NCBI RefSeq assembly: GCF_032714615.1
Contig: NZ_JAWDKA010000008.1
Location: 54,505 to 98,721, forward strand
From: Methanorbis furvi
GTDB lineage: Archaea > Halobacteriota > Methanomicrobia > Methanomicrobiales > Methanocorpusculaceae
DNA: 44,217 nucleotides
Reading direction: 5' to 3'
This document shows, piece after piece, positions 1 through 44,217 of the stretch. Position numbers and translations under genes: made by a program. The notes beneath the pieces were generated by a model. That model was not told the origin of the DNA and did not search any database. It saw only the letters and a list, made by a program, of their open reading frames with translations. Position 1 is the first letter of the stretch. Every line of letters begins with the position of its first letter.

Positions 1-276
1 AAGAGCAGGGGACGACCGCTGAATCTTGGAAAAGCGATCAACATTGCCATGCAGTACCGCTCGCCCGAGACACCGGTCGGTGTGGTGAAGAATGTGTTCC
101 GGGACGGCGAAGAGGCGTTCTGCGTAACACTTGCATCGCTTGGTGAAAATGATGAACTGGTTGATATGCACTCGATTTTAATCATCGGCGGCGAAGAAAC
201 CAGATTCTGGGAGGATAACGGAGATGTCAAAGGAATTATTACACCCCGCGGTTACCACCGAAAGTACGTATACTGA
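1..276 (+). CDS. cbiH: Cobalt-precorrin-3B C17-methyltransferase, C-terminal end (partial)
   Basis: The reading frame is open from the first base of the window, so this is the C-terminal ~91 residues of a longer protein. The segment contains YRSPETPVGVV, the IIGG turn and the ending TPRGYHRKY, which is the characteristic tail of CbiH/CobJ. That enzyme uses SAM to methylate C17 and contract the ring in anaerobic cobalamin synthesis. It overlaps the next gene, cbiC, by 53 bases in another frame, which implies translational coupling within a cbi operon. The N-terminal SAM-binding part lies outside the window. The family call rests on the tail motif and on the operon partners. Confidence 0.85.
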   Translation, partial: KSRGRPLNLGKAINIAMQYRSPETPVGVVKNVFRDGEEAFCVTLASLGENDELVDMHSILIIGGEETRFWEDNGDVKGIITPRGYHRKYVY

Positions 277-886
277 TATCGGCGCTGATACGCCGGAGGG
301 ATTTTCGATCTCTTCGCGCAGCAGAAGTCTGGCGCGTGAGATGGTTGGCAATGCAACGCCAGAAGACCGTATTCGTCAGAGATGTTCGATTGCTGTCGGC
401 GACTGGGCAATGGCGGATCTTCTGCGGTTCGACAATGATCCAGTCTCCGCAGGTCTTGCGGCGATCAAATCAGGTGCCCCGATCTTCACCGACATCAGAA
501 TGGTTCTGACCGGCATTCAGAAGCGCGGTCACTCATGCAGCGTGGAGTGCGCGCTGGATTACGGCGCTGATATCTCGGAGAGACTTGGCATCACCCGCAG
601 TTCGGCAGGATTCGTTGCTCTGAAAGACCGACTGGCAGGTTCAGTTGTGGTGATTGGAAATGCGCCGAGCGCTCTTCTGACGGTCTGTTCGTTTGTGGAT
701 GAGGGCATATGTCCGGCACTGATTGTGGGAACCCCGGTCGGGTTTGTGAATGCGGCAGAGTCAAAGGAGATTCTCCGCACGAAAAACGTGCCGTCAGTCT
801 CAAACGTTGGCACCCGCGGCGGAACACCGATCGCGGTTGCGTCGCTGAATGAAATTATTACGATGTTTGCAGAACAGCAGAAATGA
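224..886 (+). CDS. cbiC: Cobalt-precorrin-8 methylmutase
   Basis: A 220-residue protein of the CbiC/CobH family, which moves the methyl group from C11 to C12 to make cobyrinate. The family core is visible as RCSIAVGDWAMADLLRF (around 53-70), then the GAPIFTDIRMVLTGI segment, and near the C-terminus IVGTPVGFVNAAESK and NVGTRGGTPIA. The start codon lies inside the end of cbiH, and the stop overlaps the cbiD start (ATGA). In CobH the general acid is a His in an IHATGD-like motif; here the matching stretch reads CSIAVGD, so that His seems to be replaced. This is an eye alignment only. Length is normal for the family. Confidence 0.93.
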   Translation: MSKELLHPAVTTESTYTDIGADTPEGFSISSRSRSLAREMVGNATPEDRIRQRCSIAVGDWAMADLLRFDNDPVSAGLAAIKSGAPIFTDIRMVLTGIQKRGHSCSVECALDYGADISERLGITRSSAGFVALKDRLAGSVVVIGNAPSALLTVCSFVDEGICPALIVGTPVGFVNAAESKEILRTKNVPSVSNVGTRGGTPIAVASLNEIITMFAEQQK

Positions 887-1902
887 TCGATCCGGTAAGT
901 GGTTTTCCCTATCCTGAGGCATGGGTTGCAAAATGTGACGAGCCCGCGGCCCTCAAACTTGCCGAGAGCGGCTTTGGGGTTCTGACGGCGAACGGAACGG
1001 TGCTCCGCCGCGGGTTTACGACCGGAACAACTGCTGCGGCCGCTGCGTTTGCTGCGGTCGCGTCACTTCGTGGAGAGAGTATCACCGAGGCAGAGATTAC
1101 TCTTCCCTGCGGAGTTACAGCAAACGTTCCGACAAAGGGACGCAATGGATGCGGTGAGGCGCGAAAGTTTGCCGGTGATTATCCTGATGATATCACGGCA
1201 GGTATTCTCATTTGTGCCGAGGCAAAGCCTGCTGACGCAACGACGCTCATTGCGGGAGAAGGCATCGGCAGATTCAGCCGCTCAACTCCCCGCTACGCAG
1301 AAGGTGAACCTGCAATCAGCCCTCAGGCGCGTGATGAGATTTTGTCGGCGATCGAGTCAGGATGTCGCGCGGCAGGCATTGCGGCAGCAGAAGTTCTGCT
1401 GACGATTCCTGACGGACGACGTATCGGTGCCCTGACGCTGAATCCAAAAGTCGGCGTGCTTGACGGCATCTCAGTTGTCGGAACGACGGGTTTTGTCGAG
1501 CCATGGGATGATCATCTGACCGAGACGCTTGCCGAGCGGATCTCGGCTGCTGAACGTGTGGTGATTACGACCGGACGGACCGGTCTGCGGTTTTCGCGCC
1601 TGCTGTTTCCAGAGTACGAGGTGGTGCTTGCGGGTTCAAAGATCAGTGAAGCGCTTGCCGCGGCAGAGGGATGCCAAAACGCTGTCATCTGTGGACTGCC
1701 AGGTCTGATTCTCAGATTTTTCGATTCCAAGACTGCGACCTCGCGGGGATTTGCAACTGTTGAGGAGCTGATGGCGTCATCCGCAGGGTCTGTGGCACTT
1801 TCTGCTGAGGTGGCGGATGCGAAAGTACGATATCCGCATCTGCGAATTGTGATTATTGATCGGGCAGGAACAGTCCTGATCGATTCGGAGGAGGAATCAT
1901 GA
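883..1902 (+). CDS. cbiD: Cobalt-precorrin-5B C1-methyltransferase
   Basis: 339 residues. CbiD methylates C1 of the corrin ring in the anaerobic pathway and is the SAM enzyme of the route that is unrelated to the other methyltransferases. The family signature is clear: LRRGFTTGTTAAAAAFAA around 46-63, followed by ITLPCGVTANVP, and GISVVGTTGFVEPW in the middle. The start overlaps cbiC and the stop overlaps cbiE, both as ATGA, so the four cbi genes are probably translated as one coupled unit. Confidence 0.95.
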   Translation: MIDPVSGFPYPEAWVAKCDEPAALKLAESGFGVLTANGTVLRRGFTTGTTAAAAAFAAVASLRGESITEAEITLPCGVTANVPTKGRNGCGEARKFAGDYPDDITAGILICAEAKPADATTLIAGEGIGRFSRSTPRYAEGEPAISPQARDEILSAIESGCRAAGIAAAEVLLTIPDGRRIGALTLNPKVGVLDGISVVGTTGFVEPWDDHLTETLAERISAAERVVITTGRTGLRFSRLLFPEYEVVLAGSKISEALAAAEGCQNAVICGLPGLILRFFDSKTATSRGFATVEELMASSAGSVALSAEVADAKVRYPHLRIVIIDRAGTVLIDSEEES

Positions 1903-2477
1903 TTATTGTCGGAGTAGGGGCAGGAACCGGCATGCTGACCGAAGAGGGGATTGCAAAAATTCGTGCGGCGAAGTTGATCTATGGGTCCGACCGGGCGATT
2001 GAGCTGGCAAAACCGTACACAGCAGCTGACACGGAAGTGATTGAGATAACCGACTACAAGGCTCTCCGCACGCTTCCTGAGGGCGCGGTTATTTTGTCGA
2101 CTGGTGACCCGCTTATGGCAGGACTCGGGTATCTGCCTGGCGAAGTAATCCCGGGAATTTCTTCGATGCAAGTAGCATTTGCACGGTTGAAGGCGTCATG
2201 GACGAATGTCGCGGTAGTGAATGCGCATGGGAAGAGTCATGCGTCAGCGATTTCTCGTGCGGTAGCCGATGCGGCGGCAGGCCATTCGGTGTTTGTGATT
2301 GCAGACCCGGACTTTTCGGTTGCCGAACTTGCCAAGGCGCTCACTGCGGTGTCTGCTGATATGCGGATTGCGGTCTGTGAGGATCTTGGCTATTCGTACG
2401 AGCGCGTCGCTGAAGGGACAGCTGCCCAGCCGCCGGAAGTGCGGAGTAAGCTGTTCTGCGTGGTTATCGGGTACTGA
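1899..2477 (+). CDS. cbiE: Cobalt-precorrin-7 C5-methyltransferase
   Basis: 192 residues with the tetrapyrrole methylase fold. It starts MIIVGVGAGTGMLTEEG, the nucleotide-binding opening of CbiE, and contains STGDPLMAGLG (around 67-77), the SAM-binding GDP loop. It methylates C5 of cobalt-precorrin-7. There is no fused CbiT domain, so the C15 methylation/decarboxylation step must be encoded elsewhere, probably upstream of the window. It is the last gene of the visible operon; a hairpin with a T-run (2521-2544) in the following repeat is a likely terminator. Confidence 0.92.
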   Translation: MIIVGVGAGTGMLTEEGIAKIRAAKLIYGSDRAIELAKPYTAADTEVIEITDYKALRTLPEGAVILSTGDPLMAGLGYLPGEVIPGISSMQVAFARLKASWTNVAVVNAHGKSHASAISRAVADAAAGHSVFVIADPDFSVAELAKALTAVSADMRIAVCEDLGYSYERVAEGTAAQPPEVRSKLFCVVIGY

Positions 2478-2500
2478 TTTTTTTTGGTCTCGTTTGGAAA

Positions 2501-2742
2501 GAAACGCGAATAACGCGAATAAAAAATCGCCAATGGCGATTTTTAAAATTTACAAAAATAATTCATTTTCATCCAGATGGCTCCGGTATGAAACACACAG
2601 ACAATTTATTTTTTGAAAAATTGTCATTGGTGATTTTTTTTATTCGCGCTATTTCGCGAAGCTGCGAAGCAGTGAGCACGACGGAACGACGTGCAAAGCG
2701 GTGAGCCTGCCTTCGGCATGCGATTCGCGCTATTCGCGTTTC
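2501..2742. repeat. Family A intergenic inverted repeat, copy A1
   Basis: Bounded by GAAACGCGAA on the left and its complement TTCGCGTTTC on the right. Just inside each end lie repeated GCGAAT words and a hairpin, AATCGCCAATGGCGATT at the left and a variant near 2616-2642, each next to a T-run on its own strand. It fills the space between the convergent cbiE and alaS genes and so can act as a two-way terminator. A GC-rich stretch with GCCTTCGGC at 2655-2730, also seen in other copies, makes this copy longer than A3. Confidence 0.75.
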
Positions 2743-2804
2743 AAAAATCACGCCGCGTAAAATCCTATTAAAAAAAATCGGAGGAAAAACCTCCACAAAA
2801 AAAT

Positions 2805-5543
2805 TTAGAGCCAGGAAGAAACCAGCTCTTCCGCTTTCGTCAATGCTGCCGGAACTGCTAAAGCGTCCACGCCAGCTCCCTGAGCAAGACTCTCCTTTCC
2901 GCCGCCCTTGCCGCCAAGAACAGCACAGACCTCAGAGACCAGCTTACCGGCATTCACCTTCTCAGGAACACCAGACGACGCCACAACACCAACACCATCA
3001 GCTGTTGTGATCAGAACCGCAACACCGCCGCGGCTCGCAACCGCGCCCGCAACCGTCACCAGCTCCTTTCTTGAAACATCCACCTGCTTCACCACCACCT
3101 CAACACCTGACATCATCACGCCCTCAAGGCGGGAAAGCTCAAGCTCAGCAATCTTCGCACGCAGACGCTCAATCTCCTTACGCTGTTCCTTCCACTCAGA
3201 GAAGAACCGCTCAACCGAACCCGGCAGATTCTCAGTCTGCACCGACAGCGTATCAGCAGACGTTGCAAGCAGCGTCTGGAGATGCTGCATCGCATCAAGC
3301 GCCGCAAACCCTGCCGCAAACTCAATACGCTCAACACCATCCTGAATATGCTCAAGCCGCAGAAGCTTCACCGGCCCGATCTCGCCCGTACTCTGACAGT
3401 GCGTACCCGCACACGCCTGAACCTCAGCGCCCATCTGGACAACCCGCAGCTCCTTTCCTGGCGGCACACCGCCCTGATACAAAGCAAACCCGAACTTCTG
3501 CTCAGCTTTTGTTCGCGGCTCAACCTTAATCATAACCGGCAGATTCTCCATCACCAGCCGATTCGCCACAATCTCGATTTTCTTCAGCTGCTCAGACGTA
3601 ATATGCGTATAATGCCTGATATCCAGACGCGCCGCATCGGTCGAAAGCTGAGATCCTGCCTGATGCACATGAGGACCAAGAACCTCCTTTGCCGCACGCA
3701 GAATAACGTGAGTTCCTGAGTGGTGACGCATCAGCGCCCAGCGCCGCTCCTCGTCAACGACGCCCTTAATACGGTCGCCGCGTTTCAGACCAGGACCGTG
3801 AACCTTGTGCAGAATCACCTCGCCTGACTTCACCACCTCATCAACCCGAACCATCACATCTGTACTGACAAAAGTACCGGTATCAGACGGCTGACCTCCG
3901 CCTTCGGGATAGAACAGCGTGTGATCCAGAATCACATACTCATCAATTGCATCAATGATGGTCGCCTCAAACTCCATATCGCTTGGACGCTCATAGTAGC
4001 TCTTGCGGGTCGGCGGAAGAACCGCGATCCGTTCTGCATATTTCGCGAGCGGAGACTCAGGCTTCTCTCCCTCATTCTCCGAGTGCATCTCTGCAATCCG
4101 GGAGTCGAAGTCGTCAGGAATCTCAAACTCTGCACCAGCTTCGGAGAGAATTTTCTTCATCAGCTCAACCGGAATACCATGCGAATCATACAACGTGATA
4201 AGCTCATCGAGTGGAACCGGCTGGCTCTTTTTCACATAGTTCTGGCCGACGCGCTGAACCGTGCGGGTTCCGCGTTCGATCGTTGCATCGTACTTCTCAA
4301 CCTCGCGGCTGATGATCTCGCGAACGATTGCGGGTTCCTGCTCAAACTGGGCAAGACCGATCTTTTCCATCTGTGCAACAATCAAGTCGCCCAGATCTTC
4401 GTCCACGCCTGCTTCCTGCATCATTCTGATGCTGCGGCGAAGTACGAGCCGTGCGAGGTATCCTTCGCGGACGTTGGACGGAACGATCAGGTCGCCGAGC
4501 ATGTAGGCAAGGCAGCGGGTGTGATCACAGAGAGCATAGATGTTCTCCATGGGAACAATGATCTCCTCGAGTTTTGTGAGAGAGACATTGGCTGCGTCTG
4601 CAACCTTCTGCCGGAGATCGCGGATTTTTTCTCCGCGAATGTCCATGAGTCCGGCAAACTTGGCGTTCATGCCAAGAATTGCGGCAACTTCGGGGTTGTC
4701 GAGCGTGTCCTCCATGCCGGCAGAGTTCAGCAGCCGCGGAATCATTTCCGGGAAGACTGCGTCGTAGGCGGTAGGTGTTCCCTGCGATGCCCAGGCGAAC
4801 CGTTCCAGACCGTATCCGGTATCCACGATTCGAAGCGGCATTTCGTAGTAGTCTTTGCCGTCAATCATGACCTGGGGTTTGCCGGAGTTTTTGCGGGACA
4901 GGTTCATGAAGACAAGTGTTGCGACTTCGAGTCCGCCCATGAGGACTTCGACGCTTGCACCTGCATTTCCTCCGCCGAACCAGGGGTTTTCCTTGAAGGT
5001 GAGGTTGTTTAAGTCGCCGCCGATTGATTCGATGAAGCCGCTGCACAGTTCTACGCAGCGGTCTTTCCAGTAGATGGTATTTTCGTCGGTGTTAAACGCG
5101 TGATGTGCCATCATCTCAAAGCAGGTGAAGTGGCGGCCTGACCGTCCGACGTTGTCGAGGTCGTTTAACCGGATACACGGCTGGGAGATGGTTAAGGGGT
5201 TTGCCGGAGGAGGGCAGACTCCGCTCGTCACGTACGGCTGGAAGTCGGCGATGGATGCGATAGTTAAGTAGATGTCATCACGCCACCGTGCGGCTACTGG
5301 GTATCTGCCGACGCGAGTATGACCGTTTTTTTCGAAGAAGGAGAGGTATGCCTCGCGCATCTCTTCAACGGTGTGCTTTTTGAACAGGGGGTTGCCGATG
5401 AACTGATATGGTTCACAGGGGGCGTCACCACAGATCTCACGTTCCGGGTCCCGTGTCCAGAACGGCATTCCGCATTTTTTACAGATTTTGCGGACAAATC
5501 CTTCCCGCTTGAAATATTCAAGCTGATATTCATTCTCAAGCAT
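2805..5543 (-). CDS. alaS: Alanine--tRNA ligase, archaeal type
   Basis: 912 residues. It charges tRNA-Ala and hydrolyses mischarged Ser/Gly-tRNA-Ala. The archaeal N-terminal extension with Cys pairs (KKCGMPFW... around 18-42) precedes the class II catalytic core. The editing domain carries HSGTH (about 606-610) and CAGTHC (about 711), the zinc-binding set. The C-terminal region holds a coiled-coil part and the GGKGGGKE glycine-rich segment of the C-Ala domain. The start ATG is the first residue of the conserved archaeal N-terminus. The 27 bases before it contain two copies of AACCACTA 19 bases apart. Confidence 0.97.
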   Translation of the reverse strand: MLENEYQLEYFKREGFVRKICKKCGMPFWTRDPEREICGDAPCEPYQFIGNPLFKKHTVEEMREAYLSFFEKNGHTRVGRYPVAARWRDDIYLTIASIADFQPYVTSGVCPPPANPLTISQPCIRLNDLDNVGRSGRHFTCFEMMAHHAFNTDENTIYWKDRCVELCSGFIESIGGDLNNLTFKENPWFGGGNAGASVEVLMGGLEVATLVFMNLSRKNSGKPQVMIDGKDYYEMPLRIVDTGYGLERFAWASQGTPTAYDAVFPEMIPRLLNSAGMEDTLDNPEVAAILGMNAKFAGLMDIRGEKIRDLRQKVADAANVSLTKLEEIIVPMENIYALCDHTRCLAYMLGDLIVPSNVREGYLARLVLRRSIRMMQEAGVDEDLGDLIVAQMEKIGLAQFEQEPAIVREIISREVEKYDATIERGTRTVQRVGQNYVKKSQPVPLDELITLYDSHGIPVELMKKILSEAGAEFEIPDDFDSRIAEMHSENEGEKPESPLAKYAERIAVLPPTRKSYYERPSDMEFEATIIDAIDEYVILDHTLFYPEGGGQPSDTGTFVSTDVMVRVDEVVKSGEVILHKVHGPGLKRGDRIKGVVDEERRWALMRHHSGTHVILRAAKEVLGPHVHQAGSQLSTDAARLDIRHYTHITSEQLKKIEIVANRLVMENLPVMIKVEPRTKAEQKFGFALYQGGVPPGKELRVVQMGAEVQACAGTHCQSTGEIGPVKLLRLEHIQDGVERIEFAAGFAALDAMQHLQTLLATSADTLSVQTENLPGSVERFFSEWKEQRKEIERLRAKIAELELSRLEGVMMSGVEVVVKQVDVSRKELVTVAGAVASRGGVAVLITTADGVGVVASSGVPEKVNAGKLVSEVCAVLGGKGGGKESLAQGAGVDALAVPAALTKAEELVSSWL

Positions 5544-5673
5544 GAAGAACCACTACCGAGTTTGGTAACCACTATAGGTTAGTGTGGAGGTGAGATAATA
5601 ATTCGCTTCGGAAATGTGTTCTGCTTTTAAACCAGAGTTGTTCACGATTCGTCTGTTTTTCGTCTTACGTTCT

Positions 5674-6056
5674 GCTCCGCCCACGGAACACACTGAACGC
5701 ATGCCTTCGGCCTGCTTACTGCTTCGCAGGAACACACGGAAATCTCACAGAAAAAAACATCACGGAGCAGACGTGAACATCACGGAATTTGAAAATAATA
5801 ATGTTGGAAAAGTATTTGATCGAAATTTTGAAAAATCACGATATCTTTTCGCGGTGTTGCATAATATTAAAATAGGACTTACGCGGTGATGAAATAGCAT
5901 AAGGAAAAGGGATTTTCTGTCCTTGGTTACTCCAAGCGAGACCATCTACAGAAAAATTTCAAACAATGAAATTCATCATCGCGTAACTCCTATTAAAAAA
6001 ATTTATTTCCGTGATGTTTTTCCGTGATGTTTTTCCGTGTGTTCCGTGGGCGGAGC
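5674..6056. repeat. Family B palindromic element, copy B1 (with element C inside)
   Basis: Ends are GCTCCGCCCACGG and CCGTGGGCGGAGC. Each arm also carries CACGGA words, and the left arm has CATCACGGAGCAGACGTGAA. The central part (5780-5870) matches that of copy B2 almost base for base. Directly after this shared centre lies element C (5871-5994), which separates it from the right arm. The element occupies the space between the alaS start and the serS stop, ending 18 bases from the serS stop codon. No transposase is encoded. Confidence 0.85.
5871..5994. repeat. Family C element, copy C1, inserted in B1
   Basis: 124 bp bounded by AATAGGACTTACGCG and its imperfect complement CGCGTAACTCCTATT, so it has about 20 bp terminal inverted repeats followed by GATGA/TCATC. 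The middle holds GGTTACTCCAAGCGAGACC. Copy B2, which has the same core as B1, lacks this segment, so C1 is an insertion. It has no coding capacity. By size and structure it is MITE-like. Confidence 0.75.
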
Positions 6057-6073
6057 AAAAAAAGAAAAATAAA

Positions 6074-7351
6074 TCAGAGGTATTCCAAATTCTGCATGTA
6101 CGGACGAAGGACTTTGGGGATCTCGACTCTGCCGTCTTCGGTCTGATAGTTTTCCAGAATGCAGCGAAGGGCACGCGATGTTGCAATAGCGGTTGAGTTC
6201 AGGGTATGCAGATACTGTTTGGACTCAAAGTCATGCGCATCGCGGACACGGATGTTTAAGCGGCATGCCTGGTATGCGGTGCAGTTCGAGCAGGAAACAA
6301 CTTCGCGGTACTCGTTATCGCGCGGCATCCATGCCTCGATGTCGTACTTCTTTGCGGCAACAATACCGATATCTCCGGTACAGATGTTGACGACATGATA
6401 CGGAAGTTCGAGTTTGGTGAACAGTTCTTCGGAGTTTGCGAGAAGTTCTTCCTGCATTTCCCAGGATTTTTCCGGCATGCAGTAGATGAACTGTTCGACT
6501 TTGGTGAACTGGTGGACACGGAAAAGTCCGCGTGAGTCAAGACCGTGCGCTCCGATTTCGCGGCGGAAACACGGAGAGATGCCGACCATTTTTAAGGGCA
6601 GGTCTTTTTCCTCGAAGATCTCGTCCTGATACATGGCTGCCATCGGGTGTTCGGCGGTTGCGATCAGATACTCGTCGTCGCCGTCGATTTTGTACATCAC
6701 TTTTTCAAAGTCTGCGAGATCGGTTACGTCTTCGTAGGATTTGCGGTTGAGCATGTACGGTGGGATAATCGGGGTGTAGCCTTTGGCGATGAGGGTGTCA
6801 AGGGCAAACCGCTGGAGGGCAAGGTCGAGCATGGCGAGGTTGCCTTTGAGGAAGTAGAAGCCTGCGCCAGAGGTTTTGGTGGCGCGTTCAAAGTCAGCCC
6901 AGTTGTTGCGGACGGCAAGCTCTCCATGGTTGACGAGTTCGAACTCGAACTTTTTTGGGGTGCCAACTGTTCGAATCACGACGTTTTCTGTGTCGTCTTT
7001 GCCGTACGGGACTGATTCGTGCAGAATGTTCGGCAGCCGCATCAGGTAGTAGCGAACCTGTTCGGTTGCTTTTTCCATGATGTCGTCGTTGTCTTTGATT
7101 CTCTGCGGCAGTGCTTTTGCTTCGGCAAACAGCGGGGCCGGATCCTCTCCGGACTTTTTGGCTGCGTTGATCTCTTTGGCGATCGTGTTTCTGCGTGCCC
7201 GGAGTTCGTTATTTTTTACGGTGAGTTCGCGGAACAGTTTGTCCTGTTCGAGAACGGTATCGACCCATGCAAGTTTCTCGGTGTCGTGGCGTTTTTCCAA
7301 GTCCGCACGAACAACCTCCGGATGCGCCCGGACAAATTTGATATCCAGCAT
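6074..7351 (-). CDS. serS: Serine--tRNA ligase
   Basis: 425 residues from the ATG chosen here. It charges tRNA-Ser (and tRNA-Sec where present). This is the ordinary bacterial-type SerRS, not the rare methanogen type. It has the N-terminal tRNA-binding coiled coil (about 30-100), motif 2 with GISPCFRREIGAHG, and motif 3 with the final NSTAIATSRALRCILENYQ. The start at MLDIKFVRAHPE is preferred because this is the usual SerRS N-terminus; in-frame ATGs at 7360, 7363 and 7405 would add up to 18 residues that look unlike the family. No clear ribosome binding site precedes any of them. Confidence 0.95.
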   Translation of the reverse strand: MLDIKFVRAHPEVVRADLEKRHDTEKLAWVDTVLEQDKLFRELTVKNNELRARRNTIAKEINAAKKSGEDPAPLFAEAKALPQRIKDNDDIMEKATEQVRYYLMRLPNILHESVPYGKDDTENVVIRTVGTPKKFEFELVNHGELAVRNNWADFERATKTSGAGFYFLKGNLAMLDLALQRFALDTLIAKGYTPIIPPYMLNRKSYEDVTDLADFEKVMYKIDGDDEYLIATAEHPMAAMYQDEIFEEKDLPLKMVGISPCFRREIGAHGLDSRGLFRVHQFTKVEQFIYCMPEKSWEMQEELLANSEELFTKLELPYHVVNICTGDIGIVAAKKYDIEAWMPRDNEYREVVSCSNCTAYQACRLNIRVRDAHDFESKQYLHTLNSTAIATSRALRCILENYQTEDGRVEIPKVLRPYMQNLEYL

Positions 7352-7405
7352 ACTTGGCATCATTATATGCGGTTGAAGATGAAGAGGATTTGTATATTTA
7401 TTCAT

Positions 7406-7610
7406 GAGCCGCCCACGGCAAATCGGAACACACTGAACTCCACGGAAATAAAAATGTCACGGAGCAGACGTGAACAACACGGAATTTGAAAATAGTTATG
7501 TTGCAAAAGTATTTGATCGAAATTTTGAAAAATCACGATATCTTTTCGCGGTGTTGCATAATATTAAATTTTTTTTATTTCCGTGTGTTCTGATTTTCCG
7601 TGGGCGGAGC
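7406..7610. repeat. Family B palindromic element, copy B2
   Basis: Ends are a one-base variant of GCTCCGCCCACGG and an exact CCGTGGGCGGAGC. The left arm has GTCACGGAGCAGACGTGAAC. The ~80-base AT-rich centre (7487-7566) is nearly identical to that of B1. The right arm is shorter and lacks the inner GTTCACGTCTGC part. It lies between the serS start and the stop of the next minus-strand gene, 64 bases away. Confidence 0.82.
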
Positions 7611-7673
7611 AGAAGTTTTCGCGAACAAAGCAACACAAAAAAAGAAAAAAATATTTTCAAAAATTTCTGATCG

Positions 7674-8009
7674 TCACTGTTTCTTGTACTCAGGGTACCG
7701 CATCAGAACCGCGGTATCAATCTGTTTTGGATTTTCCTTCAAGAGATCCTTACCACGCTCGGTAATCGTACAGACATTATCATTTGACTTCGTAATAAGA
7801 CAGGCCTTTTCAAGCTCAATACTTGCCGCAAGAATCGGTTCAAGATAATCGCAGGACCCGTCTTTTGGCTCCTTAATACCAAGATCGTTTGGCAGAACGC
7901 AGAATATATCTCCGGTTTTGTCCGTAAGTGCCGCGATTTTCTTCGGCTTTCCATCAGCGAGCGACTTCAGGAGCGGAAGGTACAGCTCAGATGATTCTGA
8001 TTTCGTCAT
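7674..8009 (-). CDS. Mrr_N-like winged-helix protein
   Basis: 111 residues. The sequence reads as the N-terminal winged-helix domain found in front of Mrr restriction endonucleases: LYLPLLKSLADGKPKKI near the start, an acidic middle, then a helix ending in a TITERGKDLL wing with the typical T-x-x-G-x-x-L pattern (about 82-91). The catalytic Mrr nuclease domain is absent, and no nuclease gene follows. It is therefore more likely a stand-alone DNA-binding regulator than a restriction enzyme. The gene is monocistronic, with a TATA-like box about 29 bases before the ATG. Confidence 0.75.
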   Translation of the reverse strand: MTKSESSELYLPLLKSLADGKPKKIAALTDKTGDIFCVLPNDLGIKEPKDGSCDYLEPILAASIELEKACLITKSNDNVCTITERGKDLLKENPKQIDTAVLMRYPEYKKQ

Positions 8010-8033
8010 ATTCAGAAATGGGGTGCAGTTTCT

Positions 8034-8042
8034 GATAAATAC
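8034..8042 (-). promoter_or_regulatory. TATA box, leaderless promoter of the winged-helix gene
   Basis: Read on the minus strand this is GTATTTATC, centred about 29 bases before the ATG at 8009. Archaeal transcription starts about 25-27 bases after the TATA centre, so the transcript would begin at or next to the start codon. No Shine-Dalgarno sequence is present, in agreement. Confidence 0.45.
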
Positions 8043-8133
8043 TCAGATAGTACTAAAAATAACCGGCTTGCCGGAATCAAAATCTTCAAAAACAGAACAA
8101 TTGAAACAAAAAAATACTGGGGTCGGGGCAGGA

Positions 8134-9384
8134 TTATACCCAGCCGCGAACCTTCATTGCCTCAACAACGCGCTTTACCGCAACGACATAAGCTGCCTGG
8201 CGCATGTTGATCTTGTATTCCTTGGATGCTGCAAGCACTGCATGGTAGGACGCCGTCATTGCCGTGTCCAGCTTTGCATAGACATCGTCAAGGCTCCAGT
8301 AGTGCATGTACATGTTCTGGACCATCTCATAGTAGGAAACGGTCACACCACCTGCATTACACAGGAAGTCAGGGATAACGTGGACACCGTTCTTGTGAAG
8401 AATTGCATCTCCTTCCGGCGTGGTCGGGCCATTTGCGAGTTCACAGATGACCTTTGCCTTCACGGTTGGAGCGACCTTGTCATTGATTGCTCCCTCTTCG
8501 GGTGCTGCTGCAATGATCACATCAACCGGAAGAGCCATGACCTCATCATTGGTCAGCTTCGGCAGACCTTTGTATCCGACAACCGACTTCGTCTTGTTCT
8601 TGTGTCCGCTAACTGCTGCAATGTCAAGACCATTTGCATCATAGACACCACCTTTGGAGTCAGTTACTGCGACAACGGTTGAGCCGAACATCTCCTGCAC
8701 AAGTGTTGCTGCAAAGCTTCCGGCATTGCCGAAACCAAGAATTGCAACCTTTGCCTTGGACAGATCAATCTTCAGCTCCTTTGCTGCCTCACGCAAAGTG
8801 TACATTCCGCCTTTTGCGGTTGCATCACTGCGGCCGAGAGAACCGCCAACGACGAGCGGCTTACCGGTCAGAAGACCAAACTGGTTCTTACCATTGATGA
8901 TCGAGTACTCGTCCATCATCCAGGCCATAATCTGACCGTCAGTGTAGACATCCGGTGCCGGAACGTCAGTGTCCGGACCAATGTTCTTCCACAGAGCACG
9001 GATATATCCGCGGCTCAGGCGTTCAAGTTCACCCTTGGACATCTCCTTCGGGTTACAGATGATACCTCCCTTGCCTCCGCCGAGCGGCAGACCAAGAACA
9101 GAACACTTCCAAGTCATCCATGCAGACAATGCACGAACGGTGTCAATGGTTTCTTCCGGGTGATAGCGGATACCGCCCTTGTACGGGCCGAGTGCATTAT
9201 TGTACTGCACACGGAATCCCTGGAAAACCCGGGTCGTCCCATCATCCATCTTAACCGGGATGGAAACCTGAATCTGCCTCTGCGGCTGCATGAGGATGTC
9301 GACAACGCCCTGGTCGAGCTTGAGGATCTTTGCACAGTCCAAAAGCTGGTGCTGGGCCATTTCAAACGGGTTTACCTTCGACAT
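8134..9384 (-). CDS. gdhA: Glutamate dehydrogenase
   Basis: 416 residues. It interconverts 2-oxoglutarate plus ammonia and glutamate with NAD(P)H. Visible are GPYKGGIRYHP (66-76), the catalytic-Lys loop LGGGKGG (101-107), the Rossmann motif GFGNAGS (217-223), and the C-terminal IPDFLCNAGGVTVSYYE substrate region. Length is right for the hexameric family. The short leader includes a GGAAG about 9 bases before the ATG, and a strong TATA box lies 85 bases upstream. It is a single-gene unit in a methanogen, where it would serve ammonia assimilation. Confidence 0.96.
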   Translation of the reverse strand: MSKVNPFEMAQHQLLDCAKILKLDQGVVDILMQPQRQIQVSIPVKMDDGTTRVFQGFRVQYNNALGPYKGGIRYHPEETIDTVRALSAWMTWKCSVLGLPLGGGKGGIICNPKEMSKGELERLSRGYIRALWKNIGPDTDVPAPDVYTDGQIMAWMMDEYSIINGKNQFGLLTGKPLVVGGSLGRSDATAKGGMYTLREAAKELKIDLSKAKVAILGFGNAGSFAATLVQEMFGSTVVAVTDSKGGVYDANGLDIAAVSGHKNKTKSVVGYKGLPKLTNDEVMALPVDVIIAAAPEEGAINDKVAPTVKAKVICELANGPTTPEGDAILHKNGVHVIPDFLCNAGGVTVSYYEMVQNMYMHYWSLDDVYAKLDTAMTASYHAVLAASKEYKINMRQAAYVVAVKRVVEAMKVRGWV

Positions 9385-9465
9385 GGTTTTTGCTTCCTGT
9401 CATTGGTGGTTCGCAATAAACATGTATCCTGACCACACTCTGACAAATGTAATGTTAGCTTTCTC

Positions 9466-9475
9466 CGATATAAAA
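9466..9475 (-). promoter_or_regulatory. TATA box of gdhA
   Basis: On the minus strand the sequence is TTTTATATCG, preceded by a purine-rich BRE-like stretch. The predicted transcript start is near 9445, giving a leader of about 60 bases. The rest of the gap (9480-9713) shows nothing I can name; a TATATGTTAGCATGC stretch near 9582 on the plus strand has no gene after it. Confidence 0.5.
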
Positions 9476-9713
9476 GGTATTGGATTTCTGGTAATTTAGC
9501 CGTTAATTATCGTTCTAATTCAAAAAATATCGGAGAATTGGCAAAATCAGGAATACGGCTTCGAGCGGGTTTTTTCTATGCTATATGTTAGCATGCATTC
9601 TGTGATCACAGCACGCCCGATACCATTTTTCAGAGACAAACGCGCAAGGGGAGAAATGATGTTGTGTACTTACGTCCTGAGGTTTTTCCGTTCTGCCTTC
9701 CGCTTTATGTTCT

Positions 9714-9861
9714 GCTCCGCCCACGGAAAAACGGAAAACACCGAATCTCTCGGAAAAACATCACGGAACTCAGATGTAAAATAATAAACGATACTTCCGT
9801 GGTGTTCACGTCTGCTCCGTGATGTTTTTTTCTGTGCTTTCCGTTTTTCCGTGGGCGGAGC
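9714..9861. repeat. Family B palindromic element, copy B3 (short)
   Basis: 148 bp between GCTCCGCCCACGG and CCGTGGGCGGAGC. The left arm holds ACATCACGGAAC and the right arm GTTCACGTCTGCTCCGTGAT; only about 25 bases separate the arms, so the transcript could fold into one long hairpin. It lies between the gdhA promoter region and the npdG stop codon, 65 bases from the latter. Confidence 0.8.
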
Positions 9862-9925
9862 AGAACCTGCGTTCGGAGCAGAAATTATCGCGATCGAAGC
9901 AAAACAAAAAAAAGATAAAAAATGT

Positions 9926-10585
9926 TCAGCTGAAATGGACGCCAACGTCTTTCATGCCGTTATTTTGTGCAATATTCAGCACGAGCGGGGTCAGGCTCTC
10001 AACAATTCCTGCAACCGCAAGAGGTCCTGCGTCCACTGCATGAAGTTTAGAAACCTCAGACACCAGCTTCATCACCGTCTTTTTTGCTTCCACATCATTA
10101 CCACAGACCGCAACCGTGTAGTCCAGCTCCTCGTCAAGCAGCGTCCATTTGTGTGCTGCAATATTATTGAATGCAGTCACAATCTTTGCTGACTGCGGCA
10201 GCATCTTCTCAATCGCAAGAGCTGCGGACCCTTCTGCCGGCGGGTTGAAGAAGAAGTACCCATCCTTTCTTCCCATCGGGTTTACCGGAGAGATGATGAT
10301 CTTATTCTCCAGATACTTTGAATTGATGCCGGCAAGCGTTGGAGCAACATGCTGGAACATCACCGATATCACCACAATATCTGCGTCGCGGACAGCTTCT
10401 TCATTGGAAACTCCACGGCAGAGGCTTGCGCAGTTGCGTTCGCCAAGCGTGCAGACAGTCTCTTCTGCAACCTCGCATGCCTTGGAGGCCTCACGGGAAC
10501 CAAGGATGATCTCATGCTTGTTGGAGAGCCGGAGGGCGAGACCCTTGCCGATATCTCCTGTGCCGCCAATAATACCTATTTTCAT
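9926..10585 (-). CDS. npdG: F420-dependent NADP reductase
   Basis: 219 residues. It moves hydride between reduced coenzyme F420 and NADP+, supplying NADPH for biosynthesis in methanogens. It opens MKIGIIGGTGDIGKGLALRL, the NADP-binding Rossmann loop, followed by LGSREASKACEVA. The later ISPVNPM and GYFFFNPPAEGSAA segments are typical of the Fno/NpdG family. The start is fixed by a good GAGGTGA ribosome binding site 8 bases before the ATG; upstream in-frame codons add a 36-residue stretch unlike any Rossmann start. Confidence 0.92.
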   Translation of the reverse strand: MKIGIIGGTGDIGKGLALRLSNKHEIILGSREASKACEVAEETVCTLGERNCASLCRGVSNEEAVRDADIVVISVMFQHVAPTLAGINSKYLENKIIISPVNPMGRKDGYFFFNPPAEGSAALAIEKMLPQSAKIVTAFNNIAAHKWTLLDEELDYTVAVCGNDVEAKKTVMKLVSEVSKLHAVDAGPLAVAGIVESLTPLVLNIAQNNGMKDVGVHFS

Positions 10586-10666
10586 TAAAACATTCACCTC
10601 AGTTGTAATAGTTATTGCAGAGAAAAAGGAATAAAGATTGTGCCATGGTTTGGCATGGCAGATTTT

Positions 10667-10948
10667 GAAACGCGAATCGCATGCCTTCCACACGCCGTTC
10701 CGCCGTGTTTAACTCCTCCTTTCAGGAGTCGTTTCGGCCTGCTCACCGCTTCGCGGAATAACGCGAATAGCGCGAATAGCGCGAATAAAAAATCGCCAAT
10801 GGCGATTTTTAAAAGATTACCAAAATTATTTTTTTGAAAAATCGCCGTTGATAGTTTTTAAAAAATTACCAAAATTATTTTTTTGAAAAATCGCCATTGG
10901 CGATTTTTTTATTCGCGTTATTCGCGCTATTTGTGCTATTCGCGTTTC
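10667..10948. repeat. Family A intergenic inverted repeat, copy A2
   Basis: Starts GAAACGCGAATCGCATGCC and ends with the GCTATTCGCGTTTC complement. Inside are CGCCGTTCCGCCGTG and AACTCCT..AGGAGT hairpins, tandem GCGAATA words, and three near-copies of the AAATCGCCxxTGGCGATTTT hairpin separated by ATTACCAAAATTATTTT repeats, which indicates internal duplication. It separates npdG from the next minus-strand gene, whose stop is 16 bases away. Confidence 0.72.
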
Positions 10949-10963
10949 AGAGTTCACGGCGCG

Positions 10964-11836
10964 TTATTTATACTTGTACCAGCGTCCCTTCTCATCATAC
11001 TCGCCTTCCTGCTCAGCTGCTGCTGCAGTTGCCGCAGCAAACTCCTCTCTGGTCGGCAGCTGAATCGGTGCGGTCTTTTTGAAGTAAACCGCTTTGTAGA
11101 CCGTAAAAAGCGGGACAAGTATCAGTGCACACAAGGCAAGCGTGACAAAGGTTGCAAAAATTACCCCTGGCTCAGAAAAGAGAGCAAGCATCTCTTCAGG
11201 AGTTATTGCAAGAAGTTCGGTCTCTGTCATATTCACGAGCGGCATCAGCTGATCTGCCGCAAGAGTTGTCCAGATAAATGATGCCACAAACGATGAGGCA
11301 AGGAGAATCATCACATTTATCAGATAAAATACCGCGGTGAAAATCGACCCGTTCATCACTCTGAGGAAACTGTCCTTAATCGACTGAAACATTCGCAGTT
11401 TGTTGACCACTGCGGTGACATCAGCAAAGTAGCAGAAGAAAATTACCGGAATAAAGATGAACATCGCTGCCTGAGTTGAAGCCATCAGATTCATGCCGAA
11501 CGCCATCAGCAGATAGGCGACAAACTGCCAGATGAGCCAGGCGATCAGAATGGTCAGCAGAATCGGCAGAAGACAGCGGAAGTATCCGGTAACTGCATAT
11601 CTGCCGAACAAAGCAGCAGAAGTGCTGTTTTCTGAAATAATGCCGTAAGTTCCTGCAAGAAACGCGGGAAGCACAAACAGCAGTACTGTAACAACCGATA
11701 CTGCTGTCATGACACCGATAGTTGTGTACAAGTACCAGCCAAGCATCAGAATTGCTGCTGACGCAACTCCGCTCAGCCATACCAGCGGCGTTTTTGCCAT
11801 CCATGAAAAAGCCTGTCCGAGTGATTGAATTGCCAT
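10964..11836 (-). CDS. Multi-pass membrane protein of unknown function
   Basis: 290 residues with about six hydrophobic segments (around 20-60, 85-115, 118-135, 165-200, 225-255 in rough terms) and a charged C-terminus ending EKGRWYKYK. It resembles the uncharacterised integral membrane proteins of about this length that are common in Methanomicrobia; I cannot assign a function. The ATG at 11836 is preceded at 5 bases by AGGTGA, which overlaps the stop codon of the upstream gene. A GTG three codons earlier lacks such a site. The pair is therefore one operon with coupled translation. Confidence 0.72.
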   Translation of the reverse strand: MAIQSLGQAFSWMAKTPLVWLSGVASAAILMLGWYLYTTIGVMTAVSVVTVLLFVLPAFLAGTYGIISENSTSAALFGRYAVTGYFRCLLPILLTILIAWLIWQFVAYLLMAFGMNLMASTQAAMFIFIPVIFFCYFADVTAVVNKLRMFQSIKDSFLRVMNGSIFTAVFYLINVMILLASSFVASFIWTTLAADQLMPLVNMTETELLAITPEEMLALFSEPGVIFATFVTLALCALILVPLFTVYKAVYFKKTAPIQLPTREEFAAATAAAAEQEGEYDEKGRWYKYK

Positions 11837-11841
11837 ATCTT

Positions 11842-12429
11842 TCACCTGTTTCTGGGCATTGCGACAATCTCTCTGACCTGCAGGTCAAAAAATGCCGCGG
11901 TGTGGGCAGGACGAATGACAAGGACAGTGTCTGCGCCTTCAGCGGTGCCGCCAACCGCAATGACCTCGTTGGTTATGCCGACAGCTCCCTGATCAGCTGC
12001 AATCAGTACGCACTCAACCGCGACTTTGAGACCAACCGCGATTGTTCTGCGGAATGCTTCGGCAATTGCTTCGGTGCGCGATCCGCCACCGACGCGGGGC
12101 GAGCGTGATAAGGCGCGTTCGAGGCCTGAGAGGGCGTGCGTTCCACAGATGACGGCATGTCCTGCCGCCCGCAGTTCTTTGGCAAGTTCTGCGTCAAACT
12201 CCCAGACACCCGGCTCGGAGAATCCGAACGCATGTGTTACAATTACCAGACGAATGCCGGTTCCTTTCACGGCCTCGGCAAACTCCCGCGCGGTCGCGCC
12301 GCCAGAACTTGCTGCAACGATTTCTGTGATGCCGAGTTCTTTTGCACGTTCCACGGCAAGTTCTGCACAGTCTGCGGTATTTTTCGGTCCAGGACCGTCG
12401 AAGTAGGTAATGGTTTTCGTAAGTTTCAT
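11842..12429 (-). CDS. Pyruvate kinase C-terminal-domain-like protein
   Basis: 195 residues. The fold pattern is that of the alpha/beta domain found at the end of pyruvate kinase (PK_C): a repeating TADCAELAVERAKELGI helix, AASSGGATAREFAEA, and LVIVTHAFGFSEPG. It is a stand-alone version known from archaea with no kinase domain. The middle holds SRSPRVGGGSRTEAIAEAFRRTIAVG, and the end AVGGTAEGADTVLVIRPAH, both typical of this group. Its substrate is unknown. It is directly upstream of, and coupled to, the membrane protein. Confidence 0.75.
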   Translation of the reverse strand: MKLTKTITYFDGPGPKNTADCAELAVERAKELGITEIVAASSGGATAREFAEAVKGTGIRLVIVTHAFGFSEPGVWEFDAELAKELRAAGHAVICGTHALSGLERALSRSPRVGGGSRTEAIAEAFRRTIAVGLKVAVECVLIAADQGAVGITNEVIAVGGTAEGADTVLVIRPAHTAAFFDLQVREIVAMPRNR

Positions 12430-12462
12430 AGATCTTTCTCTATTTTTTTCTGACGGATTCGC

Positions 12463-12732
12463 TTACTCGCGCCTCACGGAGAAGTCGGAGAACTCGGTGA
12501 AGACGTACTCGGTTGCGGAAACTTCGCGGATGATCGCACGCGGACAGGAGTAGATCGTTGCGAGGAACTTTTCAATGATTACTTCCTCTCCGGTCACAAG
12601 AGCACGCACTCGTCCGTCCGGCAGGTTCTCCACTTCCCCAACAAGGCCGAGATTCTGACCTGCGTTTCTTACACAGGCACGAAAGCCTACCTTCTGTACT
12701 TTTCCGGAGAAGAGAATTTCCATCGTTTTCAT
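12463..12732 (-). CDS. acyP: Acylphosphatase
   Basis: 89 residues. It hydrolyses carboxyl-phosphate mixed anhydrides such as acetyl phosphate. The GKVQKVGFRACVRNAG signature includes the catalytic Arg (about residue 18), and the second catalytic residue, Asn, lies in GEVENLPDGRV (about residue 36). Length is normal. A Lys replaces the usual Gly in VQGVGFR, a mild change. A second in-frame ATG lies three codons downstream; the start is not resolved by a ribosome binding site. Confidence 0.88.
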   Translation of the reverse strand: MKTMEILFSGKVQKVGFRACVRNAGQNLGLVGEVENLPDGRVRALVTGEEVIIEKFLATIYSCPRAIIREVSATEYVFTEFSDFSVRRE

Positions 12733-12810
12733 CTTGGTTACCCTGATTATCCCAAATCGGATACATACTTGTTTTGGTTTCGCTCATGATAAACTTCCGT
12801 CTTACGTTCT

Positions 12811-12934
12811 GCTCCGCCCACGGAAAATCGGAACACACGGAGTTTCACGAAAAAAAATCACGGAGCAGACGTGAACAACACGGAAATAAATTTGTTTGAG
12901 AATTCCGTGTGTTCCGCTTTTCCGTGGGCGGAGC
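12811..12934. repeat. Family B palindromic element, copy B4 (truncated right arm)
   Basis: Full left arm, GCTCCGCCCACGG through ATCACGGAGCAGACGTGAAC, but the right arm has only the outer third, ending CCGTGGGCGGAGC. The inner GTTCACGTCTGC part is deleted, as in B2. It sits between the acyP start and the RND transporter stop, 21 bases from that stop. The same CTTACGTTCT precedes this copy and B1. Confidence 0.8.
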
Positions 12935-12955
12935 TGCGAAACGCGAACCACGCTT

Positions 12956-15193
12956 TCAGAGCCGCGGCTGAGCATCCCCCTTCCCTTCACCGCGAAGAAC
13001 AATCGACGCTGCCGCAGGAACCGCAACGATTGCTCCAAAAAGCGTGAAGCCCATTGCAATGACCGTCACCACGCCAAACATACTGATCACCGGAAAATCC
13101 GAGACCGTCAGAGCGGTAAATGCCGCCATCGTCGTACAGGCAGAGACCGTAATTGCCGAACCAATCTTTCCCGTGCCATTCTGTACTGCAGTTACCGTGT
13201 CATTTGTCTCCATCTCCTCATAGATACGTTCCACCATCATGATACAGTACTCAGCAGCTATACCGATCGTCATCGCCCCCATCGTCGCCGTCAGAACATT
13301 GTACTCAATGCCCAGAATGTACATCGCCGCCCCGTTCCAGCCGATAATCATCACAATCGGAATCAGAGGAACAAACGCCTTCCCCATGCTCCGGTAGAGG
13401 ACTGTCAGGAACAAAAAGATCACAATGAATGCGAGAACCGTCATCTGCAGCTTACCAAGCTTCATCTCCTTCATCATCTCCAGATCCGAGTAGTGAGCTC
13501 CGGTAACAACCGCCTCCACTCCCGGCGGCGGCTGATAGAACGCAATATCGCTTGTTACCTGCTCAGTAAGGGATCTGGCCAACTCCTGAGAGATCGAGTT
13601 CATGCCAAACGAAATAACTGCGGTCTGTCCGCCGTTCAGATACATCCTCTGTTTCGCCTCAGGAATCGTGAGGAGAATCTCATCGATCTCTTCCTGGGAC
13701 GCAGGGAGTACTCCGTCATTTGCGTCCGCAATGAGAGTTGCAATGCTTGTTACACTGATGAACCGCCACTCATGCGCGACAAGTTCGTTGTTTCCCCAAG
13801 TATACATCCACTCAAGGGTGTCAGGACTCAGCAGATTTCCACCGGTAACCTCAACCTGCATTCCGTCAAGATCGCCTATTGCGCTTGTGACCGTATTGAT
13901 GTTGATGAGTGCCGGCATGTCTGCTGGGACATAGGTCTCAATATCAGTGTTGATCGGGATCTCTTCGTCCACATACAGTCCGACAACACCGATCACGCAC
14001 AAAATCAACAGGATCGGTATCGTATACTTGGTGATATGAAGAGCTGCTTTTCTGAGAAACTCATTGTAGCGCACTGTCATCGGAGGTTTTTCTCCGGGTC
14101 CCGGAACTTTGATCGGTTTTGGTTTGTAATCGGTGAGGATTGCAACCAAAGGGATGATGAGCATTGCTGAGATATAACAGCAGGCAAGTCCGAGAATGGC
14201 GACCATGCCAAACTGGCGAATGTCAGGAAGGGTTGAGACCTGCATTGCCACAAAGCCGAGAGCACTTGCAATCATGGCGAAAAATACTGCCGAACCGGTT
14301 TTGGTGATGGTGGTTCTGAGCGCTTCCGCGAGCGGGTGTTCTCGTATTTCGTCATCGAACCGTGAGTGAAACTGAATTGCATAGTCAACGCCTATGCCAA
14401 GAAGAATCGGCAGAGCGCCTAAGGTTGCCATCGAAAGAGGGATGTTGAGGAGGCCCATAATGCCGAATGTCATCAATAGGCCGTTCAGCACGGAAACAAT
14501 GGACAGCAGGGTGTAGCGTGCGTGATGGAACAGTACCAGAAGCACGGTCAGCATCAGGATGAATGCTGCTCCAAGCAGTTTTCCAACTTCGGTGGTGAGC
14601 GTGGATCCCATATCATTGTTGAGCGCTGCGTCTCCGGCAAAGGTCAGGGTTGCTCCCGGCGGCAGGTCGACGAGGGGCAGAAGGGTTTCCAGTCCGTTGA
14701 GCAGACTCATCTGCTGGTCGTCTGCCATGCCGAATGTTGTGGTGATTTCAACAAGCAGCAGCTGATGATCTGGCATGCTGGAGGAGAGGACGTCGTCAGG
14801 AATTTGTGCAAAGATTTCGTTTGCCACTTCCTGATTGGCAGGAGCTACGCCGCCTGTGTAGCTGATGACGATGTCATATACGCTTTCGACGTTGGTGACG
14901 CCGTTTTCCTGCCGCATGAGCTGTTCGAGCAAAACGACGCTTTTCATGATATTGACGTCACGAACGTCGTCGCCCTGGACCATCAGGATGATGGGGTCGG
15001 TTTCGAAGTTGTCGAGGTAGTCCTGAAAGATGTATGCGGCGTGGTCGTTTTTGTCAGGCATCTGAATGGTGGTGCTCATGGTGATGCTTGTTGAGCCATA
15101 GACGCTGACTAATACGAGGAGGATGAGTATACAGCCGACAATAAACGGATATTTGTTGATGAAGTGGTTGATCCTCTCAAACGGTGATATCAT
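12956..15193 (-). CDS. RND-superfamily (MMPL/HAE3-type) exporter
   Basis: 745 residues in two similar halves. Each half has one N-terminal membrane segment (around 15-35 and 390-410), an extracytoplasmic loop of about 170 residues, and five further membrane segments. The second half has FIVIFLFLTVLYRSMGKAF, and IGIAAEYCIMMVERIYEE carries the TM-helix pattern of the family; the first half has GIGVDYAIQFHSRFDDE at the equivalent place. These Asp/Glu-containing repeats mark proton-driven RND exporters. The archaeal HAE3 group may move lipids or hydrophobic compounds; the substrate is unknown. It is a single-gene unit, with CAGGGG before the ATG. Confidence 0.88.
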   Translation of the reverse strand: MISPFERINHFINKYPFIVGCILILLVLVSVYGSTSITMSTTIQMPDKNDHAAYIFQDYLDNFETDPIILMVQGDDVRDVNIMKSVVLLEQLMRQENGVTNVESVYDIVISYTGGVAPANQEVANEIFAQIPDDVLSSSMPDHQLLLVEITTTFGMADDQQMSLLNGLETLLPLVDLPPGATLTFAGDAALNNDMGSTLTTEVGKLLGAAFILMLTVLLVLFHHARYTLLSIVSVLNGLLMTFGIMGLLNIPLSMATLGALPILLGIGVDYAIQFHSRFDDEIREHPLAEALRTTITKTGSAVFFAMIASALGFVAMQVSTLPDIRQFGMVAILGLACCYISAMLIIPLVAILTDYKPKPIKVPGPGEKPPMTVRYNEFLRKAALHITKYTIPILLILCVIGVVGLYVDEEIPINTDIETYVPADMPALININTVTSAIGDLDGMQVEVTGGNLLSPDTLEWMYTWGNNELVAHEWRFISVTSIATLIADANDGVLPASQEEIDEILLTIPEAKQRMYLNGGQTAVISFGMNSISQELARSLTEQVTSDIAFYQPPPGVEAVVTGAHYSDLEMMKEMKLGKLQMTVLAFIVIFLFLTVLYRSMGKAFVPLIPIVMIIGWNGAAMYILGIEYNVLTATMGAMTIGIAAEYCIMMVERIYEEMETNDTVTAVQNGTGKIGSAITVSACTTMAAFTALTVSDFPVISMFGVVTVIAMGFTLFGAIVAVPAAASIVLRGEGKGDAQPRL

Positions 15194-15449
15194 GAAAAAG
15201 CCCCTGAGTCCTGTTGTCTGATGAAAGATACTGCGTCCGCTCCCTTAAAGGTAGAGTTGCTACCCAAAAGATTTTGAGAAAATTATGGTAGTATGGAAGT
15301 GTTTTTAGGGATGCTGGTCATAACTCGGTTTGTTGCTCCGCCATTTCGCCGCTTTGCCGCTCCGCCCACGATTCGCATGCCTTCGGCCTGCTCACTGCTT
15401 CGCAGGAAAAACAGAAAACACGAAGCAGACGTGAACATCACGGAACTTG

Positions 15450-15799
15450 AATAAGAGTTACGCGACGATGAGTTTCATTGTTTTGGGATTTATCTGTCCT
15501 TGGTCTCGCTTGGAGTAACCACGGAAAACACTGACCACACGGAATTCCACGGAAAAAACACAGAATACCGCTTCGCTTACGGAAAACACGGAAAGCCTAA
15601 GAGTATGGGTATGTGTATAGGTCACCGCTTTGAAATTCCAATTTCCTTAGGTTTTCCGTGTTTTCCGTAAGCGAAGCGGTATTCTGTGTTTTTTTCCGTG
15701 GAATTCCGTGTGTTCAGTGTGTTCCGTGGTTACTCCAAGCGAGACCAAGGACAGAGAATCCCTTTTCCTTATGCTATTTCATCCCGCGTAATTTCTATT
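15450..15799. repeat. Family C element, copy C2, split by palindrome D
   Basis: The left part starts AATAAGAGTTACGCG and runs to GGTCTCGCTTGGAGTAACC (15502-15520). The right part starts GGTTACTCCAAGCGAGACC (15728-15746) and ends CGCGTAATTTCTATT. Both parts match the corresponding halves of C1, but the 19-base central motif now occurs twice in opposite orientation, flanking D. From TTACGCG to CGCGTAA the whole segment is therefore one imperfect palindrome of over 300 bp. Confidence 0.72.
15521..15727. repeat. Palindrome D: ~81-base arms and a 44-base loop
   Basis: The left arm (15521-15601) ends in CCTAAG and the right arm (15646-15727) begins with CTTAGG. The arms share ATACCGCTTCGCTTACGG, GGAATTCC and repeated CACGGAA words in complementary order, with few mismatches. 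The loop 15602-15645 has no coding sense. The CACGGAA words link it to family B. A hairpin of this size would be unstable in many hosts, so its survival is notable. Confidence 0.75.
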
Positions 15800-15971
15800 G
15801 AATTTTTGAAACGCACGACGCTTTCTCTCGATTAATCCTGAATATATTTCCGTGTTGTTCACGTCTGCTCCGGTGATTTTTTCCGTGAAATTTCTGTGTG
15901 TTCCGCTTTTCCGTGGGCGGAGCAACGAAGCGGTGAAAGGGCGGAACGAAAATAAAAAAAGTAAAAAAAAA

Positions 15972-16406
15972 TTATTCCCCGCAGGTATCGCAGTCATGAC
16001 CGCAGGTAGAACACGCCGCAGGCTCTCCCCAGGGTTCTCTGCCGGTTTTTACCAGATAATCATTGATTGCTTTATGGATGGTCTCCTCAGCAAGAACCGA
16101 ACAGTGCATCTTGATTGGCGGCAGTCCGTCCAGTGCCTCAGCGACCGCAATGTTTGAGAGCTGCCAGGCCTCTTCGAGGGTCTTTCCCTTGATCATCTCG
16201 GTTGCCATGCTGCTTGAAGCGATAGCCGCCCCGCAGCCAAACGTCTGAAACTTCGCATCAAGAATGACATCGTTCTCGACTTTGAGATACATCTTCATGA
16301 TGTCGCCACAGGAAGGATTTCCTTCCTCGCCGACACCGTCAGGGTTGTCGATGGTTCCCACATTGCGCGGGTTCATAAAATGGTCCATAACTTTTTCACT
16401 GTACAT
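15972..16406 (-). CDS. iscU: Fe-S cluster assembly scaffold with Cys-rich tail
   Basis: 144 residues. The IscU/NifU N-terminal domain builds Fe-S clusters for transfer to target proteins. The ligands are C33 and D35 (PSCGD), C58 (FGCG) and C102 (HCSV). A ~20-residue tail follows, with four more cysteines (C132, C135, C139, C142) in a CxxC-x3-CxxC pattern, which could bind zinc or a further cluster. The canonical LPPIKMHCSVLAEE region is intact. It starts directly after the iscS stop with no gap (TAAATG), so the two are co-translated. Confidence 0.93.
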   Translation of the reverse strand: MYSEKVMDHFMNPRNVGTIDNPDGVGEEGNPSCGDIMKMYLKVENDVILDAKFQTFGCGAAIASSSMATEMIKGKTLEEAWQLSNIAVAEALDGLPPIKMHCSVLAEETIHKAINDYLVKTGREPWGEPAACSTCGHDCDTCGE

Positions 16407-17588
16407 TTACTTCAGCTCCTTAGGGGTAAGAGGGGACATTGATCTGAGTTTGTGAATTGCCTCCGGCAGTTTTTCCAGAACATAGTTCACGTCTTCATCC
16501 GTGTTTAGCTCGCCGACCGTGAGACGGACTGAGCCGTGGGAAATCTCGTGCGGAACGCCCATGGCGGTAAGAACGTGGGAGGGTTCGAGCGATGCGGAGT
16601 TGCAGGCACTTCCGGTTGAAGCGCAGATGCCGAACATGTTGAGGAGGAGGAGAATTCCTTCGCCTTCGATGTACTCAAAGGTGATGTTGACGTTGTTCGG
16701 CAGCCGTTGTGTCGGATGGCCGTTCAGGTGGCTTGCCGGAATTTTCAGCAGTTCGGTCGCGAGTTTGTCCCGCATTTTGGCAAGACGCGGTGCTTCGGTT
16801 GGCATTTTCTGGACTGCACGTTCAATGGCAGCGCCGAGCCCGACGATTCCGGGGACGTTTTCGGTTCCTGCACGGTGTTTGCTTTCCTGTGCTCCGCCAT
16901 GGATGAGGTTCTGGATGCGGACGCCTTTTCTGATGTAGAGAGCGCCTACACCTTTTGGTCCGTAAAATTTGTGGCCTGAGAGGGAGAGCATGTCGATGTG
17001 TTCGGCTTTGACGTCGATGGGGACATGGCCGACTGCCTGTACTGCGTCGGTGTGGAAGTAGATGTTGTGGGCTTTGGCGATCGAACCGATTTCTTTGATC
17101 GGCTGGATGGTTCCTACTTCGTTGTTGGCGTACATGACCGAGATGAGGATGGTGTCTGGTCTGATGGCTTTTTCAACGTCAGCGGGCGATACCATGCCGA
17201 ATTTGTCGACCGGCAGGTAGGTTACGTCAAAGCCCTGCGACTGTAACCATTCGCCTGCGTGCAAGATTGCGTGGTGTTCGATTGCTGTTGTGATGATGTG
17301 TTTTCCTTTTCTGCTGTTGGCGAATGCTACTCCTTTGAGTACCCAGTTGTCGGATTCTGAGCCTCCTGCGGTGAAGTAGATTTCGTTTGGTTCGGCGTTG
17401 ATGGCGGCTGCTACTTTTGCACGGGCAGCGTCAACTGCTGTTTTGTTTTCCTGTCCGATGTTGTAGACTGATGATGGGTTGCCGAACTTTTCGGAGAAGT
17501 AGGGGAGCATTTCCGCTACGATTTCCGGTGCCGCATAGGTGGTTGCGGCATGGTCCATGTAGATGATTTTTTGATCCGTTTCGGTCAC
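16407..17588 (-). CDS. iscS: Cysteine desulfurase
   Basis: 393 residues. A PLP enzyme that takes sulfur from cysteine and passes it to IscU. Shown by the PLP lysine in SGHKFYG (K207), HTDAVQ (179-184), and the catalytic cysteine in STGSACNS (C329) with the group I loop. The start is uncertain: the GTG used here gives 10 residues before YMDHAATT, the usual N-terminus; an ATG at 17558 would start at MDHAATT, but neither has a good ribosome binding site. It pairs with iscU and is not linked to the Dnd-like cluster 4 kb away, although it could still serve it. Confidence 0.93.
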   Translation of the reverse strand: MTETDQKIIYMDHAATTYAAPEIVAEMLPYFSEKFGNPSSVYNIGQENKTAVDAARAKVAAAINAEPNEIYFTAGGSESDNWVLKGVAFANSRKGKHIITTAIEHHAILHAGEWLQSQGFDVTYLPVDKFGMVSPADVEKAIRPDTILISVMYANNEVGTIQPIKEIGSIAKAHNIYFHTDAVQAVGHVPIDVKAEHIDMLSLSGHKFYGPKGVGALYIRKGVRIQNLIHGGAQESKHRAGTENVPGIVGLGAAIERAVQKMPTEAPRLAKMRDKLATELLKIPASHLNGHPTQRLPNNVNITFEYIEGEGILLLLNMFGICASTGSACNSASLEPSHVLTAMGVPHEISHGSVRLTVGELNTDEDVNYVLEKLPEAIHKLRSMSPLTPKELK

Positions 17589-17698
17589 CTCAGGGGTAAG
17601 TATTCACGCTGTGAATTGGTTTGGTAGTAATATAATGTTGTTCATTGTATTTGAAGAGATAAGGATGTGCGGGTATTGACAAGGGGGTGGTTTTTTTT

Positions 17699-17760
17699 GA
17701 AACGCGGATCGCATGCCTTCCACACGTCGTTTCGTCGTGTTTAACTCCTTACTTCGTGAG
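17699..17760. repeat. Half copy of family A, A4
   Basis: GAAACGCGGATCGCATGCC, then CACACGTCGTTTCGTCGTG and ACTCCTTACTTCGTGAGT hairpins, matching the left part of A2 base for base over about 50 positions. The right part is missing. It directly abuts the rloB stop codon and may mark a boundary of the accessory region. Confidence 0.6.
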
Positions 17761-18711
17761 TCACGATGATCTCATCTCTGAGAGAAGTTTTCCAATGTTA
17801 CTTCCAAGCTCGGTCTTCAGTCCGGAAAGTTCTTCGCAGAAATGAGATTCATTTTCAATTGCATCATCGATATGATCTGCAAAGAGACCGAACTTGAGAT
17901 TATTTTTTCGAAATTCTGGATGAATTTTTTGGAGTTCATTTTCCAGAAAGCGTTTGTGGATACTGATTTTTCTGTTAGCCAGCATTTCTTCAGAATCAAG
18001 TTCATGAACTTTTGGAAAATGCAGCAGCAGCCAGAACTCAAAACACGGATTTGAAAGATGGAGTGATATTTTCTTCTCATTACAGAGGGCAAGAACTGAA
18101 TCATATTGACTGCTGGTAAAACTTTCCGGATCTCGATCCACGATAATACAGACTTTGTCGTATCTGGGATTATAGGTAACAAATTGCTGTTTCAAATAGA
18201 TATGAAAGTCCCTGATGGATTCGGCGGAAATGCGGATTTTATAGAGATCAATCAGATGATCGTGGAGTTTTTGCGTCAGCTCATCCCAGTCTGTGATCGG
18301 CGAATCTGGAGAATATCTATCATTCTCAAGATTCTCCAGCAATATTTCCAACATTTTTTGCTTGGTACATCCCTTCTTTGGAAGATGATTTTTCAGAATT
18401 AGCCAGTCAACTGCATGCTCGACGATCGTTTTTACGCTGAATGATCCTGTCTTGTATTCCTCCAGACTTTGTAATACCAGCGGGAGAAATTTCGCAGGAT
18501 TGCTTTGCTGCTCCTTAGTGGCGTGTCTTTGAAGCAGTGTGATATCTTTCAGTGCTGAGAATCCGAGTGACTCCTGCCTACTCTGTATGCCAAAAAAATA
18601 TTGATATTCAGTTTTCACTCCTTCAAACGCCAGAAAGTACTGTGGAAGCGGATCGATTTGGGGGGACTGTGATCCTGGACGAGGGGAGATACCGTTCCTG
18701 TGAATCCTCAT
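17761..18711 (-). CDS. rloB: RloB-family (AbiLii-like) TOPRIM protein
   Basis: 316 residues. It fits the RloB family, the partner of an AAA ATPase in abortive-infection pairs. Seen are LAFEGVKTE (28-35), which supplies the TOPRIM glutamate, IIVDRDPE (about 187-194) for the DxD motif, and NPCFEFWLLLHF (about 220-231), the most conserved RloB segment. TOPRIM nucleases of such pairs cut nucleic acid when the ATPase senses phage. Its start overlaps the rloA stop by 4 bases. GC is lower than in the housekeeping genes, in line with transfer. Confidence 0.85.
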   Translation of the reverse strand: MRIHRNGISPRPGSQSPQIDPLPQYFLAFEGVKTEYQYFFGIQSRQESLGFSALKDITLLQRHATKEQQSNPAKFLPLVLQSLEEYKTGSFSVKTIVEHAVDWLILKNHLPKKGCTKQKMLEILLENLENDRYSPDSPITDWDELTQKLHDHLIDLYKIRISAESIRDFHIYLKQQFVTYNPRYDKVCIIVDRDPESFTSSQYDSVLALCNEKKISLHLSNPCFEFWLLLHFPKVHELDSEEMLANRKISIHKRFLENELQKIHPEFRKNNLKFGLFADHIDDAIENESHFCEELSGLKTELGSNIGKLLSEMRSS

Positions 18712-20093
18712 GTCTGCTCCTGCGCATGCATGGGGAAGAAGGTATCAAAGACTGGAACACTGCCGTATCTCCCTTCCAGATAGGCTTTGTCGACTTTTTT
18801 GTCGAATCTGGCAGTAAATTTGTCCAGAGAGTAAAGTTTTGATTCCCCATTGCGATTTTTCTCAACAAACCAGATTTCATCACGTCTGAGGAGTCGTAGG
18901 TCCATGATATGTGACTCATGTGTGGTCACGATAAGCTGCATGTCGCCTCTGTCTACAAGATTCAGATAGGTTTCGATGAGACGATACGTGAGTTGGGGAT
19001 GAAGACTTCGGTCGATTTCATCGATGATGTAGACTTTACTGTTGCCGGATTCAGCAGCAAATATGAGGTCAAGGAGTTCGATCATGCGTCGAGTGCCGTC
19101 AGACTCTTCTTTGAGATCGAACCATGCGTTGTTTCCTTTGTGTTGGAAGCGGAGTTTCTCGGCGATGGGATTGCTGGTATCTTCTCCCATACGGAGGATG
19201 AAAAATTCTCGCGGTGCCCGAAGCATGATTCCAGCTTCGGGATGGGCTTCTCCATTATTTTTTGCGATCTGTATTTTTTCTGCAAGATCAGTGAGTATTT
19301 TGAGAAATTCTTCCGGTCGGTTTTTGAAGAATTGTCGGATCTCTATCATTTCAGTAGAGACGATCTCAAGTGCGTCAATGCCAAGGCCCAGAGAAGTAAG
19401 GATGGTGTTGATTTTTGGGAGGTTGTTTTTGTCGATGAGATAAGGTAACTGAAGCAGAGGGAAGCCTGGATAGTTGATATTGAGTTGGTCCCTGAACCAA
19501 CGATATACGTCTCTGAGGGCGATTATTTCTGGGTGTGTTTCGTAGAGGTCACCTTTGTTTTCATTGATTTCGTGGAGGTAGAGTTTTGTGGTGTTGGTTT
19601 TCAGAAACGTGGCTACTGTGTCAAGTTCTGAGGTCTTAAATTTCTGACCAAGATTGAAGATACCTTTTTGCGGTTCCCGTTCGAAGATGAGGTTTTCGGG
19701 TTGTTTTGGGTTTAGCTGATAGAGCCATTCACCGGTGATGGTTCGCTGGTTGATTATGACGTCAAATCCATAGGCATAGTAATTTTTACCGATTTTTATT
19801 TCGAACTCGAATGTACTGGGTTTTGTTTTGTTTTCAGGATTGATTTTGCAGTATTCATTGATGGCACCTGGTGGGAATCCATTGAGAATGAGTGCCTGGG
19901 AAAAGTCGAATGCGGATACGAGATTCGATTTGCCGGATGCGTTTGCTCCGAATATTGCGGCGAATTTGAGGAGTTTGAGATTCTTGTCGTTTTGGATGTG
20001 TTCAGCTTTTCTTCTGACTTTTCCACTGATCATAGAGAGTTCTTGACGGTCGTTAAAGGAAAGGAAGTTGGCGACGCTGAAGTTGATGAGCAT
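18708..20093 (-). CDS. rloA: RloA-family (AbiLi-like) AAA/ABC ATPase
   Basis: 461 residues. An OLD/ABC-like ATPase: N-terminal LINFSVANFLSFNDRQELSM, Walker A GANASGKS (49-56), and C-terminal Walker B with D-loop VYIIDEIDRSLHP (about 354-366) followed by LIVTTHESHIMD. There is no nuclease domain; the cutting function would be RloB. The same architecture (ATPase plus TOPRIM partner) is used by AbiL and PARIS, where the ATPase senses a phage protein and releases the effector. First gene of a two-gene operon. Confidence 0.87.
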   Translation of the reverse strand: MLINFSVANFLSFNDRQELSMISGKVRRKAEHIQNDKNLKLLKFAAIFGANASGKSNLVSAFDFSQALILNGFPPGAINEYCKINPENKTKPSTFEFEIKIGKNYYAYGFDVIINQRTITGEWLYQLNPKQPENLIFEREPQKGIFNLGQKFKTSELDTVATFLKTNTTKLYLHEINENKGDLYETHPEIIALRDVYRWFRDQLNINYPGFPLLQLPYLIDKNNLPKINTILTSLGLGIDALEIVSTEMIEIRQFFKNRPEEFLKILTDLAEKIQIAKNNGEAHPEAGIMLRAPREFFILRMGEDTSNPIAEKLRFQHKGNNAWFDLKEESDGTRRMIELLDLIFAAESGNSKVYIIDEIDRSLHPQLTYRLIETYLNLVDRGDMQLIVTTHESHIMDLRLLRRDEIWFVEKNRNGESKLYSLDKFTARFDKKVDKAYLEGRYGSVPVFDTFFPMHAQEQT

Positions 20094-20289
20094 GGTTTAT
20101 CTCTTTTAAATGTGTGATTTTTTCGTTTGTGATTGGTTTAATAGTCTGGGTTATGGGTGTTCAATTGTATGTATTTGTGATTATTTCACATATATGTGTC
20201 GGTAGGGGTAGTAGTAAGTTGGAGTGATCTGCCTACGTCCCGTTTCGGACTCGGTTAATGACGGTTGATCGGGAAAAAATAATTTTTAC

Positions 20290-20320
20290 GAAAAAATAGT
20301 TTCGGGAATTTTCATTCCCG
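20290..20320 (-). terminator. Hairpin and T-run after the small membrane protein gene
   Basis: On the minus strand a CGGGAAT stem, GAAA loop and ATTCCCG are followed a few bases later by TATTTTTTC. It lies 31 bases past the stop codon of the 49-residue gene and fits an intrinsic terminator. The remaining gap to rloA (20094-20289) holds a TTTAAAAG box near the rloA start and nothing else I recognise. Confidence 0.6.
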
Positions 20321-20351
20321 ATCTTCATCGGCGTTCTGTCGATTGAATGTC

Positions 20352-20501
20352 TTAGTTCTTATCCTCATCGGCAGTTGTCCGATGAGTACGATCAAGCCAC
20401 CGATCGTTCCAAGCGTAGATGGGGCCTGCGAGGATGAGGACAGCTCCGGCAATGCCTTGAGCTGCAATATCGATGACAAGAATGGTGGTGAGAGTGTCCA
20501 T
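20352..20501 (-). CDS. Small single-span membrane protein (49 aa)
   Basis: MDTLTTILVIDIAAQGIAGA is followed by AVLILAGPIYAW, one hydrophobic span at about 6-30, and a charged tail, DRTHRTTADEDKN. An excellent AAGGAG ribosome binding site sits 6 bases before the ATG, much better than at the possible upstream in-frame start, so the short form is preferred. It follows the 171-residue gene on the same strand, separated by a strong hairpin. Family unknown. Small size and isolation make it easy to miss, but the ribosome site and terminator support a real gene. Confidence 0.55.
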   Translation of the reverse strand: MDTLTTILVIDIAAQGIAGAVLILAGPIYAWNDRWLDRTHRTTADEDKN

Positions 20502-20642
20502 AATGATTCTCCTTTTTTTGTTGTTTACTGATTGAATAATCCCAATCAGCGTGGTCACCGAGTCCCGAAGGGACCAGAGCGACCCTGCTTGCAGGGGAGC
20601 GGAGCATGACGCGAAGCGGCATGCGACTGATTCCGAGCAGAT

Positions 20643-20699
20643 ACATTTGTGTGGGGTTGCCCCGCCCGACGGGCGGGATCAACCCCACATTACAAATGT
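20643..20699 (-). other. Three-tier perfect hairpin between two accessory genes
   Basis: The stems are ACATTTGT with ACAAATGT, GTGGGGTTG with CAACCCCAC, and CCCGCCC with GGGCGGG around a 3-base loop: 24 paired bases within 57. It begins 11 bases after the stop codon of the 171-residue gene. There is no T-run on the minus strand, so it may be an mRNA stabiliser or processing site between this gene and the small membrane protein gene rather than a simple terminator. Confidence 0.65.
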
Positions 20700-20709
20700 G
20701 TCGGGGCGG

Positions 20710-21225
20710 TTAGTTGAGTGTATTTTGTGCGTCCGCCCACTCCTCAACCTTGGCGAGGATCGCATCGCTCTCGTAAGAGCTGATCTTGAGATCCTTTCTG
20801 GTGAAGCTGAGGAAGTAGATCTCGCCGGTCGGGTCATGGATCTTGAGCCGGACGTTCCAGGAGTCCTTGGTGTTGTCGCGGTCAGCGACTGCGTCTGCGG
20901 CAAACTTTGCGGTGAGGGCGTCGTCTGCGAGCACGTGGGCAACGACTGCGTCATATGCAGAACGGGTGGGGGCGTCAATGACGATTGCACCGATCACTTC
21001 GCCGAGCGGGTTGAGGTAGGCAATAGTCGCCTTGTAATACTCGTTCGCGACAGTAACACCGTCAACGGATGCGCCCGCAGTCTGGTATGCGGTTGCACCA
21101 AGAGGGTTGTCGGCTGCGGTGAGTGCGGCGATGTTGGCGTCAAAGGTGGCAGCAGTGGTGATCGGTACGGTGAAGGTGCGTTTTGCGGCCTTCACAACAG
21201 AGGTGGGGGTGAAGTCGAGGGGCAT
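20710..21225 (-). CDS. Unrecognised 171-residue accessory protein
   Basis: Soluble, rich in Ala, Thr and Asp (ITTAATFDANIAALTAAD), with a regular beta-like pattern in the middle, then WNVRLKIHDPTGEIYFLSFT and an acidic helical end (EEWADAQNTLN). It has no signal peptide and no Cys. I do not recognise the family. The composition, and a long leader with a TATA-like box at 21393-21402, would suit a structural or virion-like protein, but this is a guess. The leader between ATG and TATA is strikingly G/T-rich (C/A on the coding strand). Its GC content is much higher than the block on its right. Confidence 0.72.
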   Translation of the reverse strand: MPLDFTPTSVVKAAKRTFTVPITTAATFDANIAALTAADNPLGATAYQTAGASVDGVTVANEYYKATIAYLNPLGEVIGAIVIDAPTRSAYDAVVAHVLADDALTAKFAADAVADRDNTKDSWNVRLKIHDPTGEIYFLSFTRKDLKISSYESDAILAKVEEWADAQNTLN

Positions 21226-21445
21226 GGTGGGGAGTCCTTTTTTGTTGGGGTTTGTTTTGGTTGGGGTTGGTTTGTTGGTGGTTGGTTCGGGTGTTTTTGT
21301 ACCCGGGTTTGGGGGTGATCTGCTGCCGGCAGGGTGGAGATTTGCGGCGGTGTTTGGGTCGCAAATCTCTACTACTATTTATGTATTTGGAAATATATAA
21401 ATATGAGTTTTGTCTGGATTTCTGACAGGGGGTATATCATGTGGG

Positions 21446-21495
21446 TTAGCACAATGAAATGTATACCCGAATATTTCTCGGGAAACATTTGCTAA
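21446..21495. promoter_or_regulatory. Palindromic candidate operator before the Dnd-like cluster
   Basis: Nested inverted repeats: TTAGC (21446-21450) with GCTAA (21491-21495), AAATGT with ACATTT, and CCCGA with TCGGG. The structure ends 24 bases before the TATA box of the radical SAM gene and also lies upstream of the divergent 171-residue gene, so one regulator could control both. DndB, a relative of the second gene in the cluster, is a transcription regulator in bacterial dnd operons. Confidence 0.45.
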
Positions 21496-21518
21496 TTCGC
21501 AAGAACAAATAACGATCT

Positions 21519-21528
21519 GTATATACAA
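21519..21528 (+). promoter_or_regulatory. TATA box of the radical SAM / Dnd-like operon
   Basis: TGTATATACA, a strong archaeal TATA box. The predicted transcript start is near 21549, leaving a leader of about 50 bases with GAGAGG 6-10 bases before the ATG at 21599. Confidence 0.5.
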
Positions 21529-21598
21529 GGATCACCATAAATAAAGATCACGAGATTAATGTAGATTGAAAGTCTATAATTCATATGAGAGGTTCAGG

Positions 21599-22660
21599 AT
21601 GTCACATCGCAAAATCATATTGGTGGAGCCAAAATATTACACACAATTTCCGCCAGTTGGCCTGCTTAAATTTTCTACATATCATAAGCAAAAAGGAGAT
21701 TCTGTCCAATATGTAAAAGGCTTTGTAGAGTTAGACTACGAACCAGACCTTATTTATGTAACTAGCCTTTTTACTTGGACATGGCGTCCTGTGTGGGACG
21801 TAATTAGACAATACAAAACAAAATATCCGGCATCAAAAATAATTCTTGGAGGTATTTATGCATCAGTAATGCCTGACCATGCAAAATATTCCGGTGCTGA
21901 TGTAATTATTCAGGGTATTTGTGACAAAGTCGAAAACATGCCACTTGATTACTCTCTCGTTCCGAAATGGGATGGAAGCATTCTCTTCACATCTCGCGGA
22001 TGCGGAAGAAAATGTGGATTTTGTGCAGTACCTCGTATTGAAGGAAAAATTTGCAAAACTAGAGAGAGCATCAAAGATTATGTAGTTGATGCCCACTCCC
22101 GAATTATTCTCTTTGATAATAACTTCCTCTTGAACCCACACAAAGACAAAATATTCGCAGAACTTAGAGAATATGACAAATATGTTGATTTTAATCAGGG
22201 AATTGATGCACGACTTATTACTGAAGATATCGCCATAAAAATTAGTGAGTTGAAATTGGATAGTACTATCCGCATTGCATATGATGCAAAAAAGGATAGA
22301 GATGCTGTTTACAATGCCATTGAAAATCTCCATCAAGCTGGAATCTCCAAAAGAAGTATCTTCGTATATACATTGTTCAATTATACAGATACCCCGGCGG
22401 ATTTTTTTGACAGAACACGAGATATTTTGAACTGGGGTGCTGTTTGCTACCCTATGAGATATGAACCACTTCGTGCAATTACAAAGAATAGTTATGTCTC
22501 TCCAAATTGGACAATAGATGAAATAGAGGCGATTCAAGCTGCAAGGAGAGTCATTGGATATGGCGGGGCATTTCCTGCCTATACTGGACTGGTTGATAAA
22601 ATTACAAACGCATTTGGTTTTGCTGATGCATTTGAACTACGGGAGTTGAAACAAAAATGA
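21599..22660 (+). CDS. Radical SAM protein with N-terminal B12-binding-like region
   Basis: 353 residues. The N-terminal ~110 residues (IILVEPKYYTQFPPVGLLKF, ...IILGGIYASVMPDH) read like the Rossmann cobalamin-binding part of B12-dependent radical SAM enzymes, though the cobalamin-binding DxHxxG is not evident. The radical SAM cluster motif is C135-x3-C139-x2-C142 in SRGCGRKCGFCAVPR. The reaction is unknown. It overlaps the DGQHR gene by 4 bases and leads the cluster, which suggests that its product or action (for example DNA or tRNA base chemistry) is what the other proteins act on. GAGAGG before this ATG favours it over a TTG 11 codons upstream. AT-rich. Confidence 0.85.
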   Translation: MSHRKIILVEPKYYTQFPPVGLLKFSTYHKQKGDSVQYVKGFVELDYEPDLIYVTSLFTWTWRPVWDVIRQYKTKYPASKIILGGIYASVMPDHAKYSGADVIIQGICDKVENMPLDYSLVPKWDGSILFTSRGCGRKCGFCAVPRIEGKICKTRESIKDYVVDAHSRIILFDNNFLLNPHKDKIFAELREYDKYVDFNQGIDARLITEDIAIKISELKLDSTIRIAYDAKKDRDAVYNAIENLHQAGISKRSIFVYTLFNYTDTPADFFDRTRDILNWGAVCYPMRYEPLRAITKNSYVSPNWTIDEIEAIQAARRVIGYGGAFPAYTGLVDKITNAFGFADAFELRELKQK

Positions 22661-24066
22661 AAAATACTATTTGTTCTTGTTGTGGTCGTAAGATTGTTGA
22701 CAAAGTACATGGTCCATATTCTGATGGACAATGCGTCTGTGATGTATGTTGGAATGACCCTGCGTTGTTTTTTGAAGATAAAGTCGCCACTTCTTTTCAG
22801 ATAAATCCTCAAGAAACACTTGATTTAACTGATAGTTTGAATCAAATCGAGGTCATAGACATGTACCTCTCTTCGGTGAAATCAGGTAGTTTTCAAAATA
22901 CTTTCTCGTGGACGAATCTTATCAATAACAAACATCTAACTATCCCAGTACTGAAATTCAGCCAAAAAGGCCTTCCTTTGTTTATTGGCAAGATTCGGCC
23001 TGCTGAGTTATTAGTGATGAGTTCTGTGGATCAATGGAACGAAGATAGATTAGAGGGATATCAACGCGAACGAATTAAAGAAAAAAATAGAGAAATTAAA
23101 GATTTTTTGAAAAACTGCGACATTCCAATTGTCCCCCCCATTATCGCGAGTGTCAAACTGTCATCATTCATTCCAACTAGTGATGATTATGGCCAAATGG
23201 AGATCCCAATCATTCCGGGTAATATTTCTCTCATAGATGGTCAGCAGAGAACAGGGGGATTTTACGAATTATTTTATGAAATTCGATCTGAAGGGAAAAA
23301 GAATAAAGATCATGGCGATATGATTTTGGATCGTTATGCGGAGTTTTTGAAATTCGAAATCCCTATTCTTCTCATCGATCCTCAACTCATTATTAAAAAA
23401 TTACAGGAAAAAAATTCATTATCTGATATAAAACCAATTGATGTTGAACGTGCTTTCTTCTTCGTGATTAATAAAACTCAGAAGTCGGTAAGTTCTTCAT
23501 TGAAAGATGAACTGGCCTATCTTACGATTTCTGCTGGTATTACGGGAATTCCTGCAATTGAAAAGGATAGATGGCGTGTTGATCTCGTTCCAATAGTGAA
23601 TGAACTGAACAAGGAAGGGTCCCCACTATATGGATTGATTAATCTCGGAGGCTCAAGTGGTCTTCAACGTCCGATCCCATTAACATCATTTGTTTCTTCT
23701 CTGAAACCTCTTTACGATAATCCCACATTTCATGCATATTCCCAAGAAGAAAAATTGCAATTTTTGAAAGCATACTGGGGGGCTGTAAAAGAAGTGTTTC
23801 CAGACGCTTTCGCGCAGACCAAACAGTATTTATTGACCAAAACCATTGGAATGTATCCTATGAATTCACTTTCAGCAGATATATTGAATGAAATGCTGAA
23901 GGATGGGAAAAATCCACTGCTCCAGAGTGATGTCTATCCCTACATCCTTTTGTTGGGGGATCTGGATTGGTCTGTTAATGCATCCGAATTTAGATATTTT
24001 ATTGGTAGAAAAGGAACCGGAAGAGGATATGAATTATTAAAAGAGGCGTTTCAAAAGAAAATTTAA
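22657..24066 (+). CDS. DGQHR-domain (DndB-like) protein with N-terminal zinc finger
   Basis: 469 residues. A short zinc-finger-like N-terminus (C6, C8, C9 and C26, C28, C31; CxxC pairs) is followed by the DGQHR domain, whose signature here is SLIDGQQRTGG (191-201). The flanking features, a TIPVLKF segment and RPAELLVMSSVDQW with the polar helix KEKNREIKDFL, are as in DndB and DpdB. DndB regulates dnd operons, and DpdB is part of 7-deazaguanine insertion into DNA. The middle shows PIDVERAFFFVINKTQKSVS, where DndB proteins have a similar helix. It is translationally coupled to the radical SAM gene. Confidence 0.8.
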   Translation: MKNTICSCCGRKIVDKVHGPYSDGQCVCDVCWNDPALFFEDKVATSFQINPQETLDLTDSLNQIEVIDMYLSSVKSGSFQNTFSWTNLINNKHLTIPVLKFSQKGLPLFIGKIRPAELLVMSSVDQWNEDRLEGYQRERIKEKNREIKDFLKNCDIPIVPPIIASVKLSSFIPTSDDYGQMEIPIIPGNISLIDGQQRTGGFYELFYEIRSEGKKNKDHGDMILDRYAEFLKFEIPILLIDPQLIIKKLQEKNSLSDIKPIDVERAFFFVINKTQKSVSSSLKDELAYLTISAGITGIPAIEKDRWRVDLVPIVNELNKEGSPLYGLINLGGSSGLQRPIPLTSFVSSLKPLYDNPTFHAYSQEEKLQFLKAYWGAVKEVFPDAFAQTKQYLLTKTIGMYPMNSLSADILNEMLKDGKNPLLQSDVYPYILLLGDLDWSVNASEFRYFIGRKGTGRGYELLKEAFQKKI

Positions 24067-24092
24067 CTACCATTTCTTTTGATTATCTATTT

Positions 24093-26198
24093 ATGTTGAA
24101 AAAACGTATTTTCTTTCATATGGGGTTGAAGGATTTACGCTTAAATGATGCCTATTCTACAGGAATGGGTGATGATGTTGTAAATGATTTTTATATCCCT
24201 ATTTTGGGTTGTGCAGTTGAATATAACCGAATATCAGGATATTTTTCATCAAAAAGTTTGGCGATAACAGCCTCGGGTATCAACGGATTAATTCAAAATG
24301 ATGGTGTGATGAGATTATTGACATCCCCAAATCTAGAAAAAAAGGATGTTGAGTGTATTTCTGATATTTTGTCTGGTGATCCTATCTTACTTGAAAAATA
24401 TCTTCTTCAAGAATTGGATTCATTTGATCTTGAAGAATCTTTCACCAAAGATCATGTAAAAGCTCTTGCTTGGATGCTGAAAAATAACCGATTAGAGATA
24501 CGAATTGCTTTACCCATAACCACTAACGGAAATTCCGATCCTGCTTCATTATTTCACTCAAAAATTGGTTACATCAAAGATGTAATGGGTGATTCATTAA
24601 CATTTACTGGTTCAAATAATGAAACAGGATCTGGATTAATTAGGAATATTGAGGATTTTAAGGTGTTTTTTAGTTGGGGTTCTGATAAGGATAAAAAATG
24701 CGTTGACATTGACACCTTAACCTTCGAAAAATACTGGAATAACGAATCTCCATGTGTGAAAACGGTCAGTCTTCCCGATGCTGTCCATCAGAGATTATTA
24801 ACCGTCGCCCCGAATTCCATTGATGATCTGGATCTCGAAAAATATTATGCCGAAAGAAAACAATCCCAACGGGCTATTAAATTGTATGATTATCAAAAAG
24901 ATGCAATTAATAGTTGGTTCGAAGCAGAAAAACGCGGACTCTTTGAAATGGCCACAGGTACAGGAAAAACCTTTACAGCCATTGGGTGTCTAGAGAGGTT
25001 ATTGCTCGAAAGAACATCTCCTCTCTTAATTGTCATTACCTGCCCTCAGGTACATTTAGTAAACCAGTGGGAGACGTCAATCAGAAAATTTGATCTCGAC
25101 GTTGATGTTCTCTATAATTCTAATGAATTAGGAAGTACATGGAAAGATAAATTCAGTGATCTTTTGTCGCATCTAAATCTCGGGCGGAAACAGAGTGCGA
25201 TCTTGATCACGACACATCGTACTTTTTCTTCATCTAAGTTCATCGAAATTCTTAGTCGTAAAAAGAAACGTTTTGAAGTATGTATTGTTGCTGATGAAGC
25301 TCATGGAACCGGAGCTGAGGGAGCGCAAAAAGGACTGTTACCATTATATGATTACCGTCTCGCCCTGAGTGCAACTCCACGCAGGCTATATGACGAAGAA
25401 GGTACTGATGCTATTTTTGACTTCTTTGGAGATACCCTCTATGAATTTCCATTGGATAGAGCCATTACAACTATCAATCCTGCAACTGGAATGATGTTTC
25501 TAACATCATACAGGTACGTCCCAATTTTCGTAAATTTGTCTCGTGGTGAGTACTTGGACTATCAGGAGCTTTCTACGCAAATTCAGAACGCTCGATTTTA
25601 TCATGGTGATCCCGATAAAGATGTAAATCGCGATATTTTAGAAAAACTCCTTATTAAGCGTGCTAATATTGTTAAAAACTGTGATGAGAAATATCCCATG
25701 TTTGAAAGATTACTCTCAGATATCTCAAAAACACTTATGAATACACTCATATTTGTAGATCCTGGCCAGTTCTCTTCCATACTTTCCATCTTGGATTCGC
25801 ATAACATCCGTCATCATCAATTCACCCAATCCGAAGGTGCAAAGCCAGCCAAAAATGGATGCGGGCTCTCAGAACGTGACGAAATAATTCGAGATTTACA
25901 GTCTGGTAAATATCAAGCTCTTGTGGCGATGCAGTGTCTAAATGAGGGAGTTGACATCCCTTCAGCAGACACAGGAATTATACTTGCAAGCAGTACTAAT
26001 CCACGTGAATATGTTCAGAGATTGGGGAGACTGATTCGAAACTTTCCTGGAAAAGAGATGGCCACAGTTTATGACTTTATTGTCTGTCAAAATTTGAATG
26101 GTGTTCGTACAATTCTTCCAAGTGAATTGAACCGTGCCCGCTACATTGGTGTGAGTGCTCAAAATAGTGACGAAATATTGTCTCAATTGTATGTATGA
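24093..26198 (+). CDS. PLD-nuclease / SF2 helicase fusion
   Basis: 701 residues. The N-terminal third is a phospholipase-D-type nuclease domain with one HKD motif: HSK at about 154-156 and GSNNETGSG about 15 residues later. The helicase part follows, with a Q-motif-like YDYQKDAI, Walker A MATGTGKT (about 286-293), DEAH (about 401-404), SATPRR, LNEGVDIPSAD and the arginine finger QRLGRLIRNF (about 641-650). This combination is typical of DNA-defence helicases. Acting with the neighbouring DndD-like ATPase it could sense or cut DNA lacking the modification. It begins 26 bases after the DGQHR gene without a clear ribosome site; an ATG at 24120 is an alternative start. Confidence 0.86.
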   Translation: MLKKRIFFHMGLKDLRLNDAYSTGMGDDVVNDFYIPILGCAVEYNRISGYFSSKSLAITASGINGLIQNDGVMRLLTSPNLEKKDVECISDILSGDPILLEKYLLQELDSFDLEESFTKDHVKALAWMLKNNRLEIRIALPITTNGNSDPASLFHSKIGYIKDVMGDSLTFTGSNNETGSGLIRNIEDFKVFFSWGSDKDKKCVDIDTLTFEKYWNNESPCVKTVSLPDAVHQRLLTVAPNSIDDLDLEKYYAERKQSQRAIKLYDYQKDAINSWFEAEKRGLFEMATGTGKTFTAIGCLERLLLERTSPLLIVITCPQVHLVNQWETSIRKFDLDVDVLYNSNELGSTWKDKFSDLLSHLNLGRKQSAILITTHRTFSSSKFIEILSRKKKRFEVCIVADEAHGTGAEGAQKGLLPLYDYRLALSATPRRLYDEEGTDAIFDFFGDTLYEFPLDRAITTINPATGMMFLTSYRYVPIFVNLSRGEYLDYQELSTQIQNARFYHGDPDKDVNRDILEKLLIKRANIVKNCDEKYPMFERLLSDISKTLMNTLIFVDPGQFSSILSILDSHNIRHHQFTQSEGAKPAKNGCGLSERDEIIRDLQSGKYQALVAMQCLNEGVDIPSADTGIILASSTNPREYVQRLGRLIRNFPGKEMATVYDFIVCQNLNGVRTILPSELNRARYIGVSAQNSDEILSQLYV

Positions 26199-26274
26199 AA
26201 CATATCACAATATTTATCAATTCGGTAAGCTAGGTATTATCTATTGAAATAATGGAGACACGTTAGGTGAAATA

Positions 26275-26460
26275 ATGACAAAAACAGGGCCTGTAAGAAT
26301 TCGAGAGGAGATACAGAAAAATAAAACAGATGATGAGATGGAGGCCCTCCTATTGGGATTATGGGATCTTGAGTTGGAAGAAAAAATGAGATATAAAGAA
26401 GCATACAAAGACTTAATTCTTAAATGTTCTGAGAAAAGATGCGAGAAAGGAACTGAATAA
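26275..26460 (+). CDS. Small charged protein of the Dnd-like cluster (61 aa)
   Basis: A Lys/Glu-rich, likely all-helical protein (TDDEMEALLLGLWDLELEEK). No known motif. It has a strong AGGTGA ribosome site 5 bases before the ATG and ends one base before the DndD-like gene, so it is genuinely expressed as part of the second half of the cluster. An AATATTTATC stretch at about 26208 could be an internal promoter. Its place beside an SMC-type ATPase suggests an accessory subunit, in the way DndE accompanies DndD, but no sequence relationship to DndE is visible. Confidence 0.6.
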   Translation: MTKTGPVRIREEIQKNKTDDEMEALLLGLWDLELEEKMRYKEAYKDLILKCSEKRCEKGTE

Positions 26461-26461
26461 T

Positions 26462-28456
26462 ATGAGAATTACGAAGATTTTAATTTCCAATTATCGCCAA
26501 CATAAAAATATCGAAGTCGAATTTAAAAAACGCGGAGAAAATGATCTTCATCTTTTCATTGCAAAAAATGGAGTTGGAAAGACCAACACTCTGAATGCAA
26601 TTTATTGGTGTCTTTATAATGAAGAACCATATCTCTCGATAAAGAACCAAAGTATGCCAATACTTAACAAAGCATGTTGGAATTCAGGTAAACGACAAGA
26701 AACCGTCTCTGTGGAGATACATATCCAAAATCCCACTAACAAGGAGACAATCATCATCAAAAGGACTCAGAATTTTGATCTAACTGCATCTAATCCAACA
26801 TCCCCCTCAATGCGAGTACCTCGTCCCGAAAATTCAAAATTATCTGTTTTTCAGAGTTTTGGCGGAGCGAATCCATGGGAAATCGAGGACACAGAAAGTA
26901 CAAATAATTTGATATCGCGTTTTGTCCCAAAAGAAATTAGTGAATATTTCCTTTTTGATGGTGAGCGGCTGGATAATTATTTTAGGGATAGTTCTGGGGG
27001 GAAAATTGAGACTGCAATTGCAAGGATTTCCAAGTTGGACCAGTTGGATGATATGAGACGTCGATTGGACACACTTCAAACTGAGTTCCGAAAACAAATA
27101 AAGGGTGGAAATCTATCCATTGAAAATTTAGGTGAAATACGTGACGATTTCAAAAATAAGTTGGAGGAAAATGAAAGGAAGCGCACCCAAACAAAGGAGA
27201 TCATAGAGGATCATAAAAAAAGATTGCAGGAACTTAGCAGTGAGCTAATCCATACTCCAGATATCAAGAAAATTGAAGCAGATTTACTAAAAGTCGATAT
27301 GGATATAACATCAATCTCATCAGCCCAATCTATAGATCAAAAAACAAAAAGTGATAAGGTATATGAGTATTTTATCAAATGGCAGTTTTATCAACCAATG
27401 ATACTTCTGAAGAGCGAAATTAATCGCAAGAGGCAAACTAAAGAAATTCCCGTAGTACAAAATAAGGATGTTGTTGAGGAAATTAAACGATTACATCATT
27501 GCAGCATCTGCGGACGTGAGCTTGATTCCAACTCAGAGATCTTTATTGATAACCTTTTGAAATCATATACTATGTCAACGACCACTTCAAGTGAGTTACT
27601 TGGTATCGATTGGTTACTTGGCAATACAATTCGTGAGTTCCAGGAATCTTTTCCAGATAAATTGGATGAGATTACCGAACGTATCAACCGGCATGAAGAG
27701 CAATTGAGTAGTGCTGACGCAAGGAAGGGTGAACTTTCATTTTCCATAAAAAATTATAGCGACGGTAAGGTCAGAAAACTTCAGGAGGAACGTGAGGATC
27801 GAGAGACGGCAAAATACAATGCCGTACGAACTTTGGGATCATTAGATAGTGAAATAGATCGCCTCAAGATTGAATTTGATAAGGCTGAAAGGAACTTGGA
27901 CCGTGAAACGTCAAAAGTGGATAAAAAAAACAGATCAAAACAATCTTACGAGATATGTGGAGAGGCAATCCGCATTTTAGATAAGTCTCGTGAGAACATT
28001 TTGAATGATATTCGTAATGATATTCAGACGGAAACTAATACTGCTTTCTTTAAAATGATCTGGAAAAAGTCGACTTTTAAAGAAATTAAGATTGAAAAAG
28101 ATTACAGTGTCATGCTCTATGACATGAATGATGTGCCTGTGTTAGGGAGTATTAGTAAAGCAGAAAACGAGTTATTGGCCTTGGCATTTACCATGGCCTT
28201 GCATAAGGTATCTGGTTTTGAGGCTCCAATTATTATTGATACTCCAGTTGCTCGAATTTCAAGTGAACAACGTGCGGCATTTGGAAGAGCTTTGGCCGAT
28301 GTGAGTAAAGATAAACAAATGATTTTGCTGTTTACTCCTGATGAGTACTCTGATAATATCCGGGAAGTCATAGAGCCAATTGCAAGTCAAAAATATACGT
28401 ATGAGCTCTCTCCTGATGAAGCTGAAACAAGATTAATCACTGTCGGAGAAATATAA
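26462..28456 (+). CDS. DndD-like SMC/Rad50-type ATPase
   Basis: 664 residues. The order is N-terminal Walker A lobe (KNGVGKT 35-41, after MRITKILISNYRQHKNIEVEF), long coiled coil, a zinc hook CSIC (about C347, C350), a second coiled coil, then the C-terminal lobe with the signature-like SKAENELLALAFTMAL and Walker B PIIIDTPVARISSEQR (about 590-605). EYFLFDGERLDNYF around 160 is the conserved DndD segment. DndD supplies ATP-driven DNA handling in phosphorothioation. Here no DndC or DndA accompanies it, so the chemistry must differ or be supplied elsewhere. Confidence 0.85.
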   Translation: MRITKILISNYRQHKNIEVEFKKRGENDLHLFIAKNGVGKTNTLNAIYWCLYNEEPYLSIKNQSMPILNKACWNSGKRQETVSVEIHIQNPTNKETIIIKRTQNFDLTASNPTSPSMRVPRPENSKLSVFQSFGGANPWEIEDTESTNNLISRFVPKEISEYFLFDGERLDNYFRDSSGGKIETAIARISKLDQLDDMRRRLDTLQTEFRKQIKGGNLSIENLGEIRDDFKNKLEENERKRTQTKEIIEDHKKRLQELSSELIHTPDIKKIEADLLKVDMDITSISSAQSIDQKTKSDKVYEYFIKWQFYQPMILLKSEINRKRQTKEIPVVQNKDVVEEIKRLHHCSICGRELDSNSEIFIDNLLKSYTMSTTTSSELLGIDWLLGNTIREFQESFPDKLDEITERINRHEEQLSSADARKGELSFSIKNYSDGKVRKLQEEREDRETAKYNAVRTLGSLDSEIDRLKIEFDKAERNLDRETSKVDKKNRSKQSYEICGEAIRILDKSRENILNDIRNDIQTETNTAFFKMIWKKSTFKEIKIEKDYSVMLYDMNDVPVLGSISKAENELLALAFTMALHKVSGFEAPIIIDTPVARISSEQRAAFGRALADVSKDKQMILLFTPDEYSDNIREVIEPIASQKYTYELSPDEAETRLITVGEI

Positions 28457-28457
28457 G

Positions 28458-28877
28458 ATGCCATTTAATGAAGTTGATAGGGTATATATTGATGCGAATG
28501 ATCGGGAAAAATATAATGACAAGACGGGTTTAGGATCACTTTCTCCTTTTTTTGCCCAAAAAAGCAATTCCGATCTATTTCTCTTTGCCATTGCATATGC
28601 ATTAAAAAATGGATTGCCACGAAAGCCTCTTGCCTCAAGAGATGGCTATTTTAGAACTGATTATCTGAAAGAAGTTGATGAAGTGCTCTTGAAATCTCTT
28701 GCCGTGTATGATAAAAAATCCATTGATGTTTTAGAAAATGAGAAAGAAATTCTTCAAATCGCTGAAGAGTACGCAAATGCCGGAATTAAGGTATTATACA
28801 AAGATCTTAAAAATAGAAGCGGGAATTATCAGCTGGAGATAGAGGAGTATCTTGCAGAGATAGATATCCCTCGATGA
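28458..28877 (+). CDS. Dnd-system-associated protein 4-like protein
   Basis: 139 residues. The middle helix LFLFAIAYALKNG, the DGYFRTDYL segment, and the C-terminal ENEKEILQIAEEYANAGIKVL match, by eye, the pattern of the small Dnd-associated protein 4 family (helix rich in FAxA, then an EEYAN-G-xxxL ending). Its function is unknown in known systems; it occurs next to phosphorothioation genes. It starts one base after the DndD-like stop and is the last gene of the AT-rich block. The similarity is recalled from family consensus, not computed. Confidence 0.7.
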   Translation: MPFNEVDRVYIDANDREKYNDKTGLGSLSPFFAQKSNSDLFLFAIAYALKNGLPRKPLASRDGYFRTDYLKEVDEVLLKSLAVYDKKSIDVLENEKEILQIAEEYANAGIKVLYKDLKNRSGNYQLEIEEYLAEIDIPR

Positions 28878-29034
28878 TTATCTCCATTTTTTCATTTTGC
28901 ATATGAGTGTGTGTTTTGATCTTTTCCATGTTTTTTTCTGAGATTTTTCAGAGTATTAGTTTGGTATATTGATTTTTATATGATTTGAACTTCCTGATTT
29001 CATCAGAAATGCGATAACAATTTTCCACCCCCCC

Positions 29035-29071
29035 GAGCACTTTCACCCCACGCGCCCCTCCTTTCATATAC
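29035..29071 (+). promoter_or_regulatory. 20-base box plus TATA, shared with the radA promoter
   Basis: GAGCACTTTCACCCCACGCG (29035-29054) is identical to 36717-36736, upstream of radA. A TATA-like CATATAC follows at 29065-29071, nearly the same distance as in radA (13 against 11 bases). The predicted transcript would begin near 29095, just before a small frame at 29119. Confidence 0.45.
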
Positions 29072-29118
29072 CCTTCCCGCCAATCACATCAGTACCAGTT
29101 CTCCTTAGCATCAAACCA

Positions 29119-29235
29119 ATGCCCAAAGAAGAACCACCCCACAGCAGCAATCCTGAGAAGCTCCGGTCGCAAAACCCCACCCGGGAACCAAAACAGCGAA
29201 CAAGCCTCACGATCACGAGCGAACAGATCCTCTGA
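29119..29235 (+). pseudogene. Short frame, possible remnant of a ribbon-helix-helix gene
   Basis: 38 codons starting MPKEEPPHSSNPEK and ending RTSLTITSEQIL, the way a ribbon-helix-helix strand begins. One base later the next frame continues LSPDVIMDSLLRTAGTKSIR, like the helices of such a protein, and stays open to 29441. One frameshift near 29230 would explain this. It lies about 25 bases after a promoter-like site. The coding claim is weak and rests on these similarities alone. Confidence 0.3.
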
Positions 29236-29570
29236 GCCCGGATGTCATCATGGATTCCCTGCTGAGGACAGCCGGGACAAAATCCATCCGGTGCAACCAA
29301 GGGAAACGGGACACAAACTCCCGGCACAAAAACCATCAAAAGAAAACCAAAAACAGTTCCAAAAAGCGAACGCCCTTTGAAAAAAATTGCAGACGCGGGA
29401 ACACGCAAAAGTACCGCAGAAAGCAGGACAATGCCACATAAACCGCACAAAAACACAAAAAACCAACCAAAACGTGTCAGAAAAACCACTCGTTAAACCA
29501 AAGCAAAGCCCATAGAGTAATGGGGAAGCGGCACCCCCAAAAAAACACAGCCGCACACATAGAAACTACC

Positions 29571-29783
29571 ATGACACAGCAAAGAATGCGAATCCGCAAA
29601 AACCTCGGTCAACTCATGCAGGAAACCTCCCGCCAGACCTACACCGTAAACATCCACGTCCTCACCACCGAAGAAATGGCAGCCGAAATCGTCAGCACCA
29701 TCCGCACAACCGGCATGGCACGAAGCGACGCCATCCGCCATATCCTCAAAACAGGACTTGCACAGATCAAAAAGGAACCATGA
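29571..29783 (+). CDS. Ribbon-helix-helix-like small DNA-binding protein
   Basis: 70 residues from the ATG at MTQQRMRIRKN. The strand YTVNIHVLTTEEM followed by AAEIVSTIRTTGMARSDAIRHILKTGL has the strand-helix-turn-helix pattern of MetJ/Arc regulators. Codons end mostly in C or A, like the genes downstream, and unlike the AT-rich block to the left. An upstream in-frame ATG at 29520 would add 17 residues of low complexity. It is a likely regulator of the small-gene cluster. Confidence 0.6.
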   Translation: MTQQRMRIRKNLGQLMQETSRQTYTVNIHVLTTEEMAAEIVSTIRTTGMARSDAIRHILKTGLAQIKKEP

Positions 29784-29866
29784 CAACAAAAAACCGTGTC
29801 CGTCCCATTCCCCGAGTCAAAGCAGGAAACAGAACAGACACTCACTCATTTGTCGTCACCACCTAA
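29780..29866 (+). CDS. Very short frame coupled to the RHH gene (28 aa)
   Basis: MTTKNRVRPIPRVKAGNRTD and a few more residues. Its ATG overlaps the preceding stop as ATGA, as at the junctions downstream, and a GGA lies just before it. A competing frame (29796-29924, GTG start, ending SLTLFEPPK) overlaps it. Only one can be right, and perhaps neither. The rest of the gap up to 30165 has no other feature except the promoter at 30046. Confidence 0.2.
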   Translation: MTTKNRVRPIPRVKAGNRTDTHSFVVTT

Positions 29867-30045
29867 TCACCGTATCGGACAACAACCGAAACGGTCACTC
29901 ACCCTTTTTGAACCACCAAAATGATACCATCTCTCACTTCTCAATCCAAAAATAACAAACGCACAAACCAAAAAAAATCCCGCACACTCACAAAACACAC
30001 AACAGTGCTCCGTAAGTACTCTCGTGTTATATATTTCTTTCTAAA

Positions 30046-30057
30046 AGTATATAAATG
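30046..30057 (+). promoter_or_regulatory. TATA region before the HNH gene cluster
   Basis: AGTATATAAATG, with a second TATA-like TTATATAT 20 bases earlier. The leader to the ATG at 30166 is about 85 bases and includes tandem GTGAGAA words at 30120-30137. Confidence 0.45.
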
Positions 30058-30165
30058 TGTGTATTGTCTGGGAAGAAGAACGAGTGCAAGTCCCTCATCA
30101 AACAGTTGTGGGTCCAGAGAAGTGAGAAGTGAGAAGTGGCATCAATTTTCCATCACAAGATCATC

Positions 30166-30600
30166 ATGCGAAAACACATCTACCTGATACTCACCAAAGA
30201 AGAAAACGATCTTCTCGACGAAATCATCCACAGTGCAGGCTTCACCACCCGCTCTGGATACATCGCCGCAGTCGCAAAAACCACCCTCTACGGACTCAAC
30301 ACCGGAGAGTGGATTGAAAAAATCCGCAAACTCGCAACCGACAAAAACCGGACCGAAGCAGTATTCTTCGCACTCCTCAGCGAACTCGCCTTCCCTGCAA
30401 TCGCCATGAAAGGCAGCAAAATCGCCCTTGAAGCACTCATCGAAGAACTCAAAAGCGAAATGTACAACAGAACCGGAATCGTCCCCGAAACCTCCGACCT
30501 CGAACGACTCGCAGGCGAGTATGAAACCCTCTACCGACCTGAACTCCTCGCATACCGAACCGAAACCCGCACCCGCACCTATCTGGAGGAAAACCCATGA
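30166..30600 (+). CDS. Small protein with ribbon-helix-helix-like N-terminus
   Basis: 144 residues. The N-terminus RKHIYLILTKEENDLLDEII, then SGYIAAVAKTTLYGLN, has the strand-helix-helix pattern of DNA-binding ribbon-helix-helix proteins. The rest is helical and charged, ending ETRTRTYLEENP, with no known motif. The ATG is preferred over an in-frame GTG 10 codons earlier. It overlaps the HNH gene as ATGA, and may regulate or assist it. Not recognised at family level. Confidence 0.55.
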   Translation: MRKHIYLILTKEENDLLDEIIHSAGFTTRSGYIAAVAKTTLYGLNTGEWIEKIRKLATDKNRTEAVFFALLSELAFPAIAMKGSKIALEALIEELKSEMYNRTGIVPETSDLERLAGEYETLYRPELLAYRTETRTRTYLEENP

Positions 30601-31142
30601 CCACCGCCCTCTCCCTCATCTCCCCTCCCTCAACACGCTACTCCCCGCCGCCCCTCATCCACGCAGGCGACTACGCAGCATGGTACAAACACGCAACCGG
30701 CGAATGGATCTACGACTTCGCCAGCGGCCAGATCACCAACCGCCGCACCGGACGCCTCGTCCCCTTCCGCGTAAAACCGAACGGCTACCTCGAAGCAGAC
30801 GTCATCGTCAAAGGCGTCCGCATCCATGTCAAAAAGCATCGTGCAATCTGGGTTGCGGCGCACGGCATCCTCGCAATCCCGGTCGATTACGCACTTGAAG
30901 TTGACCACATCAACCACAACCGCTTTGACTGCCGGCTTGAAAACCTCAGACTCGTCCGACCCGAAGAAAACCGAAAGAATCGTGTTCGCTTCTTCGACGA
31001 TCCCGCAGTTCGCGAAATCCGCAGGCGTCACCGCGAAGAGTCTGCCTCCTTCACCGAACTTGCCCGCGAGTTTGGCGTCTGCCACACCACCATCAGCCGC
31101 ATCGTCAAACGCCTGACCTACAAGGAGGTCTCTGATGACTGA
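30597..31142 (+). CDS. HNH endonuclease with C-terminal helix-turn-helix
   Basis: 181 residues. An N-terminal region with WIYDFASGQITNRRTGR resembles the entry module of phage and homing HNH nucleases. The HNH core is H81 plus DH (103-104) in LEVDHINHNRFD and N116 in LENLRLV. The C-terminal part (about 138-172) is a helix-turn-helix: FTELAREFGVCHTTISRIVK. Such proteins are mobile nicking or cutting enzymes of phages and plasmids. It overlaps the genes on both sides, so the cluster is one transcript. Confidence 0.82.
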   Translation: MTTALSLISPPSTRYSPPPLIHAGDYAAWYKHATGEWIYDFASGQITNRRTGRLVPFRVKPNGYLEADVIVKGVRIHVKKHRAIWVAAHGILAIPVDYALEVDHINHNRFDCRLENLRLVRPEENRKNRVRFFDDPAVREIRRRHREESASFTELAREFGVCHTTISRIVKRLTYKEVSDD

Positions 31143-31383
31143 CTACCGCGAGACTACCTACACCTGTCCCTCCTGCGGGACTGCGGTTCGGATCCCTGAG
31201 TTCGGCGACGAACTGCCGGCGACCGAACCGATTCTGCTCTGTCCCCGCTGCGGCTGTTTCGCGTATCGGACCAGTCCTGAAGAGCAGTATCTTCTGCAAA
31301 GCTTTTGCCGATGCAGAAGAGAGGCAAATGCTATCATTCTCCGCAGAAATGTCGAGAAAACGGGAGGTGAGAACAGACAATGA
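31135..31383 (+). CDS. Zinc-ribbon small protein
   Basis: 82 residues. TCPSCG (10-15) and LCPRCGCF (35-42) form a two-CxxC zinc ribbon, followed by a third Cys pair (CRCR, about 58-61) and a basic tail. It overlaps the HNH gene by 8 bases and the next gene by 4. Function unknown; small zinc ribbons in such clusters often bind nucleic acid. Confidence 0.62.
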   Translation: MTDYRETTYTCPSCGTAVRIPEFGDELPATEPILLCPRCGCFAYRTSPEEQYLLQSFCRCRREANAIILRRNVEKTGGENRQ

Positions 31384-31883
31384 AGCTCGCAAGCGAACTT
31401 CTCGACTGTGTCGCGGCAACCTATCCCTGTCCCGCAGTTGAAGCAGATGCCTATGCATCTGCTTACTGGCATCAGGAGATCGAGTATCTTCTGACCGCAG
31501 CCGCAGAACTGCTCAACGCCCGTCATCAGGAGATTCTTCAGATGATCGAGGACGAGCATCTGGTGTCTGATGCTTTCAGCATCCAGACTCCGGCAGTTCC
31601 GGTCAGGTTCGTAGACGGAGCTGCCCTTCGTGCGGCCCTTCCCGCGATCTACGACGCAGTCGTCCGCATTCGTGCAACCGATGCGGAGCGATTTGTTGGA
31701 CGAAGAAAGCTGTATGAACTTTCCCGCGAAGTTGCGGGCGCTGACCGGCTTCGCCCCGCTGAGTTTGTGAATCTGGGCGATCTGTTCCGCGAACTTCCGG
31801 CAAATGAGGCGGAAGCCTTTGTTCGGGTTAGGTATAAACCCGGTAAAACCACCGTCATCCGAGTCCTCGAGGAGGAGGAATGA
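31380..31883 (+). CDS. Unrecognised 167-residue protein of the small-gene cluster
   Basis: A mostly helical protein (WHQEIEYLLTAAAELLNARH) with an acidic end, VIRVLEEEE. A VGRRKLYELSREVAG segment is its only distinctive region. I see no catalytic motif. It is coupled by ATGA overlaps on both sides. Codon use matches the neighbouring core genes rather than the AT-rich block. Confidence 0.6.
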   Translation: MKLASELLDCVAATYPCPAVEADAYASAYWHQEIEYLLTAAAELLNARHQEILQMIEDEHLVSDAFSIQTPAVPVRFVDGAALRAALPAIYDAVVRIRATDAERFVGRRKLYELSREVAGADRLRPAEFVNLGDLFRELPANEAEAFVRVRYKPGKTTVIRVLEEEE

Positions 31884-32077
31884 TCTGGCATCAGTATCCT
31901 GAGCTGGTTGACCGCCGCATCCTCTGGGGCTATGTGCAGGAAGGTCTCTCCGTGCGGGAGATTTCTGTGCGGGTCGGCTGTTCCCGCAGCTCGGTCGAGA
32001 GTGCTCTCAAAGCGCACGGCATCAGGCGTCCGGTTGTCTCCGTGCCTGAGGAGATGCGGGAGAAGCTTCGGCTGTGA
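31880..32077 (+). CDS. Small helix-turn-helix protein
   Basis: 65 residues. ILWGYVQEGLSVREISVRVG followed by CSRSSVESALKAHGIRRP is a resolvase-type helix-turn-helix (about 17-45), with no catalytic domain. It is the last of the five coupled genes (30166-32077). It may be a regulator of the element or the DNA-binding remnant of an invertase/transposase. Confidence 0.62.
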   Translation: MIWHQYPELVDRRILWGYVQEGLSVREISVRVGCSRSSVESALKAHGIRRPVVSVPEEMREKLRL

Positions 32078-32106
32078 AATTATTTTTTTATTTTTTGTTC
32101 GTCGTA

Positions 32107-32322
32107 GCTCCGCCCACGGAAAAACGGAACACACTGAATTATCACGGAAAAAACATCACGGAGCAGACGTGAACAACACGGAAGAAAAATTATTTTGGAA
32201 TTTTTGTTATGTCCTTGTTTGCTCCATGATCTTTTTTTGTGAAATTTCCGTGCTGCTCACGTCTGCTCCGTGATGTTTTTTTCGTAAAATTTCCGTGTGT
32301 TCTGGTTTTCCGTGGGCGGAGC
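32107..32322. repeat. Family B palindromic element, copy B6 (complete)
   Basis: 216 bp with two full arms of about 75 bases: GCTCCGCCCACGG through CACGGAGCAGACGTGAACAA, and the complementary right arm. The centre starts GAAAAATTATTTTGG and contains TTGTTATGTCCTTG; the same centre is in B7 in the reverse orientation and in the partial B9. It lies 30 bases after the stop of the HTH gene and before dapL. Confidence 0.87.
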
Positions 32323-32409
32323 TGCGAAGCGGTAATCAGACAGCAGACTCAAGCAAACACCACCCTTTCCGTGACTCTTAACTATGTCAAACGCTAACAT
32401 ACTTACATA

Positions 32410-33567
<1,158 letters not shown>

Positions 33568-33568
33568 A

Positions 33569-34870
33569 ATGAAACTCCCGGAATCCCTCGCAATCAAAAG
33601 CGGCCACCTCTACTGCGGCGACGTTGACACTGTTTGGCTCGCCGAAAAGTTCGGCACCCCGCTCTATGTCACCAACGAACGCCATGTGATCAAAAACTAC
33701 CGCCGCTTTGAAGCAGCCCTCAAAAAATACGTCGACAACGTCCAGCTGCTCTACGCCGCAAAAGCAAACGAAAACCCGGTCCTCATCCAGACCCTCGCAC
33801 GCGAAGGTGCAGGTGCTGACGTCTTCTCGCTCGGCGAACTGCGTGCAGCCCTGGAAGGCGGCATGCCAACCGACAAACTGCTCTTCAACGGCAGCTCAAA
33901 GACCCAAGCAGACCTTCGTGCCGCAGTAGAACACGGCATCAGAATCTCGGTTGACTCGGTCGACGAACTTCACCAGCTTGACGCAATCACGCAGGAGCTG
34001 AAAAAACCCATCAAGATCGGATTCCGTGTCAACCCGGAGATCAACGTCCCGACGCACCCAAAAATTGCAACCGGCATCAAAAACAGCAAGTTCGGTATTC
34101 CGGCGGAGATGATTCTTGACGCATACAAACAAGCCCTTGCCTGCAAGTACATCACTCCGGTCGGCATGCACTGTCATATCGGATCCCAGATCCTTGAGAT
34201 CGAACCCTTCGCCATCGCTTGCGGCGTCATTATGAAGGTGGCAAAAGAAATCACCAAACTCGGCGTGAAGCTGGAGTTCGTGGACTTCGGCGGAGGACTC
34301 GGTATTCCCTATCACCGCGGAGAAAACCCGGACGCTGCTCCAACGCCGGAAGAGTATGCAGCAGCCGTTATGCCGGTGTTTGTTGCGGCCTGCAAAGAAG
34401 CAGGAATCTCTCCTGCGTTCTGGGTCGAACCCGGACGCTGGATGGTGGGCGAGTCGACCGTGCTTCTGACCAAGGTCAACTCGGTCAAACGCGTTCACAA
34501 GACCTTCATCAATGTGGACGCAGGATTCAATCTCCTCATCCGCCCGGCGATGTACGACTCCTGGCACGAGGTTGTTGTTGCCAACAAAGCCGACGCTCCC
34601 GCAACAATCACGGCAACGGTTACCGGCCCGATCTGCGAGACCGGCGATATTCTTGCAGCAGACCGGAACCTTCCGGAGACCGTGACCGGTGATATCGTCG
34701 CGGTTCTCGATGCAGGAGCATATGGCTATGCAATGTCTTCGCAGTACAACAGCCGTCCGCGGTGTCCTGAGGTTCTCGTGAACGGCGATAAGGCAGAGCT
34801 GATGCGCCGTGCCGAAACCTATGAGGACATGACGGCAACGGTTGTTTACCCGTCCTGGCACAGGAAATAA
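33569..34870 (+). CDS. lysA: Diaminopimelate decarboxylase
   Basis: 433 residues. It decarboxylates meso-diaminopimelate to L-lysine, using PLP on K65 (YAAKANENP). Fold type III barrel motifs: HCHIGSQI, FVDFGGGLGIPY, and EPGRWMVG in the phosphate-binding region; GPICETGDILAADR and GAYGYAMSSQYNSRPR complete the active site. The gene starts one base after dapL and ends two bases before the rpa gene, so all three are probably co-transcribed. Confidence 0.95.
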   Translation: MKLPESLAIKSGHLYCGDVDTVWLAEKFGTPLYVTNERHVIKNYRRFEAALKKYVDNVQLLYAAKANENPVLIQTLAREGAGADVFSLGELRAALEGGMPTDKLLFNGSSKTQADLRAAVEHGIRISVDSVDELHQLDAITQELKKPIKIGFRVNPEINVPTHPKIATGIKNSKFGIPAEMILDAYKQALACKYITPVGMHCHIGSQILEIEPFAIACGVIMKVAKEITKLGVKLEFVDFGGGLGIPYHRGENPDAAPTPEEYAAAVMPVFVAACKEAGISPAFWVEPGRWMVGESTVLLTKVNSVKRVHKTFINVDAGFNLLIRPAMYDSWHEVVVANKADAPATITATVTGPICETGDILAADRNLPETVTGDIVAVLDAGAYGYAMSSQYNSRPRCPEVLVNGDKAELMRRAETYEDMTATVVYPSWHRK

Positions 34871-34872
34871 TC

Positions 34873-36168
34873 ATGCATTACGCACTTGTCTCTGACCTGC
34901 TGACCAAAGAAGCGTTTGATGAGCGGGTGGAGAACAAGTGTGAGCAGCTTGGCGGCGCAGTTGATGAAGTCTGCGCTGCGATGCTGGTGGTGGAAGAACT
35001 CGGACGAAGCCATATCAGAATTGGCGCGATCAAAACCACTACGACCGCACTCGTATCTTTTTTTGGAAAAATTCTGGAGATAACTCCTCCCCGCGAGTTC
35101 GCCCGCGAGGGCGGGGGAGGGGGAGAGGGCGAGGAGGCTGAGCCGGGACTCGTTGCCTCGATGATTCTTGGAGACCCGACGGGAACCGTGAAGATGACGC
35201 TCTGGGATGCCCAGGCCGCAGCAGTCTCTGAGCTTGAGGTTGGCTCGGTTGTTGAGGTGATTGCAAAGCCGCGTCCCGGATACCGGAACGAGGTGACCTG
35301 CGCTGCTCTCCGGCCCAGTCAGGTACGAATCGTTGAGACGAAACGGCCGCCGAAGTCAGAGATGATGAAGGTCCCGCTCGCAGCAAAAATCCTTTTCATC
35401 GCACCGGTTCGCGAGATTCCCCGCCGCGACGGCTCAACGTCTGAGCTTCTGGAGATAATTGTGGGGGATTCATCCGGGACGGCACGGATTATCACCTGGT
35501 CGCCTGAAGTTTTCGAGGAGCTCGCAGAGGGAATGTCCGTGAGTTTTGCGGGTCTTACCAGAAAAGAGGAGGAGGATGTGGTTGAGTACGTGGCAGGCGA
35601 GGATGTGGTGATTACGCCGCACGATGACATATCTGTCCTCTCGTGCGATGCAGGGGATGTCGTCGAAGGTCAGACCTCTGTTGTTACGGGCGTTGCACTT
35701 TCTGTTTCGCAGGTCAGGACGTTTGTCACCAGACGCGGAAATGAGTCACGCGTGAAAAATGTGAGACTTGGCAGCGAGAACGGCACATCCTTTGTCAATG
35801 TTGCCTGCTGGAATGAGGCTGCGGACGCCGCAGTCGTTGCCGGAGATCTGCTGGAGGTGATCAATGCCCAGGCGAAGCTGAACAAGTACGGCGAGATTGA
35901 GCTGTCGGTCGGGCGCGGTTCGGTTCTGCGGGAACGCGATTGCCATGGAGTTTTTGGAACCGCCGCAGGCATGATCATTCCGCGACCGGAAGGGCTGACG
36001 ATTGATGACGGTACATGCGCCCGGATTCTTTCCGGCGATACCACACTTCCTCCGGCAGCGATGGCGAGAGTTTCCGGGTTGTGCACAAACTCCCGCATCT
36101 TGGTTGAGGAGGCAGAGGTCGAGGAACTTTCGCCGGCCGCCCTTCGCGAGCGGCTTTTGCGGCTCTGA
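34873..36168 (+). CDS. rpa: Replication protein A, three OB folds
   Basis: 431 residues with three similar OB-fold repeats (around 55-165, 165-270 and 275-385), each with a VGDSSGTARIITW-like strand (ILGDPTGTVKMTLWD; GSENGTSFVNVACW). A Gly/Glu-rich linker, REGGGGGEGEEAEP, sits in the first fold. No zinc finger is present, as in the simple methanogen RPAs. It protects single-stranded DNA in replication and repair. It is coupled to lysA and 590 bases from radA, with which it would work. Confidence 0.88.
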   Translation: MHYALVSDLLTKEAFDERVENKCEQLGGAVDEVCAAMLVVEELGRSHIRIGAIKTTTTALVSFFGKILEITPPREFAREGGGGGEGEEAEPGLVASMILGDPTGTVKMTLWDAQAAAVSELEVGSVVEVIAKPRPGYRNEVTCAALRPSQVRIVETKRPPKSEMMKVPLAAKILFIAPVREIPRRDGSTSELLEIIVGDSSGTARIITWSPEVFEELAEGMSVSFAGLTRKEEEDVVEYVAGEDVVITPHDDISVLSCDAGDVVEGQTSVVTGVALSVSQVRTFVTRRGNESRVKNVRLGSENGTSFVNVACWNEAADAAVVAGDLLEVINAQAKLNKYGEIELSVGRGSVLRERDCHGVFGTAAGMIIPRPEGLTIDDGTCARILSGDTTLPPAAMARVSGLCTNSRILVEEAEVEELSPAALRERLLRL

Positions 36169-36172
36169 TTTT

Positions 36173-36358
36173 TCAGAGTCCGACTTTTTCTTTTATTCGC
36201 CGTTTGGCATATGCGGCGAATGCGTCGCGGCATTCCGGGGAGGAGAGGAAGTCGTAGGCGACCTGTTCGATGACGGGGCCGATCACCGGATTTTTTGCGA
36301 GATCTCCTGCTGCGCTGAGTAGTGCGGATTTGAAGGATGCGTCGTTGGTTTCTGGCAT
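36173..36358 (-). CDS. Small helical protein of unknown function (61 aa)
   Basis: MPETNDASFKSALLSAAGDL is followed by KNPVIGPVIEQVAYDFLSSP and a basic end, YAKRRIKEKVGL. It converges with rpa, only 4 bases away. Codon use and composition look coding and the product is soluble and helical. Probably real, but unassigned. Confidence 0.5.
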   Translation of the reverse strand: MPETNDASFKSALLSAAGDLAKNPVIGPVIEQVAYDFLSSPECRDAFAAYAKRRIKEKVGL

Positions 36359-36437
36359 GTGTTAGGGTGGGATGAGATTGCATATGAGGGTATGGATGGT
36401 GACTATTTTGCGTGCTTGGTCGCGGTTGCGCTTTGTT

Positions 36438-36651
36438 GCTCCGCCCACGGAAAATCGGAATACGCGGAAAAACGCACGGAAAAACATCACGGAGCAGACG
36501 TGAACATCACGGAAATTTCACAAAAAAAGATCATAGAGCAAACAAGGACATAACAAAAATTCCAAAATAATTTTTCTTTCGTGTTGTTCACGTCTGCTCC
36601 GTGATGTTTTTCTGTGAAACTCCGTGTTTTCCGATTTTCCGTGGGCGGAGC
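36438..36651. repeat. Family B palindromic element, copy B7 (complete)
   Basis: 214 bp with both full arms between GCTCCGCCCACGG and CCGTGGGCGGAGC. The centre (about 36527-36580) is the reverse complement of that of B6, so the same element has been inserted in the other direction. It occupies the divergent space between the 61-residue gene and the radA promoter. Confidence 0.87.
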
Positions 36652-36716
36652 TGACCAATCCCCAACAGTGTTTACCAATAAACGAATGTATGATCAAAGC
36701 TGATGAAGACAAAAAG

Positions 36717-36752
36717 GAGCACTTTCACCCCACGCGGTCTGGGGTTTATATG
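36717..36752 (+). promoter_or_regulatory. radA promoter with conserved 20-base upstream box
   Basis: The box GAGCACTTTCACCCCACGCG (36717-36736) is followed after 8 bases by TATA element TTTATATG (36745-36752). The predicted start is near 36775, with a leader of about 37 bases that carries AAAGGAG before the ATG. The identical box at 29035 suggests a shared regulator or a conserved BRE-extended promoter. Confidence 0.55.
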
Positions 36753-36811
36753 CCGGTCTGTCGATGTTAATAGTATATCTCAACAACATCAAAGAAAGGA
36801 GAAAAGAAGAT

Positions 36812-37804
36812 ATGACAGCAACTGATATTGAGGACATCCCGGGCGTTGGACCGGCAACTGCCGACCGCCTTCGCGAGGCAGGCTACATCACTGTTGAAAG
36901 CATTGCAACCGCAGCACCGGTTGACCTCTCCGAGGCAGCAGAGATCGGTGAGTCAACGGCAAAAAAGATCATCAAAGCCGCACGCGAGATCGCAGATATC
37001 GGCGGGTTCAAAACCGGAACTGATGTTCTTGCACGCCGTCAGGAGATTCTCAAGCTCAGTACATTTGTTCCTGAGGTGGACGAGCTTTTAGGCGGCGGCA
37101 TTGAGACGCAGGCGATCACCGAGTTCTATGGCGAGTTCGGTTCCGGAAAGTCGCAGATTGTTCACCAGCTTGCGGTGAACTGCCAGCTTCCCCGCGAGGT
37201 CGGCGGTCTTGGCGGCAGCTGTCTGTATATTGATACGGAAAATACCTTCCGCCCTGAACGTATCGAACAGATGGTCGCTGGTCTTGAGTTCGAGAAGCCG
37301 CTTCCCGAAGGCTATGAGATTCCGAGCGTCGAAGATTTCCTCGCAAACATCCATGTTGCCCGCGCTCACAGCTCAGATCATCAGATGCTGTTGATCGACT
37401 CGGCACGCGATCTTTCAAATGAGTTGAAGGACAGCGATATGCCGGTAAAGCTGATCATTGTTGACTCCCTGACCGGTCTCTTCCGTGCAGAGTATGCCGG
37501 CCGCGGAACCCTTGCAGGCCGTCAGCAGAAGCTGAACCGTCACCTGCACGACCTCTTCAAGCTGGTGGACGATCTGAATGCGGTTGCGATTGTGACAAAT
37601 CAGGTCATGTCAAACCCGGGCGTCTTCTTCGGCGACCCGACCAAACCGATCGGCGGAAACATCGTCGGCCACTCGGCGACGTTCAGACTGTATCTGCGCA
37701 AAAGCAAGGCAGGCAAACGTATCGCAAGACTCGTGGACAGCCCGAACCTTCCTGAAGGAGAGGCGACGTTTATGGTCGAAACTGCAGGTATCAAACCCTG
37801 CTGA
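36812..37804 (+). CDS. radA: DNA repair and recombination protein RadA
   Basis: 330 residues from the ATG at [11 protein letters not shown]. Archaeal recombinase that forms filaments on single-stranded DNA and exchanges strands. The helix-hairpin-helix [18 protein letters not shown] (8-25) is the N-terminal domain. Walker A is GEFGSGKSQ (107-115), followed by [14 protein letters not shown], and Walker B in [16 protein letters not shown]. The DNA-binding loop carries NQVMSNPG. The upstream frame from a different ATG adds 16 residues that do not belong to RadA; AAAGGAG precedes the chosen start. Confidence 0.97.
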
Positions 37805-37858
37805 AGAGTCCTGTGGGATTATCTCAATACTTTTTTTGGAAATTGGATAAAAGAGAAC

Positions 37859-38152
37859 TTAGTCCTTCTGAAGAAGACCGAGAGCAGCATAACGGGCAAC
37901 AAGCTCATCATATCCGATTACGCAGGAGATCATCTCAAGAAACTCATCTTTGGAAAGATGCATCTCTTTTGACATCCATGCGAGTAAATCCCCCGTAATC
38001 TCTTGTTTATTGTGACTGAGATATGTTTTCACTCCCGATGGTTTTCCATTCATATAAAATTCATACCTGCAGTGATTCGTATTTCCCGATAGTTTTTGAA
38101 ACCCTTTCTTTTCCAGAGCCGCAGACACTTTTTTTGCTTTGAACACTGCCAT
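37859..38152 (-). CDS. hicA: HicA-like toxin
   Basis: 97 residues. The opening AKKVSAALEKKGFQKLSGNT, then NHCRYEFY, is the HicA/YcfA double-stranded-RNA-binding pattern, with the catalytic-type His in SGNTNH. It is longer than classical HicA (about 60), with an extra helical C-terminus (DEFLEMISCVIGYDELVARY). HicA toxins cut mRNA. It is the second gene of a two-gene unit; the antitoxin gene ends 12 bases upstream. Confidence 0.72.
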   Translation of the reverse strand: MAVFKAKKVSAALEKKGFQKLSGNTNHCRYEFYMNGKPSGVKTYLSHNKQEITGDLLAWMSKEMHLSKDEFLEMISCVIGYDELVARYAALGLLQKD

Positions 38153-38164
38153 TTGGAATTACCA

Positions 38165-38593
38165 CTAGATTACTGACTGTAACATCTCAGCACGTTTTTT
38201 TGCCAATGGATGAACCTGATTTTCCGGATTTGTGTAAATTGCATAATCCTCCTCAAACATGCGACGGCCTTCTTCCAAACCATCAGCAATTGAGTTACAT
38301 GATATGAGGAAAGAGAACTCTTCATTTGCAAGAACATATGAATTATCCTCCTGAATCATCATTTTCAGGATAATTGGCTGTTTAAGCTTTTTTAACTCCC
38401 CGTTTACATAGACTGTGTGGAGAAACACCACTCCCTGCTCATCTCCTTTGTCCCCTGCGTCAACTGTATCGAGCAGAACATTCAGTACATCATCATAGGT
38501 CTGATTGCCGCGTTTTCTGGAGCAGACACGCTCTTTAATGTGCGCTGAGACGGTGATGCTCGTTTTTTGCGGCCTCTGATCCATCGTCTGCAT
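38165..38593 (-). CDS. hicB: HicB-like antitoxin with ribbon-helix-helix start
   Basis: 142 residues. The N-terminal TSITVSAHIKERVCSRKRGN and TYDDVLNVLLDTVD resemble a ribbon-helix-helix DNA-binding region. The C-terminal half (KMMIQEDNSYVLANEEFSFL, IADGLEEGRRMFEEDYAIY) resembles the partial-RNaseH fold of HicB. In the usual hicAB order the toxin comes first; here the antitoxin does. It starts opposite the pgp promoter. The start codon is not resolved (ATG at 38593 or 38584). Confidence 0.65.
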   Translation of the reverse strand: MQTMDQRPQKTSITVSAHIKERVCSRKRGNQTYDDVLNVLLDTVDAGDKGDEQGVVFLHTVYVNGELKKLKQPIILKMMIQEDNSYVLANEEFSFLISCNSIADGLEEGRRMFEEDYAIYTNPENQVHPLAKKRAEMLQSVI

Positions 38594-38681
38594 AGTAATC
38601 AGATAATGGGGGAGTTGAGATAATAGGTTTTGTTGTCAATGACCCTCCACCCATTTTTGTGTCCTGACCATCATCCGGCAG

Positions 38682-38691
38682 AGAATAAATA
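38682..38691 (+). promoter_or_regulatory. TATA box of pgp, probably leaderless
   Basis: AGAATAAATA, centred about 28 bases before the pgp ATG at 38715. The transcript should start at the ATG itself, and there is no ribosome binding site. A second AT-rich stretch, AAATATATTTTTC, lies directly before the ATG. Confidence 0.45.
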
Positions 38692-38714
38692 CTGCCGACC
38701 CAAATATATTTTTC

Positions 38715-39398
38715 ATGCTCAAAGCCTTCATCACCGACATCGACGGAACCCTCACTGACGATCGACGTCGTCTTTCTACCCGTGCGGTTGAAGAGATCCG
38801 CAGAGTTGTGGATGCAGGCATTCCGGTAGTTCTCGCATCCGGCAACACCCTCTGTTTTATTGATGCGCTTTCCAAAATGATCGGAACCGAAGGCGACGTG
38901 ATCGCAGAAAACGGCGGGGTTTACCGTCACGGCTATACCGGAGACCGCCACTCTGCCGGAGATCGCGAACTCTGTTTTGCCGCATATAAGCGAATCATCG
39001 ACACATTCCAGCCGAAAGGTGAGGAGCTTCGTCTCTACAGCAATGACTACCGGTACTCAGACGTCGCATTCGCCCGCGACGCTGATGTGAACGAAATACA
39101 AAAACTGCTTGCAGATATGCCGGTGCAGGTAGTTGACACCGGATTTGCCATTCATCTCCAGTCAGAAGGACTCTCCAAAGGTGCGGCTCTTGAAAAACTC
39201 GCAGAGCTGATGGGACTTACACCCGCAGATTTTCTTGCCGCAGGAGATTCAATCAACGATGTCTCGATGCTGAAGATCTCAGGCACCGGAGTTGTTCCGG
39301 CAAACGCAAGTCCTGAAGCGCGAGCTGCTGCTGACTGTGTCATGAGTAAACCGTTCGGCGAAGGAACAGCTGACGCTCTTGCCAGATACTTCCCCTGA
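38715..39398 (+). CDS. pgp: Phosphoglycolate phosphatase, archaeal HAD type
   Basis: 227 residues. A HAD-IIB phosphatase. Motif I is FITDIDGTLTDD (6-17) with the nucleophile and acid aspartates. Motif II is VVLASGN, and motif IV is LAAGDSINDVSML (about 175-187) with both magnesium-binding Asp residues. The cap domain between them is the small type found in archaeal phosphoglycolate phosphatases (Thermoplasma TA0175 group). The exact substrate is inferred from this family. Confidence 0.9.
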   Translation: MLKAFITDIDGTLTDDRRRLSTRAVEEIRRVVDAGIPVVLASGNTLCFIDALSKMIGTEGDVIAENGGVYRHGYTGDRHSAGDRELCFAAYKRIIDTFQPKGEELRLYSNDYRYSDVAFARDADVNEIQKLLADMPVQVVDTGFAIHLQSEGLSKGAALEKLAELMGLTPADFLAAGDSINDVSMLKISGTGVVPANASPEARAAADCVMSKPFGEGTADALARYFP

Positions 39399-39463
39399 AA
39401 AAATCATGAAGAGATTCTCCAACAGATCTGTGGAGAAAATACTATTTTTGAAAATTTTCTGCT

Positions 39464-39715
39464 TTACCGCAGCATATACCGGTCAACGACAATAAAGTCG
39501 GTGATATCTTTTACCGCCTCAAACGGCAGCGTGATAGCTTCGCCGTCAAGTTTGTAGCCGGATGTGTCAAACATCTGGTCAGGGCGCACTAAAAGATTCA
39601 GCAGCTGCCCGGTCGCACTGTCAAAAGTAATGTTCTTGATCTGACCGATAATTTTTCCATCAGTGCTCATCACTCTCTTTTTCCGGATAGAATGGGTAAA
39701 CTGCTCGCTCTTCAT
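39464..39715 (-). CDS. PRC-barrel domain protein
   Basis: 83 residues from the ATG at MKSEQFTHSIRKKRV. The pattern KRVMSTDGKIIGQIKNITFD, then TGQLLNLLVRP and LPFEAVKDITDFIVVD, is the small beta-barrel PRC domain found alone in methanogens. In bacteria such domains bind RNA or photosynthetic proteins; in archaea the role is unknown. An upstream in-frame ATG at 39778 adds 21 residues unlike the family. Confidence 0.82.
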   Translation of the reverse strand: MKSEQFTHSIRKKRVMSTDGKIIGQIKNITFDSATGQLLNLLVRPDQMFDTSGYKLDGEAITLPFEAVKDITDFIVVDRYMLR

Positions 39716-39806
39716 TGTAATCAGTAGTTTTGTATTGAGGACGAAAGTATTTATCCGTTTTGAATGTACTGGCTTCACCTCTTATGTTCTGCTCCGCCGC
39801 TTCGTA

Positions 39807-40064
39807 GCTCCGCCCACGGAAGACACTGAACACACGGAAAAACATCACGGAGCAGACGTGAACATCACGGAAATGAATTATTGTAATATCACAAAATATT
39901 TTATTGGTTTTGTTTCGGAAATTTTTCTGGAAAAATTATCGCAGAAATATTTTCATGACATAAAAAAATAAAAAAAATATTTTCAAATTCCGTGTTGTTC
40001 ACGTCTGCTCCGTGTTGTTTTTTTCCGTGAAGCTCCGTGTTTTCTGATTTTCCGTGGGCGGAGC
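39807..40064. repeat. Family B palindromic element, copy B8
   Basis: 258 bp; both full arms, with GAGCAGACGTGAACATCACGG on the left and its counterpart on the right. The AT-rich centre (about 39875-39990) is longer than, and different from, the centres of the other copies. A second partial copy of the first end (CTGCTCCGCC) precedes it at 39789. It ends 28 bases from the stop of the CBS gene. Confidence 0.84.
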
Positions 40065-40092
40065 TACGAAACGAAGGAGCGACGAAATAATT

Positions 40093-40971
40093 TCAAAGAG
40101 TCGGAAACACCCGAATAATATCCGAATGCGTGAGAATACCGATCGGCTTCTCCTCCTCCATCACAATAACCCGGCCGATATCCTGCTCCTTAAACCTGCG
40201 GATGACCTCATACAGCCGCATATCTCCTGGAATTGTCACCACATTGCGCACCATAATCTCGCCAACGGACGCCTCCATCAAAACTCCGCGATCGATTGCC
40301 GCAACAATATCGGTCTGCGTAACAATTCCCAGCAGCTGACCGTTTTCAATAACCGGAGCGCCGTGAATCCTCCGCTGCAATAGCGTCTTCATCGCATACG
40401 CGATCGTCATATCAGTCTCAAGAGCGACGAGAGGAGTTGTCATATACTCTCTGATCGCAAGTTTTGGAAGAGAGGTCATCTCTGAAGTTGAGATCAACAG
40501 AGCGCTGTTGATCTCATCCTTTCCAAAGACCTCTCCTTTGATCAGCAGCTTGTTGACCGGCGTTGGACCGATCGTTACTTTGTCACCAACCTCAAACACT
40601 CTGACATTGCCGATAACCTTGATCAGCGCATGACAGAGGTCAGCGTGCGTGAGCGTAGTGAAATCGATCTCATTCACCCGCACGCCCTCCGTGATCTCTC
40701 CATTGCGTAAAATGGCGACCTCGCTCTCCGAGTCGTCAGCGGTTACATGCAACTCGGTGTAGGCGCGGGAGGTTGGATGATACCCTCCTTTGGGTCCGGG
40801 AACGCCGTCCACCAGACCCAGCGCTTTGAGCGCCTGCATCTGATTGCGCACCGTTCCGGGATTACGCTTGATGATATCAGCTATTTCTTCTCCTTTTATC
40901 GGATGCGAATATTGATGATAAAGCGAGATAAGAGTAATAAGGATATCTTTTTGGATCAGTGACAAATCCAT
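40093..40971 (-). CDS. CBS-domain regulator with N-terminal HTH
   Basis: 292 residues. N-terminal winged helix (about 1-65; IKGEEIADIIKRNPGTVRNQMQALKALGLVDG), a middle region of about 100 residues that may sense a ligand, then two CBS domains (YMTTPLVALETDMTIAYAMK... about 170-225, and IMVRNVVTIPGDMRLYEVIRRF about 235-290). CBS pairs bind AMP, ATP or SAM; with the HTH this is a metabolite-sensing transcription regulator common in methanogens. It is divergent from nog1, and both seem to use one TATA box. Confidence 0.88.
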   Translation of the reverse strand: MDLSLIQKDILITLISLYHQYSHPIKGEEIADIIKRNPGTVRNQMQALKALGLVDGVPGPKGGYHPTSRAYTELHVTADDSESEVAILRNGEITEGVRVNEIDFTTLTHADLCHALIKVIGNVRVFEVGDKVTIGPTPVNKLLIKGEVFGKDEINSALLISTSEMTSLPKLAIREYMTTPLVALETDMTIAYAMKTLLQRRIHGAPVIENGQLLGIVTQTDIVAAIDRGVLMEASVGEIMVRNVVTIPGDMRLYEVIRRFKEQDIGRVIVMEEEKPIGILTHSDIIRVFPTL

Positions 40972-40993
40972 ACTGATTGTTCAGAGCGCCACC

Positions 40994-41001
40994 CTAATAA
41001 A
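40994..41001. promoter_or_regulatory. TATA box equidistant from two divergent genes
   Basis: CTAATAAA, centred at 40997-40998. The CBS-regulator ATG begins at 40971 and the nog1 ATG at 41024, each about 26.5 bases away. In archaea this is the spacing from TATA to transcript start, so both genes would make leaderless transcripts from one TATA element. Confidence 0.45.
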
Positions 41002-41023
41002 GAAATCGAGTGATTCAACGAAA

Positions 41024-42049
41024 ATGTATTTTGATAATATCCCCACCGTCCCCACCGCCGAGGAGCTTCTGGACCGCAGCTTCCGTCGTGCTGCAAAAAA
41101 GATGCAGGAAAAAAGCGGCAATAAAAACCGGGCAAACGAGGACTTCGTTCGTGCCATCACCCAGGCGACCCATGATAAACTGGTAAGCATTATTCAGAGT
41201 TTCCCCGAGTTTGAACAGCTGCCGCCATTTTATCGCGATTTGTGCGACATTCTGTTTGGCATGGATAATCTCCGCCAGGCTCTTGGGATGGTCGGCTGGG
41301 CTGCGAAGAATGTGCGTGATGTGGGAAAAGGCATCTCCCGCGGAATGCGGCGTGCGGATACGCTGACGGAACGCAGGCGTGCGGTCGCGCGAATTGCATC
41401 CATTGTGCACCGCGCGGATGAGGCTCTTCGCTATTTGAATGATGTGAGAAATGTGCTTCGGAAACTGCCGGTGATCAGTCCTGAGGAGTTTACGATTGTG
41501 GTCGCGGGCTATCCGAATGTCGGCAAGTCGTCGTTCATTCGTCTGGTTTCAAGTGCAGAACCCGAGATTGCGTCGTATCCGTTTACAACGAAGGGAGTCA
41601 TTGTAGGCCACCGGAATGCGGAACGAAGAAGACGCATTCAGTTTATCGATACGCCGGGTCTTCTTGACCGGACTGACGAGGAGCGGAATGTGATTGAGAA
41701 GCAGGCACTGAATGCTCTGGTGTATGTTGCGGATCTGGTGCTGTTTGTGATTGATGCGAGCGAGCACTGCGGGTACTCGGTTGAGGCACAGCAGAAGCTT
41801 CGCGAGGAGATTGCAGGAATTGTGACGGTTCCGATGATTACGGTTGTGAACAAGGCAGATCTGAAAAAGTCCGAGGAGCGTTTTAATATGTCGACGGTTT
41901 CGGGCGAGGGAGTGGAGGAGGTTCTTGCTGAGCTTCTCCGCTTGCGCGGCGAGCTGATGCAGGATGAGGTTATTGATATCCGCAGCGAGCTGCCGATGCC
42001 TGAGATGAAACGCCGCGGCGGTCGTACTGAGCCAAAGACCGATTACTAA
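41024..42049 (+). CDS. nog1: NOG1-family GTPase
   Basis: 341 residues. The helical NOG1 N-terminal bundle (about 1-155; FRRAAKKMQEKSGNKNRANE) precedes the GTPase domain: G1 GYPNVGKSS (about 163-171), G3 DTPG (about 208), and G4 NKAD (about 276). In eukaryotes Nog1 works in 60S ribosome biogenesis; the archaeal form is expected to act on the large subunit. The C-terminal extension of the eukaryotic protein is missing, as in other archaea. Confidence 0.94.
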   Translation: MYFDNIPTVPTAEELLDRSFRRAAKKMQEKSGNKNRANEDFVRAITQATHDKLVSIIQSFPEFEQLPPFYRDLCDILFGMDNLRQALGMVGWAAKNVRDVGKGISRGMRRADTLTERRRAVARIASIVHRADEALRYLNDVRNVLRKLPVISPEEFTIVVAGYPNVGKSSFIRLVSSAEPEIASYPFTTKGVIVGHRNAERRRRIQFIDTPGLLDRTDEERNVIEKQALNALVYVADLVLFVIDASEHCGYSVEAQQKLREEIAGIVTVPMITVVNKADLKKSEERFNMSTVSGEGVEEVLAELLRLRGELMQDEVIDIRSELPMPEMKRRGGRTEPKTDY

Positions 42050-42060
42050 TTTTTTTTTTT

Positions 42061-42238
42061 GAAACGCGAATAGCACGAATAGCGCGAATAAAAAAATCGC
42101 CAATGGCGATTTTTCAATAAAATGAAAATTTCGATTTTTCGATACTTCTCTGAATGAATAGATCTGCTTCAAAAAAATAATTTTAGTAGTTTTGAAAAAT
42201 CGCCATTGGCGATTTTTTATTCGCGCTATTCGCGTTTC
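42061..42238. repeat. Family A intergenic inverted repeat, copy A3
   Basis: Starts GAAACGCGAATAGCACGAA and ends ATTCGCGCTATTCGCGTTTC. The inner hairpins AATCGCCAATGGCGATTT (left) and AATCGCCATTGGCGATTT (right) are each followed by a T-run on their strand. It is the cleanest copy, 178 bp. It fills the gap between convergent genes and probably terminates both. Confidence 0.8.
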
Positions 42239-42245
42239 AAAAAAA

Positions 42246-43082
42246 TTACCGGCAGGAAATTTTTCCCGCAAAAATTCTTGCAGCTGCAAACGCAGGATTG
42301 TCAAACAGATCCACTGGTCCTGAAAGTTTTCCGTTCGCAACCGAAAAGCCGAGAGCGACAACCGGCACAATACCTGACGCAACATTTCCTCCGTCACAGA
42401 GACTCACCGGCATGAGAACGCCATTCGGCGAAATTTTTGGTTTGGCAAACACGCCGCAGAGTTCGCTCGTGCTCGGGTACGGGGATTCCGCCCGCGCGAG
42501 CATGACAACTCCTGCCGCGGCAGCTGCTGCGGGCGTGTCAGCGTCAGCTGCAACGCCAATGATTGCCGAAGTTTTTGCTGCGGTTATCAGGCGATGGAGG
42601 TCCTGCGGCATCTGAAACATCGATGCATCCTCAGTGCAGAACACAAATTTGGTTTCACCGACAAGCGATTTCGTCGTAAACGGATCAGCAAACTGTGCGA
42701 GAAGAACAGGATTCCAGAACTGCGGGGCCGCAGCTCCCGCGAGGAACAGCACAAAAGCCTCACTCTCGCGTTCCGTAAATGAAAGGCCGGTCAGTACCGG
42801 TATTTCGTCACGGATCAAGAGTCTTCGTTTCTCGGAAGTCTCCGTCGCCGCCTTGATCGCCGCATCCTTCAGCGCAGCAATAACCGGCGACGCCCCTCCT
42901 TCCTGATGCACCATCACGAAAACAAGCCAGTCAGCCACATGCGTTACCAGGGAGTCGGTCAGAACAGTTCCTTCCGCCTCCTTGAGAACCTTTGATGCCT
43001 TTTGCAGAACATCAGGAAATACGGTTACCGACCCTGCAACGCCGCCAAGCGGCAGAGCACACACTGAAATTGTCGTTGCCAT
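42246..43082 (-). CDS. Degenerate homologue of archaeal FBP aldolase/phosphatase
   Basis: 278 residues. It can be followed by eye along the bifunctional FBPA/P (about 365-380 residues): start TTISV and GGVAG, LVTHVADWLVFVMVHQEGG, ESEAFVLFLAGAAAPQFWNP, FADPFTTKSLVG, PNGVLMPVSLCDGG, and LGFSVANGKLSGPVDLFDNP. The metal-binding positions appear lost: D in KAD-IG becomes P, H in AGHH becomes S, the second D of GDD becomes W, and D of MADKTEP becomes G. About 90 residues are also missing. It begins 3 bases after the class I FBPase. I infer a non-catalytic, perhaps regulatory, partner. Confidence 0.7.
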   Translation of the reverse strand: MATTISVCALPLGGVAGSVTVFPDVLQKASKVLKEAEGTVLTDSLVTHVADWLVFVMVHQEGGASPVIAALKDAAIKAATETSEKRRLLIRDEIPVLTGLSFTERESEAFVLFLAGAAAPQFWNPVLLAQFADPFTTKSLVGETKFVFCTEDASMFQMPQDLHRLITAAKTSAIIGVAADADTPAAAAAAGVVMLARAESPYPSTSELCGVFAKPKISPNGVLMPVSLCDGGNVASGIVPVVALGFSVANGKLSGPVDLFDNPAFAAARIFAGKISCR

Positions 43083-43085
43083 ACC

Positions 43086-43976
43086 TTACGCGCGGTGAAT
43101 TTTTTCGATCGCTTCAATCATACCGCGGCTGCCGACATAAATCGGCGTCCGCTGATGCACTTTGGTTGGGATAATTGCAAGAGTGCTTGACACGCCGTTT
43201 GAGACCGCGCCTCCTGCCTGACTTGCAATGAATCCGATCGGGTTTGCCTCAAACACCAGCCGCAGTTTTCCATCCGGCGACTTTTCGGTTGGCGGATACG
43301 CATACACGCCGCCGTACTTCAGCACCTGATGGAAGTCGGCAACAAACGAGCCTGAGTACCGGTTTTTCCCGCCGGCAGCTTCGATCTCTGCGATGTACTT
43401 CGTATGTTCCGCCAGCCACTCGGTGCGAAGCCCGCCCGAGCCGTAGAGGTTGCCTTCCGGCATCTTGACATTGTCCTCCAGCAGCTGATACACACCGTTT
43501 GTATTCAGCGCAAAAATCGCAACCCCGCGCCCGACCGTGAGCGTCAGCGTGGTCATGGGGCCGTAAAGCATATAGAACGCTGCCTTCAGATTTTTTCCTG
43601 CCTGTAAAACATCGCCGTCGTAGATGCCGACGATTGTTCCGACACACAGGTTTACCGAGATGAGGGACGAGCCGTCAAGGGGATCCATCACGACCGAGTA
43701 CTTTGCTGCTGAAGAGAACGTGGTGATGTCATTCTGCTCTTCAGACGCGACCGCCCGCACAAGCCCGCTTCTTGCGAGCATGCGGGTGATATGGGTGTCA
43801 GACCAGGTATCCATTGCGGCCTGCTGTTCCCCGGACGCGTTCGTTGACCCGGCATAGCTCTGGTTACTGATGAAGGCTGCCCGGATGGGAACGGCCTGTT
43901 CGGCAATCAGGATGATTATTTTGCTGAGGTCTTCATACACGCCTGAGTTTTTAAGATATTCTTGTAAGGTCGTCAT
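43086..43976 (-). CDS. fbp: Fructose-1,6-bisphosphatase, class I
   Basis: 296 residues. It removes the 1-phosphate of fructose 1,6-bisphosphate in gluconeogenesis. Metal-binding motifs are SEEQND (around 79-84) and DPLDGSS (around 97-103); GSFVADFHQVLKYGGVYAYP supplies the sugar-binding region, and FEANPIGFIASQAGG the final metal ligand. All residues of the catalytic set seem present. Class I FBPase is the bacterial/eukaryotic form, present in only some archaea. It is followed at 3 bases by the degenerate FBPA/P gene. Confidence 0.93.
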   Translation of the reverse strand: MTTLQEYLKNSGVYEDLSKIIILIAEQAVPIRAAFISNQSYAGSTNASGEQQAAMDTWSDTHITRMLARSGLVRAVASEEQNDITTFSSAAKYSVVMDPLDGSSLISVNLCVGTIVGIYDGDVLQAGKNLKAAFYMLYGPMTTLTLTVGRGVAIFALNTNGVYQLLEDNVKMPEGNLYGSGGLRTEWLAEHTKYIAEIEAAGGKNRYSGSFVADFHQVLKYGGVYAYPPTEKSPDGKLRLVFEANPIGFIASQAGGAVSNGVSSTLAIIPTKVHQRTPIYVGSRGMIEAIEKIHRA

Positions 43977-44082
43977 GAATATTCACTGTATATTTATTGG
44001 ATGTTTTTGGTAATAAGGGGGTTCATCAACTACAATGCATCCGGCCTGTTTATCGCATTGTCGCTCCGCCCACTGCTTCGTC

Positions 44083-44217
44083 GCTCCGCCCACGGAAAAT
44101 CGGAATACACGGAAGACGCACGAAAAAAAAACATCACGGAGCAGACGTGAACAACACGGAAGAAAAAATTATTTTGGAATTTCTATGATGTTCTCGCCTG
44201 TTCCGTGATGTTTTTTT
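44083..44217. repeat. Family B palindromic element, copy B9 (cut by window end)
   Basis: Left arm from GCTCCGCCCACGG through CACGGAGCAGACGTGAACAA, then the same centre as B6 (GAAAAAATTATTTTGG). The right arm is cut off by the end of the window. Another partial GCTCCGCCCAC lies just before it at 44063. It lies upstream of the class I FBPase gene. Confidence 0.8.

Follow-up and report, generated by a model that had tools for sequence, protein, structure and literature searches.

What does a radical SAM (rSAM) enzyme do at the head of a Dnd-like gene cluster? The question is raised by six genes found in a 44,217-nucleotide stretch of Methanorbis furvi DNA (the window), all of which are on the plus strand in an AT-rich block (GC 0.35–0.40, against about 0.45–0.58 in the flanks). 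They encode, in this order, a B12-binding/radical SAM enzyme that is a candidate DNA-modifying enzyme (21599..22660), a DGQHR/DndB-like protein with N-terminal Cys motifs, which is a candidate NTPase or DNA-handling partner of the former (22657..24066), PbeA, in which a PLD (HKD)-type nuclease domain is fused to an SF2 helicase (24093..26198), a PbeB-like small protein of 61 amino acids (26275..26460), PbeC, a coiled-coil ABC ATPase with a zinc-hook motif CSIC (26462..28456), and PbeD, a dnd_assoc_4-like protein corresponding to the DndE cognate of the Pbe module (28458..28877).

The six genes and their AT-rich setting had been recognized in a sequence-only reading of this DNA, and GC contents and family matches agree with it. 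That reading set the beginning of the block at 21446; stop codons interrupt the rSAM reading frame between 21446 and 21563, and the rSAM start is ATG at 21599 or TTG at 21566, of which the former is equivalent to the site where the second genomic copy begins with MSN. Four-base overlap or one-base gaps had also been claimed for most junctions: this applies to three out of five, i.e., the rSAM/DGQHR junction (4-bp overlap) and the last two (1-bp gap each), but not to the second and third, which have gaps of 26 and 76 bp. An RloB/AAA pair is located immediately upstream of the cluster, and repeat and promoter scans around the cluster gave nothing informative.

The Pbe half of the cluster

The four genes at the 3′ end of the cluster constitute pbeABCD, a module that is already known and named (CxC ABC-ATPase/PLD-helicase). 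PbeA has a PADLOC score of 685 bits and retains the HxK...GSxNE motif, and PbeC scores 351 bits with the PADLOC PbeC model and 128 bits with DndD. The 61-amino-acid protein, for which family-profile searches gave no family match, is placed between pbeA and pbeC and has the same size as in other Pbe loci, with weak aligned similarity. The PbeD candidate is placed 3′ of pbeC and matches TIGR04062 (dnd_assoc_4) at 35.6 bits, below the cut-off of 74; homologues with 30–33% identity are found at the same position in two other loci (L034 and L038).

DndCDEA-PbeABCD has been reported as a phosphorothioate-based defence system of haloarchaea, and many pbeAC loci are solitary or close to methyltransferases (Xiong et al., 2019; PMC6459918). 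The pbeABCD genes were later re-annotated as CxC ABC-ATPase systems, whose reported modification partners are phosphorothioation or cytosine methylases (PMC10853773, 2024); a text search of the latter paper found no rSAM enzyme in CxC ABC-ATPase operons. The window cluster has PbeA, a protein of PbeB size, PbeC, and PbeD in an order identical to that of the haloarchaeal system, and likewise the HKD-SF2 helicase, small protein, coiled-coil ABC ATPase, and DndE cognate of the CxC ABC-ATPase systems. It differs from DndCDEA-PbeABCD in that the hook of PbeC is CxxC, not CxC, and that a pair of rSAM and DGQHR genes, without DndC, occupies the place of DndCDEA. With the published cassette making up four of its six genes, the cluster is not a wholly new Dnd-like system as first proposed, and its restriction half is already known. 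The possibility of a known, named system, which the sequence-only reading had itself raised, is true of these four genes only, and the unexpected part is the rSAM and DGQHR genes.

The rSAM enzyme and its DGQHR partner

The rSAM protein has a B12-binding domain (PF02310, 35.9 bits) and a radical SAM domain (PF04055, 34.8 bits), both above cut-off, with a CxxxCxxC motif (C136, C140, and C143) invariant across 12 orthologues, the combination that defines the cobalamin-dependent class. The best fold match of its predicted model (pLDDT 79) is TsrM, with Z of 21.1 over 281 residues; AprD4, MgmA, OxsB, and CysS are also matched, as are MiaB and MtaB. The cobalamin-dependent rSAM methylases are the best-matching class for this model. 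These matches span methylases, a dehydratase, and methylthiotransferases, so that the reaction type is not fixed by the fold. The second [4Fe-4S] cluster of methylthiotransferases of the MiaB/RimO type, which three N-terminal cysteines hold, is not indicated, as the only invariant cysteines are C136, C140, and C143. A sequence search of solved structures gave no match for either rSAM or the DGQHR protein. Known cobalamin-dependent rSAM methylases (TsrM, MgmA, OxsB, CysS, and TokK) act on metabolites, antibiotics, or protein. The window enzyme has the B12-binding and radical SAM fold and the single CxxxCxxC cluster in common with them, whereas its family is tied to DNA restriction.

The DGQHR protein matches TIGR03187 at 86 bits (cut-off 59), and its DGQxR and NKTQ motifs are invariant among 16 homologues. 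Its predicted model shows weak likeness to ParB-superfamily NTPases (best Z 6.2), and its score with the DpdB model, 49 bits, is below the NCBIfam cut-off of 300. In Dpd systems, which place 7-deazaguanine in DNA, DpdA inserts the base and is driven by DpdB, a ParB-like ATPase, according to the summary of PMC12839542. By analogy, rSAM and DGQHR may be likened to the DpdA and DpdB writer, a catalytic enzyme with a DGQHR/ParB-like ATPase. The chemistry must differ, however: family-profile searches found no DpdA among the six window proteins.

Exchange of rSAM among restriction modules

Furthermore, the rSAM and DGQHR pair is duplicated in this genome, with identities of 83% and 70%, respectively, and the second copy precedes a restriction protein of another kind, in which nuclease-like and DGQHR parts are fused. 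The nucleotide identity of the rSAM copies (73%) is lower than that of their amino acids, which indicates purifying selection. A neighbourhood search, proposed along with the sequence-only reading, found the six-gene arrangement again in other genomes; the cluster is therefore not a chance one. Of 95 distinct cellular loci of the rSAM family, 48 have a restriction module next to them, which is Pbe in 15, DISARM in 14, SNF2-helicase/ParB in 12, and nuclease-DGQHR in 7. For the remaining 47, none of these modules is within reach, whether through short contigs, different partners, or a different role. On the rSAM tree the backends are dispersed, with 33 changes of label, and well-supported branches force at least nine changes each for Pbe, DISARM, and helicase-ParB; the rSAM-linked PbeA proteins are also not one clade, with at least two changes forced. 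Thus rSAM has been exchanged repeatedly among at least four restriction modules.

Immediate partners of rSAM are DGQHR in 20 and a GHKL ATPase in 28 of the 95 loci, singly or both, and the three genes are consecutive in alphaproteobacterial plasmids. The rSAM and DGQHR pair is a mobile unit of its own, common to DISARM and other systems. DISARM consists of DrmABC with a methyltransferase. It is similar to the window cluster in joining a restriction module to a modification enzyme, and the window rSAM family is found in 14 DISARM-like loci; DISARM differs in not being the backend of the window, and its rSAM-linked loci have no recognized methyltransferase. Next to one DrmB subfamily, rSAM is adjacent in nine of nine loci in 393 genomes. 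In Methanoculleus sediminis S3Fa (L053), rSAM and DGQHR occur together with DISARM.

Defence genes cluster in general, and adjacency alone is therefore weak evidence. The window might simply hold a chance neighbourhood in a defence island, as the RloB/AAA pair just upstream would suit, with a solitary, perhaps inactive Pbe cassette. Against this, three co-localizations of PbeA and rSAM are seen among 23 PbeA loci where about 0.01 are expected (estimated by hand from 26 rSAM places, the 23 PbeA loci, and 393 genomes of roughly 2 Mb), and the co-localized genes overlap or abut and recur across phyla, so that chance is already disfavoured and very improbable. It is also improbable, though somewhat less so, that the target of rSAM is a protein or an RNA belonging to the system, as its fold neighbours MgmA (protein) and MiaB and MtaB (tRNA) might suggest: DNA restriction is the only feature common to the varied backends, and an unsystematic look noticed no conserved gene for a peptide or RNA substrate.

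Recognizable methyltransferases and DndC are missing beside rSAM. A motif scan, which divergent enzymes could escape, recognized neither a DNA methyltransferase nor DndC at a distance of up to 9 kb from any of the 48 loci; those motif hits that were checked proved to be HNH and integrase. By contrast, one or the other is present in at least 21 out of 32 Pbe/DISARM loci of the same phylum that lack rSAM, a pattern of mutual exclusion (Fisher p = 2.8e-6, Pbe and DISARM together, raw motif hits, rSAM-linked vs. rSAM-free). At locus L071, rSAM is beside an N6-methyltransferase/Eco57I-type gene. The sole methyltransferase motif hit near the window cluster (30597–31142) is an HNH protein and was rejected. 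This genome has no cytosine-5 methyltransferase and one unlinked N4/N6 methyltransferase (C6), on another contig. The lack of sulfur-insertion enzymes noticed earlier holds in the wider search: DndC is not in the cluster, its best match in the genome is a partial one of 35.6 bits against a cut-off of 290 and was rejected, and, on other contigs, two large ORFs match the PAPS-reductase domain. The cysteine desulfurase of the window (16407–17588, minus strand) is NifS (603 bits, over cut-off), located beside NifU and hence belonging to ordinary Fe-S assembly; as DndA it reaches 384 bits, below the cut-off of 480.

The unlinked N4/N6 methyltransferase, which might itself mark DNA, leaves room, together with the solitary or methyltransferase-associated pbeAC loci (PMC6459918), for a reading in which PbeABCD reads a mark from another writer and the part of the pair is limited to tailoring or regulating it. 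This is unlikely, given that the pair moves between backends as a unit and that no conserved methyltransferase is beside it in the 48 loci.

There are also solitary cases in viruses. Many phages carry rSAM alone, such as Marinitoga camini virus 1 (47% identity), 59 out of 71 viral contigs examined have no tested partner gene near it, and a search of phage records gave no DGQHR. Solitary carriage fits the expectation for orphan protective modifiers. An rSAM locus of the Thermus phages Cumys and phiMa has been speculated by its authors to make a DNA modification (PMC11437467); the partner there is DUF483. Among rSAM enzymes, viperins have a role in defence (PMC12926258), and half of the rSAM family does not adjoin a restriction module, so the enzyme might instead make a small-molecule or nucleotide antiviral, as an effector and not a writer. 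We consider this unlikely: rSAM has a B12-binding domain, no viperin is among the family or fold matches listed, the gene, with DndB-like or GHKL partners, occupies the place where modification genes are normally found in two systems that are not related, and its carriage by phages is more in keeping with a protective mark than with an antiviral effector.

A putative radical writer of DNA marks

Probably, therefore, the cluster as a whole is a modification-dependent defence system, in which rSAM and DGQHR mark DNA and PbeABCD restricts unmarked DNA. Gene context points to DNA as the substrate of rSAM. The cobalamin-type enzyme would chemically mark host DNA, guided or powered by its ParB-superfamily partner, and the mark may most likely arise by radical C-methylation of a nucleotide or by an alkylation of a related kind. 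The PbeC and PbeD pair would scan DNA, and the PbeA helicase-PLD would stop or cut DNA lacking the mark, so that PbeABCD would read the mark of rSAM. The earlier suggestion that rSAM replaces DndC or DpdA gains from the comparative evidence, which favours a stand-in for modification genes; it did not extend to the pair being mobile, duplicated in this genome, and common to other systems.

We lean, with less assurance, toward a wider reading, that rSAM with DGQHR and/or GHKL represents an undescribed class of DNA writers using radical chemistry, shared by at least four modules in archaea and bacteria and by phages. An association of rSAM with DISARM, BREX, DndB, DGQHR, or Pbe was not described in the part of the literature covered, and an earlier mention elsewhere is possible. 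To our knowledge, the writers for self/non-self discrimination in restriction-like systems are SAM methyltransferases, Dnd/Ssp sulfur machinery, and DpdA-type base exchange; if true, a writer of the radical SAM type would add one more class. Radical chemistry reaches carbons closed to ordinary methyltransferases, and the product could thus be a DNA modification not yet catalogued, a prediction directly testable by nucleoside mass spectrometry. Such a writer would also account for DISARM loci without a methyltransferase, and would answer the question of Xiong et al. (2019) as to which mark is used by many PbeABCD cassettes without DndCD.

A known restriction module next to an additional gene pair

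Six genes on the forward strand occupy window positions 21599-28877 within an AT-rich block (GC about 0.36 vs about 0.5 in the surroundings), whose low GC suggests a recent acquisition. By family scans, they encode a B12-binding/radical SAM enzyme (rSAM; 21599..22660), a DndB-like DGQHR protein (22657..24066), PbeA, a 61-aa protein, PbeC, and a dnd_assoc_4-like protein. The rSAM start, at first placed at 21446, was moved to about 21599, as in-frame stop codons follow the former position. The last four genes agree in order and character with the haloarchaeal pbeABCD cassette, whose PbeB and PbeD have 66 and 152 aa, respectively (PMC6459918), and which was later described again under the name CxC ABC-ATPase system (PMC10853773). 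Of the Dnd-like six-gene cluster recognized in the sequence-only reading, the restriction half is therefore known, and an earlier description was not found for the first two genes. The zinc hook is CxxC in the rSAM-linked PbeC proteins of the window (26462-28456) and of loci L034, L038, and L051, and CxC in nearly all Dnd-linked PbeC.

The same reading had noted a lack of sulfur-insertion genes, and this holds: a search of the 1.85-Mb genome (96% complete) found no DndC over the cut-off, and the cysteine desulfurase of the window, considered as DndA, is NifS adjoining NifU (15972-17588, reverse strand), belonging to ordinary Fe-S assembly. No cytosine-5 methyltransferase was found in the genome search either, and the single N4/N6 methyltransferase lies on a contig other than that of the cluster. 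Just upstream of the cluster, an RloB-like protein (PF13707) and an AAA_21 ATPase, overlapping by 4 bp (17761-20093, reverse strand), are likely another defence unit; an HNH endonuclease with helix-turn-helix at 30597-31142 (forward strand) resembles phage HNH families.

Motifs and predicted folds of the pair

The CxxxCxxC motif is kept in all 99 cellular rSAM sequences examined (including plasmid and one phage sequence) and in all 71 viral ones. The rSAM model (mean pLDDT 79, the C-terminal 65 residues poorly predicted) matches over ~280 residues the folds of TsrM (Z 21.1), AprD4 (19.9), MgmA (19.0), MtaB/MiaB (about 18), OxsB (17.3), and CysS (16.9). A second set of invariant cysteines is absent from a 12-sequence rSAM alignment, which argues against a methylthiotransferase. 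In the DGQHR protein, DGQxR and NKTQ are invariant among 16 homologues, and its model shows a modest likeness (Z 4.7-6.2) to ParB-superfamily NTPases, among them KorB, SspE, ParB/Noc, and a chain of the DndBCDE-DndI structure.

A separate unit with exchangeable modules

The rSAM-DGQHR pair is a unit of its own. Indeed, another contig of the same genome harbors a second pair, also AT-rich, with 83 and 70% identity to that of the window; downstream of it lie no pbe genes but the gene of a 780-aa protein that contains a DGQHR domain and whose N-terminal part gives a weak resolvase-like match. In the same phylum, relatives of the pair adjoin DISARM genes (loci L033, L035, and L036), a lone rSAM gene adjoins DISARM (L037), and rSAM genes adjoin pbe genes (L034 and L038).

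With the 12-sequence alignment as query, 80 cellular and 80 viral loci were collected, further loci were added from plasmid and phage records, and neighborhoods were scored by profile searches. Among the 95 distinct rSAM sequences of the tree (cellular or plasmid-borne except one from a phage), 15 are linked to Pbe, 14 to DISARM, 12 to SNF2 helicase-ParB, 7 to nuclease-DGQHR, and 47 to none of these four. Within 600 bp, 20 have DGQHR and 28 a GHKL ATPase (five of these have both), and 52 have neither. In plasmids of Alphaproteobacteria (Rhizobium, Agrobacterium, Novosphingobium, and Roseomonas), DGQHR, rSAM, and GHKL genes follow one another with ends that overlap or nearly abut, adjoining helicase-ParB, DGQHR-fusion, or PIN-domain genes. 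On the rSAM tree, the module label undergoes 33 changes, so that the putative DNA-marking unit has been re-coupled many times; conversely, rSAM-linked PbeA falls into two or more places of the PbeA tree, one of them adjoining Dnd-linked PbeA.

Several loci have further peculiarities. In L211-L214, the DGQHR-rSAM-GHKL triad is adjoined by a recurrent unit of two genes, one with a PIN_8 domain and the other a second HATPase_c_3 gene, and a Bathyarchaeota genome has two rSAM genes and two DGQHR genes next to each other (L060). In G136, a genome of the same genus, the rSAM gene is broken into two frames (L043, 9175-10300); it lies in a GC-rich run of small genes, possibly of mobile or proviral nature. 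A protein of ~1100 aa accompanies rSAM-linked DISARM genes (L035, 10053-13382, reverse strand; homologues in L033, L036, L044-L046, L052, L054, and L129); the L035 copy matches nothing in Pfam, NCBIfam, or PADLOC, and the protein is a candidate new DISARM component.

Mutual exclusion and a predicted DNA mark

At the 48 rSAM loci linked to a module, motif screening up to a distance of 9 kb gave neither a convincing methyltransferase nor any DndC: of four hits, two are HNH and integrase by Pfam, one overlaps an annotated transposase, and one is a 155-aa ORF. In the same phylum, at least 13 of 20 rSAM-free Pbe loci have a methyltransferase motif or a PP-loop protein resembling DndC, and 8 of 12 rSAM-free DISARM loci have a methyltransferase motif. 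Raw hits, from a crude, motif-based screen used in two slightly different versions, number 2/29 at rSAM-linked vs 21/32 at rSAM-free Pbe and DISARM loci (Fisher p = 2.8e-6). Furthermore, rSAM is close by at all nine strong DrmB-subfamily matches in the 393 genomes searched.

Xiong et al. (PMC6459918) found the block that PbeABCD imposes on viral DNA replication to be modification-dependent; beside 320 of 553 pbeAC pairs, dndCD is missing, and for these they proposed other marks. The rSAM-DGQHR pair is a candidate source of such a mark. The rSAM enzyme would mark host DNA, probably with a methyl-type product, and DGQHR, by analogy with DpdB (PMC12839542), would be its ATP-driven or DNA-handling partner; PbeABCD would then read the mark and target unmarked DNA. 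Solitary phage rSAM genes fit the idea that viruses protect themselves by the same mark. What the data show directly is gene content, linkage, exchange, exclusion, and fold, whereas DNA as the substrate, the methyl-type product, and its reading by PbeABCD are predictions. As far as the literature searched shows, with partial coverage and an earlier mention possible, the pair appears to be undescribed. We regard the system as a new variation on modification-based defence; if the predicted chemistry is confirmed, the pair would represent a new class of DNA-marking unit.
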